From Deltaproteobacteria bacterium (lineage in GTDB: Bacteria > Desulfobacterota > GWC2-55-46), in contig JACRET010000009.1 of assembly GCA_016218105.1 (NCBI GenBank), positions 1 through 64,000 on the forward strand: a stretch of DNA of 64,000 bases, written 5' to 3'. The translations under genes were made by a program, and so were the position numbers. This document shows positions 1 to 64,000 of the stretch, piece after piece. Position 1 is the stretch's first letter, and each line of letters opens with the position of its first letter. The notes under the pieces are model-generated. The model was not told where the DNA came from. It did no database searches and saw nothing but the letters and a program-made list of their open reading frames with translations.

Positions 1-17
1 GCTATGCATATTCAGGG
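1..17 (-). repeat. Repeat B, terminal fragment at window edge
   Basis: The first bases are the reverse complement of the left end of repeat B (TATGCATAGC) followed by the CCTGAA junction seen where B joins repeat A elsewhere. The rest of the element lies outside the window. Positions 18-235 hold no gene. A stretch at about 111-137 (TAGGGCCCG ... AACGGGCC) matches sequence next to the repeat C copies near 21580 and 37540. Confidence 0.6.
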
Positions 18-235
18 TTGAAATATGGAATACAGCGGCTGTTATGGTACTAAAATCCGTGTCTTTTGGCAAATAATAAGAATCTGGAGTGGGTGGATTT
101 TTTTACGGCGTAGGGCCCGTCCCCCGAACGGGCCGGGATCACCCTCGCTTGACCCCTGGCAAGCACATTAAAGTGACGAAGTGAAGGAAGAGTATCCAGA
201 CCAGCTTTCAGAAATCTGATACTGCGTACGCATCT

Positions 236-706
236 TCAATCCCGCACAAGAGACCTGGGCCTGAAGATAGAGAGCCAGAAGACCGCTGGTACGGCCACAA
301 GGAGCGCAAAGGTTGCGGCTATGGCGAGCTTATCATAAAACAGCAGCGTTTCTGTTATCCCGATGCCCTTAAAAAAGACTTCTTTAACGATAAAATTATA
401 TAAATAGAGGTGGGCCAGCTCAAACGGGACAAAGATCAGGAACACGATCAAAAGCTTACGCTTCAGCCAATGAGCATGGCGAAGCTCCGGCTCCGCGTCG
501 CGCATCATGTACCCGCTTAAGAGGAGTATCAAAAGGCCCAGGCCTTCGAGATAGACGAGGTTTATATATTTGTCGAATATCCATATGACCGTCCCGCTCT
601 CTTTCTCATAACGGGCGAGGAGGAAGAGTAAATATCCGCCGGTAGAGGGGCCAAGCCATGTGATCAACCCGAAAATATGCATTAACTTTGCGGCATTGTA
701 ATACAT
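236..706 (-). CDS. Small integral membrane protein, DUF2269/CopD-like
   Basis: This encodes about 156 residues that are almost entirely hydrophobic, with four predicted membrane helices. The N-terminal run YYNAAKLMHIFGLITWLGPS resembles the first helix of DUF2269/CopD-like membrane proteins, including a histidine inside the helix. I infer an inner-membrane protein of unknown function. The open frame reaches a TTG at 721, but the ATG at 706 has AAAAGG at a suitable distance upstream and is preferred. Family assignment is by eye and could be wrong; the membrane topology is the firm part. It is followed on the same strand by intergenic DNA with repeat B and C remnants. Confidence 0.6.
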   Translation of the reverse strand: MYYNAAKLMHIFGLITWLGPSTGGYLLFLLARYEKESGTVIWIFDKYINLVYLEGLGLLILLLSGYMMRDAEPELRHAHWLKRKLLIVFLIFVPFELAHLYLYNFIVKEVFFKGIGITETLLFYDKLAIAATFALLVAVPAVFWLSIFRPRSLVRD

Positions 707-831
707 TGCAACCTTTTTCAAGAGCGTGTCAGTGTGATTTACAAAACCGGCCTGACAACCCCCGGGTTATCGCAAGGTAGTCATTTCGGTAAGAGAGGAT
801 AGCAGAGGTTTTTTGAAAGTCAAGGAGGCGG

Positions 832-1533
832 CTATCTGTTTTTTGAGGGCTTTTGCGGTGGCTTTACAGGCGGACAAGAGGCCGGGGTTTCGACGCCGTT
901 TGCGAGGTCGTAGCTCAAGCACCTTGGCGGGATATCCTGCATCCTGCAGTCGTCGAGGAACATCTTGATAAAAGCGGTATTGTTTTTGACGGAGATAAGT
1001 TCGTAACCTATCGGGCTTTCAGGCTTTTTAACGGGTATTTCCTTTCCGTTCCCGCCGTCGAACCTGAAGACCCCATAGTTACAGCTGCCCCGGCGGTTGC
1101 CTACTCCGCTCAAGTCGTCTATCCAGACGAAATTATCGAGCTGGAAAGGGCTTTCTTTCCAGGGCAGTTTCGGATCCAGGGCGATCGCCCTGGAGCTACC
1201 CCCTTCCATTTCAGGGGGTAGTATGACGAAGCCGTCCTTTGGGGCCCAGATAAGCTTTTTAAATATCCCGGCCTCTGTCAGTTTTCCGTTATTGAAGGGT
1301 ACGGTTGAAAGCAGGGGGCCGCCTTTTGTGAAGAAGTTTATCCGGTAGGATATTGAAACCCCCTCCCCGGAAGGGTTGGCGCTTTTAAGCTGTGTAAAGG
1401 AGACTTCGTAGCCGCCGGTAGGCGAAAAAAAACTCTTCCGAGCCATGGGGTTACCAAACCCCACGGCTAAAAAGAGTAAGAAAATAGAGATCAGCGGTAA
1501 AATTATCCGGTTTACGGGTTTAAACTTTAACAT
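832..1533 (-). CDS. Exported protein of unknown function
   Basis: I do not recognise this 233-residue protein. It starts with a basic segment and a long hydrophobic stretch (about residues 8-27), which reads as a signal peptide or N-terminal anchor, so the product is probably periplasmic or membrane-tethered. The mature part is rich in beta-type sequence and glycine. It has four cysteines in its C-terminal half (in SCNY, DDC, PRC and ASC contexts) and ends in a proline/lysine-rich tail. The ATG at 1533 is the only good start before the signal sequence. A copy of repeat A (1588-1739) lies between its start and hemC. Confidence 0.6.
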   Translation of the reverse strand: MLKFKPVNRIILPLISIFLLFLAVGFGNPMARKSFFSPTGGYEVSFTQLKSANPSGEGVSISYRINFFTKGGPLLSTVPFNNGKLTEAGIFKKLIWAPKDGFVILPPEMEGGSSRAIALDPKLPWKESPFQLDNFVWIDDLSGVGNRRGSCNYGVFRFDGGNGKEIPVKKPESPIGYELISVKNNTAFIKMFLDDCRMQDIPPRCLSYDLANGVETPASCPPVKPPQKPSKNR

Positions 1534-1587
1534 GCCAGATCGCTCTCCAGGCCCGTAATCGGCAGGGGATTTTAAATCTGTTTTTAG

Positions 1588-1739
1588 CAGGTTGCTGAAA
1601 AACCCGTAATTTGTTCAGGCTGCTCAAAAAGGTTCAGCTGCAAGGCATCGAGAAGCGAGGAATGAGGCGTACTTTATCTGTACGCCGCAGTGACGAGCGA
1701 CGCTGACAACGAAGCAGATGGACTTTTTCAGCAGCCTTG
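1588..1739 (-). repeat. Repeat A copy 1 (reverse orientation)
   Basis: This copy lies between hemC and the exported protein and reads in reverse. It contains the hallmark hairpin GGCGTAC-loop-GTACGCC, the outer GCTGCTGAAAAA/TTTTTGAGCAGC arms, and the CCGTAATTTGTTCAGG tail. On the minus strand its outer end starts directly after the TAG stop of hemC. Confidence 0.85.
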
Positions 1740-2684
1740 CTAGGCAGATCCCGGAGGGCTTACATCGTAGAGGTCTTTAAGGATGTCGTATGCGCCCATT
1801 CCAAGAAGCCTTTCAGCGAGTTCCTTGCCCATCGCCTCGGCGTTTTCCTTAGGCCCGGCGATCACATCTTTTACAAAAACCTTTCCGTTGGGGTTCGCTA
1901 CAAGGCCGGTAAGCTTAAGCGTATCCCCGCTAAGCTCCCCGAATGCCGCGATAGGAACCTGACAGCCGCCTTCGAGCCTTTTTAAAAGCGCCCTTTCCGC
2001 CCTTACCGCGTACGAGGTCTCAGGGTGGTCAAAGAAGGCAACGAGGTCGTTTATATATTTGTCTTCGGTTTTGGTCTCAATCCCGAGAGCGCCCTGACCG
2101 ATAGCCGGAAGGCTCAGCTCAGGTGAAAGGAGTTCCGTTATCTTGTCAGACCAGCCGAGCCTGTTTACGCCCGCGCCTGCGAGTATTATGGCGTCGAAAT
2201 GGCCGTCAGAGAGCTTTTGCAAACGGGTATCGAGGTTGCCCCTCAGTTGGAGTATCTCGAAGTCCGGCCTCAAGTGCAGTATCTGAGCCTGCCTCCTGAG
2301 GCTTGACGTGCCAATCTTTGCGCCTTTGGGGAGGTCGAGGAGCTTTACGCCGGTTCTGCTGAAGACAGCGTCCCTCGGGTCTTCCCTTTTTGTGATACAG
2401 CGCAGATGGAGGCCGTCAGGGAAGAATGTCGGGACGTCTTTCATCGAGTGGACGGCCAGGTGAACCCTGCCCTCAAGGAGCGCCTCTTCGATCTCTTTTA
2501 CGAAGAGCCCCTTGCCGCCTACCTTGGCGAGCGGGACATCGAGTATCTTGTCACCTGTGGTCTTTATCTTTTCAAGCGATACCTCTATATCCGGATATTT
2601 CTTCTCAAGCTCGGATTTGACCCAGTTCGCCTGCCATAGGGCCAGCTTGCTTCCACGGGTGCCGATGATTACTTTTTTCTTCAA
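1740..2684 (-). CDS. hemC: Hydroxymethylbilane synthase (porphobilinogen deaminase)
   Basis: HemC polymerises four porphobilinogen molecules into hydroxymethylbilane in cytosolic tetrapyrrole synthesis. The 314-residue length is normal. It begins with the family signature IIGTRGSKLALWQ. The catalytic aspartate sits in HSMKDVP (D83), and the dipyrromethane cofactor cysteine is C241 in EGGCQVP. The start is a TTG at 2684. The gene is the last of the minus-strand cluster sirC-ccsA-hemA-hemC; an 80-bp gap holding a repeat B remnant separates it from hemA. Its stop codon directly abuts a repeat A copy. HemD and HemB are not in the window. Confidence 0.97.
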   Translation of the reverse strand: MKKKVIIGTRGSKLALWQANWVKSELEKKYPDIEVSLEKIKTTGDKILDVPLAKVGGKGLFVKEIEEALLEGRVHLAVHSMKDVPTFFPDGLHLRCITKREDPRDAVFSRTGVKLLDLPKGAKIGTSSLRRQAQILHLRPDFEILQLRGNLDTRLQKLSDGHFDAIILAGAGVNRLGWSDKITELLSPELSLPAIGQGALGIETKTEDKYINDLVAFFDHPETSYAVRAERALLKRLEGGCQVPIAAFGELSGDTLKLTGLVANPNGKVFVKDVIAGPKENAEAMGKELAERLLGMGAYDILKDLYDVSPPGSA

Positions 2685-2740
2685 AAGAGTCTACCTTTCT
2701 ACTGCTGATTTTCGATTATTGCCTTATTCTTCAGAGGGTA

Positions 2741-2769
2741 CCCGGCGGCTTGCCGCGGGGAGCTTCAAT
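2741..2769 (-). repeat. Repeat B fragment overlapping hemA stop
   Basis: This is the right end of repeat B (CTTGCCGCGGGGAGCTTCAAT). On the minus strand it begins ATTGAAGCTCC, and the TGA in that string is the stop codon of hemA (2765-2767). Confidence 0.7.
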
Positions 2770-4069
2770 CGTCATTATTCTGGGCCTTTTTGACGGCCTC
2801 TTCGTCTATCGTGAGGTCAAAGAGCTTCCGGATCGTATCTATGTAGAGGTCTCCCTCGATCTTATTCGCTTCTTTCTTAAGGTGCGTCACAGGGTGATGG
2901 AGGATCTTGTTTACTATCGCCGATGACATGGCGTCAAGCGCCTTACAGTCTTTTTCAGAGAGATTGTTCAGGGCAGACAGCGCCTTTGCAAGCTCCGCCT
3001 TCCTTATCTGGTCACAGGCCTGCCTGAGGGCGATGATAGTCGGCACGACGTCCAATGATTTTATCCAGCGGTAGAACTTCTCTATTTCCTCGACTACTAT
3101 CCTCTCAGCCTGCTCGGCTTCCTTGGCCCTCTCCTGGAGGTTGGCCACGACTACGCCCTGAAGGTTGTCCACGTCGTATACGTAGCAGTTGTCTATATTG
3201 TTGATGAGCGGGTCGACGTTCCTCGGAACGGAGATATCTATGAAGAACATGGGTTTGTGCTTCCGTTCCTTCATTACGTCATGGATCTGGTCAGGCCTTA
3301 TGATGAAGTTGGGCGCGCCGGTTGACGCGATTACGATATCGACGTTTTTAAGGTAATGGGGAAACTCGCGGAACATTATGGCCGTGCCGCCAAATCCCTT
3401 GACCATCTCAACGGCCTTTTCATATGTCCTGTTGGCGACCAGTATCTCCCTGATGCCGTTTGTCATCAGGTGCTTTGCGGCAAGCTCCGCCATCTCCCCC
3501 GCGCCGATCAGCATTACGGATTTTCCGGACAGGTCCCCGAATATCTTCCTCGCCAGCTCAACAGCCGCGAAGCTTATGGATACGGCGGACTCTCCTATCT
3601 TTGTCTCGCTCCTGATCCTTTTGGCTACCTGAAAGGCCTTATGGTAGAGTTTATTTACGATGACGCCCGCAGAGTTATGCTGGACGGCATAGCCGTAAGA
3701 GTCTTTTACCTGGCCGAGTATCTGAGGCTCTCCCATTACCATTGAATCGAGCCCCGCGCCGACCCTGAAGAGGTGTTTTACGGCATCCTCGCCGCAGTGG
3801 ACGTAAAGATGGTCATCGAGCTTTTCAAGCGGGATATCATGGAAATCCGAGAGGAACCGCTTTATCTGCCAGACCCCTTTTTCCATATCGCTGGTAATGG
3901 CAAGCACCTCGACCCTGTTGCAGGTCGATAATATGACCCCTTCATTCAGCCCGTAATGGTTCGTGAGCCTCTTAAGGGGTTCGCCGATCGTTTGCGCCGG
4001 GAAAGAGAGCTTTTCCCTTATCTCTATCGGCGAGGTCTTATGGTTTAGTCCGACTATTATGAGGTTCAT
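2765..4069 (-). CDS. hemA: Glutamyl-tRNA reductase
   Basis: HemA reduces glutamyl-tRNA to glutamate-1-semialdehyde with NADPH, the committed step of the C5 haem pathway. The 434 residues match the family. The N-terminus IIVGLNHKTSPIEIREK and the catalytic cysteine C50 in ILSTCNRVEVLA are diagnostic. The NADPH-binding motif is visible in SVMLIGAGEMAELAAKHL, and the C-terminal dimerisation helices are complete. It lies 51 bp downstream of ccsA on the same strand. The last codons and the TGA stop lie in a fragment of repeat B, so the element appears to have supplied the present stop codon. A slightly longer ancestral C-terminus is possible. Confidence 0.97.
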   Translation of the reverse strand: MNLIIVGLNHKTSPIEIREKLSFPAQTIGEPLKRLTNHYGLNEGVILSTCNRVEVLAITSDMEKGVWQIKRFLSDFHDIPLEKLDDHLYVHCGEDAVKHLFRVGAGLDSMVMGEPQILGQVKDSYGYAVQHNSAGVIVNKLYHKAFQVAKRIRSETKIGESAVSISFAAVELARKIFGDLSGKSVMLIGAGEMAELAAKHLMTNGIREILVANRTYEKAVEMVKGFGGTAIMFREFPHYLKNVDIVIASTGAPNFIIRPDQIHDVMKERKHKPMFFIDISVPRNVDPLINNIDNCYVYDVDNLQGVVVANLQERAKEAEQAERIVVEEIEKFYRWIKSLDVVPTIIALRQACDQIRKAELAKALSALNNLSEKDCKALDAMSSAIVNKILHHPVTHLKKEANKIEGDLYIDTIRKLFDLTIDEEAVKKAQNNDD

Positions 4070-4120
4070 CTTCCGATTATATCCGCAACTGCCGGAAAAG
4101 CCCCGGCTCCTTGTGTTTTT

Positions 4121-4939
4121 TTACTGCGAGAGGCCGTGCGCGCCGCCTGAAATGAAGTTGATTATAATGAATGAACCTAAAAGGATCATGAAAGCGGTGC
4201 CTGAGAATATCGCCGCTTTTTTACCGCGCCACCCGGCCGTAAGCCTTCCGTGGAGGAGCGCGGCGTAGAGAAACCATGTGATGAGAGACCATATCTGCCT
4301 GGGCTTCCAGTCCCAGTAGCTGCCTATGGCGTACTCAGACCAGACCGCGCCAGTTATGATGGCGATGGTCAAAAGCGGAAAGCCGTATTGCAGGCATTTA
4401 TAATTAAGCTCATCAAGCGTCTCCAGGGACGGGAGTATGAAGTAAAGGCCCTTGAGCTGCCTTTTCTTTAGATAACGCTCCTGTATTATGTACATTATGC
4501 CCAAAAAGAAGGCCAGGGCGAAAAAGGCATTGCCCATGAAGGCCAGTATAACGTGTACCGGCAGCCAGTAGCTCTCAAGAACAGGCGCAAGCGGTATGAT
4601 TTCCTTGGGCAGCAGGGACGCCGTCAATATGAGGAGCAGCGCAAATGGGCTCACAAAAGCGCCGAGCACCTTTTGCCTGTACCTCAAAAGCACAAGTATG
4701 TAAAGCGCAACCGTAATCCAGGAAAAGAGCGTCAGCGATTCGTGGAGGCTTGTTGCCGGGGTGCGCCCCGCCTCTATCCAGCGGGCTATTATGGTAGCCG
4801 TGTGGGTTAAAAACCCGGCGATAAGGATCGACTGGGCAACCGTGATGAACTTGTCCTTACGCGAAAAGAGATAGGCTGTGAAGACGAAAGTGGCCATCAG
4901 GTATACCACCGCTGTTATATGGAAAAATATTTCACTCAC
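4121..4939 (-). CDS. ccsA: Cytochrome c assembly membrane protein, CcsA/HemX-like
   Basis: This 272-residue, eight-helix protein belongs to the CcsA/ResC family of System II cytochrome c biogenesis, which moves or presents haem for covalent attachment to apocytochromes outside the inner membrane. The tryptophan-rich signature lies at residues 200-222, including GSYWDWKPRQIWSLITW. Candidate haem-ligand histidines are H46, H66, H129 and H230. The GTG start at 4939 lies 5 bp after the sirC stop, so translation is probably coupled. Next to hemA, the related HemX (a regulator of HemA level) is an alternative. The many c-type cytochromes in this window favour the assembly role. Confidence 0.88.
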   Translation of the reverse strand: MSEIFFHITAVVYLMATFVFTAYLFSRKDKFITVAQSILIAGFLTHTATIIARWIEAGRTPATSLHESLTLFSWITVALYILVLLRYRQKVLGAFVSPFALLLILTASLLPKEIIPLAPVLESYWLPVHVILAFMGNAFFALAFFLGIMYIIQERYLKKRQLKGLYFILPSLETLDELNYKCLQYGFPLLTIAIITGAVWSEYAIGSYWDWKPRQIWSLITWFLYAALLHGRLTAGWRGKKAAIFSGTAFMILLGSFIIINFISGGAHGLSQ

Positions 4940-4944
4940 AGATA

Positions 4945-5628
4945 TTACTTTACCCCGCCTTGCCCTTTAAGTTTGATGCCGGCCCCGGACAGGGTGTATC
5001 CCTTTCCGAGGAGTTCCACGAGAAACCCTTCTACCTTCCTGAAATCTTTTTCCTTAATCCACCCCGGTATCGGAGAATTCACCAAGGCTTTGAAAACTCT
5101 CTCTTTTTTAACATGATTCATATTGCTTTTCAATAACTTCTTCCTCACGGCCCCGAGGATATCCACAAAGGTTTCGTACTCGCCGCCTATTGTTTTTTCA
5201 AGCCCTTCCCTCAGTTTCCGGGCGAGCGCCGGGCTTTTTCCGGAGGTCGAGATGGCGATTATGAGGCTGCCCCTGTCTACTACCGAGGGGACTATGAAGC
5301 TGCAGCGCTCAGGGTCATCAACCGTGTTTATAAGGATACCGGCCCTCAAGGCCTCATTATATACGGTCTTGTTTACGCTTTCCGAATCAGAGGCCGAGAC
5401 AGCTAAAAAAACCCCTGTAAGGTCGCCCTCCCTGTATCTTCTTTTAATGAGGCTGATAGAGCCTTTTTTCGCGAGGCTATCAAGGGTTTTTGAAATCCTG
5501 GGGCTGATGACCGTTACAGACGCGCCTGCCTTAAGGAGCCCTTCTACCTTTCTTTCGGCGACCTTTCCTCCTCCGATCACCTTGCAGGGCTTATCTTTTA
5601 TGTCCGCGAATACGGGGTAGTAGCGCAT
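4945..5628 (-). CDS. Precorrin-2 dehydrogenase / sirohydrochlorin ferrochelatase
   Basis: This 227-residue protein matches the Met8p/SirC-type N-terminal domain of CysG. It oxidises precorrin-2 with NAD and may insert iron to give sirohaem. The NAD-binding motif is VIGGGKVAERK (about residues 18-27), and the conserved NTVDDPERCSF segment carries the catalytic aspartate and a cysteine. The methyltransferase half of CysG is absent. It is the first gene of the sirC-ccsA-hemA-hemC cluster. In organisms with cytochrome cd1, haem d1 derives from sirohaem, so this enzyme may also feed the NirS encoded at 19135-20868. Confidence 0.9.
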   Translation of the reverse strand: MRYYPVFADIKDKPCKVIGGGKVAERKVEGLLKAGASVTVISPRISKTLDSLAKKGSISLIKRRYREGDLTGVFLAVSASDSESVNKTVYNEALRAGILINTVDDPERCSFIVPSVVDRGSLIIAISTSGKSPALARKLREGLEKTIGGEYETFVDILGAVRKKLLKSNMNHVKKERVFKALVNSPIPGWIKEKDFRKVEGFLVELLGKGYTLSGAGIKLKGQGGVK

Positions 5629-5814
5629 CAGTTCTCGTTACGGCGGCCCCCCCATCTATACTTTTTCGACAGAATAACGGAAAAATTTAAGAAAAAGTTC
5701 GAATCAGGAGGAATTATCGCCTATTAAGATTAAAATAACCTGAAAAGTAGTTATAAAATTTTATAATAATACGGCCGGATCGGAGCCCCCGGGTTTTGGA
5801 CCAGAGTGTTAATC

Positions 5815-7278
5815 TCAGACTATCTCCCCCAGATACCATCTTTCATTCCCGTGGATATCGGAATATATGACCATGACCTCGCCTTTTACCATGCTTAGCG
5901 GAAAGCGTATCTGGTAGCCGGTCTCCCTAAGTTCTTTTGCCGAATAGAACTTATGCAGGTTAAAGACATCCCCGTCGAAGTTAAAATCCACCATGACCGA
6001 GGACAGCGCTTCATGGCCCGAGGCCCCGGCGCTCTTAAACCCCTCTATCTTGATTACGCAGTCGTTTGTCTTTTCATCTATCAGATATCTGCTCCTGACC
6101 TTTATCCCTGAATCCTTTTCACAGCAGCCCTCAACAGATTCGAATACTGAAAACGGTCTTAAGGGCTTTAAATATCTCTTTTTTGGGTTTTCAGGGTCTT
6201 TTGTGTCATTTAGCCCCAAGAGCCTTGTCTCGATAGTGTGTACGGAAAGCCCCCCTGAATCTATGCCTATCCAGGCCCTTCCAAGCTTTTCCGCGGCGAC
6301 AAGCGTTGTTCCAGCCCCGGCAAACGCGTCGAGGATGATATCTCCTTTGTTCGATGCGGCCTTGATGATGCGGACAAGGAGCGCTTCAGGTTTCTGGGTA
6401 GGGTAGCCGGTCTTTTCATCCTCGCTTATGTGCATCGCATCCGGTATATCGTCCCAGACATCGCCGATGAGCTTATCCTCTATAAGGCAGTCCCCGTCCT
6501 CTTTAAGGAAGTACTTTATCCGGATACTGCCGTTCTTTGTGAGGTAGATACGCCCTTCTTTTTTGAGTGCCGCGATGGAAGAATCAGTATAATCACCGCG
6601 CGGCGAGGTCTTGAACCATCGGCCTTCACTGTCCTCCCTAAAGCCTGACGCGCCCTTTTTTATCCTCTTTTGAGTGAATATCTGGTTGAATAGATGGGTT
6701 TTCTTCTGATACCAGAGGATTATATCGTGATTTCTGGAGAACTGTCCGGCCTTTGCCTTTGCGCCCCGCCCGCCGTAGCTCCATACGATGTCGTTAAGGA
6801 AATTTTCTTCCCCGAAGACCTCGTCCATTATTACCTTTACATAATGGGCCTTTTTCCAATCGAGGTGGACGAAGATGGAGCCGTCATCTGTAAGAAGCTC
6901 TTTAAGCAGAACGAGTCTCTTCCTTAGAAATTCAACGAACTCGGCGCCTACTATCTTGTCCTCATAAGCCTTCTGGTTTTTTCTGCCCTTAAACGCCAGG
7001 TTTGTCGCGAACGGCGGATCTATATAGATGACCCTTATCCCGTGCGTCCCGTCGGCGTTCTTTAAAAGCCCCTTTTCTTTCATCTTGATGAGGGTCATAA
7101 GCGCGCTCAGGTTCTCGCCCCTGACGAGGAGATTTGAGCCGGATAACGTATTGCCGAATGACTTTATCTTTTCGAGTTGGGCCGGTTCTATAGAGGCAAC
7201 GATCTTCTTCCCGGTCTCTTTGGCGGGGTAGACCAGCTCGTATTCTTTCCCGTTCCCATTCTTTGGAGGTCTTCTCAT
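5815..7278 (-). CDS. Orphan site-specific DNA methyltransferase (beta class, type III Mod-like)
   Basis: This 487-residue enzyme probably methylates adenine N6 or cytosine N4 using S-adenosylmethionine. The catalytic motif DPPF (residues 87-90) comes before the SAM-binding motif DAFAGAGTT (317-325). That is the beta-class order shared by type III Mod subunits and CcrM-like enzymes. A GYPTQKPEALL segment before the SAM motif is also typical. The C-terminal 130 residues are variable and may hold part of the specificity region. No restriction subunit is adjacent on either strand, so the gene is an orphan here and could serve regulation rather than restriction. It is divergent from the ferredoxin gene at 7387. 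Confidence 0.9.
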   Translation of the reverse strand: MRRPPKNGNGKEYELVYPAKETGKKIVASIEPAQLEKIKSFGNTLSGSNLLVRGENLSALMTLIKMKEKGLLKNADGTHGIRVIYIDPPFATNLAFKGRKNQKAYEDKIVGAEFVEFLRKRLVLLKELLTDDGSIFVHLDWKKAHYVKVIMDEVFGEENFLNDIVWSYGGRGAKAKAGQFSRNHDIILWYQKKTHLFNQIFTQKRIKKGASGFREDSEGRWFKTSPRGDYTDSSIAALKKEGRIYLTKNGSIRIKYFLKEDGDCLIEDKLIGDVWDDIPDAMHISEDEKTGYPTQKPEALLVRIIKAASNKGDIILDAFAGAGTTLVAAEKLGRAWIGIDSGGLSVHTIETRLLGLNDTKDPENPKKRYLKPLRPFSVFESVEGCCEKDSGIKVRSRYLIDEKTNDCVIKIEGFKSAGASGHEALSSVMVDFNFDGDVFNLHKFYSAKELRETGYQIRFPLSMVKGEVMVIYSDIHGNERWYLGEIV

Positions 7279-7336
7279 TTGCTTATTTTATAGGATTTAA
7301 AGAAAATATAGAAGAAAATTGATATTTTTACTTGAT

Positions 7337-7363
7337 TTGAACCCGTCAATGTCGGAATATAAT
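7337..7363 (+). promoter_or_regulatory. Candidate sigma-70 promoter for ferredoxin gene
   Basis: TATAAT at 7358-7363 follows TTGAAC at 7337-7342 with a 15-bp spacer. AAAGGAGG lies 6-8 bp before the ATG at 7387. The -10 box is perfect but the spacer is short. Confidence 0.45.
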
Positions 7364-7386
7364 CTGGTAAAAGGAGGCAATATCAT

Positions 7387-7704
7387 ATGAAACCTTACAG
7401 GCTTCACATATTCGTATGCCAGGGTAAAAGGTGCGCCGCCAAAGGCTCCGAAGATGTTCTTGAGTCGTTGAAAGAGAAGATAAAGGCCGCGGCGATAAAG
7501 GATGTAAAGATATCCAAAAGCGGCTGCCTCAAGGTCTGCAAAGAAACGGAAACAGAAGGCGAGTTCTCACCGGCAGTAGTAATCTACCCGGAGGGCGTCT
7601 GGTACAGGAAGGTAGCCGTCTCTGACGTAGACGAGATAATAGAAAAGCATGTAAAAAAGGGAGAGGTAGTAGAGAGGCTCTTCCACTACAGGATGACGAA
7701 GTAG
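7387..7704 (+). CDS. Thioredoxin-like [2Fe-2S] ferredoxin
   Basis: This 105-residue protein has the fold signature of thioredoxin-like [2Fe-2S] ferredoxins: HIFVCQGKRCAAKG near the N-terminus and SKSGCLKVCKE in the middle. Cysteines C11, C16, C47 and C51 are the expected cluster ligands. The C-terminus with PAVVIYPEGVWYRKV is also typical. It likely carries electrons in the cytoplasm; no partner enzyme is adjacent. A strong Shine-Dalgarno (AAAGGAGG) fixes the ATG at 7387. Upstream it is divergent from the DNA methyltransferase. Confidence 0.88.
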   Translation: MKPYRLHIFVCQGKRCAAKGSEDVLESLKEKIKAAAIKDVKISKSGCLKVCKETETEGEFSPAVVIYPEGVWYRKVAVSDVDEIIEKHVKKGEVVERLFHYRMTK

Positions 7705-7766
7705 AAAAAACGGACTCTATCCTCCGGTGATGGGGGAGGGCGTTTAAATAATTTCGCAAGGTGATG

Positions 7767-9377
7767 ATGAAAAAAAGCTTCTTTGGATACATAATACCGG
7801 CTTGTCTGGTTCTTCTTCTGCTGCCGTCTTACGGCTGGTCAAAGACGGCGAAGATAGCGGTCTTCCCGTGGAAAGTAAATTCAGCGGAAAACATGGATTT
7901 CGTAAAGGGCGCTATCGTGGACATGCTCTCGTCGCGGCTGGGGGCGCACCAGTCGGTCGAGATGATCCGGCCGGACGCGGTAAAGGGCGTTGTCAGCGAA
8001 AAAACAGAGGTTACGGATGCTGTCGCGCTTGAGGCAGGCAAGAAATTAAAGGCCGATTATGTTGTCTACGGAAGCCTTACGGTTCTCGGCACGGCGGTAA
8101 GCCTGGATGCGAAGGTCGTTGAGAGCGAGACAGGGCGCGCGACCGCGCTCTATTCCAAAGCCGATGGGCTGGGTTCAATAATAGGGCTTGTGGACAAGCT
8201 CTCAAAAGATACCCTTGCCGCCTCCGGGTTGGTTGCCGCTCTGCCGCCGCCTCCGGCAATGGCGGAAACACCGAAGCCGATGCTTATCAAGCCGCAGGCT
8301 GAAAAAGACGATAGTTTTCTGATAAAACCGAGGGAAGAGACTCAAAAATCTGTTCTGTGGAAGAGCGCGCCTGTAGAAGGGCTCTTTAAATCGGTGCTCG
8401 CCGATGACCTCGATAAGGACGGGTCAAAGGAAGCCGTGCTCCTTTCCGGCAAAAGTATCATCATATCGAGGGTAAAACCTGACGGCATTGAGACGATAAA
8501 GGAAATAAAGGCGAGCGGGGGAGAGTTCTTTTCCGCCTCTGTGATAGATTCCGACAAGGACGGCTTTCCTGAAATATATATTTCAAAGGTAGAAGATGAG
8601 AAGGCCGCAAGCCTCGCCGTTGAGTTCAGGGATAATGATTACAAGGTCATTGCCAAGGACATCCCCTTCCTCGTGAGGACTATCGATGTTGACGGGAAAG
8701 GCGCTGTTCTTATAGGGCAGAGGCTTAGAAAGGGCGATGGGCTCTACGGCCCTTTAAGGGTGCTTGAGAAAAAGGGCGGCGGCGTAGTTGACAAGGCGGC
8801 GTTTGACATGATTCTCCCGGGAAGGGTGGATATCTTCGATTTCGACGCTGTTGACCTTACCGGAGATAATGAGCCGGAGATAGCGGCCCTCGATGAACGG
8901 GGATACCTGCATATCTATAGAAAGAGCAAGGAAGGCAAGTGGGAAGAGGCCTTAAAGAGCGTTGATTTTTATGGCGGCACGCTCAACTACATCAGGTTCA
9001 GTGAGGCCTCATCCGGCGCTACGGAAGCAGAGCCGGTCGTGATAGAGGGTAGGTTTTTCCATGCCGACCTTAATAAGGACGGGGTTCCCGAGCTTATCAT
9101 AAAGAAGAATACGCCCGGGGGTTTGGGGAGGGCGGCTGAGAGGCCCGCGTTCTTTAAAAGCGGAGAGATCATAAGCCTCTCATTCGATGAAAAGGCGCTT
9201 GGATCGCTCGTCGAGAACTGGAGGACAAAGGCGGCGGGCGGCTACATAGCCGACTTTTTTGTAGACGACCTTGACGGGGACGGGTCTACCGAGATCATTA
9301 TGCTTATCGTCGAGGGAATGGAAAAAATCTTCGGAACACCAAAAAGCTATGTACTTTCGCATAAAATTTCTTTATAA
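7767..9377 (+). CDS. Exported TolB/FlgO-like protein with VCBS/FG-GAP repeats
   Basis: The protein (about 536 residues) begins with a signal peptide (MKKSFFGYIIPACLVLLLLPSYG). Residues of about 25-150 resemble the TolB N-terminal or FlgO-like fold (KIAVFPWKVNSAENMDFVKG ... DYVVYGSLTVLG). The rest contains calcium-type FG-GAP/VCBS motifs such as DLDKDGSKEAVLL, DSDKDGFPEIY, DLNKDGVPELI and DLDGDGSTEII, which usually build a beta-propeller. I infer a periplasmic or surface protein of unknown role. The frame opens at GTG 7761 followed by two ATGs; the ATG at 7767 leaves the best room for AAGGTG as ribosome-binding site. The end of the gene overlaps a TATAAT box (9373-9378) that may serve the tRNA. 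Confidence 0.75.
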   Translation: MKKSFFGYIIPACLVLLLLPSYGWSKTAKIAVFPWKVNSAENMDFVKGAIVDMLSSRLGAHQSVEMIRPDAVKGVVSEKTEVTDAVALEAGKKLKADYVVYGSLTVLGTAVSLDAKVVESETGRATALYSKADGLGSIIGLVDKLSKDTLAASGLVAALPPPPAMAETPKPMLIKPQAEKDDSFLIKPREETQKSVLWKSAPVEGLFKSVLADDLDKDGSKEAVLLSGKSIIISRVKPDGIETIKEIKASGGEFFSASVIDSDKDGFPEIYISKVEDEKAASLAVEFRDNDYKVIAKDIPFLVRTIDVDGKGAVLIGQRLRKGDGLYGPLRVLEKKGGGVVDKAAFDMILPGRVDIFDFDAVDLTGDNEPEIAALDERGYLHIYRKSKEGKWEEALKSVDFYGGTLNYIRFSEASSGATEAEPVVIEGRFFHADLNKDGVPELIIKKNTPGGLGRAAERPAFFKSGEIISLSFDEKALGSLVENWRTKAAGGYIADFFVDDLDGDGSTEIIMLIVEGMEKIFGTPKSYVLSHKISL

Positions 9378-9419
9378 TATAAACCCTAATCGTAACTCTT
9401 CTGTCCCCAATCCCTAAAC

Positions 9420-9495
9420 GGCGGTGTAGCTCAGTTGGCAGAGCAGGGGTCTCATAAGCCCCGCGTCCGTGGTTCGACTCCACGCACCGCCACCA
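9420..9495 (+). tRNA. tRNA-Met (CAT), elongator type
   Basis: The 76-nt gene folds into a full cloverleaf. The acceptor stem is GGCGGTG/CACCGCC, the anticodon stem is GGGGT/GCCCC with loop CTCATAA, and the T arm is CGTGG-TTCGACT-CCACG. CCA is encoded at 9493-9495. The paired G1-C72 argues against an initiator tRNA. A lysidine-modified tRNA-Ile(CAT) cannot be excluded by sequence alone. Its 3' half is repeated at 11806-11849, making it the likely attachment site of an integrated island. Confidence 0.95.
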
Positions 9496-9619
9496 AATCA
9501 TTTACAAATCCAAGAAGTTACGCAACCAGAATTTTTTCCGATTTTCAAAATCGGAAATGCTTCAGGGGTTAAAGGAAGGACTGCAATTAAAATAAGTACC
9601 CATACATATTACATATGTG

Positions 9620-9648
9620 TTGACATATGTAGGGAATTGGGTTAGATT
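9620..9648 (+). promoter_or_regulatory. fic promoter with repeated ACATATGT operator-like sites
   Basis: TTGACA (9620-9625) and TAGATT (9643-9648) are separated by exactly 17 bp. The palindrome ACATATGT occurs at 9611-9618 and 9623-9630, 12 bp apart and overlapping the -35 box. A seven-base copy is at 9652-9658 near the expected transcription start, and a variant ACATTTGT is at 9693-9700. This layout suggests a repressor binding one face of the DNA. Confidence 0.6.
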
Positions 9649-9735
9649 TTAACATATGCATATATGTATGTTATGAAGATAGCGTTAAGTTAACATTTGT
9701 ATTTATTTGTGTGATTTAAATGAGAGGCCTCTTCA

Positions 9736-10863
9736 ATGACAGCTTTTAAGGCCGGTGTCTTACGGCAACAGGATAAATATAAGAGCTTCTCTCCAAGTCT
9801 TATCAATGTTCCTTTCAAATGGACGGATAGGAAGATCGATGTCCTTCTGGAGGAAGCCACAAGGTATCTCGGAGAGTTGAACGCTTATTCCAGGCTTATT
9901 CCTGATGTGGATTTTTTCATTCACATGCATATCATCAAGGAAGCCACTACCTCCAGCAGGATAGAGGGTACGAAGACTGGCTTCGATGAAGCAGTTCTAC
10001 CCGAAGGAGAAATAAAGCCTGAAAGAAAAAACGACTGGGTGGAGGTTCAAAATTACACGAAGGCGATGAACTTCGCCATAGAAGAGCTTAAAAACCTGCC
10101 TCTTTTAATGAGGCTTCTTAAGGACGCTCACAGAATACTCCTTAGTGGTGTCCGTGGGGATGAAAAACTGCCTGGTGAGATAAGAACCTCACAGAACTGG
10201 ATCGGGGGTTCAAGCCTTCGAGATGCCTTTTTCATTCCCCCTCATCATACAGAGGTGCCCGAGCTTTTAAGCGACCTTGAAAGGTTCTGGCACAACGAGA
10301 AGCTGGATATTCCGAACCTTATAAAAAACGCCATAAGCCATTATCAGTTTGAAACTATCCACCCCTTCCTGGACGGCAACGGGAGGATCGGGCGACTACT
10401 TATCACCCTCTATCTTGTAGAAAAGGGATTTCTATCCAAGCCTACACTTTACCTTTCTGACTTCTTTGAGAGAAACAGAGGATCTTATTACGATGCATTG
10501 ACGATGGTAAGGGCGTCGAATGACTTAGAGCAATGGATAAGATTCTTTCTTGTGGGCGTGTCGGAAACGGCGCAAAAAAGCAAGATGACATTGGAGAAAA
10601 TAATCGATTTGCGCCATAGGTGCGAGGCCAATATAATGCGTCTTGGCAGGCGCGCAAAGCATGGAGAACGATTATTGAAACTTCTCTATTCTGAGCCTAT
10701 ATTGGATGCGCCTACCGTCGAGAAGAAGCTTGGCTTAAAGCATCCTACGCATTACCAGCTTATAAAGGATTTCCAAGACATGGGCATACTCGGTGAAATG
10801 ACAGGCTTCAAGAGGAACCGACTATTTGTGTTCTCGGAGTATATGGACTTGTTTGAGAAGTAA
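9736..10863 (+). CDS. fic: Fic-domain AMP-transferase with N-terminal inhibitory helix
   Basis: The 375-residue protein carries the Fic core motif [12 protein letters not shown] (H209-R220), which transfers AMP or another nucleotide-linked group to target proteins. The inhibitory motif (S/T)xxxE(G/N) is present N-terminal to the core as S73-S-R-I-E77-G78. That makes it a class II Fic protein, held inactive by its own helix. Residues of about 300-375 look like a winged-helix domain ([27 protein letters not shown]), common in stand-alone Fic proteins and possibly used for DNA binding. All catalytic residues are intact. It is the first gene of the island behind tRNA-Met and has its own strong promoter. 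Target and ligand are unknown. Confidence 0.93.
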
Positions 10864-10998
10864 AAGGTCATAATTTGAGTGTTATTGCCAGCGAAAAAAG
10901 CCACTGGCAAAAAGTCGCTTTACTGTTTGCTTGACTTATACTTTGCTTTTTTAAAAAGATTTTTTTGGCAGATCTTTGTTTTTTATGCGGGGGAAAAG

Positions 10999-11508
10999 AT
11001 GTTAGAGAAAAAAGGCCCGAATCTTTTACATTGGAATTACTTTTTAGCGCTCGAATCCGATTTGAAACATTTGTCGAGATACATAGAATTTTCCGAAGAA
11101 AATCATAAAACATATTCTTTAGAGTTAGCCCATTTGCTTTTGGCTGCGGCCTCTGAGGTCGATGTTGTTTTGAAGGGTTTATGCAAGAAAATCCAACCAG
11201 AAAGTGAACCAAGGAACATAAATGAATATCGAGAAATAGTTGTGCCTCGATTCCCTAAACTTTGCGAAATGAAAATGAGGATTCCTCGCTATGGCTTAGA
11301 AATTGTACCCTGGGAAAATTGGAAAGATGGATGCTCGCCAAATTGGTGGTGTGCCTATAATGACGTTAAACATAAAAGGGATAGATTCTTCTCTCAAGCT
11401 ACACTTCAACATACAATCGCAGCGGTTGCAGGCCTTTTTGTTGTTCTCCTTTATTATACAAAAAAGAAGCAGAACTTGGTGAGCTTCTACCAACGACTGA
11501 GATTTTGA
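10999..11508 (+). CDS. Unknown helical protein in Fic island
   Basis: I do not recognise this protein with certainty. From the ATG at 10999 it has 169 residues, mostly helical. A striking motif, WWCAYNDVKHKRDRFF, is followed by a hydrophobic helix (IAAVAGLFVVLLYY). The motif and helix recall HEPN-like toxin/RNase folds, but the canonical RxxxxH signature is not clear. An upstream in-frame GTG at 10879 exists with no ribosome-binding site. The gene follows fic by 135 bp in the same orientation and its base composition is AT-rich like the island. It could be cargo, a defence protein or a partner of Fic. Confidence 0.5.
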   Translation: MLEKKGPNLLHWNYFLALESDLKHLSRYIEFSEENHKTYSLELAHLLLAAASEVDVVLKGLCKKIQPESEPRNINEYREIVVPRFPKLCEMKMRIPRYGLEIVPWENWKDGCSPNWWCAYNDVKHKRDRFFSQATLQHTIAAVAGLFVVLLYYTKKKQNLVSFYQRLRF

Positions 11509-11805
11509 GCCCTCAGCTGGAGTGCATAGTAGACGGGCCGTCTAACTTTGGGAACTCGGTATTTTACAGATTAGAAGACTGAGCTGAAAAAAACTTTTTT
11601 AAGATAAAAAACAGGTTAAGGCAGAGAGGGTGCAACCCAAGGCCCTGTGCTGAAATTGTGTTTTTTTTGTGCTAAAAACGGCCAAAACGGACATAAAATT
11701 TAGAAATGGGCAAGAGCGTCGTAAGGACGCAACTCCGTCGATTTGAGAGGCTAAAACGGGAAACCGAGCCCAAATCAAGGAGTTAAGTTTTTCTGCGATA
11801 TTACA

Positions 11806-11849
11806 CTCATAAGCCCCGCGTCCGTGGTTCGACTCCACGCCCGCCACCA
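11806..11849 (+). repeat. attR-like duplicate of tRNA-Met 3' half
   Basis: Bases 11806-11840 are identical to 9451-9485 of tRNA-Met (anticodon loop through the T arm). The acceptor part CCGCCACCA (11841-11849) follows, missing one base relative to the gene (CGC-CCGCC instead of CGCACCGCC). No 5' half is present, so this is not a functional tRNA. Confidence 0.9.
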
Positions 11850-11933
11850 AAAAATCTACCTCTATAAATAAGTTTTGGATGCCCCCGATTCAGCCTCTAT
11901 TTTCAAAGGCCGAATTGTGCTAATTTGTTAAAA

Positions 11934-12542
11934 ATGAAAAAACCCCCGCTAAAAGAAAGATCGCAGCGTCCTAAGTTGATCCTCTTCAATAAGCCTTTCA
12001 ACGTCCTCTGTCAGTTCACTGATAAAGAGGGCCGGAAGACGCTCTCCGATTTCATACCGGTTTCGAATGTCTATGCCGCTGGCAGGCTCGATTACGACAG
12101 CGAAGGTTTAGTGGTGCTTACCAACATGGGCTCTCTCCAGCACCGCATCGCGGAACCCCGCTATAAGCTCCCAAAGACATATCTTGCCCAGGTGGATGGG
12201 ATACCTGATGAGGAGGCGCTCGGAAAATTAAGGAGAGGAGTGCTTCTGAATGACGGTATGACAAGCCCGGCGGATGTGGAGTTGCTCGGTGTGGATGCCG
12301 GCATCTGGCCGCGCGTGCCGCCGATACGCTTTAGAAAGTCCATCCCGGCAACATGGATAAGGCTGACTATAATCGAAGGAAGAAACCGGCAGGTGCGCCG
12401 GATGACCGCCGCAGTAGGCCACCCCACACTCCGTCTTGTCAGGATAAAGATAGGCCACTGGGAGTTGGGGGAATTGAAACCTGGAGAGTGGAAGGAGGTG
12501 CCGTTTGCGGAAGGCTGCCTGGATGAACGGCAAGGGAACTAA
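11934..12542 (+). CDS. rluE: 23S rRNA pseudouridine synthase, RluE/RsuA family
   Basis: The protein (about 202 residues) belongs to the RsuA/RluE group that isomerises uridine in rRNA. The catalytic aspartate lies in [10 protein letters not shown] (D53 from the ATG at 11934). The opening [15 protein letters not shown] and the later [22 protein letters not shown] are family landmarks. There is no N-terminal S4 domain, which favours RluE over RluB/RsuA. An upstream TTG (11925) is less likely than the ATG. The gene lies just beyond the attR-like repeat and is probably core genome. It has no close same-strand partner. Confidence 0.85.
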
Positions 12543-12641
12543 AATGGCGCTTAATATGCCGGTTTTTTTTATGCGTAACGTCAGCCAAATATGATATTTT
12601 GTGTCTCGATCCATTCCTTCGACCCTCCATATCAAGTTCAA

Positions 12642-12689
12642 TATGCATAGCGAGCGGATTCCCCGCAGCTTGCCGCGGGGAGCTTCAAT
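12642..12689 (+). repeat. Repeat B, short copy
   Basis: Both ends of repeat B are present (TATGCATAGCGAGCG and CCGCGGGGAGCTTCAAT) but the central AT-rich part is deleted, leaving one CCCCGCAGCTTGCCGCGGGG-like hairpin. It lies between the convergent rluE and APC permease genes. Nothing else is visible in 12543-12741. Confidence 0.75.
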
Positions 12690-12741
12690 ATAACTGTTAC
12701 GCCAGCAACTCTCCTTTTCTTTTTTTTAGGGGGAGGGAAGC

Positions 12742-14703
12742 TCACACCCGCACCCTTATCGGGAGTATCACTGTAGTGATCCCGCTCCACTGAAGCCTCC
12801 GCTGAATCGCGAAAGCTGTCTCGTTGTGGAGCATCCTGTGATAAAACTTTTCAAGCCTGAAGGTAAGCTGGCCCGTAAAGACCATCATCCTCGTGAACTC
12901 CCTTGATATATCTTTACAGAGCCTCTCCGCGGATTCCACGACGTCTGTCCCCGCATCCATCCTGTAATCGGCGGGGAAGCCGAGCTTACGGGCGAGCGTT
13001 ACGTATTTCCCGAGGGATTCTTTTACCGATGCCTCCAGCCTCTCCATCTCCTCGGCTCCCTTAAATGTGCCGGAGTCGATTACGGCGACCGACACAAAGA
13101 TTATGTTCTTCATCTGCGGAAAGTTCGTTACGGTCGAAAGGAGCGTATGTATCCCGAACCCGTTATAGCCTGACACCAGGATCACGGAGGTCATGTCCCT
13201 GGGGTTTACGGGCTCTGTGTTAACAGGGCCGAAGACCGGCATATTGAGGAGCATCTCATCGAGCTGGGCCGTGCCTTTCTCGACCTTACGGTAATGGCTT
13301 TTGATCGTATAGCAGGCTCCTATAACGGCCGACGTAATAACTAAGGTTATCCAGCCTCCTTCCCTGAACTTCTCGATAGACGTTACGATTAGAATCGTCA
13401 CGCAGAGTACGAATCCGACCACATGGACGGTCAAGTGCCGGAGCCAGGCTCTGTCAGCCTTTCTCCTCTGAAAATAAAGCCGGGTCATGCCGAGCTGAGA
13501 GAGAGAAAATGTCACAAAGACGTTTATTGAATACATTACGATAAGAGCGGATACAGAGCCTTTAGTATATATAAGCAGAGCTATCGCAGAAGCGCCCATG
13601 AGCACTATCCCGTTCTGCATGCTGAGCCTTTCCGAAAGGGCTGAGAAGCGGTGCGGGAACCACGAGTCTATGGCCATATTCGCCATGACCCTGGGGCCGT
13701 CCATAAACCCTGCCTGCGCGGCCACGAGGAGTAGCGCGCCTTCCGAAAAGATGGTGATAAAGGAGATGGCGCCGCCCATTGGCCAGTCAAGAAAGAGCGC
13801 GTCGGCGAGCACTGCGTTTAAAGTTCTGCCCTCTACAGGGCTTACGCCTATGAGCTGATAACTTATGAACAGGACTCCCGCGGTAAAGGCGAGCGATATC
13901 GCCATATAGGCCATCGTGCGCTTGCCGGTCTGCACCCGCGGCTCCCTCATTATCTGCATTCCGTTTGAGACCGCCTCTATCCCGGTATAAGTCCCGCCCC
14001 CCAGGGAGTAGGCCCGCAGAATAAGCGCCAGCACCCCCGCAATGCCTATGGTGGAGAGGTCAGTCTTGAGGTTTGTCCTGAACTCGCCTAAAAGGAGCCC
14101 AAACTGGTCTGAATGGGTATAGAGCCCGTCAAAGAGCATCAGCATATGGCTAAGGATAAAAACGATGAATATCGGCGCGAGCACGGCTATAGATTCCTTG
14201 ACCCCCCTGATATTAAGGACTATCAGGAATAGTATCAGGAACGCGGCAAACGGCACCTTATAGATATGCATATTCAGAGGTAGAAAACTGAAGATAGCGT
14301 CAGCGCAAGATGAGATTGAGACCGTGATGGTAAGGACGTAATCAACCAGAAGGGCGCTCCCGGAGACAACCCCCGGCTTTTCGCCGAGCATGTGCGTCGC
14401 GACTATATACCCGCCCCCGCCGTATGGAAAATGCTCTATTATGCGCGAGTATGCGTACGAGATGACGAATACGGTAAAGGCCGTCATCGCCGCGAGTATA
14501 AGGGCGAGGTAAGTGTGCGCTCCAAGGGCTTTGAACGCCTCTTCCGGGCCGTAAGCGGATGACGAGAGCCCGTCCGCGCCGAGTCCTATCCACGCAAGTA
14601 TCGGAATAAGTGATATCTTATGGAATAGCGCCGCATCGGACAGAGATTTTGGCGCCCCGAATATCCTCCTTCGGAGTCTTTTCTCCTGATTGCCTTGGCC
14701 CAT
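12742..14703 (-). CDS. APC-superfamily permease with C-terminal soluble domain
   Basis: This 653-residue inner-membrane transporter has about twelve membrane helices in residues 30-480. The APC-type start is visible in IGLGADGLSSSAYGPEEAFKALG, and conserved glycine-rich helices follow (YGGGGYIVATHMLG, AYSLGGGTYTGIEAVSNG). Such proteins carry amino acids or other small solutes; the substrate cannot be read. The last 160 residues form a cytosolic domain (MTSVILVSGYNGFGIHTL ... TVILPIRV) resembling the nucleotide-binding universal stress protein fold, suggesting regulation. A composite repeat A/B copy sits upstream, so the promoter must lie within or before the repeat. No partner gene is adjacent. 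Confidence 0.85.
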   Translation of the reverse strand: MGQGNQEKRLRRRIFGAPKSLSDAALFHKISLIPILAWIGLGADGLSSSAYGPEEAFKALGAHTYLALILAAMTAFTVFVISYAYSRIIEHFPYGGGGYIVATHMLGEKPGVVSGSALLVDYVLTITVSISSCADAIFSFLPLNMHIYKVPFAAFLILFLIVLNIRGVKESIAVLAPIFIVFILSHMLMLFDGLYTHSDQFGLLLGEFRTNLKTDLSTIGIAGVLALILRAYSLGGGTYTGIEAVSNGMQIMREPRVQTGKRTMAYMAISLAFTAGVLFISYQLIGVSPVEGRTLNAVLADALFLDWPMGGAISFITIFSEGALLLVAAQAGFMDGPRVMANMAIDSWFPHRFSALSERLSMQNGIVLMGASAIALLIYTKGSVSALIVMYSINVFVTFSLSQLGMTRLYFQRRKADRAWLRHLTVHVVGFVLCVTILIVTSIEKFREGGWITLVITSAVIGACYTIKSHYRKVEKGTAQLDEMLLNMPVFGPVNTEPVNPRDMTSVILVSGYNGFGIHTLLSTVTNFPQMKNIIFVSVAVIDSGTFKGAEEMERLEASVKESLGKYVTLARKLGFPADYRMDAGTDVVESAERLCKDISREFTRMMVFTGQLTFRLEKFYHRMLHNETAFAIQRRLQWSGITTVILPIRVRV

Positions 14704-14746
14704 TGGTAATTAGAAAGACCCTCGCTTTTATATTCTATTTTGCTAA

Positions 14747-15004
14747 CAGGCTGCTGAAAAAGTCCAGCTGCTTTGTTGTCTTCGACGCTCGTCACTGCGG
14801 CGTACAGACAAAGTACGCCTCATTCCTCGCTTCTCGACGCCTCGCAGCTGAATTTTTTTGAGCAGCCTGAATATGCATAGCGAGCGCATTCCCCTCAGTC
14901 TTCTGCGAGGTCAAGCGAGCGAATAGAAATTGTTTCCTTACATATCGAAGATTCCACGCGGCCTACCGCGGGGAGCTTCAATAAATTCCGGGTCAGCAAC
15001 CTGC
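14747..15004 (+). repeat. Repeat A copy 2 with adjoining repeat B
   Basis: Repeat A runs 14747-14871, with CAGGCTGCTGAAAAAG and TTTTTTTGAGCAGCCTG arms around the GGCGTAC/GTACGCC hairpin. A full repeat B (14872-14981) follows, and then the A tail TAAATTCCGGGTCAGCAACC, so B splits A from its tail. The rest of 14704-15200 holds the promoter of the FKBP gene. Confidence 0.85.
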
Positions 15005-15069
15005 TCATATTAAGGATAGCAGAATTATGCGGGATGTTGCGAAAACGGGGAAAAGCTTCCTATAATCTC

Positions 15070-15098
15070 TTGACAGTACTTAGGCCAAAGTATACATT
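15070..15098 (+). promoter_or_regulatory. Candidate sigma-70 promoter for FKBP gene
   Basis: TTGACA (15070-15075) is followed after 17 bp by TACATT (15093-15098), or after 15 bp by TATACA. A long leader of about 100 bases leads to the ATG, where TAAGGAGGAGG forms a strong ribosome-binding site. Confidence 0.5.
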
Positions 15099-15200
15099 AG
15101 GCTATAGAGGCTTAAAAAAACAAAGTCGGAATGCGGGATGTAGCCATGCCTGTAACGGTTATTTGTCGCGCTCCTAAATAAATTAAGGAGGAGGGATTAT

Positions 15201-15629
15201 ATGGCACAGGCAAAGAAAGGCGACCACGTAAAGATCCATTATACAGGCACACTGGATGATGGATCCGAATTCGATTCATCCACGAACCGGGAGCCTCTTG
15301 AATTCACTCTCGGGGACGGAATGCTCCTCCCTGGATTTGAGATAGCTGTCGAGGGGATGGAGACAGGGGAGGTCAAATCCATAAGGATACCCGCTAACGA
15401 GGCGTATGGCCCTTATTTTCAGGACCTTGTCATAGAGTTCGATAAAGACCAGTTCCCGCCTGACCTGGAACCTAAAATAGGCGAGCACCTGGAACTGCAG
15501 CAGGATGACGGCAGCTCCACTATCGTTAAGATACTAAATGTGTCGAGCGGCAAGGTAAGCCTTGACGCGAACCATCCTTTAGCGGGCAAAGACCTTTTAT
15601 TCGAAATAAAACTCCTCTCAATAGACTAA
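15201..15629 (+). CDS. FKBP-type peptidyl-prolyl isomerase (SlyD-like)
   Basis: The 142-residue protein catalyses proline cis/trans isomerisation and likely acts as a folding helper in the cytoplasm, as no signal peptide is present. The FKBP start (KGDHVKIHYTGTLDDGSEFDSS) and GDGMLLPGFEIAVEGMETGEVKSI are typical. An insert-in-flap region (about residues 75-125) marks the SlyD type. The metal-binding histidine-rich tail of E. coli SlyD is missing. Strong ribosome-binding site, own promoter and own terminator make it monocistronic. Confidence 0.93.
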   Translation: MAQAKKGDHVKIHYTGTLDDGSEFDSSTNREPLEFTLGDGMLLPGFEIAVEGMETGEVKSIRIPANEAYGPYFQDLVIEFDKDQFPPDLEPKIGEHLELQQDDGSSTIVKILNVSSGKVSLDANHPLAGKDLLFEIKLLSID

Positions 15630-15642
15630 TACGGGTTTAAAA

Positions 15643-15676
15643 ACGGGGCAGGGTAAAAATCCTGCCCCGTTTTTTT
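15643..15676 (+). terminator. Rho-independent terminator after FKBP gene
   Basis: A 10-bp perfect stem (ACGGGGCAGG/CCTGCCCCGT) with an 8-base loop is followed by seven Ts. It ends the FKBP transcript. Confidence 0.93.
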
Positions 15677-15769
15677 ATCCTCCTTATCAGGGAGAAGAGA
15701 AAGGGGGTTTTTTGCCCTCCGGCTTGCAAAAAAGGCCTTTTTGCGCGATGCACGGCCAATGAGGGGAGG

Positions 15770-18283
15770 TCATCTCTCTTTCATCCCGAGCTTGTCTTTC
15801 ATCCCGGCCGTGATGAACTGCCTGATATCTTTGTACCCTTCCCACGGGTCTTTCTTGAAGGTTTTGAGGCGGTCTTTCATATTTCCGATATTAAATGAAT
15901 CCGGGCGTATGTTGATAAGCTCGTCCCAGCTTATCGGCGCTGATACTGGCGCTCCTCTCCTGGCGCGGGCCGAGTAGGCCTCTATCGCGGTAGCGCCACG
16001 CATATTCCTCATGTAATCGATAAAGACCTTTTCGGCCCTTCTGGCCTTCGTCATAGATGAAGTAAACCTCCGAGGGAGGCCGCTAGCTATAAATTCCGCT
16101 GTCGCCCTGGTGAAAGCCTTTATCTCCCCCCAATCGCGTAAGGGCTCGAAAGGTAAAACAATATGCAGCCCCTTTCCCCCCGTCGTTTTTAAAAAGCTGA
16201 CGAGCCCGAGCGCAAGCAGTAATTCGCGCACTAAATAAGCCGCTTCAACGACCCTCTCCCAGGGAAGCGCCGTGTCGGGATCCATGTCGAATGTGATCTT
16301 GTCCGGGAACTCTATTTTCGGCGCGCGGCTGCCCCATGTATGTATTTCAAGCACCCCCAGCTGAACGAGCCCGATAAGCCCCGCTGTATTGTCTACCGTC
16401 ATGTAATCCTCCATCTTATCCTCTTCCTGGATAGGTACGCGCTCTATGCCTTCGGGTATGGAGGTGTCAGAGTGTTTCTGGTAAAAGCAGCCTTTATCAT
16501 ACCCCTCCGGGCAGCGGAGCAGCGTCAGCGGGCGGTTTGCCAGGTGCGGAAGCATCAGAGGGGCGATCATTTCATAATATTCGGCGAGGTCTTTTTTTGT
16601 ATAGCCTTCCTCGGGGTACAGCACCTTGTCAGGGTGCGTCAATCTGAATCGCGTCTTGATACCGGGCTGAGGTTCGCCCTCGGCGGCCGCCTCTTTTCTG
16701 ACTTCCCCTGCGGGTTTGTCCGCCCGTAGCCCCTGGTATGAGGCGTGGCGTAAAATCCCATCTTTTGTCCATTCGCTGAACTCCACCTCGGCGACAAGCT
16801 CCGGCCTGACCCAGATGACGTCTTTTGCCTCCGCCCCTGCCGGAGGGTTCGCGAAAGGCGGGCCTTCTTGCGGCAGCCCTTTCATTTTTATCGATAATTC
16901 ATTAAGGGATGCCTCGCTAAAGCCTGTGCCCACCCTTCCGCAATAGATGAGCTTGCCTTCAGTGCCGTAAACGCCCACTAGCAGCGCGCCAAACCCCGCC
17001 CTCGCGCCCCCGGGGGCGCTGTAGCCGCCGATTACGAACTCCTGTCTTAAATGGCATTTCAATTTAAGCCAGAGCCGTGTTCTGCCCTGCCTGTAAGGAG
17101 AATCCTTGCGCTTGGCGACGATCCCTTCGATATTGTATCTGCATGCGTTTGAAAAAAAAACCTCTCCGCTGCCTTCGAAGTGTTCGCTGTACCTGATATT
17201 CGGCGCGCCCTTCGCGTACCCCTCGATTATCGCCTTGAGAAAGGTCTTTCTGTCGGAAAGGGGGGTTTCTTTCAGGTCGTAGCCGTTATAAAAGAGGATA
17301 TCGAATACAAGGTATGTAAGGCCGTCGTCTTTTCCGATGCTCAAGGCGTACTGGAGGTCTCCGAAGCTTGTCGTGCCGTCCTCCCGTAAAGATACTATCT
17401 CACCGTCCAGCCACGCATTTGAAATAGGCAGACTCGACAGGGTTTCGGCAATCTTTCTGAATTTATCCGTCCAGTCGTTGCCGCCCCGGGTGTAGAGCGT
17501 TATACCGCCGTTTTCAAGCCTCGATAGTATCCTGTAGCCGTCATATTTTATCTCATAGAGCCAATTATCCTTGTCTGGAGGGGTCGCTACAAGGGTGGCG
17601 AGCTGAGGGAGCAGTTTTTTTGGAAGAGGCGCCTTGACAGCGTTTATCTCAGGCATATACAGCGCCGTCAAAGAGGCTTCTTTGGCGTCCGTCCATATGC
17701 CCGCGGGTGACACGGCAATTTCCTCTATCGCCCGTCCGCTCAAGACACTCTTTGGAAGCTTTTCGACGATTTCACCTTCAGGTCGCGCCTCCCCGTCGTT
17801 TTCCTTTACCAGGATCCATTCGTCCCTCTCATCATCCGCATCCCTCTGTTTTTTTAATTTAACGAGCGTCCATTTGCCTCGAAGCTTCCTCCCGCAGAGG
17901 GTAAATTTAAGCGCGCCTTTACGGAGCCCTTCCAGGGGATCGCCCTCAGGCACCCAGAACCCTCTGTCCCAGAGAAGCACTGTGCCTCCCCCGTATTCGC
18001 CTTTCGGGATTATTCCTTCAAATCCGCCGTATTCTATCGGGTGGTCTTCGACACGGACTGACAAGCGTTTTTCCGAGGGGTTCAACGAGGGGCCTTTGGG
18101 TATCGCCCAGCTCTTGAGCGTCCCTTTCATCTCCAGACGAAGGTCATAGTGGAGAGCCCTCGCCGAATGCTTCTGCACCGCAAAGATGCCGCCGCCCTGT
18201 ACTATCCCATCGGAGCTGGGCTCAGGCGTTTTATTGAAATCGCGTTTCTTCCGGTACTCTTCAATTTCCCATTCCTCTCCCAT
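15770..18283 (-). CDS. ligD: Multifunctional ATP-dependent DNA ligase D
   Basis: LigD seals double-strand breaks in Ku-dependent end joining. The 837 residues hold all three domains in the order phosphoesterase, ligase, polymerase. The phosphoesterase (about 25-165) shows H39, H45 and D47 in HSARALHYDLR plus H81. The ligase has the AMP-accepting lysine K246 in EIKYDGYR. The polymerase/primase (from about 550) shows TFDMDPD and a later VFIDYMRN with the metal-binding aspartates. Nothing essential seems missing. The start lies 3 bp after the ku stop, so ku and ligD are co-transcribed, with nirS upstream. Confidence 0.97.
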   Translation of the reverse strand: MGEEWEIEEYRKKRDFNKTPEPSSDGIVQGGGIFAVQKHSARALHYDLRLEMKGTLKSWAIPKGPSLNPSEKRLSVRVEDHPIEYGGFEGIIPKGEYGGGTVLLWDRGFWVPEGDPLEGLRKGALKFTLCGRKLRGKWTLVKLKKQRDADDERDEWILVKENDGEARPEGEIVEKLPKSVLSGRAIEEIAVSPAGIWTDAKEASLTALYMPEINAVKAPLPKKLLPQLATLVATPPDKDNWLYEIKYDGYRILSRLENGGITLYTRGGNDWTDKFRKIAETLSSLPISNAWLDGEIVSLREDGTTSFGDLQYALSIGKDDGLTYLVFDILFYNGYDLKETPLSDRKTFLKAIIEGYAKGAPNIRYSEHFEGSGEVFFSNACRYNIEGIVAKRKDSPYRQGRTRLWLKLKCHLRQEFVIGGYSAPGGARAGFGALLVGVYGTEGKLIYCGRVGTGFSEASLNELSIKMKGLPQEGPPFANPPAGAEAKDVIWVRPELVAEVEFSEWTKDGILRHASYQGLRADKPAGEVRKEAAAEGEPQPGIKTRFRLTHPDKVLYPEEGYTKKDLAEYYEMIAPLMLPHLANRPLTLLRCPEGYDKGCFYQKHSDTSIPEGIERVPIQEEDKMEDYMTVDNTAGLIGLVQLGVLEIHTWGSRAPKIEFPDKITFDMDPDTALPWERVVEAAYLVRELLLALGLVSFLKTTGGKGLHIVLPFEPLRDWGEIKAFTRATAEFIASGLPRRFTSSMTKARRAEKVFIDYMRNMRGATAIEAYSARARRGAPVSAPISWDELINIRPDSFNIGNMKDRLKTFKKDPWEGYKDIRQFITAGMKDKLGMKER

Positions 18284-18286
18284 CTA

Positions 18287-19126
18287 TCACTTTGCCGCCG
18301 TCTTTTTTTCCTTTGGTTTAGCCCTTTCGGTCTGCTCGATGGATTTCTTCAAAAGAGACATGAGGTCTATGACCTTGCCGCCGGCGGGCAGCGCGCGCTC
18401 CGCAGTGATTTGAGCCGGCGCGGCCGTTTCACCCGACTCGATCTTTTTCTGGATATACTCCATTAGCTCTTTTCTGAAGGTGTCATGATATTTTTCAGGG
18501 CGCCAATCCGATTCCATGTTCCCGATGAGTTTCTCCGCCATGTCCATTTCTTTTTCAGAGATGTTTAACGCCGTAAGATCCTCATCTGGGACTTCCAGAT
18601 TATCAGGGCTCCTCAGCTCGTCCGCATATCTTAATACGTCAAGCTCGAGGACCTTGCCGTACGGCATGACGACGCCGATGTATTCGCGCGTGTGGATGAC
18701 CACCCTCGCTACGGCGGCCTTGCCGGTACGCTTAAGGGTTTCGCGCAGAAGCGCGTAGCCCTTCTGTCCTTTTTTCACCGGGGCGAGGTAATAGGGTTTG
18801 TCGTAATAGACAGGGTGTATTTCGGACGCGTCGACGAAATCGATTATCTCAACGGTCTGCGTTGCCTCAGGGCTCGCCTGCTTGAAATCCTCCTCGCCAA
18901 GCACTACATACCGGCCTTCTTCGTACTCGTATCCCTTTACCAGGTCCTCCGCGCTGACCTCTTCGCCTGTGCTCTTGTTGTAGCGCTTGTAGCCTACAGG
19001 CGAGAGGTCATGCTTGTCGAGGAGGTTAAAGGCTATCTTCTCTTCCCTCTTCTCGGCCGAGTAAAGCCCGACCGGTATGTTGACCAGCCCGAAACTTATC
19101 GATCCCTTCCAGATCGCGTGTGGCAT
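18287..19126 (-). CDS. ku: DNA end-binding protein Ku
   Basis: Bacterial Ku forms a ring on DNA double-strand ends and recruits LigD. The N-terminus MPHAIWKGSISFGLVNIPVGLYSA and the following KRYNKSTGEEV are diagnostic, and the 279-residue length is typical. The C-terminal tail is lysine-rich (ERAKPKEKKTAAK), as often seen for DNA retention. The ATG at 19126 has AAAGGA as ribosome-binding site, and that sequence overlaps the stop codon of nirS 8 bp upstream. Ku translation is therefore probably coupled to nirS and followed immediately by ligD. Confidence 0.97.
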   Translation of the reverse strand: MPHAIWKGSISFGLVNIPVGLYSAEKREEKIAFNLLDKHDLSPVGYKRYNKSTGEEVSAEDLVKGYEYEEGRYVVLGEEDFKQASPEATQTVEIIDFVDASEIHPVYYDKPYYLAPVKKGQKGYALLRETLKRTGKAAVARVVIHTREYIGVVMPYGKVLELDVLRYADELRSPDNLEVPDEDLTALNISEKEMDMAEKLIGNMESDWRPEKYHDTFRKELMEYIQKKIESGETAAPAQITAERALPAGGKVIDLMSLLKKSIEQTERAKPKEKKTAAK

Positions 19127-19134
19127 ATCGTCCT

Positions 19135-20883
<1,749 letters not shown>

Positions 20884-21122
20884 CTATATTAGGGAATCGG
20901 GTTCGCTTATTGGAGAGGCGGATGTATGTATTGGGTAAGAATTAAAGGGGCGGAGGGGTTAATGTCTGTTATTGGGTTTTTCAGCAACACCTGTTTTTAT
21001 GCCTTGTTTTTTAAGCCTGATACCCGCCCTTTAAGGTAACTTTAATCTGAAATTACAAAGAGTCAAGTATCCTCAGGTTAGATTTTTGCCTTTTGAGAAG
21101 AAAATAAAAGGGGCCCTACTGG

Positions 21123-21376
21123 CAGTCTGCTGAAAAAGTCCATCTGCTTCGTTGGCTTCAAAGCTCGTCACTGCGGCGTATAGACAAAGTACGCCGCATT
21201 CCTCGCTTCTCGACGCCTTGCAGCTGAATATGCATAGCGAGCGCATTCCCCGCAGTCTTCTGCGGGTTCAAGCGAGCGAATAGAAATTGTTTCCTTACAT
21301 ATCGAAGATTCCCCGCGAATTCCGCGGGGAATCTTCGATCTTTTTGAGCAGCCTGAACATGCTTCGGGTTTTCAGT
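21123..21376 (+). repeat. Repeat A copy 3 with nested repeat B
   Basis: Repeat A starts at 21123 (CAGTCTGCTGAAAAAGTCC). It is interrupted after CAGCTGAA by a complete repeat B (21229-21339) and resumes with CTTTTTGAGCAGCCTGAA. Repeat B here contains two hairpins, including CCCGCGAATTCCGCGGG. The region 20869-21122 upstream of nirS contains a small A-tail remnant (GGGTTTTTCAGCAACACCTG, about 20976) and no gene. Confidence 0.88.
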
Positions 21377-21407
21377 TGATCCCGGCCTTGCAATGCCATT
21401 CGTTTTG

Positions 21408-21566
21408 CTTTTTGTTTTTAAAAAAACACAGTGGTATTGCGCAGCGAGCATAAAAGGCGAGCGACCGGGCTTCAGTTCCATTGGAGGGAGAGAGCCGACA
21501 GCGATCGGAGCCAATACCCGAAAGCGCGCGGCAGCTCGCAAAAAGGTTTTACCAGCCACACGAATT
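21408..21566 (+). repeat. Repeat C copy 1
   Basis: About 150 bp here are nearly identical to the reverse complement of 37298-37453. The shared part begins GCTTTTTGTTTTTAAAAAA and includes CCGGGCTTCAGTTCCATTGG. The flank to 21715 carries further repeats: GGGAACGGGCCCTAC (about 21587) and AGATTGCTTCGCTCCGCCC (about 21638). No gene is supported in 21377-21715. Confidence 0.85.
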
Positions 21567-21715
21567 TTCACATCCAGGCCCGTTCGGGGAACGGGCCCTA
21601 CATAGAAGAAGCCCCTGTGAGGGGGTTTAAATACGAGATTGCTTCGCTCCGCCCGCAATGACTTTCGTTTTGGAACCCTACCCCCGAGAGCGCGTGGCAG
21701 CGCCCCGGAAGGCCG

Positions 21716-23098
21716 CTACAGTTCCAGAATATCTCCGTCACTGGGGGTATGCGTCATAAAGCCATATTTTTCTTTTATAAGCTCTCCGAGCGCGGTCGCG
21801 GCAGCGCTTTCGCCGTGGGTTATAAATACCTGGGGCGAGTTATTGAAGGCCGACAGCCAGCCGATAAGCTCTTCCCTGTCCGCGTGTGCCGAAAACCCGT
21901 TGATAGTATAAATAGTGGATTTTACGACCACTTCCTCCCCGAGAACGCTCACAGACTTGGCGCCGTCAACTATTTTTCTGCCCAGGGTGCCTACGGCCTG
22001 AAAGCCCACAAATACTACGCTGCACTCCGACCTCCAGAGATTGTGTTTAAGATGGTGCCGTATCCTGCCGCCCTCGCACATGCCGCTGCCGGCTATGATG
22101 ATATTTCCGGAGCGGAGCCTGTTTAGCTTCATCGATTCTTCGGCTGTGCGGACGAAGTGAAGGCGTACCGACTGTTCGTTCTGTTTTACGGTAAAGAACC
22201 TGCGCGCCTCTTCATCGAAACATTCCGGATGGGCGAGGTATACCTTTGTAACCTCTTCGGCAAGGGGGCTGTCGAGGTAGACATCTATCTTGTAGAGCCT
22301 TCCCTCACGCACAAGACTGTTCAATATATAGAGCAGATCCTGCGTCCTGCCGACCGCAAATGAGGGTATGTACACATTCCCGCCTCTTTTGAAGGTCGTC
22401 TTTATCGCGGCTACAAGCTCGTTTATCGATTCTTTTATTGGCCTGTGGCTGCGGTTCCCGTAAGTAGATTCCATCACGACATAATCCGCCTTTTCCGGAT
22501 AGAGCGGGTCTCTTATTATGGGGTTATCCTTTTTCCCTATATCGCCGGAAAATACTATCACCTTTTCTTTTTCGCTGTCCTGAAACCACAGTTCAAGGGA
22601 GGCGCTCCCGAGTATATGGCCCGCGTCCAGGAACCTGAACTTAACGCCCCCTCCGAGGTGGAATATCTTGTCATACGGCTTGAGATCGAACATGGGGAGG
22701 ATGCTGTCAACATCAAACGCCGTGTAAAGCGGCTGAACCGGCGGGCTCCCTGTCCTCATCCCTTTCTTTGTGGCCCACTCGGCGTCGCTCTCCTGTATGG
22801 CGGCGGAGTCGTAAAGCATAGGCTCAAGAAGGTCTCTTGTGGCGTTGGTGGAGATGATCTTTCCCTTAAAACCCTCTTTTGCCGCCTTGGGGAGAAGCCC
22901 GGAATGGTCTATATGGGCGTGTGTTATAAAGATATAATCGATCTCGGCGGGGTTGAAGGCAAACACAGACCTGTTCATCTCGTCAGACCCGTTGCCCTGG
23001 TGCATGCCGCATTCGACGAGTATCTTCAGCTTATTTATTTCAAGATAATAACAGGAGCCCGTTACCGTGCTTGCGCCGCCAGCGAACTTAAGCTTCAA
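21716..23098 (-). CDS. Beta-CASP metallo-beta-lactamase-fold RNA hydrolase
   Basis: The 460-residue protein belongs to the CPSF73/YSH1-like bacterial group (often annotated as MBL-fold RNA specificity-domain exonuclease). The zinc motif HAHIDHSG is at residues 60-67, and HILGSASLEL and FSGDIGKKD supply further ligands. The beta-CASP part contains GSGMCEGGRIRHHLKHNL, and NGFSAHADREEL carries the late histidine. Such enzymes cleave RNA; the physiological target is unknown. The ATG at 23098 is preceded by GGAG. It stands alone, with repeats downstream between it and nirS. Confidence 0.9.
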   Translation of the reverse strand: MKLKFAGGASTVTGSCYYLEINKLKILVECGMHQGNGSDEMNRSVFAFNPAEIDYIFITHAHIDHSGLLPKAAKEGFKGKIISTNATRDLLEPMLYDSAAIQESDAEWATKKGMRTGSPPVQPLYTAFDVDSILPMFDLKPYDKIFHLGGGVKFRFLDAGHILGSASLELWFQDSEKEKVIVFSGDIGKKDNPIIRDPLYPEKADYVVMESTYGNRSHRPIKESINELVAAIKTTFKRGGNVYIPSFAVGRTQDLLYILNSLVREGRLYKIDVYLDSPLAEEVTKVYLAHPECFDEEARRFFTVKQNEQSVRLHFVRTAEESMKLNRLRSGNIIIAGSGMCEGGRIRHHLKHNLWRSECSVVFVGFQAVGTLGRKIVDGAKSVSVLGEEVVVKSTIYTINGFSAHADREELIGWLSAFNNSPQVFITHGESAAATALGELIKEKYGFMTHTPSDGDILEL

Positions 23099-23421
23099 GG
23101 TGTCATCTCCTTTAAGAAAAGATTACCTTCAAGTTTATCATCTTAGGGGGTCTTTCGTAAATACAATCGGCACTCACCGTATATTTTTAAAAGAGCGGGG
23201 TTGACTGAACCGGAAAAAGGTGTCCTAATTTAGTAAAAGGGTTTTTTATCGGCCGGGGATAGCGTAATCTTTTTGAAGGGTTAGTGCGTGGGGTGGGATG
23301 AGCGGACAGGCCCTCTCTTACAAAAAACCAGATACTTGGTATAATAATGTACGGAATCGAGTTTTTTCAGGACGATATATCCTTTGCGCCGGTGAAAATA
23401 AAAAAGGAGGAGGTCGCCGCG
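23099..23421. other. Intergenic region upstream of SAP-domain gene
   Basis: Between the divergent MBL hydrolase and SAP genes I see a TATAAT box at 23340-23345 with only a weak -35 (TTACAA, 15-bp spacer). There is an in-frame open extension of the SAP gene from 23347. No repeat and no further gene are visible. Confidence 0.35.
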
Positions 23422-23610
23422 ATGTTGATGGAAGAAGTAAGGGCAAAAGCAAAAGGGTTGGGTATCAAGACGAGCCGTGTAAAGAAGATGGAGATAATAA
23501 AAGCTATACAGAAAGCCGAAGGGAATTTTCCCTGTTTTGCCACGGCGGATGATTATTGCGATCAGGTGCTCTGCTGCTTCCGGCAGGATTGCCTTGATAA
23601 AAATTATTAG
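23422..23610 (+). CDS. Small SAP-domain protein with cysteine-rich C-terminus
   Basis: The 62-residue product has a SAP-type helix-extended-helix (KAKGLGIKTSRVKKMEIIKAI), a motif usually tied to nucleic acid binding. A compact cysteine motif follows (FPCFATADDYCDQVLCCFRQDC). Similar small proteins are widespread in anaerobic Proteobacteria-like lineages, with unknown function. The open frame extends upstream to 23347, but AAGGAGGAGGT placed 8 bp before ATG 23422 makes that the likely start. It is followed by the YHS-domain gene 104 bp downstream in the same direction. Confidence 0.8.
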   Translation: MLMEEVRAKAKGLGIKTSRVKKMEIIKAIQKAEGNFPCFATADDYCDQVLCCFRQDCLDKNY

Positions 23611-23714
23611 CAGGCTGCTAGATACCCGGGTGACTTTTTATTGCAACGCCTCCGTAGAACCTTGGAAGAAGGCTTTAGATTTTTTTAAAGCTGCACTAAA
23701 AAGGAGGTGTTACC

Positions 23715-23882
23715 ATGCCTAGAGATCCCGTATGTAAAATGGAGATAAACAGGGACGATGCCGCTGCGGAGTCCGAATATAAGGGAAGGACGTTTTATTT
23801 CTGCAGCGAGGAATGTAAGGAAAGCTTCGATAAAAGGCCTGAAGATTACATGGAGAAGGGCAAAAAGGCGGCTATGAAGTAG
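23715..23882 (+). CDS. YHS-domain protein (short)
   Basis: This 55-residue gene is easily missed because of its size. The protein MPRDPVCKMEINRDDAAAES... has the YHS-domain pattern DPVCKM, then YKGRTFYFCSEECKESF. It holds three cysteines that in this family bind a metal ion (often copper or another heavy metal). It probably acts as a small metal-binding or chaperone-like protein. A strong AAAAAGGAGG lies 7 bp before the ATG. It is transcribed toward a bidirectional terminator at 23937-23970 shared with the NifU-like gene. Confidence 0.88.
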   Translation: MPRDPVCKMEINRDDAAAESEYKGRTFYFCSEECKESFDKRPEDYMEKGKKAAMK

Positions 23883-23936
23883 TTAAACGCCTGCTCTGAA
23901 CCGAAAGCAGTTCGCCACAGGGAGCTTCAAATAAAT

Positions 23937-23970
23937 AAGCGCGGGAGGGTTCCTCCCGCGCTTATTGTTT
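23937..23970. terminator. Bidirectional terminator between YHS and NifU-like genes
   Basis: A perfect 12-bp stem (AAGCGCGGGAGG/CCTCCCGCGCTT) with a 3-base loop is flanked by T-rich sequence on the plus strand (ATTGTTT) and on the minus strand (ATTTATTT). It separates two convergent genes. A tiny repeat B remnant (GGGAGCTTCAA) precedes it at about 23920. Confidence 0.92.
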
Positions 23971-24003
23971 CAAAAGAATGAGATGCTGGGGCCTCTCAGG
24001 AGG

Positions 24004-24486
24004 CTACACCGCATCCACCCTTTTAATTTCCGGCGCGAATTTCTTGATCGTGCTCTCAACCCCTGCCTTAAGGGTCATGCCTGCTGAAGGGCATCCGCCG
24101 CATGCCCCTACGAGCCTTACAGCCACTGTCTTGGCGATATCGTCTATTTCCACGAGCTCAACGTCCCCGCCGTCCGCCTGGAGATAAGGCCTGACCTGGT
24201 CAAGGGCTTCTACTACCTTTTTCTTGAGTTCCTCTCCCGACGCCTCGATCATCTTAAGCTTGCGGACATTTACGACCCAGTCCACCGGGCCATTTGAAAC
24301 GTATTCCCAGGTGTATTTGTCCTTGTACTCCCCTTCGAACTGATAGCGGAGCGGTTTCGGGTCGTGGTCGTTGATGATCTGAAGGATATCCTCGGCCGGA
24401 AGTGTTTCCCATGTGTCGAATATTTTCGGATGCCTTTCGAATACGGGGATCGTTCTTAAGTCAAGTTTTGTTATGTTGTCAGACAT
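24004..24486 (-). CDS. DUF2249-NifU C-terminal fusion, Fe-S carrier
   Basis: The 160-residue protein joins two domains. Residues of about 8-75 look like DUF2249 (VFERHPKIFDTWETLPAED ... YKDKYTWEYVSNGPVDWVV). Residues of about 80-158 are a NifU/Nfu C-terminal domain with the cluster-binding CxxC in GACGGCPSAGMTLKAGVE. Nfu proteins deliver [4Fe-4S] clusters to target enzymes. The frame opens at 24549, but GGAGG 6 bp before the ATG at 24486 fixes the start. DUF2249 domains are common near nitrite and nitric oxide metabolism genes, so I infer a role in cluster delivery or repair under nitrosative stress. That role is not shown by the sequence. Confidence 0.85.
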   Translation of the reverse strand: MSDNITKLDLRTIPVFERHPKIFDTWETLPAEDILQIINDHDPKPLRYQFEGEYKDKYTWEYVSNGPVDWVVNVRKLKMIEASGEELKKKVVEALDQVRPYLQADGGDVELVEIDDIAKTVAVRLVGACGGCPSAGMTLKAGVESTIKKFAPEIKRVDAV

Positions 24487-24568
24487 TGCCGCCTCCTGTT
24501 GCATAGTGCTTTCAGGGAATAATATAACATAACGCGCGCACCCCGGCATATGATTTTTATCAAATTAA

Positions 24569-24883
24569 CAGGCTGCTGAAAAGCTCCATCTCTTCGTTGG
24601 CTTCACCGCTCGTCACGGGGCATATAGACAGAATCAGCCTTAACGAATTCAATTACCCTGCCATAAATGGCAGGGATTGTCGGCAAGGTACCTGTTCTTT
24701 TGTATAGCCCGTCTTTGACCCGCCCTTAAAAGGGCGGGATTCCACCGGGTACCCGATGAAGCTCTCCGCGGCAAGCCCGAGGGGAGCTTCGATATAAGGA
24801 AACAATTTCTATTCGCTCGCTTGACCCCGCAGAAGACTGCGGGGAATGCGCTCACTATGCATATTCAGGGTTTTTAAGCAACA
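24569..24883. repeat. Degenerate repeat A copy 4, palindrome D and reversed repeat B
   Basis: A diverged left part of repeat A (CAGGCTGCTGAAAAGCTCC) starts at 24569. The palindrome CCCGCCCTTAAAAGGGCGGG is at about 24719-24738 and recurs at about 31927. A reversed repeat B covers about 24758-24863 and is followed by the A tail (TTCAGGGTTTTTAAGCAAC). The hairpin GGCGTAC/GTACGCC is lost. This fills the space between the NifU-like and HD-GYP genes; no gene is present. Confidence 0.75.
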
Positions 24884-24941
24884 TGGTAAAAGACTGGAGG
24901 GGCCTGGATACGCCTGGTAAAAGGAGGGTTAAGGCGGCGGT

Positions 24942-26273
24942 TCAGTTGAGGAGGGCTTTGATTTCCGTTTGATTTATAAGATCGTCGATTACCGGCTTTA
25001 ACGGCCCCGGGTCTTTGGATGACACGATCCACTTGCCGATCTGGTCTTTCAGATCGACCTCGAAGGGTTTTTCACACGTCTTTTTATTCCTGTCAGAGAA
25101 CATGAGGACGCGCGGCTGCAGGGGATGCGAGTTGTTAGGCACGCGCACTATCGCGGTCTCTCCCGTATTGAGCTCAACGAGAGAGCCTATAGGGTAGATG
25201 CCCAGGCATTTTACCAGCCTGTCAACAAGCTCAGGGTCGAAGTGGTTTCCCCTCAGCGCGTACATCTTTTTAAGAGCTACTTCAGGCAGCATCCCTTTCT
25301 GGTAAACCCTGTTGCTGGTCATCGCGTCGTAAACATCCGCTACGCAGGCTATCCTCGCGAAGATATGTATCTCGCCGCCCTTGAGACTGTCCTGATAACC
25401 GCTCCCGTCGAATTTTTCATGGTGATGGAGGGATATGTATCTTGATTCGTCCGAGATATCCCTGGTCTTGTAAAGCAGATCCCCGCCGAGAGAGGTGTGT
25501 TTTCTCATCACTCCAAATTCGGCCTCGGATAAAGCCCCGGGTTTTTTAAGTATCGATTCCGGCACCAGCATCTTCCCTATGTCGTGGAGTATCGCGCCGA
25601 CCCCAAGGTCGTGAAGCTCGCTTTCGCCGAGCCCGATCTGCCTGCCCATCGTAAGCGAGAGTATGCAGACGTTTACGGAATGCGCGAAGGTATAATCGTC
25701 AAAGCTCTTCAGCCGGGCCAGGCTCGTGAGCGCGTTCTGGTTCCTGAAGATGCTGTCGACCATCTCGCCGACCGTTTCATGCACCTGCTGAGATTTTATA
25801 TCGGTACCGGTGACGACCGATTGCATGAAGCCCCTGACCAGGTCTTCAGCATCGTTTCTTATCCTTTTCGCCTCCTGCAGCTCTTCATAGAAGTCAACGC
25901 TGTCAGCCGTTACCGAAGAAGCCTTTTTCAGAGGAGGCTCCGGGGCGATTATTGGGCGAGGTTCTTCTTCTTTTACCTCAGTTATCGGCGTTTGTACGGC
26001 TACCGCCTCAATGGCCGCTATTTCTTCCTTGATCTCATCCGGCGGCTGTTCGTCCGACGGCTCCTTAACAGGGGCGTTAAACGCCCCATAGGGCACGTCA
26101 TCCTCTACGACATGGATAAACATATATCCGCTATTTTTGAGCCTGTCTATCTCCTTCTCATCCTTCATTAATATGCTGTTCATAAAGGAGAGCACTTTTC
26201 CGGGCTCGTCTTTTTCCAGGCCGGATATATACATCCCGACCCTAAGCTCGTCTATGTTTATTTTCTTTATCAT
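24942..26273 (-). CDS. HD-GYP phosphodiesterase with DUF3391 N-terminus
   Basis: The 443-residue protein likely degrades cyclic di-GMP. Its N-terminus (KKINIDELRVGMYISGLEKDEP) is the DUF3391-type domain that often precedes HD-GYP. A low-complexity, proline- and glutamate-rich linker covers about residues 65-125. The HD-GYP domain (about 170-340) shows LHDIGKMLVPESILKKPG and HHHEKFDGSGYQ, so the catalytic metal ligands are present. In the GYP position it has GYQ, a small deviation. A C-terminal segment of 60 residues follows. It stands alone between repeats and the DUF1540 gene. No signal sequence is present. Confidence 0.9.
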   Translation of the reverse strand: MIKKINIDELRVGMYISGLEKDEPGKVLSFMNSILMKDEKEIDRLKNSGYMFIHVVEDDVPYGAFNAPVKEPSDEQPPDEIKEEIAAIEAVAVQTPITEVKEEEPRPIIAPEPPLKKASSVTADSVDFYEELQEAKRIRNDAEDLVRGFMQSVVTGTDIKSQQVHETVGEMVDSIFRNQNALTSLARLKSFDDYTFAHSVNVCILSLTMGRQIGLGESELHDLGVGAILHDIGKMLVPESILKKPGALSEAEFGVMRKHTSLGGDLLYKTRDISDESRYISLHHHEKFDGSGYQDSLKGGEIHIFARIACVADVYDAMTSNRVYQKGMLPEVALKKMYALRGNHFDPELVDRLVKCLGIYPIGSLVELNTGETAIVRVPNNSHPLQPRVLMFSDRNKKTCEKPFEVDLKDQIGKWIVSSKDPGPLKPVIDDLINQTEIKALLN

Positions 26274-26405
26274 TTTTAGTTTAAGGAGCTGCTTAAAAGT
26301 AACTTATTTATCGTTTTTTTTATCGGCATAAATCCTAAAAACTTTAGAGTCCCGGCATGGAGCCAATAAAAAAAGGCCTGATTTTAAATGGCTTATGTCA
26401 TTAAT

Positions 26406-26433
26406 TTGACATCTCGCGGAACGGGATTATACT
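26406..26433 (+). promoter_or_regulatory. Sigma-70 promoter for DUF1540 gene
   Basis: TTGACA (26406-26411) and TATACT (26428-26433) are separated by 16 bp. The predicted start lies about 33 bp before the ATG, and AAAAAGGAGG precedes the ATG. Confidence 0.7.
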
Positions 26434-26473
26434 TTACTTTAAAAGGAAATACCTTAAAAAAGGAGGAAAAATT

Positions 26474-26770
26474 ATGCCTATCAGCATGCCTAAAATACTT
26501 AGCTGTACAGTCCTTGAGTGCGCATATAACATAAACAGTGAGTGCCACACCATGGCGATTACGGTAGGGGATGAAAATCACGCCGCATGCGACACGTATT
26601 ACAGAAAGGGCAATAAAGGCGGTGCAGCGGACCTGATCGGCGGGGTCGGCGCGTGCAAGGTCGACCTTTGTAAATTCAACAGGTCATTTGAGTGCACGGC
26701 GTCAGGGATAAACGTCGCCCCTCACGGCGGGCACGCGGACTGCAAGACGTTTTCACCTGTATCAAGGTAA
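26474..26770 (+). CDS. DUF1540 cysteine-rich protein (two repeats)
   Basis: The 98-residue protein holds two copies of the DUF1540 pattern. The first is around LSCTVLECAYNINSECHTMAI...HAACDTYY, the second around GACKVDLCKFNRSFECTASGI...HADCKTF. Each unit keeps four cysteines and a histidine, which suggests metal binding. The function of DUF1540 is unknown; small proteins of this type occur in spore formers and anaerobes. The strong promoter, strong ribosome-binding site and strong terminator suggest high expression. No neighbour on the same strand belongs to its transcript. Confidence 0.88.
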   Translation: MPISMPKILSCTVLECAYNINSECHTMAITVGDENHAACDTYYRKGNKGGAADLIGGVGACKVDLCKFNRSFECTASGINVAPHGGHADCKTFSPVSR

Positions 26771-26809
26771 CCGGGTGGAGCGGCCTATCCCCCTGAAATT
26801 ATGGATAAG

Positions 26810-26850
26810 TTTGCCGTATACACCTTAAGTGTATACGGCAAATCTTTTTT
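26810..26850 (+). terminator. Rho-independent terminator after DUF1540 gene
   Basis: A 14-bp perfect stem (TTTGCCGTATACAC and its complement) with a 5-base loop is followed by TCTTTTTT. Confidence 0.93.
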
Positions 26851-26883
26851 GACAAGGCCCCATGAATAGTATAGATTTAGCCC

Positions 26884-27672
26884 ATGGACAGGATAATCAC
26901 GCTCACTACGGACTTCGGGCTCAAAGACCCCTATCAGGGCGCGATGAAAGGGGCCATCCTTTCAATAAACCCCAAGGCCTCCATCATTGATATCACCCAC
27001 CTCATATCTCCTGGAAACATCATGGAAGGCGCGTTCATCCTTCTTGAGGCATATAGCTTCTTCCCTGTAAATACCATTCATGTGGGGGTGGTCGATCCGG
27101 GTGTTGGAGGGGAGAGGAAGCCTCTACTCATCGAGACAGAAAAGTATGTCTTTGTCGGCCCTGACAACGGGCTTTTCAGCCTGATCGCGAGGAACGAGAG
27201 GGTTAAACGCGTAATACACCTTACGGAGAGCAGATATTTTCTGAGCGAGATAAGCAGCACCTTTCACGGCAGGGACATATTCGGCCCTGTCGCCGCCCAC
27301 CTGAGCCTCGATGTTACTCCACCGCTTTTTGGAAAAGAGATCAAAAAAGCGAACGAGATAGACCTTCCGCATCCGGAGAAGAAAGGCGGCGCCATTACGG
27401 GCGAGGTCGTCTATGTCGATTCTTTCGGCAACCTGATTACCAACATTACCGGAGACGATATCCTCGAATTGGGCCGTGATATAGAGGTAGGGATTAATGG
27501 GCACGGCGTCAAGGGCCTCAAGAGGACTTACAGCGACGGGCCTGTCGGCGAGGCCGTCAGCGTCATAAGCAGCGGGGGCCTTCTTGAGATAGCGGTAAAC
27601 TCCGGCGCGGCCTCAGAACGTCTAAAGGCATCCGTCGGGGATAAGGTCACCGTGGGGACTGGCGTAAGATGA
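26884..27672 (+). CDS. SAM hydroxide adenosyltransferase (DUF62)
   Basis: Proteins of this family hydrolyse S-adenosylmethionine to adenosine and methionine using water or hydroxide; they are related to fluorinases. The 262-residue protein shows the expected N-terminus ITLTTDFGLKDPYQGAMKG and also IDITHLISPGN, GVVDPGVGG and FVGPDNGLFS. The C-terminal domain contains DSFGNLITNI. It overlaps the following dtd gene by 4 bp (ATGA), so the two are translationally coupled. No signal peptide is present, so it acts in the cytoplasm. The biological purpose of SAM hydrolysis is unclear in most hosts. Confidence 0.92.
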   Translation: MDRIITLTTDFGLKDPYQGAMKGAILSINPKASIIDITHLISPGNIMEGAFILLEAYSFFPVNTIHVGVVDPGVGGERKPLLIETEKYVFVGPDNGLFSLIARNERVKRVIHLTESRYFLSEISSTFHGRDIFGPVAAHLSLDVTPPLFGKEIKKANEIDLPHPEKKGGAITGEVVYVDSFGNLITNITGDDILELGRDIEVGINGHGVKGLKRTYSDGPVGEAVSVISSGGLLEIAVNSGAASERLKASVGDKVTVGTGVR

Positions 27673-28118
27673 GGGCTGTAATCCAGAGGGTGAAAAGCGC
27701 GGGAGTAAAGACAGGCGGCAATACAATCGGCTCAATCGGCAAGGGCTTGCTTATTTATATAGGGGTCGAGAGAAACGACGGAGAAGGTGATCTAGAATAC
27801 ATTTCGTCCAAGATACAGGCCCTCCGGATCTTTGAAGATGAGAAAGGTCGGATGAACCTTGACATAAGCGAGGCAGGGGGAGAGATCCTCCTCGTCTCGC
27901 AGTTTACGCTCCTTGCCGACTGCAGGAGCGGAAAGAGGCCTTCATTTGATATGGCGGAGGGGCCGGTAGCCGCTAAAGGGCTTATCGATTCGATGGAAAG
28001 GATCTTACGGGAAGGCGGACTTAATGTGGAGACAGGGGAGTTCAAGGCCCACATGGAAGTAGAGAGCAATAACGACGGGCCAGTCACGATACTCATCGAT
28101 AGCAGGAAGAGATTTTAA
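27669..28118 (+). CDS. dtd: D-aminoacyl-tRNA deacylase
   Basis: Dtd removes D-amino acids, and glycine from tRNA-Ala, that have been wrongly attached to tRNA. The 149-residue length is standard. The start MRAVIQRVKSAGVK and the two active-site signatures LLVSQFTLLAD and the C-terminal NNDGPVTILIDS are present. Its ATG overlaps the stop of the SAM hydrolase gene, forming a two-gene operon. It is convergent with the YkvA-like gene 99 bp downstream. Confidence 0.95.
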   Translation: MRAVIQRVKSAGVKTGGNTIGSIGKGLLIYIGVERNDGEGDLEYISSKIQALRIFEDEKGRMNLDISEAGGEILLVSQFTLLADCRSGKRPSFDMAEGPVAAKGLIDSMERILREGGLNVETGEFKAHMEVESNNDGPVTILIDSRKRF

Positions 28119-28217
28119 ATGGAGGGTGAAGGATGCCGGTTGTGACTGTAAGGGTTGCGAAAGGCGTACCATGTAGTTTGGGAAGAAAGGCTTGAATCGG
28201 ATTTAAAAGCAGTCTGT

Positions 28218-28505
28218 CTAAACCTCTTCCGCCCGGCGTTCACAGTCTTTATAGACCTCTGCGGGCACGAGCCTGATAGCCAGGAACAAGAGCAGCGGCA
28301 CGATCACTGCGTCATCGAGGTGCCCCAACACAGGTATGAAATCAGGGATTATGTCGAAGGGCATGAGGGTATAGCCGATGGCTATCATGAGGAGGGCCTT
28401 CGCGGCCCTTGGCGTTCTCTCGTCCTTCAGCACAAGCCTGTAGACTTTCAGTTTTTTCTTTATGCCCTTTACATTTTTTATTATAGTCTTTAGTTTCCTG
28501 AGCAT
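28218..28505 (-). CDS. YkvA/DUF1232 small membrane protein
   Basis: The 95-residue protein has the DUF1232 core: LVLKDERTPRAAKALLMIAIGYTLMPFDIIPDFIPVLGHLDDAVIVPLLLFLA. The PxDxIPDxIPxxGxxDD motif is exact. Two hydrophobic segments suggest membrane attachment. The family function is unknown. It is monocistronic and convergent with dtd. Confidence 0.9.
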   Translation of the reverse strand: MLRKLKTIIKNVKGIKKKLKVYRLVLKDERTPRAAKALLMIAIGYTLMPFDIIPDFIPVLGHLDDAVIVPLLLFLAIRLVPAEVYKDCERRAEEV

Positions 28506-28760
28506 CGGCCGTCACCTTTTTTGATTTTACCACGCCTCCTTTCCCTGCTCCATCTTATTATTTTTGCCCCTTTAAGCCCGATTGCATTTGGGTGCCCATT
28601 TGACAGACGTATCTTCCGAATGATATCTTTGCCTCATGCCATTGCTTTTTAGAGATTGCTTCGTTTGTCGCAATGACTTGGTTTTTGCATTACCCAACCA
28701 CAAGGGCGTAGGATTTTTGAGTGATACCCCATTGGGGGTTTATCACGAAGGGTTTTCAGG
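28506..28760. repeat. Intergenic region with short interspersed palindrome
   Basis: The sequence AGATTGCTTCG...CGCAATGAC at about 28652-28676 also occurs beside the repeat C copies (about 21632-21662, and reversed about 37460-37485). Otherwise no gene or clear promoter is visible before the PfkB gene. Confidence 0.5.
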
Positions 28761-29642
28761 ATGAAAGTAGCCGGGCTCGGGCAATGCTCCCTTGATTATA
28801 TATCCATAGTCAGGGACTATCCGAAGGAGAACACAAAAGAGGAGATACTTGACCTTACGGTGCAGGGGGGCGGACCTGTAGCTACAGCCCTTGTGTCTCT
28901 TGGCAGGCTGGGGGTTAAGACTTCCTTCGCCGGAGTCGTGTCGGATGACAGGGCCGGAGCAGAGATTAAAAAAGGCCTTAAGGAAGAGGGTGTCGATATC
29001 CGCGGGCTTAAGGTCAGAAAAGGCGGTAAGTCCCAGACTGCCGTCATCGTCGTGAATAAGAAAAGCGGCTCGCGCACCATCCTCTGGCAGAGGCCGACAG
29101 TGAAGGCCTTGCAAAAAGATGAGGTCAACGAGGCTTTTATCAAGGGCAAGGATTTTCTTCTGCTAGACGGCCTGATGAAAGACGCTTCGATCAAGGCCGC
29201 GAAGATCGCAAAAAAATCAGGGGTCCCGGTCATGCTCGACGCAGGAAGGGTCAGGCCGGGGATGATCGAGTTGATAGAACTTTCGGATTATGTCGTGGGC
29301 TCGGAGGAGTTCGCCAAGGGGCTTAAACTCCCGCCCAAAGACGCGCTCCTGAAGCTCTCAGCCGCCGGAAAAACTGTTACCATCACCCTTGGCGAGCGCG
29401 GCAATATTACCTCACAGAACGGGATCATATTCAATCAGCGCGCCTTCAAGGTCAAGGCCGTGGATACCACCGGCGCGGGTGATGTTTTTCACGGCGGATA
29501 TATCTACGGCCTCCTTAATGGCTGGGATATAAAGAAGACGGTTGAGTTCGCCTCTGCTTTTGCGGCGCTTAAATGCCTTAAGCCCGGCGGCAGGGCGGGC
29601 ATCCCCACTCTAAGCGAAACACTGCGCGCCGTCCGGCGTTGA
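28761..29642 (+). CDS. PfkB-family sugar/nucleoside kinase
   Basis: The 293-residue protein belongs to the ribokinase/PfkB family and phosphorylates a sugar or nucleoside with ATP. The N-terminal GGGPVATALVSLGRLG glycine-rich signature and the C-terminal DTTGAGDVFHGGYIYGLL anion-hole/catalytic aspartate signature are intact. The substrate cannot be read from sequence. Start ATG 28761 follows a modest GAAGG. It is followed after 137 bp by the flavoprotein gene; the two may or may not be co-transcribed. Confidence 0.9.
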   Translation: MKVAGLGQCSLDYISIVRDYPKENTKEEILDLTVQGGGPVATALVSLGRLGVKTSFAGVVSDDRAGAEIKKGLKEEGVDIRGLKVRKGGKSQTAVIVVNKKSGSRTILWQRPTVKALQKDEVNEAFIKGKDFLLLDGLMKDASIKAAKIAKKSGVPVMLDAGRVRPGMIELIELSDYVVGSEEFAKGLKLPPKDALLKLSAAGKTVTITLGERGNITSQNGIIFNQRAFKVKAVDTTGAGDVFHGGYIYGLLNGWDIKKTVEFASAFAALKCLKPGGRAGIPTLSETLRAVRR

Positions 29643-29779
29643 ACCGGGTGCGTTAGCAAATCCTTCCCAAATTTACTTTTTGCCTCTTTATCACCTCATG
29701 AGCGCAGTCACACAGGCTTGATAGACCGTCAGCAAGGGGTTTACATATATGGTAAACTCGGTTTAAGGATACCGCGGTC

Positions 29780-31222
29780 ATGAAAAGATACGACCTTATA
29801 ATAATCGGCGGCGGCGTTGCCGGACTGGTCTCCGCAAGCGGGGCGTCCCAGCTTGGCGCGCGTGTCGCCCTGATCGAGAAGCTGTCGTTGGGCGGAGACT
29901 GCCTTCGGGCAGGCTGCGTGCCGACCAAACGGCTTATTGAGTCCGCCAAAGTAGCCTCGGCCGTAAAAGGGGCCGGCAGGTTCGGGCTGAGGGTGAACGG
30001 CGCCAAAGTAGACTTTTCAGCTGTGATGGAGTCGATGAGGAAGGTTCAGGCGAAGATAGGTGAAAACGACGCCCCGGAACGCTTCAGGTCCATGGGGGTA
30101 GAGGTCGTCTTTGGCTCAGGACGATTCACAGACCCGCATACATTCGAGGTAAACGGGCAAAGGCTCTGGGGTAGAAGGTTTATCATCGCTACCGGCTCAA
30201 GCCCCCTTGATCCGGCGATGCTCTCGATACCCGGCTTGAAGGAGGCTGGCACGCTCAATAACGAATCGGCGCTTGAATTAGAGCGGCTCCCTCAATCGAT
30301 AATAATCCTTGGCGGGGGGCCGATAGGCGTAGAGTTCGGGCAGATATTCGCAAGGTTGGGCTCGAAGGTCACGATCATAGAAAGGCATGGGCAGCTATTG
30401 TCCAGAGAGGACAAAGAGCTTGCGGAAATGCTGGGTAAGGCCCTCGTAGCCGAGGGAATTGATATAGAGTTCGGCTTTGAGGTCAAAGAGGTTGTAAACG
30501 CAGGGGGCAAAAAAGCCGTTTACGGGCGGTCTTTGAAAGGAGACAAGGTATTCAGGGCCGAGGAAATAATGCTGGCGGCCGGGCGCACCCCGAACGTAGG
30601 GGGGCTGAATCTTGAGGCCGCCGGGGTCGAATACGACAAGAAAAAGGGGATAAAGGCGGACAAGGCCCTGAGGACGACGCAGAAGCATATATTTGCCTGC
30701 GGCGATGTCGCGGGCCCATACGCATTTACCCATGTAGCTGAATACCATGCGGGAATCGCGCTTGGTAACGCGCTCTTCCCAATCTTCATGAGAAAAGCGG
30801 ATTACAGGGTGGTGCCGTGGACTACCTTTTCAGACCCGGAGCTCGCCAGGGTAGGCCTTACTGAGGATGAGGCCCGGGCAAGGTTCGGGGAAGATTCGAT
30901 GCGAGTCTACAGATTTCCCTTTAAAAAGGTCGACCGGGCTGTTATAGAAGAAGAGCCTGAAGGTCTCATAAAGCTCGTCTGCGACACGAAAGGCAGGATA
31001 CTCGGCGCGCATATATTAGGGCCTGGCGCGGGAGAGCTCCTTCCGGAATACGTGCTCGCGATGAGAAAGAAAATACCTGTAAAGGAAATATCCAGGTCGA
31101 TACATGTGTACCCGACGGTCGCTCAAGGCCTTAAAAGGGCGGCTGACGAATATTACAGGGCGAAGCTCTTTACGGGATGGTTCCCTAAGATAGCAAGGTT
31201 TATCGTAAGGCGGGGCAGGTAG
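29780..31222 (+). CDS. Mercuric reductase/dihydrolipoamide dehydrogenase-like flavoprotein
   Basis: The 480-residue protein is a class I pyridine nucleotide-disulfide oxidoreductase. FAD binding is seen in LIIIGGGVAGLVSASGA. The redox pair is C41/C46 in GGDCLRAGCVPTK. The NAD(P) site is IILGGGPIGVEFGQIFARLG and the second FAD site is HIFACGDVAG. The C-terminal dimer domain keeps the catalytic histidine in IHVYPTVAQ. It lacks the C-terminal vicinal cysteines and N-terminal metal-binding domain of true MerA, so mercury reduction is unlikely. Such genes are often paired with a TVP38 membrane protein, as here with 5 bp spacing. The substrate is unknown. Confidence 0.88.
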   Translation: MKRYDLIIIGGGVAGLVSASGASQLGARVALIEKLSLGGDCLRAGCVPTKRLIESAKVASAVKGAGRFGLRVNGAKVDFSAVMESMRKVQAKIGENDAPERFRSMGVEVVFGSGRFTDPHTFEVNGQRLWGRRFIIATGSSPLDPAMLSIPGLKEAGTLNNESALELERLPQSIIILGGGPIGVEFGQIFARLGSKVTIIERHGQLLSREDKELAEMLGKALVAEGIDIEFGFEVKEVVNAGGKKAVYGRSLKGDKVFRAEEIMLAAGRTPNVGGLNLEAAGVEYDKKKGIKADKALRTTQKHIFACGDVAGPYAFTHVAEYHAGIALGNALFPIFMRKADYRVVPWTTFSDPELARVGLTEDEARARFGEDSMRVYRFPFKKVDRAVIEEEPEGLIKLVCDTKGRILGAHILGPGAGELLPEYVLAMRKKIPVKEISRSIHVYPTVAQGLKRAADEYYRAKLFTGWFPKIARFIVRRGR

Positions 31223-31227
31223 AAACA

Positions 31228-31887
31228 ATGCGCGGTAACCTGAAATTCATAATCTTTATATTGTTGATAATAGCCGCGGCCGTTTCAGTCAGGGTATTCG
31301 GCCTTACGGATTACCTTGACAGGGAGCGTTTAAGGCTCTGGGTGGAATCGTTCGGCTTATGGGGGCCGATAGTTTACATATTGATATACTCCGTGGGGCC
31401 GAGCCTCATGATGCCGGGGCTTCCGATAACCGTAATAGGCGGCGTCCTCTTCGGGCCGGTTTGGGGGAGCATATATGTGCTTCTGGGCGCGACGATCGGA
31501 GCGGGTATCGCCTTTCTCATAGCCCGGTATATGGGGAGGGGCTGGGTAGAGACTATAGTAAAAGAGAGCAGATTCAGGGAGCTTGATAAAAAGGTCGAAG
31601 CCCATGGCTGGAAGATAGTGGCCTTTACGAGGCTTATCCCCTTGTTTCCATATAACTTCCTGAATTACGCCTTCGGCCTGACCAGGGTCAGGTTCCTCGA
31701 TTATCTCCTCGCCACCTTCATATTCATGATACCGGGGGTGGTCGCCTACGTAGTATTCTCAAGCTCGATACTCGACCTCCTGAAGGGGGTTCTTTCAAGG
31801 CAACTCATAATCGGACTGATACTGGTCGCGATAGTCGCTATTATCCCCTTTATCTATAAAAAGATGAGGAAGGGCGAGAGGCCTTGA
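31228..31887 (+). CDS. TVP38/TMEM64 (DedA-like) membrane protein
   Basis: The 219-residue inner-membrane protein has the VTT/SNARE-associated domain: GPIVYILIYSVGPSLMMPGLPITVIGGVLFGPVWG near residues 47-80, the reentrant-loop segment FTRLIPLFPYNFLNYAFGLTRV, and further helices. Members of this superfamily move or scramble lipids or small solutes. It lies 5 bp after the flavoprotein gene, so the two are one operon and likely work together. Pairs and fusions of these two proteins are known in other bacteria, though their joint task is not established. Confidence 0.9.
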   Translation: MRGNLKFIIFILLIIAAAVSVRVFGLTDYLDRERLRLWVESFGLWGPIVYILIYSVGPSLMMPGLPITVIGGVLFGPVWGSIYVLLGATIGAGIAFLIARYMGRGWVETIVKESRFRELDKKVEAHGWKIVAFTRLIPLFPYNFLNYAFGLTRVRFLDYLLATFIFMIPGVVAYVVFSSSILDLLKGVLSRQLIIGLILVAIVAIIPFIYKKMRKGERP

Positions 31888-32195
31888 TTACCGTTCCGGT
31901 TTAATCGGGTGCTCTCGGCGGAAATCCCGCCCTTTTAAGGGCGGGTCAAAGCCTGATTTTCCAAATCTGGTTTAAACTGCCTTTTTTGGGGAGTTGTCAG
32001 CGGCTGCGTGAAAATTAAAGTTATTGAACAAACCCCGTATTTTAAGTTAAAATCCGTTGAGCCCTATGTTTATGCGGGTACTGAGATGCAAGTCCGGTCA
32101 AACCTCTCTTATTGAATTTCATGCGGCAGGGTACAGGAAAACCCTGCTCTTTTTTTTGGATTTTGAGTCAGCACATCATCTGTAGCGGATTGGGA
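31888..32195. other. Leader region of response-regulator gene
   Basis: The palindrome CCCGCCCTTTTAAGGGCGGG at about 31927-31946 is a second copy of the one near 24719. The stretch 32045-32118 (CCGTTGAGCCC ... TGCAAGTCCGGTC) is structured-looking but I cannot match it to a known riboswitch class. A terminator follows at 32126-32157. Confidence 0.4.
32126..32157 (+). terminator. Intrinsic terminator 38 bp before response-regulator start
   Basis: The stem GCAGGGT/ACCCTGC with an 8-base loop is followed by TCTTTTTTTT. It may end the TVP38 transcript or act as an attenuator for the downstream regulator. Confidence 0.8.
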
Positions 32196-33275
32196 ATGGA
32201 CGAGCGTAAGAGGAACATCTTTATAGTCGATGACGAAGAGCCCATACGGAAGGTGCTCAATACCCATTTGACCAAAGAGGGGTTCAACGTCATACAGACT
32301 CAGGGCGGCAACGGCGTCTTCGAGACCCTCACGCAGAACACCTTCGACCTGGTAATAAGCGATATCAGGATGCCCGAGGTAGACGGCATCAGGGTGCTCG
32401 AGTTCGTAAAGGCGAACTTCGATACCGTCCCCGTAGTGATGCTTACGGGGCTTACGGATATATCCATAGCCATAGATGTGATGAAGAAGGGCGCGTTTGA
32501 TTTTTTAATGAAGCCCGTTAAAAAAGACGAGCTGATGGCCGTTGTGCATAAGGCGCTCTTGACCAGGGACCTCCTGGAGAGGAATAAGGAGCTGGAGGTT
32601 GAGAACAAGGAGTATCAGCTCTTCCTTGAGCAGAAGGTCAGGGAACGGACCAAGGAGCTTAATTCGAAGGCTATGGAGCTTCAGAGGGCATACGGCGTCC
32701 TTAAGTCCATGAACATCCAATTCGTAAATGTCCTTGCGGAAACCATTGAAGCGAAAGACCGCCACACAAGGGGCCATTGTAACCGGATGCGGTATCTTTG
32801 CGTGGAGCTTGGGAGGCAAGCCGGGTTATCCCCCGAGGACCTTGAAACGCTTGAATACGCATCCCTCCTCCATGACCTGGGCAAAATCGGCATCAATGAG
32901 GCTGTGCTCAATAAGGAAGGCCCGCTTACCGGAGACGAGTGCACGCACATCAAGGCCCATACCGAGATCGGCGAAAAGATACTTATCGGGATACCTCTGA
33001 TGGAGCAGGTCGCGAAAATAATAGTAGCCCACCACGAGAACTTTGACGGCACCGGATATCCGAGGAACCTGAAAGGCGATGATATACCGTTCTGCTCAAG
33101 GATAATAGCGGTCGCCGATATCTATGACGCCATGAGCTCAGACCGCCCGTACAGAAAAGGCCTTCCGCTGGAGGCCGTCATTGAAGAGATGCGCCGGGTC
33201 TCGGGCACCCAGCTTGACCCGGAACTGGTAGGTATATTCATTGAAAAAAAAGTTTATCTCTTTAATAAGAACTGA
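32196..33275 (+). CDS. Response regulator with HD-GYP output (RpfG-like)
   Basis: The 359-residue protein joins an N-terminal receiver domain to a c-di-GMP phosphodiesterase domain. The phosphoacceptor is D56 in LVISDIRMPEVDG, with acidic residues in VDDEE and the conserved lysine in LMKPVKKDEL. A coiled linker (about 125-175) leads to the HD-GYP domain with LLHDLGKIGI and HHENFDGTGYP. The frame opens at 32112, but that start lies upstream of an intrinsic terminator. ATG 32196 gives the normal receiver start (MDERKRNIFIVDDEEP). The haem-containing sensor kinase 148 bp downstream is the probable partner. Confidence 0.9.
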   Translation: MDERKRNIFIVDDEEPIRKVLNTHLTKEGFNVIQTQGGNGVFETLTQNTFDLVISDIRMPEVDGIRVLEFVKANFDTVPVVMLTGLTDISIAIDVMKKGAFDFLMKPVKKDELMAVVHKALLTRDLLERNKELEVENKEYQLFLEQKVRERTKELNSKAMELQRAYGVLKSMNIQFVNVLAETIEAKDRHTRGHCNRMRYLCVELGRQAGLSPEDLETLEYASLLHDLGKIGINEAVLNKEGPLTGDECTHIKAHTEIGEKILIGIPLMEQVAKIIVAHHENFDGTGYPRNLKGDDIPFCSRIIAVADIYDAMSSDRPYRKGLPLEAVIEEMRRVSGTQLDPELVGIFIEKKVYLFNKN

Positions 33276-33423
33276 CCTTGCCGCAGCGCCCTTATCCCCA
33301 AAAGGAGAGCCTGGAAGCGTATGGGCAAACATCATCCTCAAACCCTCAAGGCCATAAATCCTTTAAAGAATCCCGCCTTTTTTCCGATAGGGATTAATGA
33401 GCTGAAAAAACGGTGCGCCTGCC

Positions 33424-35181
33424 ATGAATAAGTTTCGTTCGATGCTTAATTACCTGGTTATCGCCATCATGGCCTTCATGATAGCGATAGTAGCGCTCTT
33501 TGTTTATACAAGCATCCATCTGAAAAACAAGGTCATCTTCAGGACCGTCCAGCAGACGGAGCTCGTATCCGAGCTGATAGCGCGCTCAGCGGTGGATATC
33601 ATGAGCGGCGGTCACGGCGGCGGCAATTATTCGATGATCCTGGCGAATAGCAACCAGATAGGCGTAGATTACATAGGCATATTCAGGTTGAGCGGAGATG
33701 AAGCCACGTTCGGCGAGACCGGCCCCAAATATATCTACAGGAAAGACAGGATAGGATCGAATGAAAAAGATACATTCCTTAAATCCATAGAGACGCTCAA
33801 TTCAAGCGGGTTCTTTGACAGTGAGGTGTCGACTTATTCCAGATATGTGCCGCTTAAGGCCGAAGGGCCGTGCCTGGAGTGCCACACGAATGAGGGAGAG
33901 GTACTGGGGGTACTTAAACTCAGGCTCTCCACGGAGAGCGATTTTGAGCTGCTGAATTATATGAAGAGGCTGATATGGGCGATCGGGCTCATAATCTGCC
34001 TGCCCGTGGGAGCGCTCTTCATGGCGGGCCTCGTGATAAGGGATAAGAACAGGATATACGCAAAGCTCGAAGAGAGCAACTCGAATCTGAGAAGGACATA
34101 TAATGACCTTCACGATACCGAGTATTATCTTCAAATGATCCTCGACAATTCAAGGGTCATTATAGTAACCACCGACACGGAAGGCCGCATAGTAAAATTC
34201 AATAAGGAGGCGGAAGCGCTCCTTGAATACAAAAAAGAAGAGGTCGTGGGCAAGGATGTCCTGATGCTTTATGAGAATTCCAGGCAGCGCTCCGATCTCA
34301 TGAACAGGGGGCAGTCGGTAAACGACGGCGTATGGGAAGTCAGGAACAGGGATGTGCGCTTCCGCTCAAAGTCCGGGAAGATCTTTCATATAAGCCTTAC
34401 GCTCTCGACCATGATAAACGACAGCGGAAAGATCATCGGAACGGTCGGCATCGGAAAAGACGTATCGGAGCAGAAGATGCTCCAGTTCAAGATACTCCAG
34501 TCGGAAAAACTGGCAGGCATAGGAACTCTCGCCTCCGGCATAGCCCACGAGATAAATAATCCCCTTGCGGGGATACTGGGCATGGCGGAAGCGGTACTGG
34601 AAGAAGATGACCTTGATATAATAAGGTCGCATACAAAAGATATCATCCAGTACACGATAAACGCCCGGGATATAGTCAGGGAGCTTTCCATCTATTCGCG
34701 CTCGGCGCAGAATATGGCGGAAGCCACAGTGGACATAGCTGCCGTAATAGACAATTCGGTAAAGATGGCCAGGCATTCGGCGTCCTTTTCCGGCATAGAG
34801 CTGATCTCCGATCTCCACAGGGAATGCGTAATAAACGCCAACCCCGTGGAGCTTCAGCAGGTATTCGTAAACCTTATCGTAAACGCCATACACGCGATGG
34901 AGGACAGGGGCACGCTTACGCTTCGGTGCTGGAGGGAAGGCAGCTTCATAAAGGCAAAAGTCTCTGATACGGGTCAGGGCATTTCAGAGAAGAATTTGAG
35001 CCAGATATACGACCCGTTCTTTACGACAAAGCCGGTAGGCATGGGAACGGGGCTGGGGTTGTATGTGGTCTACAGGATAGTGACCAAGTACGGCGGAGCG
35101 ATAGACGTAGAGAGCAAGGCAGACATAGGCACCGCGTTTACCCTGAGGTTCCCGGCCGCCGGCGGCGAGGCTATAGGGTAG
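33424..35181 (+). CDS. Sensor histidine kinase with periplasmic c-haem domain
   Basis: The 585-residue kinase has membrane helices at about 9-31 and 184-206. The periplasmic domain between them carries a haem c attachment motif, C150-L-E-C153-H154, in a DUF3365/Tll0287-like context (YVPLKAEGPCLECHTNEGEVLGVLKL). A PAS domain (about 235-350), HisKA with H375 in ASGIAHEINNPLAG, and an ATPase domain (DTGQGISEKN ... GTGLGLYVVYRIV) follow. I infer sensing of redox state or a haem ligand such as NO or CO outside the membrane. The likely output is the HD-GYP regulator upstream. The downstream porin and phosphate-binding-like protein follow within 111 bp. Confidence 0.9.
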   Translation: MNKFRSMLNYLVIAIMAFMIAIVALFVYTSIHLKNKVIFRTVQQTELVSELIARSAVDIMSGGHGGGNYSMILANSNQIGVDYIGIFRLSGDEATFGETGPKYIYRKDRIGSNEKDTFLKSIETLNSSGFFDSEVSTYSRYVPLKAEGPCLECHTNEGEVLGVLKLRLSTESDFELLNYMKRLIWAIGLIICLPVGALFMAGLVIRDKNRIYAKLEESNSNLRRTYNDLHDTEYYLQMILDNSRVIIVTTDTEGRIVKFNKEAEALLEYKKEEVVGKDVLMLYENSRQRSDLMNRGQSVNDGVWEVRNRDVRFRSKSGKIFHISLTLSTMINDSGKIIGTVGIGKDVSEQKMLQFKILQSEKLAGIGTLASGIAHEINNPLAGILGMAEAVLEEDDLDIIRSHTKDIIQYTINARDIVRELSIYSRSAQNMAEATVDIAAVIDNSVKMARHSASFSGIELISDLHRECVINANPVELQQVFVNLIVNAIHAMEDRGTLTLRCWREGSFIKAKVSDTGQGISEKNLSQIYDPFFTTKPVGMGTGLGLYVVYRIVTKYGGAIDVESKADIGTAFTLRFPAAGGEAIG

Positions 35182-35199
35182 TTTTTTCATAAGGTTATT

Positions 35200-35274
35200 A
35201 TTGAAGCTCCCCGCGGAATCCGCGGGGAATCTTCGATATGTAAGGAAATAATTTCTATGCGCTCGCTATGCATA
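35200..35274 (-). repeat. Repeat B (reverse) immediately upstream of porin gene
   Basis: A repeat B with shortened centre fills the gap between the kinase stop and the porin ribosome-binding site. It starts ATTGAAGCTCC, contains the CCCCGCGGAATCCGCGGGG hairpin and ends GCTATGCATA. The porin Shine-Dalgarno AAGGAGGGG begins 5 bases after it. Confidence 0.85.
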
Positions 35275-35291
35275 ATCAAGGAGGGGATAGG

Positions 35292-36428
35292 ATGAGGCTT
35301 GTCAAGCGGCTTTTTGAACTCTTGATCGTTCTGGCGCTGGCTTCGGGACCGGTGCTGGCAGCGGACGTTAACACACTCGAGAAAGAGATTCAAAATCTCA
35401 AAAAAGAAAACTCGGACCTTAAAGAGCGCGTTGACGCGATAGAGGCCGATGATGAAGAGCTAAAGCACGGCATCGGGTCGTTGTCAAAACTCGTTGAGGT
35501 GAGCGGTTACGCCGACGCTGAATTTTTCCTTACCGGCCAGGAAGGGGAGAACAACAAATTCCGTATCCGCCATTTAAGCCTGTTCTTCACAAAGGAAATA
35601 CAGACGCAATGGAAGCTGTTTACGGAGATCGAATTTGAGGGCGCTCCCAGGATAGAGTCTAATACGGCTACGGATACCGTCAAGAGCTCGCAGGGGACGA
35701 TCTTTGTAGAGCAGATGTACATAGAATACCATCCCGCCGTGAGCTGGGACATGAGATTCGGCAGGTTTCTTACGCCAGCCGGCATATGGTCCATCTATCA
35801 TTATCCGCCGTACGTTCCTACCCAGAGCGCGCCACTTATCTTCAAAGTAATCTTCCCCGAGGTGTCCGACGGGGTGCAGCTGAGGAACTCATTTACGCTT
35901 AAGGATTCGGCCCTGGACACGCACCTTTATCTGTCAAACGGTTCAGGAAATCCCGGCAGGCTCGACCGTAACGAAAACAAGGGCGTAGGACTGAGGATCA
36001 ATTCCGATCTGCTGGCGGGCTTTTCCACGGGGGCTTCGTACTTCAGGGAACAGGACAACGACGGCACCTGGAAGAACAGCTATGGAGTTCATTTGCTTTA
36101 TGGGTACTCGGCCGTTAAGTTCCAGGCAGAGTACGAGCTCCGCCATAATAGCCCTGAAGGTGAGGATTCATTTAATGATCTTGGCGGATATCTTCAGCTA
36201 GCGTATGATATCGGCAAATGGACGCTTGCCGGTAGGTATGACTGGTACGACAGCAGCTCAAAAATTTCCGATAACACGCAATCGCGCTATACCGGCGCTA
36301 TTAATTATCATTTTGGGCACAATGTGATAGGAAAATTTGAGGTCAACAGGAACAAGTTTGACGCTCAATCGATCCAGGACTACAATGAAGCCATACTGGG
36401 CATAATCGTGGCAATAGGAGACCTGTAA
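35292..36428 (+). CDS. Outer-membrane porin, phosphate-selective (OprO/OprP) type
   Basis: The mature protein should sit in the outer membrane. From ATG 35292 there are 378 residues: a signal peptide (MRLVKRLFELLIVLALASGPVLA), a short coiled coil (LEKEIQNLKKENSDLKERVDAIE) and a beta-barrel. Typical porin features are SGYADAEFF, IRHLSLFFTKEIQTQWKLFTEIEFEG, and the final NRNKFDAQSIQDYNEAILGIIVAIGDL. An upstream in-frame ATG (35268) lies inside repeat B and is unlikely. The gene is 3 bp upstream of the phosphate-binding-like gene, so both share a transcript with or after the haem sensor kinase. Confidence 0.85.
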   Translation: MRLVKRLFELLIVLALASGPVLAADVNTLEKEIQNLKKENSDLKERVDAIEADDEELKHGIGSLSKLVEVSGYADAEFFLTGQEGENNKFRIRHLSLFFTKEIQTQWKLFTEIEFEGAPRIESNTATDTVKSSQGTIFVEQMYIEYHPAVSWDMRFGRFLTPAGIWSIYHYPPYVPTQSAPLIFKVIFPEVSDGVQLRNSFTLKDSALDTHLYLSNGSGNPGRLDRNENKGVGLRINSDLLAGFSTGASYFREQDNDGTWKNSYGVHLLYGYSAVKFQAEYELRHNSPEGEDSFNDLGGYLQLAYDIGKWTLAGRYDWYDSSSKISDNTQSRYTGAINYHFGHNVIGKFEVNRNKFDAQSIQDYNEAILGIIVAIGDL

Positions 36429-36431
36429 GAG

Positions 36432-36875
36432 ATGAGGATCTTGTCAAAGATCGTTCTGGGCGTCTTTTTTATAGCAATGCTCTTCCCGGCGGCCTTTGCC
36501 TCCGAGCAGGTCGCTATTATCGTAAACAGGGCAAACCCGGTTGAGAAGCTGGACGCAAGGGAAATAAACAAGATTTTCACCAATAAAACGCTTTTATGGC
36601 CCGACGGCACCCCGATAACATTATACGATCTTTCGATAGGCGACCCGCTGCGTTCAGTTTTTTCGGATGAGATTCTTGGAAAGACACCTGACATGGTAGC
36701 CGAGGAATGGGCGCACCTGAAGATTGCCAATCAGGCGAAGAACCCTCCCCAGACGATGAAGAGCCAGGCGCTTATCATACGGAGGATTTCCAGGGAGAAG
36801 GGCGCGATAGGATACGTGTCGATCGGTTCAGTAAAGAACAACCCCGATGTCAAGATAATCAATACCCTTCAGTAG
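36432..36875 (+). CDS. Short PstS-like periplasmic binding protein
   Basis: The 147-residue exported protein (signal peptide about 1-23) resembles half of a PstS-type phosphate-binding protein. VAIIVNRANPVEKLDAREINKIFTNKTLLWPDG is the familiar start, and AIGYVSIGSV the end of the domain. Full PstS is about twice as long, so this is a single-lobe form rather than a complete transporter protein. No ABC transporter genes follow. Next to a porin and sensor kinase, it could be a ligand sensor or scavenging protein. Its stop codon overlaps by 7 bp the end of the convergent gene at 36869. Confidence 0.85.
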   Translation: MRILSKIVLGVFFIAMLFPAAFASEQVAIIVNRANPVEKLDAREINKIFTNKTLLWPDGTPITLYDLSIGDPLRSVFSDEILGKTPDMVAEEWAHLKIANQAKNPPQTMKSQALIIRRISREKGAIGYVSIGSVKNNPDVKIINTLQ

Positions 36876-37174
36876 CCGCCAGCCCTCACGCCATTAGTAT
36901 CCAATTCCCCGACCGGCCTCTTGAACGTGTACTCGATCGGCTCACCGATAAGCTTCTCGGCTGTTACCCCTACGCTGCCGGTAGGGAGCGAGAACGGCAG
37001 GGCGGCCACAAATAGAGCCGTCCCAACGACTATGGCGGCGATCCCGAGCGGCCTTGTGAATATGATGTCAAAGGCCATGGCGCCTCCCGTAGGCTCTCTT
37101 TTGTCCGAAGCCAGCGAGAGCGTCGAAACGGCCAGGAAGATGAAAAGGAAGATGGGGACTAACGCCTTTTTCAT
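36869..37174 (-). CDS. Small exported/membrane protein of unknown function
   Basis: I do not recognise this 101-residue protein firmly. It has a signal peptide or first helix (residues 4-22), a second hydrophobic helix (about 44-64, RPLGIAAIVVGTALFVAALPF) and a hydrophilic C-terminus (EPIEYTFKRPVGELDTNG). Similar small proteins occur in delta-type Proteobacteria without known function. The last seven bases overlap the stop region of the convergent PstS-like gene. The start is ATG 37174. Confidence 0.6.
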   Translation of the reverse strand: MKKALVPIFLFIFLAVSTLSLASDKREPTGGAMAFDIIFTRPLGIAAIVVGTALFVAALPFSLPTGSVGVTAEKLIGEPIEYTFKRPVGELDTNGVRAGGY

Positions 37175-37297
37175 GCCGTCCTTTTGTTGAAAGGTCGATA
37201 GATGGACATGCCTTGATCAGCATACCTGCGTATACTTTAATTAAAGCCCATAATTCCGGATTTGCAAGCGTAGGGGAGGGTGAATCAATCTTAGGTT

Positions 37298-37453
37298 GGT
37301 AAAGGCCTTTTTGCGCGCTGCCGTCGCGCCTTCGGGGTATTGGCTCTGCTCGCTGTCGGCTCTCTCCCTCCAATGGAACTGAAGCCCGGTCGTTCGCCTC
37401 CTTTATGCTCGCTACGCAATGTCCCTGTGATTTTTTAAAAACAAAAAGCAAAA
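37298..37453 (-). repeat. Repeat C copy 2 (reverse)
   Basis: This is the reverse complement of repeat C at 21408-21566. It is followed by the AGATTGCTCC...CGCAATGAC palindrome (about 37460-37485), a GGGCCCGCTCGAAGAACGGG hairpin (about 37542), and a partial second start of C near 37596. No gene is supported in 37175-37627. Confidence 0.85.
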
Positions 37454-37627
37454 ACAGCAGTCATTGCGAGCGGGAGCAATCTCTTTCTCTATTAAAATCC
37501 CTTCCCTCGATGGGAGGGGATTAAGGGGAGGGTGAAGTAGGGCCCGCTCGAAGAACGGGCCGGGAAACTATAAGGGAATCAATTCCAGGTTTGTAGAAGC
37601 CTTTTGCGACGGGATCGCCACATGGGG

Positions 37628-38434
37628 TCACCCTTTTTCCACGAGCTGCCTGAACGAAGGGTGATAAGGGCCTGCGGCAATATTTTTTTCAAGCTCTGCC
37701 GTTGGTTGAAGTCCGATCCTTATGACAGGGATGCCCGCGTCCTTGAAGAGTTGTACCGCCTTTCTGCAGACGGAGACCATCTCATCAAGGGGCCAGGGCC
37801 TGTACTCATTATTCAAATACATCCTGTGGAGGGCCGTATTCTTTAAAACCAGGGCCGGGTAGATGCGGACGAACGCAGGCTTAAGGCCTATGATGCTTTC
37901 AGTGGTTGAGATAACGGTTTCGGTTGTGTCGCCCGGAAGCCCGGGCATGAACTGCAGCCCTGTTTTGATCCCGGCCTCCTTAAGGATGCCGACGGCCTTG
38001 ACGGTCTCCCTTGAGCTATGGCCTCTGACCGAAAGCGCAAGCACCTCATCCGACATCGACTGAACGCCAAGCTCGACAGTAGCGACCTTGAATTCCTTAA
38101 GAAGGGCGACAACCTCCTGGCCTATGTAGTCAGGCCTCGTAGATACGCGCAAGCTGTCTATCTCTCCGGACAGGACATACCAGTAAGCGGCTTCCAGATA
38201 GGACTTCTGCGTAGCAAGGGGGAGGCCCGTGAAGCTCCCTCCGTAAAAGGCCACCTCCTTGAGGCCCGCGCCCTTCCATGTGGAAAGGTACGCCTCAATA
38301 GTCGCTGTCACGTCCGTAAGGCCTGGAAGGCTTATATTGCCGGTGATTCCTTCCTGATCGCAGAACGCGCATTTGTGCGGACATCCGCCGAAGGGGATGA
38401 ATATAGGGATGATCAGCTGTTTTTTGCGGGACAT
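37628..38434 (-). CDS. Elp3-like radical SAM protein, probably C-terminally truncated
   Basis: The 268-residue enzyme binds a [4Fe-4S] cluster through C18, C22 and C25 in FGGCPHKCAFC and uses SAM radical chemistry. GGSFTGLP, the LGVQSMSDEVL segment and FMPGLPGD are landmarks of the COG1243/Elp3-like radical SAM family. The substrate is unknown. It ends abruptly with SFRQLVEKG, where relatives as I recall them continue for another 60-100 residues. The stop lies at the border of a repeat C-like sequence (GTAGAAGCCTTTTGCGACGG, about 37590-37610). I infer that a repeat insertion or deletion removed the C-terminus. Whether it still functions is unclear. Confidence 0.75.
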   Translation of the reverse strand: MSRKKQLIIPIFIPFGGCPHKCAFCDQEGITGNISLPGLTDVTATIEAYLSTWKGAGLKEVAFYGGSFTGLPLATQKSYLEAAYWYVLSGEIDSLRVSTRPDYIGQEVVALLKEFKVATVELGVQSMSDEVLALSVRGHSSRETVKAVGILKEAGIKTGLQFMPGLPGDTTETVISTTESIIGLKPAFVRIYPALVLKNTALHRMYLNNEYRPWPLDEMVSVCRKAVQLFKDAGIPVIRIGLQPTAELEKNIAAGPYHPSFRQLVEKG

Positions 38435-38441
38435 TGTGTTA

Positions 38442-38666
38442 GTTGGCTGCTAAAAAGTCCATCTGCTTTGTTGTCTTCGACGCTCGTCACTGCGGCGTAC
38501 AGACAAAGTACGCCGCATTCCTAGCTTCTCGACGCCTCGCAGCTGAATATGTATAGCGAGCGAATAGAAATAGTTTCCTTACATATCGAAGATTCTCCGC
38601 GTATTCCGCGGGGAGCTTCAATCTTTTTGAGCAGCCTGAATAAATTCCGGGTTTTTCAGCAACCTG
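38442..38666 (+). repeat. Repeat A copy 5 with nested repeat B
   Basis: The element fills the whole gap between the radical SAM gene start and the rnc stop. It has the left arm GGCTGCTAAAAAGTCC, the GGCGTAC/GTACGCC hairpin, a repeat B (about 38548-38620) and the A tail ending TTTTTCAGCAACCTG. The tail ends on the base just before the rnc stop triplet (38667-38669). Confidence 0.88.
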
Positions 38667-39404
38667 TCAGGTCTTGTCTATGGAGATATCTTTGTACTTT
38701 GTCTTTAGATTCTTCAGGGCAGAGGCGGCGGCAAATTGCTCGGCGTCTTTCTTTTTGCTTGCCAACCCAACGCCCAGCACCTCACCGGTGATAACGACCT
38801 CGACCTCGAACATCTTCTTGTGCGGTGGGCCGTCTTCTTTTACAAGCCTGTATTTCGGGGCTTCCTTGAAGACCCTTTGGGAGACTTCCTGAAGTTTTGG
38901 CTTGTAATCGAAGTGACCGGGCTCTTCCACCGATCTTTCGAGAAGAGGCAGGAGTATGGTCTCGATATAGGAAAAAACGACTTTAAAGCCGAGTTCGAAG
39001 TACATCGCGGCTATCAGCGCCTCGAACGTGCCGGCAAGTATCGTAGGGTTATCGCACCCTCCGCTCGCCCGTTCGCCCTTTCCGAGGAGGATGTACTTAT
39101 CAAGGGATAAACCCTTGGCAATTTTTGCGAGGGTGTGCCTGTTAACGAGCCTTGAGCGAAGTTTCGTAAGCTCACCCTCGTCTATCTCAGGGTATGTCTT
39201 GAAGAGCATGTGGCTGACGATGTTTGAGAGCACAGCGTCGCCGAGGAACTCAAGGCGCTCGTTCGATTCGGGGCAGCGAAGCCCTCCTGCCGCCTTTTCG
39301 TTCAGATACGACCTGTGGACGAATACCTTTTGCAGCAGCTCCATGTCGTTGAACCTGAAAGGCAGGGCCTTTCGAAAGTCTTCAAGTACAATTTCCTTCT
39401 TCAC
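38667..39404 (-). CDS. rnc: Ribonuclease III
   Basis: RNase III cleaves double-stranded RNA, including rRNA precursors. The 245-residue protein has the catalytic signature NERLEFLGDAVL (residues 48-59) and a C-terminal double-stranded RNA-binding domain (about 165-235). The GTG start at 39404 overlaps the mtaB stop by 4 bp (GTGA) and has GGAGG upstream, so translation is coupled to mtaB. The stop TGA is directly followed by repeat A. Confidence 0.96.
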   Translation of the reverse strand: MKKEIVLEDFRKALPFRFNDMELLQKVFVHRSYLNEKAAGGLRCPESNERLEFLGDAVLSNIVSHMLFKTYPEIDEGELTKLRSRLVNRHTLAKIAKGLSLDKYILLGKGERASGGCDNPTILAGTFEALIAAMYFELGFKVVFSYIETILLPLLERSVEEPGHFDYKPKLQEVSQRVFKEAPKYRLVKEDGPPHKKMFEVEVVITGEVLGVGLASKKKDAEQFAAASALKNLKTKYKDISIDKT

Positions 39405-40750
39405 ACGCCTCCGCCTGAAACCCTTTTTTCGGCCGCCCCTATCATGGAATCACCGTCGAAACCGCTCAAGACAACGCTGACGAGGTTCCTCTTTAGCTTG
39501 TCTGCCCCTTCGAAGAGTACAGGTATGTAATTCCTTGCCCTGCCCTTGAGGAGGCCCGTCTTTTTATCGCGCACCGCTTCAGCCAGAACGCTCGCGCTTT
39601 TCCCGAGAAAAGCCTTGTGGAATTTAGTCCTTTTTATTATATCAAGTTCTCTCAGCCTGTTACACCGTTCTTTTATTTCACGGGGGCTTACCTGGTTCGG
39701 GTGATCTGCGGCTGCGGTGCCGGGCCTTTTTGAAAAAGGGAATATGTGAAGGTAAGAAACGGGGAGCACATTTAAAAGCGAATAGGTGTTTTCAAATTCC
39801 GTCTCTCCCTCATCCGGGAACCCGGCGATAACGTCAACCCCGATAGAAATCCCGGGGACGCTCGCTGAAAGCTTCTCTACCTTTTCGGCAAAGAGCTCCC
39901 TCGTGTACGGGCGCTTCATCTGTCTTATGATTTTGTTGTCTCCGCTCTGCAGCGGGAGGTGAAGATGGTTGCAGATAGACCTGGCGGACTTCATCACGCC
40001 TATAAGCTCCTCAGTGACCTCGTCAGGGTCCAGGGAGCTTATCCTGAACCTGCACGGATAATTGTTCGCCTCTATCATGCTGAGCAGCGTTGCGATGTCC
40101 GTTGCGGGATGGAGGTCAGCCCCATAGGCCCCGAGGTGTATGCCTGTAAGTATTATCTCCTGGAACCCGGACTCCACGAGCGAGTCTATTTCACGCTCCG
40201 CGTCTTTCAGAGGGACGCTTTTGGAGAGCCCTCTTGCCCTGGGGATGATGCAATATGAACAGGCCCGGTTGCAGCCCTCCTGCACCTTGAAGTTAGCGCG
40301 CGTCCTTCCGCCCGAGCTTCGCGCCCTCAAAGATAAAGGTGTGCCGTCCTCATAGTGGCCGACCTCCACCCTGGGGTTTGCCTGCCTGCCTTTTGAGATA
40401 TAATCTAGAATCTTTCCCTTTTCCGGGTTTCCTATTATGTAGTCGATGCCGTCCATGCGGCTAAGCTCGTCTGAAGATACCTGCGCGTAACAGCCCGTCA
40501 CTATCACAATGGCTTCGGGGTTGATCTTGCGAACCCGTCTTACAAGCTGGCGTGACTGGTAATCTGTTCTGCCCGTTACCGTGCAGGTGTTGATTATGTA
40601 GACGTCGGCAAGCCCCGGAAAGGGGACTATCCTGAATGAGGCCCTTTTCAAGACGTCCTCAAGGGCGGATGAGTCGTACTGGTTGGATTTACAGCCGAGG
40701 GTGTTGACGGAGACCCGCACGGCGGGGGTATTTTCAGCGATATTGTTCAA
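39401..40750 (-). CDS. mtaB: tRNA t6A37 methylthiotransferase
   Basis: MtaB adds a methylthio group to t6A37 of tRNA, using two Fe-S clusters and SAM. The 449-residue protein has the N-terminal cluster cysteines C20 (TLGCKSNQ), C56 (NTCTVTG) and C87 (TGCYAQ). The radical SAM motif QEGCNRACSYCIIPRARG is present, as is a C-terminal TRAM-like part. TLGCKSNQYDS favours MtaB over MiaB or RimO. The start appears to be TTG at 40750. It is coupled to rnc downstream, and repeat A copy 6 lies directly upstream. Confidence 0.94.
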   Translation of the reverse strand: MNNIAENTPAVRVSVNTLGCKSNQYDSSALEDVLKRASFRIVPFPGLADVYIINTCTVTGRTDYQSRQLVRRVRKINPEAIVIVTGCYAQVSSDELSRMDGIDYIIGNPEKGKILDYISKGRQANPRVEVGHYEDGTPLSLRARSSGGRTRANFKVQEGCNRACSYCIIPRARGLSKSVPLKDAEREIDSLVESGFQEIILTGIHLGAYGADLHPATDIATLLSMIEANNYPCRFRISSLDPDEVTEELIGVMKSARSICNHLHLPLQSGDNKIIRQMKRPYTRELFAEKVEKLSASVPGISIGVDVIAGFPDEGETEFENTYSLLNVLPVSYLHIFPFSKRPGTAAADHPNQVSPREIKERCNRLRELDIIKRTKFHKAFLGKSASVLAEAVRDKKTGLLKGRARNYIPVLFEGADKLKRNLVSVVLSGFDGDSMIGAAEKRVSGGGV

Positions 40751-40773
40751 ACTTGTCCGAGTCCTTTTTCTAA

Positions 40774-41009
40774 CAGGCTGCTGTCATGCATAGCGAGCGG
40801 TTAGCGAGCGAATCACAATTGAGATTTCCTTACATGCAAGTTTTTCGCAGCTTGCTGCGGGAAACTTCAAAAGTCCATCTGCTTCGTTGTCATTGTCGCT
40901 CGTCACTGCGGCGTACAGACAAAGTACGCCTCATTCCTCGCTTCTCGACGCCTCGCATCCGGAGCTTTTTGAGCAGCCTGAATAAATTCCGGGTTTTTCA
41001 GCAGCCTGC
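40774..41009 (+). repeat. Repeat A copy 6 with repeat B inserted near its left end
   Basis: Here repeat B (about 40785-40870) splits A right after CAGGCTGCTG. The remainder of A (AAGTCCATCTGCTTCG ... GAGCAGCCTG) and the tail ending TTTTTCAGCAGCCTG follow. The insertion point differs from copies 3 and 5, showing that B moved independently. Confidence 0.88.
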
Positions 41010-41050
41010 TAAATACAACAGGGCAGGGCGGGCCGAACTAGGCCGCTCCC

Positions 41051-42160
41051 TTATTTGACTGCCTTCTCAATCCAGCGCCCTCCGAGCACTTCCTCTCCCC
41101 TGTAAAACACCGCGGCCTGGCCCGGTGTCACAGCCTTCTGCGGCTCATTGAAACGAACTTCTATTTTTCCGTTGTCCGCCGCGGTGAGCTCAGCCTCCGC
41201 GCCTGTATGCCTGTAGCGTATCTTTACCGTGACATTCTTCAAGCCCCCGCTTGAGGCTGCTTTAGAGGCGTCCTTGTCAATCCAGTTTATTTCACCGGCG
41301 ATAAGTCCGTTGGAGAACAGTTTTTCGAGAGGGCCGACAACAAGCCGGTTTGAGCCGGTATCGATGTCGAGCACATAGAAGGGCCCTCCGGACAGGCTGA
41401 GTCCCTTTCTCTGCCCGATAGTGTAGTTAAAAAGGCCGTTATGCCTGCCCAGCACCTTGCCGCCTGTATCTATGATATCGCCTGCCTTCGAAGGCAGGCG
41501 CGCCGACAAAAAATCAGTATAGCTCGGCTCCTCGACAAAACATATCTCCTGGCTTTCTCTCTTGTCAGAGGTCTTGAGGCCATACTTCCTCGCGATCGAC
41601 CGCACTTCCTTCTTCGTAAGCCCGCCTAAAGGGAATAGTACCTTCCTTAATTGTCCTTCCGTCATGGTAAATAGAAAATAGCTCTGGTCTTTTTCGCTGT
41701 CCACCCCTTTAAGTAGCTTATAGTCGCCATCTGATTCTATGATCCTGGCGTAGTGGCCTGTTGCGAGAAAGTCCGCCTCAAGGCCTACCGCCTTTTTAAG
41801 GAGCGCCTCGAACTTAAGTATCTGGTTGCACTTTATGCATGGGTTTGGGGTAGCGCCATTCAGGTAGCTGTCAACGAAGTAGTCAACGACCTCCTTCGAG
41901 AAGACCTCTTCCATATTCATTACGTAAAAAGGCGCCCCCAGCCTGTCGGCTACACCCCTCGCGTCATAAATATCATCCAGTGAACAGCAGCTCCCTGAGC
42001 TTGACCCGCGCTCATCCTCTTTTTTGGAGTAGTCCCAGAGCTGCATGGATACTCCGATGCAGTCGTAACCCTGTTCCTTAAGGAGGGCAAGGGCGACTGA
42101 GGAATCAACGCCCCCGCTCATCGCTACGACCACTCTTTTTTTACCCATAATCTTTTTCAT
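41051..42160 (-). CDS. mnmA: tRNA-specific 2-thiouridylase
   Basis: MnmA thiolates U34 in the anticodon of Lys, Glu and Gln tRNAs, using sulfur relayed from a cysteine desulfurase such as IscS. The 369 residues include the PP-loop VAMSGGVDSSVAL, the NPCIKCN catalytic cysteine segment, ATGHYARI, and the second cysteine in ESQEICFVEEPSY. All are intact. The ATG at 42160 or the in-frame ATG at 42148 may be used. It stands alone between repeat A copy 6 and the divergent DUF4124 gene. Confidence 0.96.
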   Translation of the reverse strand: MKKIMGKKRVVVAMSGGVDSSVALALLKEQGYDCIGVSMQLWDYSKKEDERGSSSGSCCSLDDIYDARGVADRLGAPFYVMNMEEVFSKEVVDYFVDSYLNGATPNPCIKCNQILKFEALLKKAVGLEADFLATGHYARIIESDGDYKLLKGVDSEKDQSYFLFTMTEGQLRKVLFPLGGLTKKEVRSIARKYGLKTSDKRESQEICFVEEPSYTDFLSARLPSKAGDIIDTGGKVLGRHNGLFNYTIGQRKGLSLSGGPFYVLDIDTGSNRLVVGPLEKLFSNGLIAGEINWIDKDASKAASSGGLKNVTVKIRYRHTGAEAELTAADNGKIEVRFNEPQKAVTPGQAAVFYRGEEVLGGRWIEKAVK

Positions 42161-42275
42161 TTCTTTTGAAAGCAGAATGTATTAATTTTAATAAAGAAAT
42201 CCTCAATTATCCAGAAAAAACAATTTTTTTTTACGATGGTGCGAAAACCTTTTATTTACTTGAGAGAGGTGGGCT

Positions 42276-42857
42276 GTGAAGATAATCGGATATATAGCAG
42301 GCGCGACCCTGTTTTTTGCCATTCTTTTAGCCCTTGACGCACGGGCGGATTTTTACAAATACACTGACGAGAAAGGCACGATCCACATCACGAACAATCT
42401 CCAGAACGTGCCTGAGAAGTTCCAGAAAAAAATGGTGGTGAGTAAAGAGAGCCCCAGGGAGGAAATAAAGCCGGAAGAAGCGGTTACTGCGAAGGAAGAA
42501 CCTTTGCCGACGGCTCCCGTGGAGGTCAAGCCGGAGGTGGAAAAGGAAGGGCTGTTGTCAGGCTTGTTGGAAGGGCCTGTCTTCAAGTACGGCGGGATAG
42601 CCCTGGGGGTTATTGCCGGCGTGGTGGCTCTGAATTTCTTCCTGGGCCGCCTTTCAGGCAATAAAAAGGCGTACAGGCTGATACTGATGCTTGTTGCCGG
42701 GGTTGTGCTGGTCTTTTTATACAGGCAGCTCGCCTTTGAGATGAACAGGCAATATTCAGAGATAAAAAGCCGGGTCACAGAGGCACAGAAAAAGCTCGAA
42801 GAGAGGCAGAGGCAGTCTGAGGAAGAACTTCAAAGGCTAAGTAACGGCCTTCCATAA
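42276..42857 (+). CDS. DUF4124-domain membrane protein
   Basis: The 193-residue protein begins with a signal peptide or anchor (residues 1-25) and a DUF4124 domain, recognisable by ADFYKYTDEKGTIHITNNLQNVPEKFQ. A glutamate/proline-rich stretch, two close hydrophobic helices (about 108-152) and a C-terminal coiled coil (TEAQKKLEERQRQSEEELQRL) follow. The start codon is GTG with GAGAGGTGGG upstream. The function is unknown; the domain is usually exported. It is convergent with the iscU operon. Confidence 0.8.
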   Translation: MKIIGYIAGATLFFAILLALDARADFYKYTDEKGTIHITNNLQNVPEKFQKKMVVSKESPREEIKPEEAVTAKEEPLPTAPVEVKPEVEKEGLLSGLLEGPVFKYGGIALGVIAGVVALNFFLGRLSGNKKAYRLILMLVAGVVLVFLYRQLAFEMNRQYSEIKSRVTEAQKKLEERQRQSEEELQRLSNGLP

Positions 42858-42872
42858 ATATACGGCCGGTTG

Positions 42873-42902
42873 AAAAAAACCCTGGGCTTGAAAAGCCCAG
42901 GG
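42873..42902 (-). terminator. Terminator of rrf2-iscS-iscU operon
   Basis: A 10-bp stem (CCCTGGGCTT/AAGCCCAGGG) with a 3-base loop is followed on the minus strand by seven Ts. A second hairpin (CCCCAGGC/GCCTGGGG, about 42974) lies at the iscU stop. Confidence 0.88.
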
Positions 42903-42995
42903 ATGAAGGTATGAACAGATGCCCACGAGCCTGAAACACCGGGGAGGCATTTTAAAGGAGTTTCTTCTCCGGATACCCCAGGCTTCGCCTGGGGG

Positions 42996-43373
42996 TCATT
43001 TCTTTTCCGAGTTTTTCTTCTTGTAATCCTCTATCGCCGAATGGAGCGCGTCAGCGGCAAGGTTTGAGCAGTGCATCTTTACCGGAGGAAGCCCGTCCAG
43101 GGCCTCCGCTACCGTTGAGTTCGAGATCTGCTCGGCTTCATTCAAGTCTTTTCCCTTTACAAGCTCTGTTACCATAGAGCTTGTCGCTATGGCGGCTCCG
43201 CATCCGAAGGTCTTGAACTTCACGTCTGTGATCTTGTCGTTCTCGACCTTTATAGTCAGCTTCATTATATCGCCGCAAGCGGGGTTGCCGACCATTCCTG
43301 TGCCGCTCGCATCCTCGACCTCTCCGACGTTCCTGGGGTTGGAAAAGTGATCCATTACTTTTTCGCTATACAT
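42996..43373 (-). CDS. iscU: Fe-S cluster scaffold protein
   Basis: The 125-residue scaffold assembles [2Fe-2S] and [4Fe-4S] clusters. The three ligand cysteines are C33 (NPACGD, with D35), C58 (TFGCGAA) and C102 (VKMHCSN). The order rrf2-iscS-iscU and its spacing mark a compact Isc system. HscA, HscB, ferredoxin and IscA are not in this operon, and a terminator follows. The HscA recognition motif LPPVK is present (residues 95-99), so a partner chaperone may be encoded elsewhere. Confidence 0.95.
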   Translation of the reverse strand: MYSEKVMDHFSNPRNVGEVEDASGTGMVGNPACGDIMKLTIKVENDKITDVKFKTFGCGAAIATSSMVTELVKGKDLNEAEQISNSTVAEALDGLPPVKMHCSNLAADALHSAIEDYKKKNSEKK

Positions 43374-43439
43374 AGCCTGTCTCCTTGAAATTGTGCTTAC
43401 TATCGATTTTATATACAGTATATCGCAATTTTCCGCGAT

Positions 43440-44606
43440 TTATTTAGCTCCAGCGTAAAGCGGAGACATAGACCTCATCCTCTCGACGATCGGAGGCATT
43501 ATTTCGATGAGATAATCGATCTCTTCCATGGTGTTCGATTTGCCGAGGCTGAACCTTACAGAGCCGTGCGAAAGCTCATGGCTCAAGCCCATCGAGACGA
43601 GCACATGGGAGGGTTCAAGGCTTCCTGATGTGCAGGCGGAGCCGCTTGAAGCCGCGATCCCTTTCATATCCAGGTTTAAAAGAAGGGATTCGCCTTCAAC
43701 GAACTCAAAGCTTATGTTTGATGTGTTAGCCAGCCTCTTGTCTGGATGGCCGTTTACCTTGATGTGCGGTATCTTTTCTGCAAATCCCCTCTCAAGCCTC
43801 TCTTTTAATCCCTTGAGGTGCTCTACTTCCTTATCCATATCCCTTAAAGCTATGTCAGCGGCTTTCCCGAAGCCGACTATGCCGGCTACGTTCTCTGTGC
43901 CGCCTCTCCTGTTCCTCTCGTGATGTCCGCCGTGTATAAGCGGCACCAAACGCACGCCCCTTTTAACAAAAAGAGCCCCGACGCCTTTGGGGCCGTAGAG
44001 CTTGTGTCCCGAGATGGTAAGGAGGTCTACGTTCAATTTTGTGACATCTATCGGGACCTTCCCGACCGCCTGGACAGCGTCGGTGTGGAAAGCCACCCCG
44101 CGCTCTTTTGCTATCTCGCCGATCTCCTGTATCGGGAAGAGCACCCCGGTTTCGTTATTCGCGAACATTACGGTTATTAAAATAGTCTTGGGGGTGATGG
44201 CGCTCTTTAAGGCCTCAAGGTCAAGAAGGCCGTCCTGGTTTACGTCAAGGTATGTGACCTCGAACCCCTCTTTGGCAAGGTGCTTACATGTGTTAAGCAC
44301 CGCGGGGTGCTCGACCTTTGTGGTGATTATATGGTTTCCCTTGTTTTTGTTGGCGTAGGCGAGCCCCTTTATGGCGTGATTGTCGCCTTCCGTGCCGGAA
44401 CTCGTGAATATCAGCTCTACCGACTGGCAATTGAGGAGCTTGCACACGCTTTCGCGCGCGTCCTCCACGGCCTTTCTAGTACCCCTTCCGGCCCAGTGAA
44501 TGGATGAAGGATTCCCCCACTGGTCTTTAAGATAAGGCACCATCGCATCGAAGACCTCACCGAGAATGGGCGTGGTCGCGTTATGGTCAAAATAGATCTT
44601 GTTCAA
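43440..44606 (-). CDS. iscS: Cysteine desulfurase
   Basis: This PLP enzyme takes sulfur from cysteine for Fe-S clusters and tRNA thiolation. The 388 residues show the PLP lysine K202 in ISGHKLYGPKG and the active cysteine C325 in SSGSACTSGS on a long loop, placing it in the IscS/NifS group I class. The start codon is TTG at 44606 with AAAGGAGG 9 bp upstream; no nearby ATG is in frame. It sits between rrf2 and iscU on one transcript. It can also supply MnmA, which is encoded 1.3 kb away. Confidence 0.95.
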   Translation of the reverse strand: MNKIYFDHNATTPILGEVFDAMVPYLKDQWGNPSSIHWAGRGTRKAVEDARESVCKLLNCQSVELIFTSSGTEGDNHAIKGLAYANKNKGNHIITTKVEHPAVLNTCKHLAKEGFEVTYLDVNQDGLLDLEALKSAITPKTILITVMFANNETGVLFPIQEIGEIAKERGVAFHTDAVQAVGKVPIDVTKLNVDLLTISGHKLYGPKGVGALFVKRGVRLVPLIHGGHHERNRRGGTENVAGIVGFGKAADIALRDMDKEVEHLKGLKERLERGFAEKIPHIKVNGHPDKRLANTSNISFEFVEGESLLLNLDMKGIAASSGSACTSGSLEPSHVLVSMGLSHELSHGSVRFSLGKSNTMEEIDYLIEIMPPIVERMRSMSPLYAGAK

Positions 44607-44627
44607 ATCGCACTTCCTCCTTTCACT

Positions 44628-45086
44628 CTATACAGTTCCGCAGACATTTGTGTTGACAGTGGATTTTGAATCGTGAAACCTTACTTCATGGCTTAAGTCT
44701 TCTATGGTAACCGAGTTCAAGAACTCGGCTATTTTTTCCGCCAGACCCTTCCAGACCTTCTGGGTGATGCACCTTTCGGCCCTGTCGCAGCCAACAGCCC
44801 CGTTGTCAAGGCAGGCTACCGGGTTTAAAGGCTCCTCGACCACGGCGATGACCTCTCCGACGCTTATCTTTGCGGGGGGTTTTCCAAGGACGTAACCGCC
44901 TCCAGGCCCCCTTACGCTCTTTACGATCTTACCCTTTCTGAGTTTTACGAACAGCTGCTCAAGGTAAGAAAGCGATATCCCTTCTTCAAGAGAGATGTCC
45001 TTTAGAGTTACGGGTTTATCCCCTGAGTGGCACGCCAGGTTTACCATCGCCCTTACGGCGTATTGTCCTTTTGTAGATAATCTCAA
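44628..45086 (-). CDS. iscR: Rrf2-family Fe-S regulator, IscR-like
   Basis: The 152-residue regulator has an N-terminal winged helix (MRLSTKGQYAVRAMVNLA) and three cysteines, C92, C100 and C106, arranged like the [2Fe-2S] ligands of IscR. The fourth ligand, histidine in E. coli IscR (CLTH), is glutamine here (CITQ). It heads the operon with iscS and iscU, and a match to the type 1 IscR operator overlaps its promoter. I therefore expect autorepression when its cluster is loaded. The start codon is TTG at 45086. Other Rrf2 members (CymR, NsrR) are less likely given the operon. Confidence 0.88.
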   Translation of the reverse strand: MRLSTKGQYAVRAMVNLACHSGDKPVTLKDISLEEGISLSYLEQLFVKLRKGKIVKSVRGPGGGYVLGKPPAKISVGEVIAVVEEPLNPVACLDNGAVGCDRAERCITQKVWKGLAEKIAEFLNSVTIEDLSHEVRFHDSKSTVNTNVCGTV

Positions 45087-45108
45087 ATGACTGACCTCTA
45101 AATAACAT

Positions 45109-45170
45109 GGATGCTGAAAAGGGATTTATCCGAAGAGTATATTCCGATCATCCCAGACTTTTCAGCATCC
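45109..45170 (-). promoter_or_regulatory. Long-range inverted repeat in the iscR leader
   Basis: GGATGCTGAAAAG (45109-45121) is perfectly complementary to CTTTTCAGCATCC (45158-45170), with 36 bases between. It covers the predicted 5' leader of the iscR mRNA, whose start is expected near 45171. The arms resemble the outer arm of repeat A (GCTGCTGAAAAAG). Confidence 0.6.
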
Positions 45171-45177
45171 TACATTC

Positions 45178-45210
45178 AATCTAATATACCTTATCAATTT
45201 TGTCAAGTAT
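45178..45210 (-). promoter_or_regulatory. iscR promoter with type 1 IscR operator
   Basis: On the minus strand TTGACA (45201-45206) and TAGATT (45178-45183) are 17 bp apart. Bases 45186-45210 match the 25-bp type 1 IscR consensus at about 21 positions (ATACTTGAC ... AAGGTAT). The operator covers the -35 box and spacer, as in classic IscR autorepression. Confidence 0.7.
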
Positions 45211-45238
45211 TGTTTTGGCTAAAAAACAGCATAAAAGG

Positions 45239-45267
45239 TAGACAAAAAAAAGTCTTCCTGATATAAT
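45239..45267 (+). promoter_or_regulatory. Promoter of the sulfite-reductase-like pair, leaderless
   Basis: TAGACA (45239-45244) and TATAAT (45262-45267) are 17 bp apart. The -10 box ends 9 bp before the ATG at 45277, so the transcript should begin about 2-3 bases before the start codon. No ribosome-binding site is visible. Confidence 0.6.
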
Positions 45268-45276
45268 TTATAACAT

Positions 45277-46320
45277 ATGAAAAACATTGAGTATTTTAGA
45301 TTCATATCAGATTCAAATTTTAAGAAATTAGTAACACGGCTCATACATGAGCGCAAGGTTTACGGTACTATAAAGAAGGACGGCCACCCGGCATTCGCCA
45401 ATATAACGGATGTAAGCGAGCTTGAGCTCTTTCAGACACCTACGCACCTCTCAGCGAAACAATTCCTCTTTCCGCAGCGCGAAACGCTTCTGAAGTTTGA
45501 CATACGCCACAGTCTCCATCAGGCTGTAATTGAAGCCGAAAGCCAGGTGATAATCGGGCTGCATCCTTGCGATATCCACGCCATAAACCTCATGGATGAG
45601 GTCTGGGCATATGGCAAGCCAGACCCGAACTACCTTACGAGAAGGGACAATACCATCCTTATAGGAACCGACTGCTTCCCGGATAGTTTCTGCTTCTGCA
45701 AGAGCATGGGCACGATGGACGTAAACGACGGTTTCGATATCTTCCTCCACAGGATAAAAAAGGGCTTTCTCGCAAGAGTGGCAACGAACAGGGGAGAGGA
45801 GATACTAAGCGGCCTGAATCTGCGCGAGGCAAAGGGCGCCGAGGTCCGCGAGCTTGAGAAACTCAAGCTTGAAAAGGAAGGGGCGTTTACGGCGTCCATT
45901 GACGCCGAGCCCAAGGACCTGCCCGGCATATACGGAAACAGCGACAACAGCCCGGTATGGGACAAGATAGGGGCGATATGCACCGGATGCGGGTCGTGCA
46001 ATAACGTCTGTCCGACCTGCTACTGCTTTGACATAAAAGACGAGGTAAAGCCAAACCTCTCGGAAGGCGAGCGCGTCAGGCTCTGGGACGGCTGCACCCT
46101 TGAGGATTTTGCCAAGGTTGCGGGAGGGCATAACTTCAGGAAGTCCAGGGCCGAGAGGCTTCGGCACCGGTTTAACCGTAAATTCAGGTACCTGACCGAT
46201 AAATTCGGCACGCTATTCTGCGTCGGCTGCGGCCGCTGTTCGAGAGCGTGTCTTGTAAAGATAAATATAACGGAAGTCACCAATGAACTTATACGTGAAT
46301 CAAACAAAAGACAGTCTTGA
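45277..46320 (+). CDS. Iron-sulfur subunit, AsrA / sulfhydrogenase-beta-like
   Basis: The 347-residue protein carries two [4Fe-4S] motifs near the C-terminus: C235-C238-C241-C245 (ICTGCGSCNNVCPTCYCFD) and C315-C318-C321-C325 (LFCVGCGRCSRACLV). The N-terminal part (VIIGLHPCDIHAINLMD) matches the beta subunit of NAD(P)-dependent sulfhydrogenases and AsrA of anaerobic sulfite reductase. It transfers electrons between a flavoprotein partner and a catalytic unit. The next gene encodes that flavoprotein. It appears to be translated from a nearly leaderless mRNA. It is divergent from iscR. Confidence 0.85.
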   Translation: MKNIEYFRFISDSNFKKLVTRLIHERKVYGTIKKDGHPAFANITDVSELELFQTPTHLSAKQFLFPQRETLLKFDIRHSLHQAVIEAESQVIIGLHPCDIHAINLMDEVWAYGKPDPNYLTRRDNTILIGTDCFPDSFCFCKSMGTMDVNDGFDIFLHRIKKGFLARVATNRGEEILSGLNLREAKGAEVRELEKLKLEKEGAFTASIDAEPKDLPGIYGNSDNSPVWDKIGAICTGCGSCNNVCPTCYCFDIKDEVKPNLSEGERVRLWDGCTLEDFAKVAGGHNFRKSRAERLRHRFNRKFRYLTDKFGTLFCVGCGRCSRACLVKINITEVTNELIRESNKRQS

Positions 46321-47131
46321 GTCCCCATATCTGCCGATACCCGGAGTGGTCGAAAGGGTAGTTAGGGTTACGGAAAAGGAGAGGCTTTTTACCATCTCCC
46401 CCCTTAACCCATCGCTCCTTGAATACCAGCCTGGGCAGTTCTATATGATAGGCCTTCCGGGCTACGGGGAAGCGCCTATATCCATCACCTCGGCCCCGGG
46501 GGCGGAAAGGGAGTTTGAGCTGTGCGTCCGCGCGGCCGGCAACGTCACAAACGCCCTGCACAGGCTTAAAAGAGGGGATTTTGTGTGGGTTCGCGGGCCT
46601 TTTGGCACAAGCTTTCCGATAGGGGAGATGAAAGGCAAGGATATCGTATTTATCGCGGGCGGCATCGGCATAGTGCCGATGAGGTCTCTTATAAAGGCTG
46701 TACTAAGGGAAAGCCGGGACTTCGGGAAGCTTACGCTTATTTATGGCTCAAAGAGCCCTGAAGAGATGCTTTTCAGCGAAGAGCTGGATGAGTGGCGCTC
46801 TAAAGGACTGGACATAGAGCTTACTATCGACAAGCCGGACCCGAAATGGCAGGGTAACGTAGGCGTCGTTACAACCTTGATACCAAAGCTCGGCGTCAGG
46901 CAGGGCGAGACCTTTGCCGTCGTGATAGGCCCTCCAGTGATGTATAAATTTGTAATCTTAAGCCTTAGGGACAAGCTTATCGGCCCTGAGAAGATATTCG
47001 TCTCTCTTGAGAGGCGGATGAAGTGCGGGATCGGCAAATGCGGGCATTGTCAGATAAACGGGTGTTACGTCTGCCAGGAGGGGCCGGTATTCAAGCTGAG
47101 CGATCTTAAGGATATGCCTGAGGCGATATAA
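46283..47131 (+). CDS. FAD/NAD(P)-binding subunit, AsrB / sulfhydrogenase-gamma-like
   Basis: The 282-residue protein belongs to the ferredoxin-NADP reductase-type gamma subunits. FAD binding (YQPGQFYMIGLPGYGEAPISI), NAD binding (DIVFIAGGIGIVPMRSLI) and a C-terminal [2Fe-2S] site (MKCGIGKCGHCQINGCYVC) are visible. It overlaps the iron-sulfur subunit gene by 38 bp. No catalytic subunit (sirohaem AsrC, or NiFe delta/alpha) follows; a strong terminator does. The pair may therefore serve another partner elsewhere, such as an Hdr-type complex, in the manner of the Flx proteins. Repeat A copy 7 starts right after the stop. Confidence 0.87.
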   Translation: MNLYVNQTKDSLESPYLPIPGVVERVVRVTEKERLFTISPLNPSLLEYQPGQFYMIGLPGYGEAPISITSAPGAEREFELCVRAAGNVTNALHRLKRGDFVWVRGPFGTSFPIGEMKGKDIVFIAGGIGIVPMRSLIKAVLRESRDFGKLTLIYGSKSPEEMLFSEELDEWRSKGLDIELTIDKPDPKWQGNVGVVTTLIPKLGVRQGETFAVVIGPPVMYKFVILSLRDKLIGPEKIFVSLERRMKCGIGKCGHCQINGCYVCQEGPVFKLSDLKDMPEAI

Positions 47132-47228
47132 ATTCCATCTGTTTAGTTGGCGCATCAAAGCTCGTTACCGCGGCGTACAGACAAAATACGTCCCATTCCT
47201 CGCTTCTCGACGCCTTGCAGAAGCTTTT
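47132..47228 (+). repeat. Repeat A copy 7, partial
   Basis: Only the central part of A is present (CCATCTG ... GGCGTACAGACAAAATACG ... CTCGACGCCTTGCAG), starting on the base after the TAA stop of the preceding gene. The outer arms are missing. Confidence 0.8.
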
Positions 47229-47255
47229 CAGGTCTTTCAAATAGTTAAAACAATA

Positions 47256-47296
47256 AAGAGGGCCGGTTTTTATAAAAAAACCGGCCCTCTTGTTTT
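47256..47296. terminator. Bidirectional terminator between AsrB-like gene and pgsA
   Basis: A stem of 16 bp (AAGAGGGCCGGTTTTT and complement) with a very short loop is followed by TGTTTT on the plus strand. It lies between convergent transcripts. Confidence 0.92.
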
Positions 47297-47375
47297 ATCC
47301 CCTCTTAGGGTCTAGTCCTGCCTGAAGGCTTGGAGGGGGTTCATTCAACTCCAGAGTGGAGAGCGCGCCTTTCTT

Positions 47376-47903
47376 CTACCCCTTCCTGTACTGAAGCAGC
47401 AGCTCTTTTATTATGTAGTAGAAGCCCGTGTAGATGGTAAACGCGACAGTAAGGGCGGCTACGGCCGTGAATACGCTGTCATCGGCATTTACGATTATCG
47501 CGTACAGGACGCTTACGGCCTGAAGGAATGTGGCGGCCTTGCCCGGGATAGTGGTACGCACCTTTACTTCGCGCCCTGACCATTTTAAAAAGAGGACAAG
47601 CCCAAGCAGGGCGAAATCCCTTATCACAACAGGCAGCATCAGCCAGACGGGGATGATGCCCTTAAAGGTAAGCGCGCTAAACGTGCATACCATGAGAAAT
47701 TTGTCCGCAAAGGGGTCGGCCTTGGTCCCGAAATTCGTCCTCAGGCCGAATCTTCTTGCTATAAAGCCGTCTGCCACGTCAGTCAAAGCGGCTATTATAA
47801 AGACGGCCAGCGCCGTACCGGCATTATCTGTTATAATTAGAAAGACAAATACAGGGGCGAGGATGATCCTTGTGATTGTAAGCAGATTAGGGACGTTCAG
47901 CAT
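47376..47903 (-). CDS. pgsA: CDP-diacylglycerol-glycerol-3-phosphate phosphatidyltransferase
   Basis: This 175-residue membrane enzyme makes phosphatidylglycerol phosphate from CDP-diacylglycerol. The CDP-alcohol phosphotransferase motif is complete: D42-x2-D45-G46-x2-A49-R50-x8-G59-x3-D63-x3-D67 (TDVADGFIARRFG...GTKADPFAD). The start NVPNLLTITRIILAPVFVFLI is typical of PgsA. It is the last gene of the long minus-strand run and lies 3 bp after the lipoprotein gene. Confidence 0.93.
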   Translation of the reverse strand: MLNVPNLLTITRIILAPVFVFLIITDNAGTALAVFIIAALTDVADGFIARRFGLRTNFGTKADPFADKFLMVCTFSALTFKGIIPVWLMLPVVIRDFALLGLVLFLKWSGREVKVRTTIPGKAATFLQAVSVLYAIIVNADDSVFTAVAALTVAFTIYTGFYYIIKELLLQYRKG

Positions 47904-47906
47904 ATC

Positions 47907-48506
47907 CTACGGAAGCCATTGAAAAAATGTTTTCTCCGCTTTCTTGGGCGCCTCTCCCTGAGGAAGGGTCGAGAGCACTGCTTCCACAAATCTCTCCACC
48001 CGCGGTTCATAGGCGCCGAATACCCCATATTCAATGGTCTTTTTATCCAGGCTTAAATCGAATTCCTTCGTGGAGTATTCTGCCGTCCAGAGCCTGGTCC
48101 CATTCGCGGAATACAATTCAAAAGAGGCTTTCATGATAAGAGAGGCGTACGCGGAGAGCCTGTCCTTATCCCATTCTTTTATGCGTATGTATAAAAACGA
48201 ATCCGCGCTGATATCCGTTGAGTCGTTCACCCCGGAGGCGCGGTTCTCTTTTAATTTACTGTCGACGGCGTCCAGCGCAAGCGTGCGGTAGTTCTTCTGG
48301 AGCAGTGCGTTAGAGGTCATCTTTCTAAAGAGGAATGCTATTTCATCGTCCTCTTTTTCTCCCGGGTTATTCCAGATGACGGGCATTATTGCGACGGTCG
48401 CGGGCTTTGACTGGTTATATCCCGGCGACATGGTATTTTTTACGGAATTGCCGCAGCCCCCGGCAAGCACTAAAAGAATGGCTATTGATATCAGTTTTTT
48501 TATCAT
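47907..48506 (-). CDS. Lipoprotein, DUF799/GNA1162-like
   Basis: The 199-residue protein has a lipoprotein signal with cysteine at the end of LLVLAGGC (C18). The mature domain (VAIMPVIWNNPGEKEDDEIAFLFRKMT ... TRLWTAEYS) resembles the DUF799/GNA1162 putative lipoproteins, which have a TolB-like fold. The function is unknown; envelope assembly is possible. Its ATG overlaps the stop of the FlgT-like gene by one base, and pgsA follows after 3 bp. It is co-transcribed with that envelope gene. Confidence 0.75.
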   Translation of the reverse strand: MIKKLISIAILLVLAGGCGNSVKNTMSPGYNQSKPATVAIMPVIWNNPGEKEDDEIAFLFRKMTSNALLQKNYRTLALDAVDSKLKENRASGVNDSTDISADSFLYIRIKEWDKDRLSAYASLIMKASFELYSANGTRLWTAEYSTKEFDLSLDKKTIEYGVFGAYEPRVERFVEAVLSTLPQGEAPKKAEKTFFQWLP

Positions 48507-49225
48507 TACTGGACTACCTTTGGCGCGGCTTTTATTATTATCGTCTCCGGGCCGCCCGCTGTGGCTATATAGTTTTCCGGTATCTCTTTTGAGATTCGCT
48601 CGATCAAAACCCCGACCCCGGCGCCGGACTTCGCATGGAGGGTTATCTTACCCCTTGAAAAAGTACTGTAAGAGACGCCGTTTAAAAGGGCGATGCGCTT
48701 GAGCGCCCCGATAAGTTCTTTGTACTCGCTATAGTCCGTTACGTCGACTATATTGATGCTTATTATGGAAGAGGCGTCTTTTACGGCCGCAGCCTTGCCG
48801 AACGCCTCGCGCAGGGCCCCGTCGTCTATGCTCGCCTCTATCCAGATATGGAACAGCTCAACTCCCAGGGGGCTCTGGCCCGCTTCCGGGAGGTTGTCTA
48901 CGATCAAAGGCGTTGGGCCCAGGTGGCTGACCCAGCCCTCGGAGACGACCTTGTAATTCAGGATAAAGGCGCGCGGGTTTGAAAGTATCTCTTCGGATAA
49001 TTCCCTGGTAAGCGCGACACCCTCCTTCTTCGCGTATGATGAGAGCGCTTCATTTACCGCGTTTTTTAACGCCTTGTCTATCGCCTTCCTCTTTTCCTCC
49101 GCCGCGTCCCCGGTCTTTGTGGCGGCGCCTTCGGACTGAACCGTAATAAGCTCCCCGGCGTGAATTAGCGCGGGATGGAAGAGGATGAACAAGATATACG
49201 CAAAAGCTGTCAGATACCTTCTCAC
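48506..49225 (-). CDS. Exported FlgT-like protein
   Basis: The protein has 239 residues from the GTG at 49225. It has a signal peptide (VRRYLTAFAYILFILFHPALIHA) and an N-terminal region with the pattern ITVQSEGAATKTGD...RKAIDKALKNAVNEAL, seen in FlgT and related envelope proteins. ILNYKVVSEGW follows. A C-terminal domain with small beta-alpha units completes it. Its role here is unknown, as no flagellar genes are near. The open frame starts at 49282 inside miaA. The GTG that overlaps the miaA stop (GTGA), preceded by AAGGAA, is the better start and implies translational coupling. Confidence 0.7.
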   Translation of the reverse strand: MRRYLTAFAYILFILFHPALIHAGELITVQSEGAATKTGDAAEEKRKAIDKALKNAVNEALSSYAKKEGVALTRELSEEILSNPRAFILNYKVVSEGWVSHLGPTPLIVDNLPEAGQSPLGVELFHIWIEASIDDGALREAFGKAAAVKDASSIISINIVDVTDYSEYKELIGALKRIALLNGVSYSTFSRGKITLHAKSGAGVGVLIERISKEIPENYIATAGGPETIIIKAAPKVVQ

Positions 49226-50139
49226 TTTAGGTGTTCCTTTACAAGCTCGATTATACCGTTTTTTTCGTCCGGAGAAAACCACCTTATTTCAGGGTCTCTC
49301 CTGAACCATGTCAACTGCCGTTTGGCGTAATGCCTGGTGTTCCTTTTAAGCAGGGCCTTTGCCTCCTCGATGCCGCATTCTACGCGCAGATACATGGATA
49401 TCTCTTTATAACCCAAAGCGCACATCGGCTTCAAGCCCCAGGCATAGCCTCTGTCCCCAAGTACCTGCACCTCACCGATAAGCCCGCTGTTTATCATCAT
49501 CTCAACACGCTCTTCAATACGCCCGTAGAGCCGTTCCCTGTCTATCGCGAGCCCGATTTTTAGCGAGTCGAACGGCTCTTCGGAGAACCCATGCTCCCTG
49601 TGAAATTCCGAGATGGGTTTACCGGTGAGCTTGAAGACCTCAAGCGCCCTTATGACCCTTACCGTATTGTTCGGGTGTATGGAGGAGGCTGTAACAGGGT
49701 CAACCGATTTAAGCATGCCGTGGAGATATGGGCCGCCCTTTTCCAAGGCTTCCTTCCGAAGCCCTTCGCGAAGCTCGCCACAGCCCTTCGGGCCTTTGAA
49801 AAGCCCCTCCGTAAGAGCCCGTATATACAGTCCTGTTCCGCCCGCGATAAAGGGCGTCCTGCCCCGTCCGCTTATCTCTTCTATTTTTTTGACAGCGTCC
49901 GAGCGAAATCGGGCGGCGGTGTACTCCTCGTCAGGCTCGGCTATGCCGATCAAATGGTGAGGGACCCTGGACAGGTCTTTAGCGGATGGTTTTGCCGTCC
50001 CGATATCCATGTATTTGTAGACCTGCATCGAGTCGGCGTTTATTATCTCGCCGTTAAATATCTCCGCAAGTTCTATGGCAAGGCTGCTTTTTCCCGTGGC
50101 GGTCGGGCCGGCGATAACTATTATCTTTTGTTTATCCAT
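49222..50139 (-). CDS. miaA: tRNA dimethylallyltransferase
   Basis: MiaA transfers a dimethylallyl group to A37 of tRNAs reading UNN codons. The 305 residues include the P-loop GPTATGKSS (11-19), the INADSMQVYKYMDIGTAKP segment, and AGGTGLYIRALTEGLF, all characteristic. It follows mutL by 48 bp, a common pairing. Its stop overlaps the start of the FlgT-like gene. Confidence 0.96.
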   Translation of the reverse strand: MDKQKIIVIAGPTATGKSSLAIELAEIFNGEIINADSMQVYKYMDIGTAKPSAKDLSRVPHHLIGIAEPDEEYTAARFRSDAVKKIEEISGRGRTPFIAGGTGLYIRALTEGLFKGPKGCGELREGLRKEALEKGGPYLHGMLKSVDPVTASSIHPNNTVRVIRALEVFKLTGKPISEFHREHGFSEEPFDSLKIGLAIDRERLYGRIEERVEMMINSGLIGEVQVLGDRGYAWGLKPMCALGYKEISMYLRVECGIEEAKALLKRNTRHYAKRQLTWFRRDPEIRWFSPDEKNGIIELVKEHLK

Positions 50140-50187
50140 CGCGGCTGTTATTCTTTAAAATAGTCTGATGAGTTCACGGGCCCGCCC

Positions 50188-51915
50188 TTACCTCTTGAAC
50201 ATCGTCTCAATTTCTTTTCTTGATATCTTTTTCACAACCGGCCTGCCGTGTGGGCAATGGCCGGCGAAGTCGATAGCGGAAAGGTACTTAAGCAGCGCCT
50301 TGCCCTGCTCCTTCGTAAGCGTCCTCGGCCCCCTGATGACGCTGTGGCAGGCTATCCGCATAAGGACGGAATCTATCTTGTCTTCGATCCTGGAGCTTCC
50401 GCCGAGACTGGAAAGTTCCTCGGCCAGGTCTTTTATGAGGCTCGAACAGTTCCTCGACGCGAGGAGATCCGGCACGGATTTTAACAGGAATGTCTCTCCG
50501 CCCTCCTTGGGCGATTGCCCGAAAGGAAAGAGCTCAAAGCCAAGCTTTAGAAGGTAATCGTTTGAAGCCATTATAGCGTCCCGCTCATCGGGCGAGGTCT
50601 CTATGCGCTCAGGCAGAAGGAGCATCTGCCTTTTTATATCTGAGCCGTAATATTTTTCCTTAAGCGCCTCAAAGGCTCCGCGCTCAGCCGCGCCGTGCTG
50701 GTCTATCAGGTATAGTTCGCCGTCCCTTTCACTCCCTTCGGCGACAAGGAATTCACCCCAGAGCTGCCCGATTACCTCAAGCGATAAAAACTCGGGGTTT
50801 TTCACGTCCCCGGTTTCTGCCGGGCTGAAATCAAACGAACGCTCGGAGATTCCATAGGGGGCAGCGGATTCCTCCGCGAACCTGCCGGGAATCGCACCCG
50901 CGTTATAGCTCCCATAATCCGGGTTTAACCGTGTCTTTGAAAGGAGCCCGCTCCCGAGGGCGCCTTTTATCCCGAGCTTTACTGTATCATATATGAATTT
51001 CTGGTTTTTAAACCTTACCTCGCTCTTTGCCGGGTGTATGTTTATGTCGACATCCTCATGCGGGATCTTTATATCAAGCAGGGCGAATGGAAATCTCCCG
51101 TCGAGAACAGGGCCGTACCCGTCCATAATGGCCTTGTTTACGCCTTTGTCGCGGATGGGCCTGCCGTTTACATAAATAAAAAGCGACTTAGTCGTCTGGA
51201 ACGCAAGCTCGTGGTTCCCGATAAGGCCGGATAGAAACGGGGTCTCTATTTTTATGATCTTTTTAGAATAATCGCTTCCGAAGAGGTCGAGGACGCGCTC
51301 TTTTAAATCCCCCGGCGCTGTTTCAAGCGGCCTTGACGAGCCGTGGATGAGCTTGAATCTTTTTCCCGGGTTTACCAGGGCGATACGCTTGAATATCTCC
51401 AGTATCCTTCCGAACTCGGCTTCAGGGGAGCGGAGGAACTTAAGCCTCGCAGGCATGTTATGGAATATTTCCCTTACCTCTATCGAAGTCCCCTCCGGGC
51501 AGCCCTCCTCTGAGATTTGAGGCTCTCCACCTCCGGTTATCTCAACCGATGTTCCGGCGATGTCGCCGGGCCTCCTTGTCTTCAAGACGACTTTCGCGAT
51601 TGACGCGATGCTTGCGAGCGCTTCTCCCCGAAACCCCATCGTCCTTATGGCCTCAAGGTCTTCTTCCCTGGATACCTTGGACGTCGCGTGGCGTAAAAAT
51701 ACCAGGGGAGCGTCTTCCCTTGCGATGCCTTCCCCGTTGTCAACGACCCTGATGAGGCGCTTGCCGCCTTCGGTTATATAGACGCTTATGGATGTGGCTC
51801 CCGCGTCAAGCGAGTTTTCCATAAGCTCTTTAACGACAGAGGCCGGGCGCTCTATCACCTCGCCTGCGGCTATCTTTGAGGCGAGTAGGGTATCGAGGAC
51901 ATTTATCCTGGACAT
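50188..51915 (-). CDS. mutL: DNA mismatch repair protein MutL
   Basis: MutL couples mismatch recognition to strand removal. The 575-residue protein has the GHKL ATPase N-terminus (LLASKIAAGEVIERPASVVKELMENSLDAGA, DNGEGI, GFRGEALASI) and a C-terminal endonuclease domain. The metal motif is present as DQHGAAERGAFE, with the usual alanine after DQH replaced by glycine. The CPHGRP motif near the end supports nuclease activity. MutS is not in the window. It lies 6 bp after the EndoIII-related gene. Confidence 0.96.
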   Translation of the reverse strand: MSRINVLDTLLASKIAAGEVIERPASVVKELMENSLDAGATSISVYITEGGKRLIRVVDNGEGIAREDAPLVFLRHATSKVSREEDLEAIRTMGFRGEALASIASIAKVVLKTRRPGDIAGTSVEITGGGEPQISEEGCPEGTSIEVREIFHNMPARLKFLRSPEAEFGRILEIFKRIALVNPGKRFKLIHGSSRPLETAPGDLKERVLDLFGSDYSKKIIKIETPFLSGLIGNHELAFQTTKSLFIYVNGRPIRDKGVNKAIMDGYGPVLDGRFPFALLDIKIPHEDVDINIHPAKSEVRFKNQKFIYDTVKLGIKGALGSGLLSKTRLNPDYGSYNAGAIPGRFAEESAAPYGISERSFDFSPAETGDVKNPEFLSLEVIGQLWGEFLVAEGSERDGELYLIDQHGAAERGAFEALKEKYYGSDIKRQMLLLPERIETSPDERDAIMASNDYLLKLGFELFPFGQSPKEGGETFLLKSVPDLLASRNCSSLIKDLAEELSSLGGSSRIEDKIDSVLMRIACHSVIRGPRTLTKEQGKALLKYLSAIDFAGHCPHGRPVVKKISRKEIETMFKR

Positions 51916-51921
51916 ATCGGG

Positions 51922-52575
51922 TCAGATGTATTCTTTCAGGGGACAGCTCAAGCAAAGAGGCGCTTTTGTTTTGCAGAAGTCTTTTCCTGTTTTGACGATC
52001 AGGGCGTGGTACTCGTTGAATGTCCGCGTATCCGGAGGAAGGCTCTCTGTAAATACCGCCTTCACATCTTCGTATCCGGCATCTTCAGGCAAAAGGCCGT
52101 GGCGTGAGAATATCCTTTTTGTGTACGCGTCCACGACAAACTCGGGCTTCCCGGCGGCGTACAGGATGATGGAATCCGCCGTTTCAGGGCCGATGCCGTT
52201 TATGTTCAGAAGCTCTTCCCTTAATCCTTCCGCGCTCTTATTAAAGAGCCTTCCGAGATCCCCCTTGTGGTTGTCGAAGAGGTGGTTCGTAAAATGCTTA
52301 AGGCGCTTCGCCTTTACGTTGAAATATCCGGCGGGCCTTATGAGCAGCGCAAGCTCGCCGGTATCGAGCGCGTGGAGCCCCTTGGGGTTAAGCACCCCTT
52401 TTTCCTTAAGGTTCCTTATGGCCTTTTCCACGTTCGACCAGGCTGTGTTCTGAGTGAGTATGGCCCCGATTATTACCTCGAAATCGGTTTCACCCGGCCA
52501 CCATCCCTGGGGGCCGAACGCCTTTAAAAGCGTCTTGTAGTACTTAAGTATTTCGGTATCTTTTTTCTTCCGCAT
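51922..52575 (-). CDS. EndoIII-related HhH-GPD DNA glycosylase (COG2231 type)
   Basis: The 217-residue protein belongs to the helix-hairpin-helix base excision family. GAILTQNTAWSNVEKAI and the hairpin NGIGPETADSI are followed by the catalytic aspartate in EFVVDAYTKR. The lysine of bifunctional EndoIII (GVGRKTA) is replaced by glutamate (GPETA), so lyase activity should be absent and a monofunctional, MagIII-like glycosylase is likely. The C-terminal cluster motif has C-x6-C-x2-C (CKTKAPLCLSC) but the chain stops before the fourth cysteine (CPLKEYI). Substrate is unknown; alkylated purines are a fair guess. It is tightly packed between rluB and mutL. Confidence 0.85.
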   Translation of the reverse strand: MRKKKDTEILKYYKTLLKAFGPQGWWPGETDFEVIIGAILTQNTAWSNVEKAIRNLKEKGVLNPKGLHALDTGELALLIRPAGYFNVKAKRLKHFTNHLFDNHKGDLGRLFNKSAEGLREELLNINGIGPETADSIILYAAGKPEFVVDAYTKRIFSRHGLLPEDAGYEDVKAVFTESLPPDTRTFNEYHALIVKTGKDFCKTKAPLCLSCPLKEYI

Positions 52576-52580
52576 ACAGC

Positions 52581-53567
52581 TTATAGTTCTTTGAGCCGCT
52601 CTACCTCTTTGGGTGAAAGGAACCTGTACTCGCCGGTCTTCATGGTCGCGAGCTTAAGACCCGCGAACTCGACCCTTTTAAGCTTCTGAACAGGATGCCC
52701 TATCGCCAGGCACATCCTCTTGACGAGCCTGTTCCTGCCCTCCGTGATTATAAGCTCCAGCCAGGAATTTTCTTTTGTTTCCCTGATGAGCCGGGCCTTT
52801 GCGGGCAGGGTCTTTCCGTCCTCAAGGTAGACGCCTTTTTCCAGCCGCTCAATCTCGGCGGGTGTCGGGACGTCTTTTACCTTTACGAGATACTTTTTAG
52901 GAACCGAGAATTTAGGGTGGATAAGCTTGTTCGTCAGCTCGCCGTCATTCGTAAGCAGGATCACCCCTTCGGCATCGTAATCAAGCCTGCCGACCGGGAA
53001 TACCCGGGCCCTTACCCTTACCAGGTCCGTGACTACAGGCCGTTTAAGCGGGTCCGTAACCGAACTGATATACCCTTTAGGCTTATTCAGAAGTATATAG
53101 ACAAGGGGCCCTTTTACGGAGATGCTCCTTCCGTCGACCTCGATCCTGTCCTGGCTAGGGTTGGCCTTTGCCCCCAGCTCCGTCACTACCTTCCCGTTCA
53201 CCTTCACCCGGCCGTGGGTTATCATCTCCTCCGCTTTCCGTCTCGATGTCACCCCCGCCGTGGCTATGATCTTCTGAAGCCTCTCCTCCGCCTTCGGCTC
53301 CGCTGCCTTCTGCGTCTTCTGCGGTATCTGCCTCCGCGGTCTCGGCTTGCGGGCCGCTTCCTTCCCCTCCGTCCGGGAGAACCGCCCCTTCTGAAGCCTC
53401 TCCTCCGCCTTCGGCTCCGCTGCCTTCTGAGTCTTCTGCGGTACAGGCCTCCGCTGTCCCGGCTTGCGGGCAGCTTCCTTCTTCTCCGTCCGGGAGAACT
53501 TCCCCTTCACTGCTTCCGGGCTCGTTGCCTTCTTCGAAAAATCCCTGGGCTTGTCCTTTGGCCCCAT
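52581..53567 (-). CDS. rluB: 23S rRNA pseudouridine synthase with repetitive basic N-terminus
   Basis: The core (about residues 93-328) has an S4 RNA-binding domain (EERLQKIIATAGVTSRRKAEEMI) and the synthase domain with catalytic aspartate in GRLDYDAEGV. It is the RluB type. Ahead of it is an unusual lysine/arginine-rich extension made of two 39-residue repeats (residues 21-59 and 60-98; KGKFSRTEKKEAARK and KGRFSRTEGKEAARK). The ATG at 53567 has GGAGGAAG upstream, so the extension is probably real. This start lies 413 bp inside scpB, read in another frame. The basic tail may bind RNA. Shortened starts around residue 93 have no clear ribosome-binding site that I can see. Confidence 0.9.
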   Translation of the reverse strand: MGPKDKPRDFSKKATSPEAVKGKFSRTEKKEAARKPGQRRPVPQKTQKAAEPKAEERLQKGRFSRTEGKEAARKPRPRRQIPQKTQKAAEPKAEERLQKIIATAGVTSRRKAEEMITHGRVKVNGKVVTELGAKANPSQDRIEVDGRSISVKGPLVYILLNKPKGYISSVTDPLKRPVVTDLVRVRARVFPVGRLDYDAEGVILLTNDGELTNKLIHPKFSVPKKYLVKVKDVPTPAEIERLEKGVYLEDGKTLPAKARLIRETKENSWLELIITEGRNRLVKRMCLAIGHPVQKLKRVEFAGLKLATMKTGEYRFLSPKEVERLKEL

Positions 53568-54099
53568 TCTCTTCCTCCATCTTCTGTATATCTTTTAGGC
53601 TCGGCAGGCAAGAGAGGTCTTTAAGGTCAAAGGTCTCAAGGAACTCCTTGGTGGTTCCGTATACAACGGGCCTTCCGGGGACTTCTTTCCTGCCCACAAT
53701 CTTTATAAATCTCTTTTCCATAAGGGTCGCAAGCACCCCGCCGGAATCCACGCCTCTCACGGCTTCAAGCTCGCCCCTGGTGACAGGCTGCTTGTAGGCG
53801 ATTATCGCGAGGCTCTCCATCGCCGCCTTACTGATCTTTTGCAACCCTATTTTAAAAAGCCTTCGGAGCCACGGCGCGAACTCCGGGTTCGTCCTGAACT
53901 GATATCCGCCAGCCACCTCTTCGATGAGGAATCCGCCGTTCCTGGCCCCGTAATCCTCGATAAGTTCTTTAAGGGCGGCCTTGATCGTTTCCTTCTCCTC
54001 TCCTTCAAGGACAGTTGCTATCCTCTCAAGGCTTATGGCGGACTCGGACGCGAATATAAGGGACTCTATAACGGGCTTAAGGCTTTCTTTGTCGAGCAT
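53155..54099 (-). CDS. scpB: Condensin subunit ScpB with acidic repetitive tail
   Basis: ScpB is a winged-helix partner of ScpA and Smc in chromosome segregation. Residues 1-185 form the normal protein (LKPVIESLIFASESAISLERIA ... IIAYKQPVTRGELEAVRGVD). A tail of about 130 residues, nearly all Glu, Gly, Ala, Ser and Asp, follows, with two 39-residue repeats starting EGEVLPDGEEGS and EGAVLPDGGEGS. Typical ScpB ends at about 180-200 residues. The whole tail overlaps the rluB extension in another frame. It lies 24 bp after scpA. Confidence 0.92.
   Translation of the reverse strand: MLDKESLKPVIESLIFASESAISLERIATVLEGEEKETIKAALKELIEDYGARNGGFLIEEVAGGYQFRTNPEFAPWLRRLFKIGLQKISKAAMESLAIIAYKQPVTRGELEAVRGVDSGGVLATLMEKRFIKIVGRKEVPGRPVVYGTTKEFLETFDLKDLSCLPSLKDIQKMEEENGAKGQAQGFFEEGNEPGSSEGEVLPDGEEGSCPQAGTAEACTAEDSEGSGAEGGGEASEGAVLPDGGEGSGPQAETAEADTAEDAEGSGAEGGGEASEDHSHGGGDIETESGGDDNPRPGEGEREGSDGAGGKGQP
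53274..53507 (-). repeat. 117-bp tandem duplication within the scpB/rluB overlap
   Basis: Units 53274-53390 and 53391-53507 are both 117 bp and differ at about 11 positions by my count. As 117 is divisible by three, both reading frames stay open and each gains a 39-residue repeat. Confidence 0.95.
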
Positions 54100-54123
54100 A
54101 AAAGACGACCTTTCGAAAGAATT

Positions 54124-54867
54124 TTACTCTGCTGGCGCGGCCTCTTCAGCCGGGGGAGGGGAGTAGACCCTTATTATCCCGTCCTCGGTCTGATGTATCC
54201 TTATCATGAGGAGCTTGGCAAGCTCCAGTATGGCTAAAAAGGTCACTACTATTTCGCCCCTGGTGGCGTCGTTCTCAAACAGGGAGGTAAAGGCGATGCT
54301 CTTTTCCCTGTTGACCAGTTCCATTACGTAGTTTATCTTGTCGGCGATCTTGAAACGCTCGGCCGTAAGCGCTATCGCGGCCTTTGCCTTCGGCGCCTTC
54401 GCGAGTATATCCTTCAGCGCCCCCATAAGGTCGAATACGGAGACTTCCATGAAGCCCGCGCCTTCCTCAAGCTCTTCGATCGACACGTGCGGGCCTCTCA
54501 AAAAGACATCCCTGCCGAGAACCGGTTTTTCCGCAAGCTCTTTGGCGGCCTCTTTATAACGCTGATACTCAAGAAGCCTCTTGATAAGCTCTTCCCTGGG
54601 ATCGACCCCGTCGTCTTCCTCTGGAACGGCCTCTTCATCGACAGGAAGAAGCATCTTGCTTTTGATGTGCACGAGGGTGGCGGCCATTACCAGGAATTCG
54701 CCAGCCACATCGAGGTTCATTTCCTTCATGATGTCGATGTATTCGATATACTGCTCCGTGATCCTGGCGATGGGGATATCGTAGATATCCACCTCGTTTT
54801 TTTTTATGAGGTGAAGGAGGAGGTCCAGAGGCCCTTCGAATATGTCGAGTTTTACGTTGTAAACCAT
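54124..54867 (-). CDS. scpA: Condensin subunit ScpA (kleisin)
   Basis: ScpA bridges the Smc heads. The 247-residue length and the N-terminal YNVKLDIFEGPLDLLLHLIKKNEVDIYDIPIARITEQYIEYI are diagnostic, and a C-terminal winged-helix region (VVTFLAILELAKLLMIRIHQ) is present. It starts the scpA-scpB-rluB group, which is a common gene order. trpS lies 79 bp upstream on the same strand. Smc itself is not in the window. Confidence 0.96.
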   Translation of the reverse strand: MVYNVKLDIFEGPLDLLLHLIKKNEVDIYDIPIARITEQYIEYIDIMKEMNLDVAGEFLVMAATLVHIKSKMLLPVDEEAVPEEDDGVDPREELIKRLLEYQRYKEAAKELAEKPVLGRDVFLRGPHVSIEELEEGAGFMEVSVFDLMGALKDILAKAPKAKAAIALTAERFKIADKINYVMELVNREKSIAFTSLFENDATRGEIVVTFLAILELAKLLMIRIHQTEDGIIRVYSPPPAEEAAPAE

Positions 54868-54946
54868 AAGAGAATTTGGTTGCCTGATGGTAAAAGTTTA
54901 TAATTTTTTTAAATCGGAGCAGATACCCGGCGGCTGATTACCGTCT

Positions 54947-55936
54947 TTATTCCAGCCCCATGGCTTTTCTGACCTCAGCCATGTTATCTGCCGCCACCCT
55001 TGAGGCCTTTTTCGCGCCCTCGTTCAGGATCGACTCGATGAGTTCGGGGTCTTTCTCAAATTCAGCGCGCCTTTTCTGTATAGGCCCGAGCATCTCGATC
55101 ACCTTGGGGATGACGGATTTTTTGCATTCCGTGCATCCGATCGTGGCCTTGGTGCAGCCTTCCCTTACCCATTCGATCGTCTTTTCATCAGAATACAAGG
55201 TGTGAAAGGTTATAAAGAGCGGGCAGACATCGGGGTTCCCGGCGTCTGTCCTTCTCTTGCGCGCCGTGTCGGTCATCATGTGGAGGATCTTCTGCTCTAT
55301 AACTTCAGGGGCGTCCGAGAGGAGTATGGCGTTATTATAGCTCTTGCTCATCTTCCTGCCGTCAGTGCCCAGCACCTTCGGAGAGGCGGTAAGGAGCGTC
55401 TGCGGTTCAGGAAAAACCGGGCCGTAGAAGTGGTTGAACCTCCGGGTGATCTCCCTGGAAAGCTCCAGGTGAGGGGCCTGGTCGATCCCTACGGGAACTT
55501 TGTCGGCCTTATAGACGATTATGTCAGCCGTCTGGAGGACGGGGTATCCGAGGAACCCGAATGTGTGGAGGTCCTTATCCCGTATTTCTTGAAGCTGTTC
55601 CTTGTATGTGGGATTTCTCTCAAGCCATGAGAGAGGCGTTATCATCGAAAGCAAAACAAAGAGTTCGGCGTGTTCCCTGACCGAAGACTGGCGGAAGATA
55701 GTAGCTCTTTTTGGGTCTATCCCCACGGAGAGCCAGTCAAGCACCATCTGCCTGATATTTTCCCGTATCCCTTTGGGGGAGGCGTAGTCAGTCGTGAGGG
55801 CGTGCCAGTCCGCTACGAAGAAGAAGCATTCGTACTCTTCCTGAAGCTTAAGCCAATTGGCAAGCACCCCGTGATAGTGGCCGAAGTGAAGCTTGCCCGT
55901 GGGCCTCATACCGCTTAGAACCCTGCTCTGGTGCAT
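54947..55936 (-). CDS. trpS: Tryptophanyl-tRNA synthetase
   Basis: TrpS charges tRNA-Trp. The 329-residue class I enzyme has the HIGH-type motif HFGH (residues 17-20, in GMRPTGKLHFGHYHG) and KMSKS at 195-199. The C-terminus contains a TECKKSVIPK stretch typical of one TrpS subgroup. It lies 3 bp after the M50 protease gene and upstream of scpA. Confidence 0.96.
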   Translation of the reverse strand: MHQSRVLSGMRPTGKLHFGHYHGVLANWLKLQEEYECFFFVADWHALTTDYASPKGIRENIRQMVLDWLSVGIDPKRATIFRQSSVREHAELFVLLSMITPLSWLERNPTYKEQLQEIRDKDLHTFGFLGYPVLQTADIIVYKADKVPVGIDQAPHLELSREITRRFNHFYGPVFPEPQTLLTASPKVLGTDGRKMSKSYNNAILLSDAPEVIEQKILHMMTDTARKRRTDAGNPDVCPLFITFHTLYSDEKTIEWVREGCTKATIGCTECKKSVIPKVIEMLGPIQKRRAEFEKDPELIESILNEGAKKASRVAADNMAEVRKAMGLE

Positions 55937-55939
55937 AAC

Positions 55940-56578
55940 CTAAAAACCTCCAGTAAGTAAACCGACTAAAAGGAAAACGAGCGGCGAAACTAATTTGTTG
56001 AGCAAGCCGGACATAATGAGCACGAGAAGGATCATAAAGCCGTAAGGCTCCAGCCTCGAGAACGCGAAGGCGTTCCTGGCCGGGAGCAGGTTGGATAAAA
56101 CCTTGCTTCCGTCAAGCGGCGGTATCGGGACCATATTGAATACGGCGAGAGAGACGTTTAAGACTATCGAAAGCTCCGCCATCAGGTACAGCGGCCTGTA
56201 AGCCCCTGGCACGGCTGAGAGAAAATCAAACCCGCCCATAAGGAATATCTTGAAAATGACCGCCGACACGGCCGCGAGGGCGAGGTTGGAGAGCGGCCCT
56301 GCAATGGCTACCCACATCATGTCCCTTGAGATATGCTTAAAGTTTCTGGGGTTTATCGGTACGGGCTTTGCCCAACCGAAAAGCCCCGAGAAAAATAACG
56401 CCAGGGTGCCTATGGGGTCAAGGTGCTTAAGCGGGTTCAGAGTGACCCTGCCGAGCATCTTGGCAGTGGGGTCTCCGAGCTTATAAGCGACCCACGCGTG
56501 AGCGCATTCATGTACCGTCAAGGCCAGCAATATCGGCGGAGCCGTAAGTAAAATTCTCTGAAGATAATCCTGAAACAT
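55940..56578 (-). CDS. Site-2 protease family membrane metalloprotease (M50)
   Basis: The 212-residue membrane protein has the zinc site H23-E-C-A-H27 within the first helix and the third ligand motif NMVPIPPLDGSK (D156) in a later helix. This defines the short M50 family found widely next to trpS and scpA. Such enzymes cleave membrane-embedded substrates, but the short form has no known target. It is a likely first gene of the trpS-scpA-scpB-rluB segment, with a 311-bp gap upstream. Confidence 0.92.
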   Translation of the reverse strand: MFQDYLQRILLTAPPILLALTVHECAHAWVAYKLGDPTAKMLGRVTLNPLKHLDPIGTLALFFSGLFGWAKPVPINPRNFKHISRDMMWVAIAGPLSNLALAAVSAVIFKIFLMGGFDFLSAVPGAYRPLYLMAELSIVLNVSLAVFNMVPIPPLDGSKVLSNLLPARNAFAFSRLEPYGFMILLVLIMSGLLNKLVSPLVFLLVGLLTGGF

Positions 56579-56889
56579 AATTTATCCTTCGAATTTACTA
56601 GTTTATCAGATGAGTCCTCGAAGCGTCAACGCAAATCTGTTTTAAAAAATAGAGGGATTTCTGGACTATTTTGTGCGTTAAGCCGGAATAAACCCGAAAT
56701 AAGGCCGGAAAAGAAGGGGAAAAAGCAATGATGGGCCGGTTGAGGGCGAGGCCGCCGCCTGAACAAATTCCCGGTTTTTCATCAACCTGTTAGGGCAATA
56801 TCTTTGTGATCGACTATGCGGAATTTATCTGTATTAGCCGGAGAAGCGCGCAAAAAGGCCCTTTTTATAAAGGTGCGAGCCGGGGCATT
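56579..56889. other. Intergenic region with repeat A and C remnants
   Basis: A remnant of the repeat A tail (CCTGAACAAATTCCCGG ... TTTTTCATCAACCTG) lies at about 56757-56790. A C-like fragment (GCGCGCAAAAAGGCCCTTTT) lies at about 56848. No gene is seen. A promoter for the M50-trpS run probably lies here but I cannot point to clear boxes. Confidence 0.5.
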
Positions 56890-57402
56890 TCATTTCTCAA
56901 GACACTTTAAGGTATCTATGTCATGTTTTATAAATACGGCCTTGCCGGGGTCTGGCTCCATCTCAAGGGCCTTCTCCAAATGCCTTATCACGGAACGCGG
57001 CCAGAGGTGCGGCGGTATCGCGGGCCGCCTGATCTTCCATTTACCCTTATCCTCCACTACCGTGAAATCCACGATCTCATGGAAGTCATAGCTCAAGATA
57101 CCGTATGTGCTCAAGATGCCGACCACATGATATCTGACCTCGACGGAGGCCTCGTTCTCCGAGATCATCCTTGACCGTAGGATCTTCGTGCCGTCTATGA
57201 TAAAGGCGCGGTCCCATACATGCTCGCTGGGCCATTCGACGAGCGGCGCGATCTTGCCTGCGTAAGTCTCCGGCGAGAGCTTCTCCCCCTTTGAGTCTCC
57301 GGTAAAGTAAGCCCTTACGACACCCTCCGGCCCCTTAAGGGCGCAGCCGGACAGGGATAGGAGGACTGAGAACAGAAAGAATATTTTTTTAAATGACGGC
57401 AT
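56890..57402 (-). CDS. Lipoprotein of unknown function
   Basis: The 170-residue protein starts with a lipoprotein signal and lipobox LSGC (C20), so it is exported and lipid-anchored. The mature part (PEGVVRAYFTGDSKGEKLSPETYAGKIAPLVEWP ... VVEDKGKWKIRRP) looks like a small alpha-plus-beta domain of the NTF2/DUF4878 kind, but I do not claim the family. It lies 10 bp downstream of the tRNA nucleotidyltransferase gene and is probably co-transcribed. Confidence 0.65.
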   Translation of the reverse strand: MPSFKKIFFLFSVLLSLSGCALKGPEGVVRAYFTGDSKGEKLSPETYAGKIAPLVEWPSEHVWDRAFIIDGTKILRSRMISENEASVEVRYHVVGILSTYGILSYDFHEIVDFTVVEDKGKWKIRRPAIPPHLWPRSVIRHLEKALEMEPDPGKAVFIKHDIDTLKCLEK

Positions 57403-57412
57403 CTCATTTCCT

Positions 57413-60055
57413 TTAGTTTTTTTTGGCGGCCCGCCTGTCCTTCTGCCTTTTTTTCGTAGAGACGTAATCCCTTACGAACCTCTCCTCATCTTCCCTTGCA
57501 AGGAGCTCTCCGTCAAGCCTCCTGTTGAAAAGCTCACGGAGGATTTCGCCTATGACCGGCCCCTCCTCGACCCCCATCTTCTTTACATCCGCCCCCTTGA
57601 GCGCCGTCTCGGTGTATTTAAGCTTCGTAATATAGTTCGATAGTGACCTCTTTACATGCTCCCGCTGTGCCTTGGCGAGGAGATAGATGATAACCTCTAT
57701 CGGTAGCTCGTCAAGAAGCGAGTACAAGGAGCTGTTCTTTTTTACAAGCCCGGAGTTGAGCATATTCAGGGCCTTTATCCCCGCCCCTCTGGAGTCGAGC
57801 ACGGATATCTTTTTTTTGCCGGAGATCATGAGGCGTTTGACAAGCCCCTTGAGGTCTTCTTCAGTGAGCGGGTCGGTCAGGGCCAGAAGGAGCACCAGCC
57901 AGCCCTCGGCCTTGTCTTTTGTGTAAAGAAGCTCGTGCCAGATGAGGGTCTCCCTCGTCCTCTCAAAGAATATCTCACGGTTTAAATCCCATGTTATGGA
58001 GCCGTGAATGAGCTTGAGAAGGCCGAGCTCATGGAGTCTTTTGATGCATTTGGCGGCAGTCTCTTCCTTGAGGATATTTTTAAGCTCCTCAAGGAGCCTA
58101 GCGCCTGAAAGCTCCTTAAACACATCGAGCTTTACCGCGTTTTTTATGAGGTGAAGCGTGTGCTTGCTTATCTTGAAGTCAAATTTTTCCGCGAACCTGG
58201 CCGCCCTCAGCGCCCTCGTAGGGTCTTCCACGAAGCTTAGGTTATGGAGCACCCGTATCGTTTTCTCTTTTATGTCTTTCTGCGCGCCGAAAAAGTCGAT
58301 AAGCTCTCCGAACTTGCCGGGGCAGAGCGCGATAGCGAGGGTATTTATAATGAAGTCGCGCCTGTACAGGTCGAGCTTCAAAGACGACTGCTCAACCGTG
58401 GGCAGGGCCGCGGGCTTCTCATAATACTCAAGGCGGGCTGTAGCCACGTCTATCTTAAACCCGTCGGGGAATATCAGCACAGCTGTCCTGAACCTGTGAT
58501 GGGTCTTTACCCGAAGCCCTCTTTTTCCGGCGAAGTCTGTCGCGAACGCTATGCCGTCCCCGCCCTCGATAACTATATCGATATCGAGATTTTCTCTCCT
58601 GAGTATCAGATCTCTTACGAACCCGCCTACGGCGTAGGCTTTAAGCCCGGAAGCCTCGGCGACGCCCCCGGCGTCTTTCAATATCTCGACGGCCCAGGCA
58701 GGGAGCCGCTCCTGGATGAGCTTGGACAGATGCCTTACCTTGAGCGCCTTATCCTTCGAGGCCTCTCTAAGCTCCTCCTGCAAGAGTTTAAGGAGGTCTG
58801 TCCTGGTTATCACGCCGGCTACCTTTTTATCTTTTAAAACCGGGAGCAATCTCTGGCCGTGGCCGACGACCTTCTCCCTTATCTCATCGACCGAGGTATC
58901 CGCTGTAACGGTCTCGATCTCGGTCGTCATATAGTCCTCAACAGGCGCGGAGCCAAGGCCGTGGTAGACCGCTTTATCCAATACCTGCCTTGTAATAACC
59001 CCGGAGACCGAGCCGTTCCTTACGACAGGCGCGGCGTTTATGCCGTATCTGCGCATCAGCTCTATGGCCTCATTTAAACGGGTCTGCGGAGGGAGCGTTA
59101 TAGGCGGAAAGGACATGATGTCTTTCGCGGCGCGCTCAGGCACGATGGACTTCCTTATGGCTGAAAGGAGGATCTCCTTCGCCTCTATGAGAGTCGCTCC
59201 CTTAATGGTGGCCGACGCCGCGGTAGAGTGTCCGCCTCCTCCGACAGCCCGGGCGACCTTTCCCACATCGACCCTTGGAGCCCTTGAACGCGCTATAACG
59301 TGGACCCTGTCCTCGGTATCGACGAGCATGAAAAGGCAGCTCATGGATTCTATGTCCATTATCTTATGGGCGAGCGTGGATATGTCCCCGGTATATTTCT
59401 CAAGGTATCCTTCGGCCACAACGATATCCAATCCGCTGACTGTGTAGGTAGTCTCGGATTGGAGAAACTCATTTAGAAGCGCCACCTCCTCTGGCGTAAG
59501 CTCTTTTCTGAGCAGGGCCGAAACGGCGGGGAGATCCGCCCCGTTTGATAAGAGGAACGAGGCGGCTTCATAATCGCTTGCCGTTGTCGAGGGGTATGTA
59601 AGGGAGCCGGTGTCCTCGTAAATACCCGCCATGAGGATAGTCGCCTCCTCCGGGGTGAGCGGGATGGCCCTTTCCTTCAATATCAGCGTAAGGACGGTGG
59701 TCGATGAGCCGTAAGGTTTGATGACCTCTAACGAGCCTTGGATGTCCTCTTCGGTGGATGGATGGTGGTCGTATATGTGGATGTCGATACCGGGCTTTTT
59801 TGCAAGCTCCCCGAAGGGGCCGATCCTTCCGGCCTGTCTCACGTCGACGAGGATAAGCCTTTTTACCTGGTCGAGTTTTATCTCTTTTATCCTGTCGAAT
59901 TTGTAAGGAAGGGAGATGGTTTCCAGCGCGTTTTTCAAGCTCTTCTCAAGGGAGCCTGAAAACACCAGCCGCGCCCTGGGGTAGAGCTTCTTTGCGGCTA
60001 TCATTGAAGCGAACGTGTCGAAGTCCGCGTTGGTATGTGAAGTGATGACCTCCAT
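57413..60055 (-). CDS. tRNA nucleotidyltransferase with DHH and CBS domains
   Basis: The 880-residue protein combines four parts. A DHH phosphoesterase domain (DHH at residues 96-98) comes first, with a DHHA1 part containing GGGGHSTAAS (about 270). Two CBS domains (about 312-430) follow. Last is a class II polymerase-beta-type nucleotidyltransferase from about 470, with GGFVRDLILRRENLDIDIVIEGG and RRDFIINTLAI. This architecture is known from delta-type Proteobacteria and Aquifex-type enzymes, where the protein adds A or CCA to tRNA ends. The CBS pair may sense adenine nucleotides. It is the first gene of a two-gene unit with the lipoprotein. Repeat A copy 8 lies upstream. Confidence 0.9.
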   Translation of the reverse strand: MEVITSHTNADFDTFASMIAAKKLYPRARLVFSGSLEKSLKNALETISLPYKFDRIKEIKLDQVKRLILVDVRQAGRIGPFGELAKKPGIDIHIYDHHPSTEEDIQGSLEVIKPYGSSTTVLTLILKERAIPLTPEEATILMAGIYEDTGSLTYPSTTASDYEAASFLLSNGADLPAVSALLRKELTPEEVALLNEFLQSETTYTVSGLDIVVAEGYLEKYTGDISTLAHKIMDIESMSCLFMLVDTEDRVHVIARSRAPRVDVGKVARAVGGGGHSTAASATIKGATLIEAKEILLSAIRKSIVPERAAKDIMSFPPITLPPQTRLNEAIELMRRYGINAAPVVRNGSVSGVITRQVLDKAVYHGLGSAPVEDYMTTEIETVTADTSVDEIREKVVGHGQRLLPVLKDKKVAGVITRTDLLKLLQEELREASKDKALKVRHLSKLIQERLPAWAVEILKDAGGVAEASGLKAYAVGGFVRDLILRRENLDIDIVIEGGDGIAFATDFAGKRGLRVKTHHRFRTAVLIFPDGFKIDVATARLEYYEKPAALPTVEQSSLKLDLYRRDFIINTLAIALCPGKFGELIDFFGAQKDIKEKTIRVLHNLSFVEDPTRALRAARFAEKFDFKISKHTLHLIKNAVKLDVFKELSGARLLEELKNILKEETAAKCIKRLHELGLLKLIHGSITWDLNREIFFERTRETLIWHELLYTKDKAEGWLVLLLALTDPLTEEDLKGLVKRLMISGKKKISVLDSRGAGIKALNMLNSGLVKKNSSLYSLLDELPIEVIIYLLAKAQREHVKRSLSNYITKLKYTETALKGADVKKMGVEEGPVIGEILRELFNRRLDGELLAREDEERFVRDYVSTKKRQKDRRAAKKN

Positions 60056-60150
60056 AAGCCGATATTAGCACAATTAAAAGCGGGTTTACAAAAGATTTGG
60101 GGGAGGAGGGATTGATCGTCCTGTTTCATCATGCCAGGGGCAAGCTCTAA

Positions 60151-60303
60151 CAGGCTGCTGAAAAAGTCCATCTGTTTCGTTGTCATTGTCGCTCGTCATT
60201 GCGGCGTACAGACAAAGTACGCCGCCTTCCTCGCTTCTCGACGCCTCGCAGCTGAATATGCATAGCGAGCGCATTCCCCGCGGATTCCGCGGGGAGCTTC
60301 AAT
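60151..60303 (+). repeat. Repeat A copy 8 with short repeat B
   Basis: CAGGCTGCTGAAAAAGTCC begins at 60151 and the GGCGTAC/GTACGCC hairpin is intact. A shortened repeat B (60258-60302, with CCCCGCGGATTCCGCGGGG) then replaces the right arm of A. No gene lies in 60056-60375. Confidence 0.88.
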
Positions 60304-60330
60304 CAATTAGAGATTTCCTAAAGAAATAAT

Positions 60331-60366
60331 AAAAGGGGCGGATAATCTTTTTACCCGCCCCTTTTT
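60331..60366 (-). terminator. Terminator of hexahaem cytochrome gene
   Basis: The stem AAAAGGGGCGG/CCGCCCCTTTT is followed by T-rich sequence in both directions. It lies 10 bp after the stop of the cytochrome gene on the minus strand. Confidence 0.85.
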
Positions 60367-60375
60367 ATCTATCAC

Positions 60376-61209
60376 TTATTTTTTCTCAGCCGCCTTCTCA
60401 TCGGCCTTAGGCTCCTCTATCTTCGGAGGAGGCTGCGAGTGGCACCTGAAGCAGTCATCAAGCGGGAACGCGACCTTCGTATGGCAGGTGCCGCAGTACT
60501 GGCCGGATATTATCTTCATCATGCTCATATCCGTATTCCCGCCCTTCTGCTGCTTGAATATGGAGGGATGGCAAGTTGCGCAATCGAGCTGCTCGGTATG
60601 GGGCTTGTGAGGAAATTTCACGTCCGGCGGATGCGGCGTGAATTTCGTAACCGGGATTATTATGTCAAGGTCAAGGCTTGTAAGGTCGTTTTTGCCGCCG
60701 GGGGCCGCTCCGGGGGTTATCTTTTTATCGTTGGCCGCGCTCACCCAGTTGACCTTGTTCCCGAAATGGTCGGTGGGAAGGCCTTTAAGGGAGTCCTCAA
60801 TTTTACTGTTTTCCTTAACCTGTATGCCGTAGGAATGACAGCGGTTGCATTCATTCGCGCCGAAAGATACGGTCCCGTTATGGCAGGCGGCGCAGTACTT
60901 GCCGCCTTCGATATCGGCCTGCGTGACGCCGGTCGTATTGGCCTTGAGCTTGAAACCGAGGTCGGTATGGCATGCCTTGCAGGTATATTTGCCCCTGTGC
61001 GCCCAGTGCGGGAAGACCACAGGGTTTACGGCGCTCGACTCCTTCGAGTAACTATTCATTATGACGGTTCCGTAAGAGCCGGGGGGCTTCAGTTTCCTGT
61101 AGTCGGTATCCTTATTTACGTCGCCCTGCGCCCAGACGCCGCCGCAGATAAGAAGGCCCGTAACAAAGGCCGTTAGGGTTATCAATATGCGGGTAAATCT
61201 CCTGTTCAC
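60376..61209 (-). CDS. Hexahaem c-type cytochrome (two c7-like modules)
   Basis: The 277-residue protein has a signal peptide (about 1-27) and six CXXCH haem sites: CKACH, CAACH, CNRCH, CATCH, CGTCH and CFRCH. They form two groups of three, each led by an FPHxxH sequence (FPHWAHRGKYTCKACH and FPHKPHTEQLDCATCH). That matches two triheme cytochrome c7-type modules in one chain. I infer a periplasmic electron carrier. The C-terminus is lysine/glutamate-rich. It follows the tetrahaem gene by 33 bp and ends at a terminator. Confidence 0.92.
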   Translation of the reverse strand: MNRRFTRILITLTAFVTGLLICGGVWAQGDVNKDTDYRKLKPPGSYGTVIMNSYSKESSAVNPVVFPHWAHRGKYTCKACHTDLGFKLKANTTGVTQADIEGGKYCAACHNGTVSFGANECNRCHSYGIQVKENSKIEDSLKGLPTDHFGNKVNWVSAANDKKITPGAAPGGKNDLTSLDLDIIIPVTKFTPHPPDVKFPHKPHTEQLDCATCHPSIFKQQKGGNTDMSMMKIISGQYCGTCHTKVAFPLDDCFRCHSQPPPKIEEPKADEKAAEKK

Positions 61210-61242
61210 TTGCAGACCTCCATTTCATTATTACCTCGCCGT

Positions 61243-61647
61243 TTAATATCCGGCATGGCACGATCCGCACAGCTTCCTGAACTCCACCCGGAGCATCTTC
61301 GGGTATTTGGATTTATTATGCGGGTCGTGACAGGTGTAGCAGACCATTTGGCCTTCGTCAGTAAGCGGCAATATCGCCGGTATCTTGATCCTGGGCATCT
61401 TGCCTATCGGGTGCCTTGTTACCGGATGATTGCCGACATTCCCCGAGTGGCATTTCGTGCAGGTTGTGACCGCGTCGAAGTTAAGCAGCGGCGGCTCTGC
61501 CTGGTGGCATGAAGAGCATAGCTCGGTTTTTGAGAAGTTATGCGGATTAACGCCCGGTACTTCTTCTTCCTGCGTCAACGCCATGCCTGAACCGGGTATC
61601 GCTGCCGAGGCAACGATGAAAAGCAGAGTAAAGAGTATTATCGGCAT
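61243..61647 (-). CDS. Tetrahaem c-type cytochrome
   Basis: The protein (about 134 residues from ATG 61647) has a signal peptide (MPIILFTLLFIVASAAIPGSGMA) and four CXXCH motifs: CSSCH, CTKCH, CYTCH and CGSCH. The last lies three residues before the end (CGSCHAGY). CYTCHDPH is typical of the doubled-CXXCH cytochrome family. The open frame extends upstream to 61776, but only the internal ATG gives a proper signal peptide. A ribosome-binding site is not obvious. It is probably co-transcribed with the hexahaem gene and exported to the periplasm. Confidence 0.87.
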   Translation of the reverse strand: MPIILFTLLFIVASAAIPGSGMALTQEEEVPGVNPHNFSKTELCSSCHQAEPPLLNFDAVTTCTKCHSGNVGNHPVTRHPIGKMPRIKIPAILPLTDEGQMVCYTCHDPHNKSKYPKMLRVEFRKLCGSCHAGY

Positions 61648-61884
61648 TTTATTAAGGGAGCATCCCCTCCAGCGGTTTGTGAAACCCGTTCCAGCGGCAG
61701 GGTTACGGGAAAGACAGCCGGATAATGTGAATGGATGCCCCGAAAGAACCTGGTTTTTTGGATTTTTCTTCATCAAAAAGCCCGGTGGATACCCGGCCCA
61801 TCCTTGCGAAAAGAGCCAGCCCCTGGTTAAACCCGCCGATAAAGTATTAAAATCGCCGTTTGTTAAACCCTGAAAAATTCCTGA

Positions 61885-64000
61885 TCAGGGATAGTTGTAA
61901 TTGGCCAGATTGCCGTTAGTAAAATTCGTGAAGTTCTTATAGCATACCTTATCGGTCGCCGGGGTGATCGTTCTGAACCACATCTGCGTGTTTGCGGTCG
62001 TGGTCGCGTGTGTGTAAGACTCAACGCACGCGCCGTTCATCATCCTTGTGCCGAGGGCGTCGGAGCCCGACTGTGACCCGGCGGCGGCATTGCTGCCGTG
62101 TATGCCCTTCATCACATTATTCACGGAATCGTAAGCCCCGCCGTGACAGCTGAGGCAAAGTATCCCGAATTTATTGCTGTTATTCCCGGTATCGGTCCCG
62201 CTCTGGTAAAAAGGTGAGCTTGTCCCGAGGCCGTCAACAGGGTGGGTGACCCTGGCGTAATCCCTTAAGAATTTTCCGTTGCCATCGGTGGCGGAGCTTA
62301 CATACCCCTGATCTCCGTAGACCTCTCTTCTGTGGCAGTTGTAGCAGAAGTTTGCCGCCGTCCCGACCCCTGTCTCGTTCCGCCTTAAAATCCATTTGTC
62401 TGTAGACCCGTGAGGGCCCTTGGGGTCGTTGGAATTATGAGAACCGTGGCAATCGGTGCAGGTTATGGTGCTGTTATGCTGTACGTTATAAAAGCCGGTA
62501 CGTTCGCCGCCTGGGAAATCCATGTACCTGAAGGTATTGGTAAGGCCCAGGCTGTTTGCGGGCCAGTTAGGGTTCGCCGACGAATTTGGCTGGTTCTGCC
62601 CCTGAGCGAATGCCGGATGGAAAGACATATTGTTGGTGTTGAAGTCAGCCGTAATATCGGACTCGACCACTATCGATCCATCGGCGTTTCCGGACGGCAC
62701 GTTTGGCGGCAGCGACCCGTAGGCGTAGTATGAATGGCATTTCATGCATAGATATCCTTCGAGGTTGTCCCCTCCAGGCGTCTGGGATGTAAAGTCTGCC
62801 ACCGTATAGGTGAGCGCGGGGTTTCCGGCTGAAGCCCAGGGCGAGGGCTTTACACCCCAGCTGCCTAGGATATTCGCGCCTATAATATTTCCGTTTACGC
62901 CGCCGACCGTATGATTGCCTGCCTTGGTGCCGTGAGCGTTATGGCAATCCGAGCACTCGGCGTGCCTGTTGTTGCCAAGATTCGAGGCGGTCTCCCTCGC
63001 GGCCTCGCCGGCAGTCGCCCTTGAGGGGAGATGCGAGCCGTAAACCCCTTTGGCGTCGTGTTTATAAAGGTAATCGAGCTGTGCGTCCATGTTTTTGGCG
63101 GCTACGTTGCCGTTATGGCAGTTAAGACATGTGTATTCCTCATCTGTGATAAGGCCTGTTGAGGGATTTGTGCCTTTAAGGAGTGATTTTCCCGACGCGC
63201 CCCCGTGAGAGCGGTGGCACGCGAGGCAGCTCTGGATTGCCGGCGTATCATCCGAATACCCGGCGTTTCCGAGGTCCTCATGCCACGGATTTACGCCGTT
63301 GCCGTTCCATGTGGCTGTAGAGGTCTGGTGTATCGAGGGCATGGTCGTCCAGTATCTCTTGTCATGGCAGGTGGTGCAGAGACCCCCGCTGCTGAGAGAG
63401 GCTACCATGAACTTCGGATACGCGGTGCCGTGCGGGTCGTGGCAGCTCGTGCACTGCACCTTGTTAGCGCTGTCGAGCTTTACTTCCGCCGGCAGTGTCG
63501 TATTATCCTTTATCTCCGTATTAGAGGGATAAGCGAGGGAATACTCGAAAGATATCGGGTGGTCGTCCCTAAGATCGGTGCCGATGTAAGCTGTTGACGT
63601 GGAACTGATCTTGCCGGCGGCAATCCCGGCGCCTGTTACGTTAAAAGTCCCCTCCAGCACGGCTCCCGGCAGGTTCAGAAGAGACCCGATAGCTATCGTC
63701 CCGTCGTGGCACGAGAGGCAGAGCTTTGATGAGCCTGTAGGCTGGCCGAGCGTCGGTGAGTTGGGGCTCAGGGTAGCGGCGAGCGTCTGGCTTTCGTATA
63801 CGTTGTAGGTAAACCCCGAATCCTGTCTGTTCCAGAGCGGCTTCTGGGGGGATGAGTTATGCGGTGTATGGCAGAATACGCATACTTCGCTGGAATCCGC
63901 GGTTTTGGCGGAGGCCGAAGACAGACTCCCGAAGTTGTGTTTGGTGCCGGCGACAGTTGCCGGGGAGCTGCCCGCCGAGAATGCGAGATATGCTACGGCA
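61885..64000 (-). CDS. Large multihaem c-type cytochrome (5' end outside window)
   Basis: The frame is open from the right edge to the stop at 61885, giving about 705 residues. Eleven CXXCH motifs are visible: CVFCH, CLSCH, CTSCH, CTTCH, CLACH, CLNCH, CSDCH, CMKCH, CTDCH, CYNCH and CLSCH. Several occur as CxxCHxxHG, the doubled-CXXCH family form. The first visible residues (AVAYALFSAGSSPATVAG) look like the end of a signal peptide, so the start is probably just outside. I infer an outer-surface or periplasmic electron-transfer protein. It lies upstream of the tetra- and hexahaem genes in the same direction. Confidence 0.9.
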   Translation of the reverse strand, partial: AVAYLAFSAGSSPATVAGTKHNFGSLSSASAKTADSSEVCVFCHTPHNSSPQKPLWNRQDSGFTYNVYESQTLAATLSPNSPTLGQPTGSSKLCLSCHDGTIAIGSLLNLPGAVLEGTFNVTGAGIAAGKISSTSTAYIGTDLRDDHPISFEYSLAYPSNTEIKDNTTLPAEVKLDSANKVQCTSCHDPHGTAYPKFMVASLSSGGLCTTCHDKRYWTTMPSIHQTSTATWNGNGVNPWHEDLGNAGYSDDTPAIQSCLACHRSHGGASGKSLLKGTNPSTGLITDEEYTCLNCHNGNVAAKNMDAQLDYLYKHDAKGVYGSHLPSRATAGEAARETASNLGNNRHAECSDCHNAHGTKAGNHTVGGVNGNIIGANILGSWGVKPSPWASAGNPALTYTVADFTSQTPGGDNLEGYLCMKCHSYYAYGSLPPNVPSGNADGSIVVESDITADFNTNNMSFHPAFAQGQNQPNSSANPNWPANSLGLTNTFRYMDFPGGERTGFYNVQHNSTITCTDCHGSHNSNDPKGPHGSTDKWILRRNETGVGTAANFCYNCHRREVYGDQGYVSSATDGNGKFLRDYARVTHPVDGLGTSSPFYQSGTDTGNNSNKFGILCLSCHGGAYDSVNNVMKGIHGSNAAAGSQSGSDALGTRMMNGACVESYTHATTTANTQMWFRTITPATDKVCYKNFTNFTNGNLANYNYP

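Follow-up and report, generated by a model that had tools for sequence, protein, structure and literature searches.

A predicted haem c sensor kinase encoded with an HD-GYP regulator and a recurring porin and half-size PstS pair in a deltaproteobacterial genome

A gene cluster in a draft deltaproteobacterial genome of 2.9 Mb (assembly GCA_016218105.1) encodes a c-di-GMP phosphodiesterase response regulator, a sensor histidine kinase, an outer-membrane porin and a half-size relative of the binding protein PstS, which raises the question of what the kinase perceives and what the last two proteins contribute. The initial annotation of this DNA, made from the sequence alone, described a haem-binding kinase and proposed that redox or gas sensing outside the cell controls c-di-GMP, with a phosphate-type porin and a PstS-like protein serving either as outputs or in signal capture. 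The window analysed here is the whole stretch of 64,000 nucleotides, part of the 79 kb contig JACRET010000009.1. The evidence discussed below indicates that the sensor probably reads redox state or NO outside the cell via a predicted covalent haem and controls c-di-GMP, and suggests that the recurring pair of a pore and a half-protein is a shared, apparently undescribed sensing accessory.

Layout and conservation of the cluster

The four genes lie in tandem on the plus strand, as the initial annotation had it (Table 1). The regulator combines a REC domain with HD_5/HD matches, and its phospho-acceptor Asp, HDxGK and HHExxDGxGYP residues are all intact and largely conserved among orthologues. 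Its best NCBIfam match is to the NosR-family c-di-GMP phosphodiesterase response regulator (NF053512; residues 8–350), with a score of 247 bits that falls below the 400-bit cut-off of that family. The intact HD-GYP residues and the 18 GGDEF matches in the source genome support the proposed c-di-GMP output.

Table 1. Features of the cluster and its flanks (positions in the window)
Feature	Position	Strand	Basis
Putative promoter (32024-32053) and short leader with intrinsic terminator hairpin (32125-32158), upstream of regulator	32024..32158	+	Consensus scans
Response regulator, REC + HD-GYP c-di-GMP phosphodiesterase	32196..33275	+	Domain matches; conserved active-site residues
Sensor histidine kinase: TM, periplasmic sensor, TM, PAS, HisKA (H375 in HEINNP), HATPase_c	33424..35181	+	
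Periplasmic sensor, Cache/PAS-like, sCache_heme type, residues about 30-185	33511..33978	+	Model, Foldseek, sub-threshold PF21563 and PF11845
His64, candidate distal haem ligand	33613..33615	+	Conservation among orthologues
CLECH, haem c attachment motif, residues 150-154	33871..33885	+	Orthologue alignment
Outer-membrane porin, OprO/OprP-like, N-terminal coiled-coil-like stretch	35292..36428	+	PF07396, PF13609; ORF and RBS
Half-size PstS: signal peptide (by inspection) and one PstS lobe	36432..36875	+	Pfam, model, Foldseek
Small convergent ORF downstream of half-PstS	36869..37174	-	No Pfam match

A profile of the kinase sensor matched in 20 of 61 genomes of the class, once as a fragment, and the orthologues were seen in three families of one order only; on these grounds, the view that the haem kinase itself has a wide distribution was discarded. 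The named relatives that carry the kinase are uncultured ‘Deltaproteobacteria’, e.g., GWB2_55_19, many of them from groundwater. Eighteen loci were fetched around kinase orthologues, four of which (L044, L050, L052, and L056) are interrupted by contig ends. Regulator and kinase are adjacent in every relative that has both on the contig, and the order kinase, porin, half-PstS is found in 11 of the 14 loci with sufficient downstream sequence, so that the cluster passes the test of conserved gene order, one of the two by which the initial annotation proposed to refute itself. The remaining loci comprise L053, in which the half-PstS is present and the porin absent, and L055 and L057, which keep the kinase and lack both partners. 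The kinase thus persists in relatives without the haem motif and in relatives without the pair, which makes the two traits separable. An extra single-domain receiver gene, absent in the window, lies between regulator and kinase in L050, L051, L052, L054, L056, and L057.

The promoter-like and terminator-like elements upstream of the regulator can be aligned in three relatives of the same genus, and the leader is possibly an attenuator or small RNA. Folding of the leaders upstream of the regulator was not clearly better than that of shuffled sequences, and an Rfam scan across the window returned tRNA as its sole match. Identity of the leader with the known RNA ncS16 is not claimed, its score being 25.9 bits against a cut-off of 48, with six pairs broken. 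Upstream of the cluster, at 29780–31887, lie genes for a flavin disulphide reductase (MerA/lipoamide dehydrogenase-like) and a VTT-domain membrane protein, a pair that is kept in several relatives. The small convergent ORF is likewise a neighbour kept in relatives, yet probably stands outside the system.

The kinase sensor domain and its predicted haem site

Pfam matches identify PAS, HisKA and HATPase_c domains in the kinase. They are preceded by an N-terminal part that bears CLECH and is flanked by two long, transmembrane helices (residues 3–61 and 171–231 of the AF2 model). A CxxCH motif is kept in 16 of 19 kinase orthologues at a sensor-region identity of 40–72%, which argues that CLECH is not a chance motif. 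All 19 keep Cys150 and Cys153, and residue 64 is His in each of the 16 orthologues with CxxCH. The three kinases without the haem motif all belong to one genus and read CESCD (L053:174-1904), CEECE (L054:5730-7475) and CEECS (L057:9737-11473); both Cys are retained there, whereas His64 is replaced by Tyr, Arg and Tyr, respectively. Because it is lost in the same three kinases that lose the His of CxxCH, His64 is the likely distal haem ligand of the sensor, a candidate drawn from sequence comparison; the three haem-less sequences may represent a single evolutionary event rather than three.

The AF2 model of the sensor (pLDDT 78.5) has a Cache/PAS-like fold, and a Foldseek search with it returned the Geobacter haem c domains 3b42 (GSU0935; E 6.9e-5) and 3b47 (GSU0582; E 2.4e-3), as well as numerous Cache domains. 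Against these domain-swapped crystal forms the TM scores are low and the rmsd high. With the sensor alone as query, a PDB sequence search gave no match, and a profile was needed; this yielded a weak alignment with GSU0582 (E 0.07), in which the helix bearing Met60 and His64 aligns with the Met60 helix of GSU0582. The CxxCH of the kinase was aligned with the CQSCH of GSU0582 and GSU0935, the latter of which uses Met60 as its distal ligand (PMC8396549). The sensor scores 14.9 bits with PF11845 (cut-off 24.1) and 14.8 bits with PF21563 (cut-off 27), both below threshold, with weak matches in 9 and 12 of 17 orthologues, respectively. Motif conservation, the fold match to GSU0935 and GSU0582, and the joint loss of the candidate distal His support the reading as a haem c-type sensor.

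The domain resembles the sCache_heme families (DUF3365/Tll0287, PF11845; Mcp40H-20_sensor, PF21563; Geobacter GSU0935 and GSU0582), which are likewise periplasmic and Cache/PAS-like, carry CxxCH near the C-terminal end, and are fused to signalling modules (PMC12889525, PMC8396549). It differs from them in its sub-cut-off scores, in a predicted distal His64 placed one helical turn past the Met60 position, and in having a sister clade without the haem motif in which both Cys are kept.

As for the signal, the Geobacter GSU proteins undergo redox-linked ligand switching and bind CO and NO (PMC8396549), and a signalling-linked member of the haem-Cache family has NO-sensor properties, as described in a preprint (PMC12889525). 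In the source genome a search for NrfA found none, and aa3- and cbb3-type oxidases are encoded, so that oxygen, redox and NO are equally plausible as signals. The genome contains four Cytochrom_C_asm matches relating to cytochrome c maturation, among them CcsB at window positions 4124–4939. The ccsB gene is clustered at 2768–5628 with hemA and a gene for a siroheme synthase N-terminal domain, a region of haem and cytochrome c biogenesis.

The porin and the half-size PstS

The porin, for which the start in Table 1 is the likelier one, being preceded by AAGGAGG, matches both Porin_O_P (PF07396) and Porin_4 (PF13609). Its PF07396 score of 38.2 bits exceeds the cut-off of 20.9, yet the match covers just profile positions 12–93 of 370. 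The half-size PstS is 147 amino acids long, and its match to PBP_like_2 is confined to profile positions 89–192 of 267; the two lobes that characterize PstS are not both present. Its model (pLDDT 90.8, about 98 in the core) corresponds to one PstS lobe, with a Foldseek E value of 5e-7 to 4exl and TM scores of 0.63 by query and 0.36 by target.

Residues of the lobe-2 loop bind phosphate in E. coli PstS. This loop, R...SGTR in the C. perfringens protein, reads L...DPLR in the half-PstS of the window. The S-G-T loop is lost across 74 half-PstS sequences and prevalent in those full-length PstS proteins that can be aligned; in the half-size family a Phe three residues past the loop is invariant and a PP pair typical. 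Given this substituted loop and the absence of a second lobe, canonical phosphate binding is unlikely judging from the sequence, and the ‘phosphate’ label is therefore doubtful. The phosphate specificity implied by the initial annotation is not supported.

Half-PstS genes of other families were collected across the class and phylum by sequence and profile, and their neighbourhoods were then read, a porin neighbour being defined by the same profile, the same strand and a distance of ≤3.5 kb from the half-PstS. A porin lies beside 36 of 40 half-PstS genes, mostly directly adjacent, a signalling protein near 33, and both near 30; four of the 40 are orthologues of the window cluster, and these locus counts are not independent of phylogeny. 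Full-length PstS controls given the same treatment had a porin in 0 of 21 cases and a signalling protein in 7 of 21. Some of the counted loci had served to train the porin profile; at loci outside this training set a porin was found for 17 of 20 half-PstS genes, a few scoring weakly. The linked receptors include histidine kinases, MCPs, and GGDEF, GGDEF-EAL and HD-GYP proteins with Cache or helical-bundle sensors. Small single-lobe PstS relatives are found in numerous Gram-negative genomes. Among 187 sampled genomes from the class of Marinomonas, 54 have a half-PstS profile match, a few of the matched proteins being longer. At 20 gammaproteobacterial loci that were fetched, the half-PstS typically has a porin gene as neighbour, and an MCP, kinase or GGDEF protein is often encoded nearby. 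A single genome of this class has up to eight half-PstS copies (L226, genome G309), some in tandem with porins.

The constant pairing of porin and half-PstS beside differing receptors makes the pair more likely to serve signalling than uptake, a conclusion from gene neighbourhoods, in which adjacency alone cannot separate input from output. Its recurrence beside many receptor kinds favours signal capture over the other role suggested for porin and binding protein. No description of such a module was found in the literature, although subscription journals were mostly beyond reach, which makes this weak evidence of novelty. If half-PstS proteins are receptor partners and not transport proteins, their phosphate-transport labels mislead and many receptors of unknown signal gain a testable input. 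The haem kinase is one tangible example, since its distal ligand is predicted to be His64 and a sister clade without the haem motif provides a natural control.

Signal input and related systems

A working model that we consider about equally likely to be right or wrong is that a haem c kinase responding to redox or NO drives c-di-GMP breakdown, with porin and half-PstS as an accessory input module. The kinase would sense the periplasm through covalent haem c in its Cache-like domain, in which His154 of CLECH would be the proximal ligand and His64 the likely distal one. A redox change of the haem, or displacement of His64 by NO or CO, would alter kinase activity; the kinase would phosphorylate the HD-GYP regulator and thereby alter c-di-GMP breakdown. 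Porin and single-lobe PstS, an outer-membrane pore and a small periplasmic adaptor, may feed or modulate the receptor as a second input, a role that the pair also seems to have beside other receptors. Within this scheme, the genes and their order, the conservation of the motif and of His64, the fold matches and the repeated occurrence of porin and half-PstS beside receptors are observed; we infer haem attachment, the identity of the signal, phosphotransfer and contact of the half-PstS with porin or kinase. Plausible, though with somewhat less than even chances, is the broader proposal that porin and single-lobe PstS constitute a general envelope-sensing module, in which the small adaptor would link a co-encoded inner-membrane receptor of any kind to a dedicated outer-membrane pore, relaying that pore's state or cargo; the window version would use a haem c kinase and thereby join two inputs in a single c-di-GMP output.

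These proposals must be weighed against the possibility, which we consider real but unlikely, that haem kinase and HD-GYP regulator form a self-sufficient redox or NO sensor, with porin and half-PstS as regulated outputs or as a transport pair for some anion. The haem kinase of L055, which has neither partner, is consistent with this, as are the GSU0935/GSU0582-type and sCache_heme receptors described without such partners (PMC8396549, PMC12889525) and the position of the pair 3' of the kinase in the window operon. Against this reading, the two proteins are found together beside receptors with unrelated sensor and output domains, including MCPs, which have no direct transcription control, and the identified neighbours, a minority of all neighbours, include no recognised ABC permease gene.

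Transmission of phosphate information to the kinase by porin and half-PstS, much as PstS serves the chemoreceptor CtpL (PMC6321045), agrees with that precedent and with the family labels Porin_O_P and PBP_like_2/PstS, but is very improbable, since lobe-2 R, S, G and T have become L, D, P and L, a family-wide change, and the other lobe is absent. We are similarly sceptical that sensing centres on the CxxC pair, acting as a disulphide switch or metal site, with CxxCH incidental in some lineages. The invariance of both Cys, even in the three orthologues without the His, would be explained in this way; against it, the His is fixed in the other 16, His64 covaries with it, the fold matches are to haem c domains, and the restriction of the CxxC form to one genus fits a secondary change.

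For the accessory-input model, a likeness in layout, and in layout only, is offered by YfiBNR (PMC3375315, PMC4655355), a similar three-layer relay of an outer-membrane protein, a small periplasmic protein and an inner-membrane c-di-GMP receptor. Here a β-barrel porin would replace the lipoprotein YfiB and a PstS lobe YfiR, while a kinase and an HD-GYP regulator stand in place of the GGDEF receptor. In PstS-CtpL, LuxP-LuxQ and TorT-TorS (PMC6321045), a periplasmic binding-protein fold is likewise encoded with an inner-membrane receptor, which the half-PstS, too, would probably modulate. In contrast to systems of the PstS-CtpL type, the half-PstS is single-lobed, is devoid of the canonical ligand residues, nearly always has a porin gene adjoining, and belongs to one family that is paired with many receptor types. 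The half-PstS domain also occurs inside longer proteins, one of 568 amino acids with a DnaJ domain (L239:3731-5434) and one of 674 amino acids with no Pfam match (L238:5244-7265), and a porin adjoins each.
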